Shown here in pieces: positions 1-5,236 of a stretch of DNA of 5,236 nucleotides. The stretch spans positions 1 through 5,236 of the forward strand of contig JAEOTK010000068.1 of the NCBI GenBank assembly GCA_016839875.1, written 5' to 3'. Numbering within the stretch: the stretch's first letter is position 1; each line of letters opens with the position of its first letter. The DNA is from Candidatus Heimdallarchaeota archaeon. Lineage in GTDB: Archaea > Asgardarchaeota > Heimdallarchaeia > Heimdallarchaeales > Heimdallarchaeaceae. The notes beneath the pieces were generated by a model. That model made no database searches, was not told the origin of the DNA, and was given only the letters and a program-made list of their open reading frames with translations. Made by a program: the position numbers and the translations under genes.

Positions 1-23
1 ATAAAAACTCCACAAAGAAAGAA
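1..23 (-). terminator. Pyrimidine-rich tail after the pilin-like gene, possible terminator
   Basis: Read on the minus strand, the 23 bases directly after the TAG stop are strongly T-rich (TTCTTTCTTTG, then GTTTTTAT). Archaeal transcription commonly ends at T-runs without a hairpin. The stretch is short and cut by the window edge, so this is a weak call. Confidence 0.25.
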
Positions 24-212
24 CTATTCTCCGTTGCCCCAACCAAATATTTCCCAGAATTGTCCTTCTGACCACCCAATTAAACTATAAACCAAACCAA
101 ATATGATGGCAAATATCAATATTGCTATTCCTATAAGCAAAATCTCCTCTAATATCGGACTACCTTTCCTATTTCTTATCCTAAAATATCTTAGTAATTC
201 AAGAACTAGCAT
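24..212 (-). CDS. Pilin-like miniprotein with class III (prepilin) signal sequence
   Basis: This gene encodes a 62-residue protein. The N-terminal leader of 17 residues is rich in basic residues and ends in RNRKG. It is followed by SPILEE and an uninterrupted hydrophobic helix of about 24 residues (ILLIGIAILIFAIIFGLVYS), then a short aromatic/Gly tail ending in GWGNGE. Lys-Gly before the cleavage point and Glu at position +5 after it are the hallmarks of archaeal type IV pilin/archaellin precursors processed by a PibD/FlaK-type peptidase. Cleavage after Gly17 would leave a mature product of only about 45 residues, far shorter than most pilins, so it may be a minor or assembly pilin, or a small membrane protein that has merely adopted the signal. 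I chose ATG at 212 because a TATA-like box lies about 30 nt upstream. An in-frame TTG at 221 would add three residues. The gene is divergent from the large membrane gene. No specific family was recognised. Confidence 0.7.
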   Translation of the reverse strand: MLVLELLRYFRIRNRKGSPILEEILLIGIAILIFAIIFGLVYSLIGWSEGQFWEIFGWGNGE

Positions 213-236
213 TATATTCAATATGATTACAAATTT

Positions 237-248
237 CTATATTTAAAC
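237..248 (-). promoter_or_regulatory. TATA-like box for the pilin-like gene
   Basis: On the minus strand this reads GTTTAAATATAG. Its centre is about 30 nt upstream of the ATG at 212, which would place transcription initiation within a few bases of the start codon. That fits the leaderless or near-leaderless transcripts common in archaea, and it agrees with the absence of a Shine-Dalgarno sequence before the ATG. In such AT-rich DNA this is suggestive only. Confidence 0.4.
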
Positions 249-280
249 CCAGCAAGAATAGAAATACCTGCTATCCACAA

Positions 281-307
281 TTTATAGAATTTTCCCGTGT
301 TTTTAAG
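281..307 (+). promoter_or_regulatory. Candidate TATA elements for the large membrane gene
   Basis: Two TATA-like strings precede the ATG at 341: TTTATAGA at 281-288 and TTTTTAAG at 300-307. The second lies about 37 nt from the ATG, giving a predicted leader of about 12 nt. The first would give a leader of about 30 nt. No convincing Shine-Dalgarno sequence is seen before the start codon (AAAGTAAAAAATG). Together with the box at 237-248 this makes 213-340 a compact divergent promoter region that could share regulation between the two genes. Confidence 0.35.
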
Positions 308-340
308 CCATTTTACTGATAATTATGTTGAAAGTAAAAA

Positions 341-3300
341 ATGGAAACCAATAGCAAATCCTTTCAGGTACTAATAATTGTCCTAATACTGATATTTTCT
401 CCCCTTTGTTTAACAAGAGGATTTAGTAATTCTGATTCAACAATCCAATCAAAGTTATGTTCTTCCCTCAATCAAGAGATAACATATGATTATAACAGTA
501 CTTCTGGGGAAGAGGAATTTAATGTGTCGTGGAATAATCTAGAATTGGATTATTTCAATAGTATAACTTTGTCTTTCATCATTACAGGAGATGGAACTGA
601 TAGTTCAGGTATGAAAATTATTTTTAATATTAATGAAACCACAATTGAGTTTCTGATTGATTCTGTATATCAAGATCAAACAGTGCATGAAATAACCAGA
701 GCTTTTGAATATCCCCAACCATTTCTTGGTTCTACAAATATTACCATAATTTGTGAAGGCAATACCTACTTCTCCTCATGGTCAGGAACACTGACAATAC
801 TCACTAATACCAATATTGAACCTGTTGTAGTTCCACAAATTAGTGAAACTCCATTTTTCTTTCCAATTATTCCTGAGTCTTTTATGTTTCAAGGCTCACT
901 TTCTAAACTTAAACAAGTAAGCGTAATTTCAGCATTTTTTAATGATGAAGAGTTAGATAGATGTAATCTTACACTCGAATTTTCAAGTAATGATTTTGAT
1001 GCTCTATCTGAATATATTGAAATTGAGATAAATGGTTCAATTATAGAAACTAGGAATTTTGAGGAAGATTCTATAAACTCACACATATTTCTCTTACCAC
1101 TTAAATTAGGATTGAACGTAATTATTTTTCACTTTTCCATAGATATGTGTCTAAATATTGTAGAAATAAATAATATTCAGCTTTCTGGTTTTGCATATTC
1201 GCTTGAGAGTGCTGTTCCCACAAATATATTGGAATTTAAGCATTGGGTGGGAATGGGTATATCTTACACTTTTGATTTATCCTCATTAAAACCTCAAAGT
1301 AATAATCCAAGTCAAATATTACAAATTAACATTGATTATGGTTATATTGGGACAATTATTTCTCCTGCAATTGAATATTCTTTGCAGATAAATTCAGAAG
1401 AACTTGCTGAAGGAAGCATCTCAGCTGCAGAACAAACAAATCTTCCCAATTCATTAGAAATACAGACTTATACTAGTTTTTACCAATTTCCCCTAACCTT
1501 CAGCATAAGTGGAGACGCAGAAGGAGAAGGAATTTTTTACATACTTAATACAAGTAAGATTGAGATTAAACCAATTTCTGGTCTTTCAGAAGGTTTTCTC
1601 GAAGAAACTCTAATTTCTGAAGAAGTCATTACTACACCCGTTGCTGAACCTCGATTCTTGACTTTCTATGATGTTTTCTATTCTGATAATTTGGTTTCCG
1701 GTTATAACATAACTGTTTTTTGTAATCTCTCAAATGATTTGGGTACTCAAATAACATCCGAAATAACTCTAGAAATAGATAATACACTTGTCATTAATTC
1801 AATTGTTTTTACTGATAATAATGTGAATATAACTAGTAAAATTCCTCTATTATTTTCAGGTTATCATGAAGTAAAACTGATAATGACGATCTATGGAAAT
1901 GGTAATCAAGTTACAATCAAGAATCTGAAATATCAGATCACCTCCCATTCCCCTTCATCGTCAACTCCTCCAGATTTTCCAACGGATCCTATTGAGGAGC
2001 TTAATGGAGATATCAACACTAAAGAACCTGTTTCATTATCAAGAGCTTTTAGTTTAGGTATAGTTGGTTTATTTGATATTCTTGCTTTGGTTAGCTTAGT
2101 AGTAAGGAGTAACAAGAAGAAAAAAAGGATTTCAGGAATTATTGAGAACTTTGATTTAACAATTGATGGGCTTAATACTCAACAAGGGTGGCTCTCATCT
2201 TTTATCACTGATACTAAGAAACTGTTTTCTAGGGCAACCGAAACAGCCATCAAAGCGCTACTTTCATTCTTTTGTTTAGCTTATCTATTTGGAAAATACT
2301 TCTTTCATAACCAATTACTCAACAATATTTATTCTATTGCTGAAAAAGAACTGGGTTCAATTTCCTTTGTTTCTGGTGGAAACGCAGGTTATTTCCTTTT
2401 CTTCATCTTTCTTTGCATCTCAACTGTACCCTGGTATTCTATCATTATTCTTTCAACAAGTTCAACCTATTACGAAGATCAATTCTTCTTAGCAACGATT
2501 ATTGGTTTTCCTACAGTAATTGCTCTTCCTGTCTCGTGGGTGCTATTGATTTTCTATATATTCAGAAACACCCACAGCTTTGATTCTGGGTGGACTATTT
2601 TACTACCTCTCTGTTTTATCGCTCTCTATTTTCTTACTTTTAGGTTAGGGAAAGTAAAGGAAAAACAGCGTCTATCTGCTATTTTTGACTTTATAAGAAA
2701 AGGTAAAGTACCAGTAACGATGAGCAAACAAAGTGAAAGTAAACCACTTGCAGACATCGTGTCTGCAGAAGAAAACTATACTTCAAGACAACTAGAAGAA
2801 CAGAAAGGAAGAATACGGAATTTGATCATTACTGAAATTGATCATGCTCATCCTGTGCCACTTGAACGTTTTGCAGAAGCAGAAAAATTACCCTTAGATA
2901 TTGCAGAAAAACATCTAATGGAGATTTCCAATGAATCACCAAGCTTAGGAAAATACTATCGCTTGGAGAAATACTATGTTAAGAGCATAAAAAACGTGGA
3001 GATTGAGAATCAAGTAATAGTTAATGAAGAGGAACAATTAGAACGTAATACAGAAGTGCTTGCAGTTAAACCCAATCCTACCCAAGGATTAGATAGATTT
3101 GCAATTGAAAGAGACAGTGAAATTAATTGGATAGGTATAGTAAGACATCGCCCGGAACCTAGTGAGGGCTGGATTACTTTACCCGCTGAAATGAAAAATC
3201 AAGCAGAACTTGGAGAGGAGTATGATGTTTTTCTATTTGCAAAAAAAGGTGAAGAAGTAGCTTTCATAACAGACTTAAGGAAAAGTTCTGCAAACTCTTG

Positions 3301-5020
3301 GTTCCTCTATATCCCTGCAGCAATATGTTCGAAATCAAATCTTTACGGAAAAGAAGTAAGTGCTTTCATCAAGAAGCATAAGGAAAGTGAAGGATTTCCT
3401 TGGAAGAAGGAAGAAGATTTAGAAGAGAAAGAGATGCTTGAATGGAAAAAAACTAAAAAGGTTATTGAGTGGGAAGGAACAATAAGAAAAGGGAGTGGAG
3501 CTGGAACAGGATGGATTACTATTCCAACAGAATTAAGAGAATCAGTAGAACCTGGAAAAGTCTATGATTTGACCTTAATAGATTCTATGATGAGGACAAA
3601 CACTCTCACAGCTAAACTCTCCGCTACAGCAAAGGGATGGGGATTTTACATACCCAAAGCACTATGTTTGGAATACTCGTTAATAAGTGAAGAAGTTAAT
3701 TGTTATATTTACCAGATGGAGCATTTTCCAGTTAAAATCAGCGCAGATAAGATTGTACGATTACCTGATTCTGTTGTAGAGGAATATGAAATAAAAGAAA
3801 ATGACATATTTGAGGTGGAAGCAATAGTTGAGAGAGCAATATTCAAAGAAGTTGTTTTGATAACCAAAATAGATAGATCAAATAAGTCTAGAAATGATGA
3901 ATTTCTATTATTATTTAGATTGAGTGATGTTCCAAAATCAACAGATGCAAGAATTAGGATATTGAACAGTATTGATCAACTTCCTTCTGAATTAGTTGAA
4001 GAGGAAGACTATGAGACGTTTTATCTCCCCTCGATATTCCCAGATGCTATTTTAGGAAAGGTTGATGAGAATAGGATGATAATCTTCAAGGGAAACCATG
4101 TACCCATATTTACTCCAATTGAGGTTAATTTACTGGAGTTAATACATTACTTTGGATGTTATTATGCTGATGGAACAAAGAAAGGTTGGGCGTGGAGGAT
4201 AAATGCATCTACACCTGAGCAAGCAGTGTATTATATTGGAAAATACAATGAATTGATTTATGGTAATCGACTAGAATATAGATTAACATATAGTAAAAAA
4301 CCATCTGATAAAAGAACAAAAGCAAATACAAGATCTGATCTTATTAATTATTGGAAGAAAAACGCAAGTATTAATTTGATTGAAGACAGGATAAAACTGA
4401 GAGAAACAAAACATGATAATATTAGAAAGTGGAATAAATGTGGATCGTTAGGGATACGTGATAACAGAAATTTAGTTATGGAGGTTCATCTTCGAATACT
4501 GAATGAGATTATAGTGTATCTAAATACTTGCATTTATGATGAGTTAATATGGGAATTCTTGTTTGGAATACTAGAAGGAGATGGTACCGTTTCTGGAGGG
4601 AAGGGAAAATTTGGAATTGGATTTTCTTGTCATAAGGATGATAAGATTATTCTAAAGATGCTGAAGAGGTTGCATATTAAACATTCTGTGGATTTATCAA
4701 GACTAAAAACAGGAACTGGATCAAGTATACAAATAAACTTCTGGTTATTTGAAGTAATACTGAATCTTGAAATATTATCTAAAAGGTTATTCATTTTTTA
4801 TCCTAAAAGAAGAAGATTATTCATAGAGCGATTATTAAAACAATCAACCGTGAGATATTTAATGAAAAAACAATCAAATTTATCACCTCCTGCGAGATCA
4901 AAAATCCTTGCTTATCAATTGGATAATGAGACAATTATCAAGCTTCTAAATGAATTTCAAGATGAGTTAGAGCACATTTGTATAAATGAAGAAAGGTTAA
5001 GCAAAATTCTAAACAAATAA
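341..5020 (+). CDS. Giant exported-membrane protein with cytosolic winged-helix, AbrB-like repeats and LAGLIDADG domain
   Basis: This gene encodes 1559 residues in one uninterrupted frame. ATG at 341 is the first possible start, because an in-frame TAA lies at 335-337. Visible parts in order: hydrophobic signal sequence (about residues 9-25); beta-rich, Asn/Ser/Thr-rich extracytoplasmic region (27-534) with at least ten N-X-S/T sequons; Ser/Pro stalk (535-557); membrane helix 1 (568-588) followed by KKKKR; membrane helices 2-5 (about 634-654, 682-704, 714-741, 749-769) followed by KVKEKQR; winged-helix-like domain (822-882); AbrB/SpoVT-like units (926-1012, 1040-1126, half unit 1127-1178); and LAGLIDADG endonuclease-like domain (about 1258-1510). 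With the signal removed, five helices and the positive-inside rule place the ectodomain outside and the C-terminal half in the cytosol. Outside ligand and inside target are unknown. A membrane-anchored DNA-binding regulator or a signal-gated nuclease are both possible. The reading frame is confident; the function is not. Confidence 0.9.
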   Translation: METNSKSFQVLIIVLILIFSPLCLTRGFSNSDSTIQSKLCSSLNQEITYDYNSTSGEEEFNVSWNNLELDYFNSITLSFIITGDGTDSSGMKIIFNINETTIEFLIDSVYQDQTVHEITRAFEYPQPFLGSTNITIICEGNTYFSSWSGTLTILTNTNIEPVVVPQISETPFFFPIIPESFMFQGSLSKLKQVSVISAFFNDEELDRCNLTLEFSSNDFDALSEYIEIEINGSIIETRNFEEDSINSHIFLLPLKLGLNVIIFHFSIDMCLNIVEINNIQLSGFAYSLESAVPTNILEFKHWVGMGISYTFDLSSLKPQSNNPSQILQINIDYGYIGTIISPAIEYSLQINSEELAEGSISAAEQTNLPNSLEIQTYTSFYQFPLTFSISGDAEGEGIFYILNTSKIEIKPISGLSEGFLEETLISEEVITTPVAEPRFLTFYDVFYSDNLVSGYNITVFCNLSNDLGTQITSEITLEIDNTLVINSIVFTDNNVNITSKIPLLFSGYHEVKLIMTIYGNGNQVTIKNLKYQITSHSPSSSTPPDFPTDPIEELNGDINTKEPVSLSRAFSLGIVGLFDILALVSLVVRSNKKKKRISGIIENFDLTIDGLNTQQGWLSSFITDTKKLFSRATETAIKALLSFFCLAYLFGKYFFHNQLLNNIYSIAEKELGSISFVSGGNAGYFLFFIFLCISTVPWYSIIILSTSSTYYEDQFFLATIIGFPTVIALPVSWVLLIFYIFRNTHSFDSGWTILLPLCFIALYFLTFRLGKVKEKQRLSAIFDFIRKGKVPVTMSKQSESKPLADIVSAEENYTSRQLEEQKGRIRNLIITEIDHAHPVPLERFAEAEKLPLDIAEKHLMEISNESPSLGKYYRLEKYYVKSIKNVEIENQVIVNEEEQLERNTEVLAVKPNPTQGLDRFAIERDSEINWIGIVRHRPEPSEGWITLPAEMKNQAELGEEYDVFLFAKKGEEVAFITDLRKSSANSWFLYIPAAICSKSNLYGKEVSAFIKKHKESEGFPWKKEEDLEEKEMLEWKKTKKVIEWEGTIRKGSGAGTGWITIPTELRESVEPGKVYDLTLIDSMMRTNTLTAKLSATAKGWGFYIPKALCLEYSLISEEVNCYIYQMEHFPVKISADKIVRLPDSVVEEYEIKENDIFEVEAIVERAIFKEVVLITKIDRSNKSRNDEFLLLFRLSDVPKSTDARIRILNSIDQLPSELVEEEDYETFYLPSIFPDAILGKVDENRMIIFKGNHVPIFTPIEVNLLELIHYFGCYYADGTKKGWAWRINASTPEQAVYYIGKYNELIYGNRLEYRLTYSKKPSDKRTKANTRSDLINYWKKNASINLIEDRIKLRETKHDNIRKWNKCGSLGIRDNRNLVMEVHLRILNEIIVYLNTCIYDELIWEFLFGILEGDGTVSGGKGKFGIGFSCHKDDKIILKMLKRLHIKHSVDLSRLKTGTGSSIQINFWLFEVILNLEILSKRLFIFYPKRRRLFIERLLKQSTVRYLMKKQSNLSPPARSKILAYQLDNETIIKLLNEFQDELEHICINEERLSKILNK
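419..2038 (+). other. Extracytoplasmic region: four related beta-sandwich units
   Basis: Residues 27-566 alternate short hydrophobic strands with polar turns and contain almost no predicted helix. Four stretches (about 54-154, 182-285, 297-412 and 438-534) share a layout: a run of strands, a central strand of the kind IEIEINGSI or ITLEIDNTL, and a closing pair in which a Gly-containing turn leads into an Ile-rich strand (LGLNVIIF, STNITIIC, SGYHEVKLI). Units 2 and 4 resemble each other most. Sequons occur at N52, N61, N98, N133, N209, N231, N403, N456, N462 and N496, which suggests surface glycosylation. The fold looks like a carbohydrate-binding or adhesion-type sandwich, but no specific family was recognised. 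The homology between units is judged by eye. Confidence 0.55.
2042..2647 (+). other. Five-helix transmembrane region
   Basis: Helix 1 (residues 568-588) is followed by a KKKKR stop-transfer cluster and a cytosolic loop of about 45 residues. Helices 2 to 5 lie at about 634-654, 682-704, 714-741 and 749-769. The loop after helix 3 (STSSTYYED) would be cytosolic, and the loop after helix 4 (RNTHSFDSG) external. The last helix is followed by RLGKVKEKQR, putting the remainder of the protein in the cytosol. The helices contain no obvious transporter or channel signature. Confidence 0.75.
2804..2986 (+). other. Winged-helix-like domain
   Basis: Residues 822-882 form the pattern of a small helix-turn-helix with a wing. 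A first helix (GRIRNLIITEI) is followed by the HPVPLERFAEAEKL segment, a helix with PLDIAEKHLMEIS in recognition-helix position, and then a Gly-Lys-Tyr-Tyr turn with two strands (RLEKYYVKS). It sits directly after a charged, probably coiled segment that leaves the membrane. It could bind DNA or mediate protein contacts. The assignment rests on pattern only. Confidence 0.45.
3116..3874 (+). repeat. Tandem AbrB/SpoVT-like units (protein-level repeat)
   Basis: Residues 926-1012 and 1040-1126 are copies of one unit of about 87 residues. Each has a first half of the form W.G..R....GWIT(L/I)P.E(M/L)....E.G..YD and a second half of the form W.(L/F)YIP.A.C....L...EV...I. Unit 1 has GWITLPAEMK and SWFLYIPAAIC; unit 2 has GWITIPTELR and GWGFYIPKALC. 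Each half resembles the AbrB/SpoVT swapped hairpin (the G-x-I-T-I-P-x-E-L-R signature), so one unit could form a complete pseudodimeric barrel within one chain. A further half follows at 1127-1178 (VKISADKIVRLPDSVVEEYE, then IKENDIFEVE). The AbrB fold is a DNA-binding fold in archaeal and bacterial transition-state regulators and antitoxins. A very charged Lys/Glu linker (1013-1039) separates the two units. Confidence 0.65.
4112..4870 (+). other. C-terminal two-motif LAGLIDADG endonuclease-like domain
   Basis: Residues 1258-1510 carry two LAGLIDADG helices. The first is LLELIHYFGCYYADGTK (1263-1279), with the acidic residue at D1277. The second is ELIWEFLFGILEGDGTV (1401-1417), with the acidic residue at D1414. 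In this family these two aspartates coordinate the catalytic metals, and both are present. The motifs are 137 residues apart, a roomy but plausible spacing for a single-chain, pseudosymmetric enzyme. Each is followed by a beta-rich stretch (WAWRINAST and KFGIGFSCH) of the DNA-saddle type. A basic tail (YPKRRRLFIERLLK) follows. No intein splice blocks are seen. It may be an active nuclease or, as in the bacterial regulator WhiA, a domesticated DNA-binding module. Confidence 0.75.
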
Positions 5021-5032
5021 AAATTCATTTTT
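5019..5032. terminator. Overlapping convergent T-runs between the large gene and glmS
   Basis: The two stop codons are separated by only 10 bp (5021-5030). On the plus strand a T5 run (5028-5032) follows the large gene. On the minus strand a T5 run (A-run at 5019-5023) follows glmS. Each could end archaeal transcription, although each run overlaps the end of the opposing gene. No hairpin was found. Confidence 0.35.
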
Positions 5033-5236
5033 ACAATACAGTAATCGTTTTACTCAAATTTTTGGGAGTATCGACCGCACATCCTCTCTTCACAGCTGTA
5101 TAGTATGCTAGCATTTGAAGCGGTATCACATACGGTATTGTTGAGAACATTTCTGAGTATCCTTTTGGTATTTCCATCTTCCATTTCACCAATTCTTCTA
5201 TCTCTCTATCTCCTTCCTCCATTACAGCAATGCTTG
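5031..5236 (-). CDS. glmS: Glutamine--fructose-6-phosphate aminotransferase, C-terminal fragment (runs off window)
   Basis: Only the last 67 residues are in the window; the frame stays open to the right edge, so the gene is cut by the window and not broken. GlmS makes glucosamine-6-phosphate from fructose-6-phosphate and glutamine in the cytosol, the first step towards UDP-N-acetylglucosamine. The fragment is the end of the C-terminal SIS (sugar isomerase) domain. Recognisable features are the strand SIAVMEEGD, the helix region IPYVIPLQMLAYYTAVKRG, and the family's C-terminal tail DTPKNLSKTITVL, which aligns with DQPRNLAKSVTVE of E. coli GlmS. The tail Lys (sixth residue from the end) corresponds to E. 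coli Lys603, which contacts the sugar phosphate as a Schiff base. The final Leu replaces the usual Glu. The gene converges on the large membrane gene and shares no operon with it. Confidence 0.93.
   Translation of the reverse strand, partial: SIAVMEEGDREIEELVKWKMEIPKGYSEMFSTIPYVIPLQMLAYYTAVKRGCAVDTPKNLSKTITVL

Follow-up and report, generated by a model that had tools for sequence, protein, structure and literature searches.

A putative LAGLIDADG homing element at the 3' end of glmS in Heimdallarchaeia, fused in one branch to a membrane receptor-like protein

The 5,236-nucleotide stretch of Candidatus Heimdallarchaeota DNA analysed here in its entirety (hereafter the window; contig JAEOTK010000068.1 of assembly GCA_016839875.1) carries a real open reading frame of 1559 aa. 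Its product, P0001, joins a membrane receptor-like part to a C-terminal module of AbrB-related barrels and a LAGLIDADG domain, which we call ABL (Table 1). We consider it very probable that ABL is a free-standing homing endonuclease element aimed at the end of glmS, that it brings along a new tail for this gene, and that it has here been fused to a membrane protein of a multi-copy family. The observed supports are the position of ABL, the empty sites, the divergence of the glmS tail, remnants of the old tail at some loci, transfer between lineages, broken copies, retained acidic residues and the fold.

Table 1. Coordinates of the features discussed, in nucleotides of the window
Feature	Position	Strand	Remarks
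Fused gene, 1559 aa: membrane receptor-like part and ABL module (barrels and LAGLIDADG)	341..5020	+	single ORF
Predicted signal peptide / N-terminal hydrophobic segment, residues 4-30	350..430	+	hydropathy
Beta-rich ectodomain, residues 27-566	419..2038	+	
Membrane segment, residues 566-772	2036..2656	+	hydrophobic stretches: four clear, one weak
Winged-helix-like unit, residues 816-882	2786..2986	+	also in ABL-free relatives, e.g. L040
Additional barrel copy, residues 945-1039	3173..3457	+	present in window, L001, P0002, P0003; absent from P0004, P0005, P0006, P0008
Cradle-loop (AbrB-related) barrel, residues 1040-1126	3458..3718	+	ABL module begins here
Second AbrB-like strand-rich part, residues 1127-1225	3719..4015	+	
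LAGLIDADG homing-endonuclease domain, residues 1226-1559	4016..5017	+	
First LAGLIDADG helix motif, HYFGCYYADG	4145..4174	+	acidic residue D1277
Second LAGLIDADG helix motif, FLFGILEGDG	4556..4585	+	acidic residue D1414
10-bp gap between ABL gene and convergent glmS (element/host junction)	5021..5030	n/a	
glmS 3' end, 67 codons in view, running on past the window	5031..5236	-	NCBIfam NF001484, E 5.7e-13, positions 538-600 of 601
Final 17 glmS codons, abnormally divergent in the ABL-bearing clade	5034..5084	-	ending ...NLSKTITVL

The fusion is not peculiar to the window, as it recurs in other assemblies. The domain order that an earlier note had read from this DNA alone holds in six more complete proteins (P0002-P0006 and P0008, 1417-1598 aa) and in the partial P0007, which is cut by a contig end; one barrel copy is missing from four of the six complete relatives. 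Among named genome contigs, one related locus was found, L001, on a Heimdallarchaeota MAG contig, with 69% identity over residues 1-1295 and a protein that ends inside the LAGLIDADG domain at the contig end. Compared with L001, every segment of the window gene is under purifying selection (omega 0.10-0.28, with just 70 comparable codons for the LAGLIDADG part). In genome G006 (L024), the receptor part and the remainder form two adjacent frames. Synonymous divergence between L024 and L025 differs very strongly by segment (dS 0.03 in the winged helix, 0.13 in the ectodomain and 0.79 in the LAGLIDADG domain), as if the endonuclease domain had been swapped. Upstream of the fused gene, a 65-aa ORF (window 24-221, minus strand) weakly resembles Pilin_N, the archaeal pilin N-terminus, with an E-value of 0.013, below cut-off.

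The folds that the earlier note had proposed for the C-terminus are borne out by structure prediction, which supports the LAGLIDADG fold well (pLDDT 93.9) and relates the barrels to AbrB through a related barrel fold. By sequence, PF04014 (AbrB/MazE) does not reach its cut-off on the window protein (11.6 versus 24.7 bits), and it is present in P0028 and P0126 according to precomputed annotation. A sequence search of solved structures gave no match for P0001, and the same search with a profile of distant ABL proteins gave weak AbrB-type rows only. The position of D1277 is occupied by an aspartate in 70 of 70 aligned sequences and that of D1414 in 67 of 70, the other three having a gap there. 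ABL also exists as a gene of its own, encoding a protein of about 500 aa, at L029, L030, L031 and L035.

With the L031 protein as query, 62 matches were obtained, and a profile built from 27 distant ABL relatives gave 129, of which 120 are listed; the source names among the listed ABL matches include Hodarchaeales, Helarchaeota, Nanoarchaeota, Aenigmarchaeota and Patescibacteria. The distribution is sparse: ABL is present in 15 of 58 genomes of the class when the window is the query (one of them through a 31-residue match) and in 14 of 227 genomes of the phylum with the L031 query. The distant profile, run on 392 relatives of G001, recovered the 14 genomes already known and eight more with weak partial matches (best E 1.4e-8). 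No ABL was found in viral contigs, plasmids or phages. The genome of the nearest named relative also holds a 1463-aa frame with three LAGLIDADG_3 matches (G001:C26; L100, L101).

Sequence comparison indicates that the membrane part belongs to a separate, multi-copy family, many members of which are devoid of ABL. Used as a query, residues 1-925 match in 22 of the 58 class genomes, with up to eight matches per genome, some of which are pieces of one protein, and in open frames of up to 2352 aa; the arrangement of ectodomain, membrane segment and winged helix also occurs without ABL. Very large membrane proteins of up to 2351 aa, with a window-like ectodomain and winged helix and different C-termini, were seen at L040:9792-15302 and L081-L092, and the six of them that were scanned gave no Pfam match above the cut-off. 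Two features that the earlier note had attributed to this part fared less well, as the ectodomain described as rich in sequons has no more of them than shuffled sequence and, among the five proposed membrane helices, four correspond to clear hydrophobic stretches and the fifth is weak. Nothing passed the cut-off in Pfam scans of P0001, L040, L041 and five further long receptor relatives (DUF6560 on L040, E 1.9e-4, fell below it), in the NCBIfam scan of P0001, or in PADLOC, which was run on two receptor relatives as well as on P0001 and a stand-alone ABL. The model of residues 1-925, which is of low confidence, gave many beta-sandwich rows at a TM of about 0.1 in a fold search, and these were set aside.

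The position of ABL was compared between loci with glmS, a glmU-like gene (PF00483 plus hexapeptide repeats) and ABL itself as markers. ABL is convergent to glmS across a gap of 1-79 bp at 13 of the 13 related loci showing both, including the remnant at L039 and the broken copy at L036, whose nearest fragment lies 18 bp from glmS; the window, with its 10 bp, adds to these. Wherever an ABL locus shows glmS, the gene next to the junction is ABL. At all seven loci showing the three markers, ABL stands between a glmS and a glmU-like gene that share one strand, and the glmU side only is in view at L001, L029, L034 and L038. At L035, ABL is the only gene of at least 90 aa between glmS and the glmU-like gene, and at L029 it is the only such gene on the stretch that runs from the glmU-like gene to the end of the contig. 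The insert lies past the intact stop codon of glmS, which bears on an assignment to the intein or group I intron class. Empty sites were found in close relatives: in the eight close-clade ABL-free loci showing both genes, glmS and the glmU-like gene are always on the same strand, 44-63 bp apart (a further such locus, L068, is cut). The five remoter ABL-free loci with both genes show gaps of 34 or 47 bp in two cases and 1779 bp in one, and opposite strands in two. The genome records G015 and G013 each contain one occupied and one empty locus.

In the ABL-bearing clade, glmS appears from sequence comparison to end in a foreign, divergently coded tail. Among 31 pairs from this clade with at least 80% identity over at least 500 bases (L036, L073 and L077 excluded), glmS is 80-93% identical overall and its last 51 nt are 43 to 90% identical. 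These final 51 nt lie below every other window of the gene in 23 of the 31 pairs (median rank 0.000) and are not the lowest in the other eight; on average, the tail is 25 points under the mean of the windows. In 15 control pairs from clades without ABL, selected at an identity of at least 75%, the tail is 4.5 points above the windows' mean, with a median rank of 0.77; pairs share sequences and are thus not independent, and the identity cuts (0.80 versus 0.75) differ between the groups. A near-terminal lysine codon, encoding a residue that is catalytic in GlmS, is kept in all 24 sequences.

Displaced ends could also be recognised. At three of 11 occupied loci (L025, L032 and L034), an old tail of the form [AS]VTVL* followed by a native-like spacer stands 45-56 nt before the start codon of the glmU-like gene, about the length of the native spacer; the six-frame background of this pattern is 15 matches, true glmS ends counted among them, over the 317,896 codons of these loci. 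No such remnant was found at the other eight occupied loci examined, and the glmU side of the window itself is out of view. The cleanest pair is that of G008 (occupied) and G009 (empty), in which the final eight glmS codons are recoded in G008 and the far side of the insert keeps TCCGTAACAGTTCTCTAATTAAATA, 24 of 25 nt being as in G009, across the stop codon. The two contigs of G008 overlap exactly by 127 bp inside ABL, which is consistent with a single broken assembly path.

ABL has moved between lineages independently of the host gene, as judged from protein identities and tree tests. Between G012 and G024, GlmS is 89% identical, its neighbour o271 88% and ABL 44%; between G012 and G005, the values are 77% for GlmS, 67% for o271 and 68% for ABL. 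AU tests were run with groups picked after the identities were known. For ABL, they rejected the host grouping of G012, G018, G023 and G024 (p 9.7e-5); for GlmS, they rejected the ABL-like grouping of G012, G005, G006, G022 and G015 (p 1.2e-70). Decayed copies exist as well, with stop codons in L036 and L037, truncations in L032 and L037, and the remnant L039.

Distant relatives bring a further trace of glmS. Among the matches listed, the distant set comprises 130 proteins (P0045-P0174), eight of which terminate with [STA]VTV and up to two further residues; the other 122 have no GlmS-like tail, and the motif has no match in the 61,185 internal residues of distant proteins. Among 410 complete ORFs of the related loci, the 19 that have a tail of this type are all GlmS. 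Such an end is absent from the 35 closer matches (P0010-P0044), as one would expect where ABL runs convergent to glmS. The distant group thus suggests a same-direction insertion at glmS that left the old tail in frame, the protein tail being the sole link of these relatives to glmS.

These observations can be assembled in the following mechanism. The C-terminal 520 residues would form a free-standing LAGLIDADG homing endonuclease preceded by AbrB-related barrels, and mobile ABL genes would insert at the 3' end of glmS, between it and the glmU-like gene and in the opposite direction. We infer that the protein cuts glmS and that homing is its mode of spread: the ABL-free allele would be cleaved in its final codons, which include the invariant lysine codon, and repair from the occupied allele would copy over the donor glmS tail together with ABL and any cargo. 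glmS would remain intact but encode almost the same terminal peptide with other codons, and its former tail, now displaced, would stay beside the glmU-like gene. In some cases, the window among them, in-frame fusion has placed the ABL gene behind a membrane receptor-like protein of the separate multi-copy family; the membrane part may be an accidental fusion retained for its own function, or may exert a control on the enzyme, any role of it being conjectural. Several points count against the homing reading: old tails are found at a minority of loci, the glmS tail is not the lowest window in eight of 31 pairs, and most distant relatives lack the tail. In addition, a simple co-conversion model predicts a correlation between LAGLIDADG and tail similarity, and none was detected over 10 genomes once glmS body similarity was removed (partial Mantel, partial r 0.06, permutation p 0.35); a second, unseen element could also have shaped the tails. 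A bolder version would make ABL a natural home-and-rescue element directed at the codons for the C-terminus of an essential enzyme and distributed over archaea and some Patescibacteria, with one branch tethered to the membrane behind a surface receptor and its cutting licensed by an outside cue, such as cell contact, at moments when a new glmS allele might be encountered; we regard this as rather unlikely.

From the domains, the earlier note had guessed at a one-component regulator or a surface-gated nuclease. The gene neighbourhoods point in another direction: the C-terminal module behaves as a mobile element specific for one site, the 3' end of glmS, it is its own gene in several genomes, and the membrane family often lacks it. 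As a resident regulator, the protein would sense an envelope signal through its ectodomain and bind DNA with its barrels and LAGLIDADG domain, like WhiA, to control the adjoining glmS-glmU amino-sugar genes. We think this improbable, since ABL occurs in 15 of the 58 class genomes, has empty sites opposite it in close relatives, has been transferred between lineages, is oriented against both genes, exists without any membrane part and as broken copies, and retains both acidic residues in every sequence covering them. A nuclease gated from the surface, used for defence or programmed rearrangement, would account for a membrane and sensor-like part joined to a nuclease fold; we give it hardly any credence, as PADLOC had no match for P0001 or the stand-alone ABL, and ABL matches a homing element both in its location and in the way it has been transferred.

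It is also conceivable, and in our opinion very improbable, that ABL is a passenger with a different job, the tail being swapped by some other integrating element for which the glmS 3' end is a safe site, as it is for Tn7. This end is indeed the classic target of Tn7 (PMC11406308), and other genes are present in some glmS-glmU intervals. Against this stand the constant contact of ABL with the glmS junction, the L035 interval with no other gene of that size, and the GlmS-like tails borne by distant ABL proteins themselves. Moreover, no transposase or integrase was found among the 10 neighbouring proteins scanned, a subset of all neighbours. A Pfam scan that covered the three ORFs of the window and 10 neighbours from related loci, again a subset of the genes, detected no TnsABC or TniQ.

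The homing element proposed here resembles several known systems. The archaeal I-DmoI, I-Tsp061I and PI-PfuI have two motif acids and are borne by introns or inteins; their fold is that predicted for ABL, and to our knowledge they carry no AbrB-related barrels in front. WhiA is a resident regulator in which a LAGLIDADG fold is joined to a DNA-binding part; ABL is predicted to have this fold in common with it but keeps both acids, and its patchy distribution, transfer and empty sites are not those of a resident single gene inherited with its host. Tn7 inserts downstream of glmS and is not known to replace the end of the gene. Tn7 and ABL share the same gene end, but the former relies on a transposase with TnsD/TniQ, no such protein being among those scanned here. 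The conserved 3' coding end of glmS is what Tn7 recognises (PMC11406308).

The closest parallel is found in fungal mitochondria, where the mORF endonucleases carry a foreign C-terminal coding end, as in Glomus atp6, atp9, cox2 and nad3, and in Allomyces atp6 as cited in the same work (PMC3630166). Their layout has three parts, namely the inserted end, the ORF and the native end (PMC3630166). As in ABL, an endonuclease ORF (LAGLIDADG in atp6) sits near the 3' end of the host gene, whose resident end is replaced by a divergently coded one, and the old end is left past the ORF (PMC3630166), where ABL loci show it in three of 11 cases. Unlike mORFs, ABL lies on an archaeal chromosome, at glmS and in convergent orientation at the loci examined, with AbrB-related barrels, a membrane fusion and other genes in some intervals. 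HeimM2 of Heimdallarchaeum is a mobile element thought to integrate site-specifically by a homing endonuclease, but its site lies between a 16S rRNA and a tRNA gene and its enzyme is related to those of rRNA introns, whereas ABL is at glmS, a term absent from the main text of that paper (PMC8813620). Engineered home-and-rescue drives follow the common logic of hitting an essential gene and supplying a working end (PMC7968924); ABL differs from them in being natural, archaeal and based on a protein endonuclease, and drive by ABL is presumptive. Titles and abstract openings in the homing-endonuclease, archaeal and Asgard, glmS and gene-drive literature yielded no description of a glmS homing element, and no paper was found on a combination of LAGLIDADG and AbrB.

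Replacement of a host gene end along with an endonuclease was previously reported from fungal mitochondria, and the same logic seems present on archaeal chromosomes. It leaves a readable scar, in that the final codons of glmS have a history unlike that of the rest of the gene. If the proposal is true, ABL would be nature's parallel to the engineered home-and-rescue designs, and it would mark gene flow between Asgard lineages. The membrane fusion raises a new and testable question, namely by what means a homing enzyme might be attached to the cell surface.

Several minor features of the glmS-glmU interval may be added. The 1.8-kb glmS/glmU-like gap of L074 (5422-7202) belongs to a genome without detectable ABL, and tblastn with eight ABL proteins found nothing there; eight proteins searched by tblastn against 18 loci gave ABL remnants at L034 and L038 only. 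Additional genes in or beside the interval at L025, L026, L032, L034 and L001 encode an ABC transporter with an FtsX-like permease, NosD beta-helix proteins, an LRR-RING protein and a HEAT-repeat protein. Finally, a TATA-like conserved stretch with TTTTGAGT..AGTGAAA was found by pattern before the glmU-like gene, on the side of the element that faces it, at eight of 11 loci (L025, L029, L030, L031, L034, L037, L038 and L001, with a second copy in L038 at 7459) and at none of the eight empty loci; it may be a promoter for the cut-off glmU gene, or a candidate sequence for binding by the barrels.
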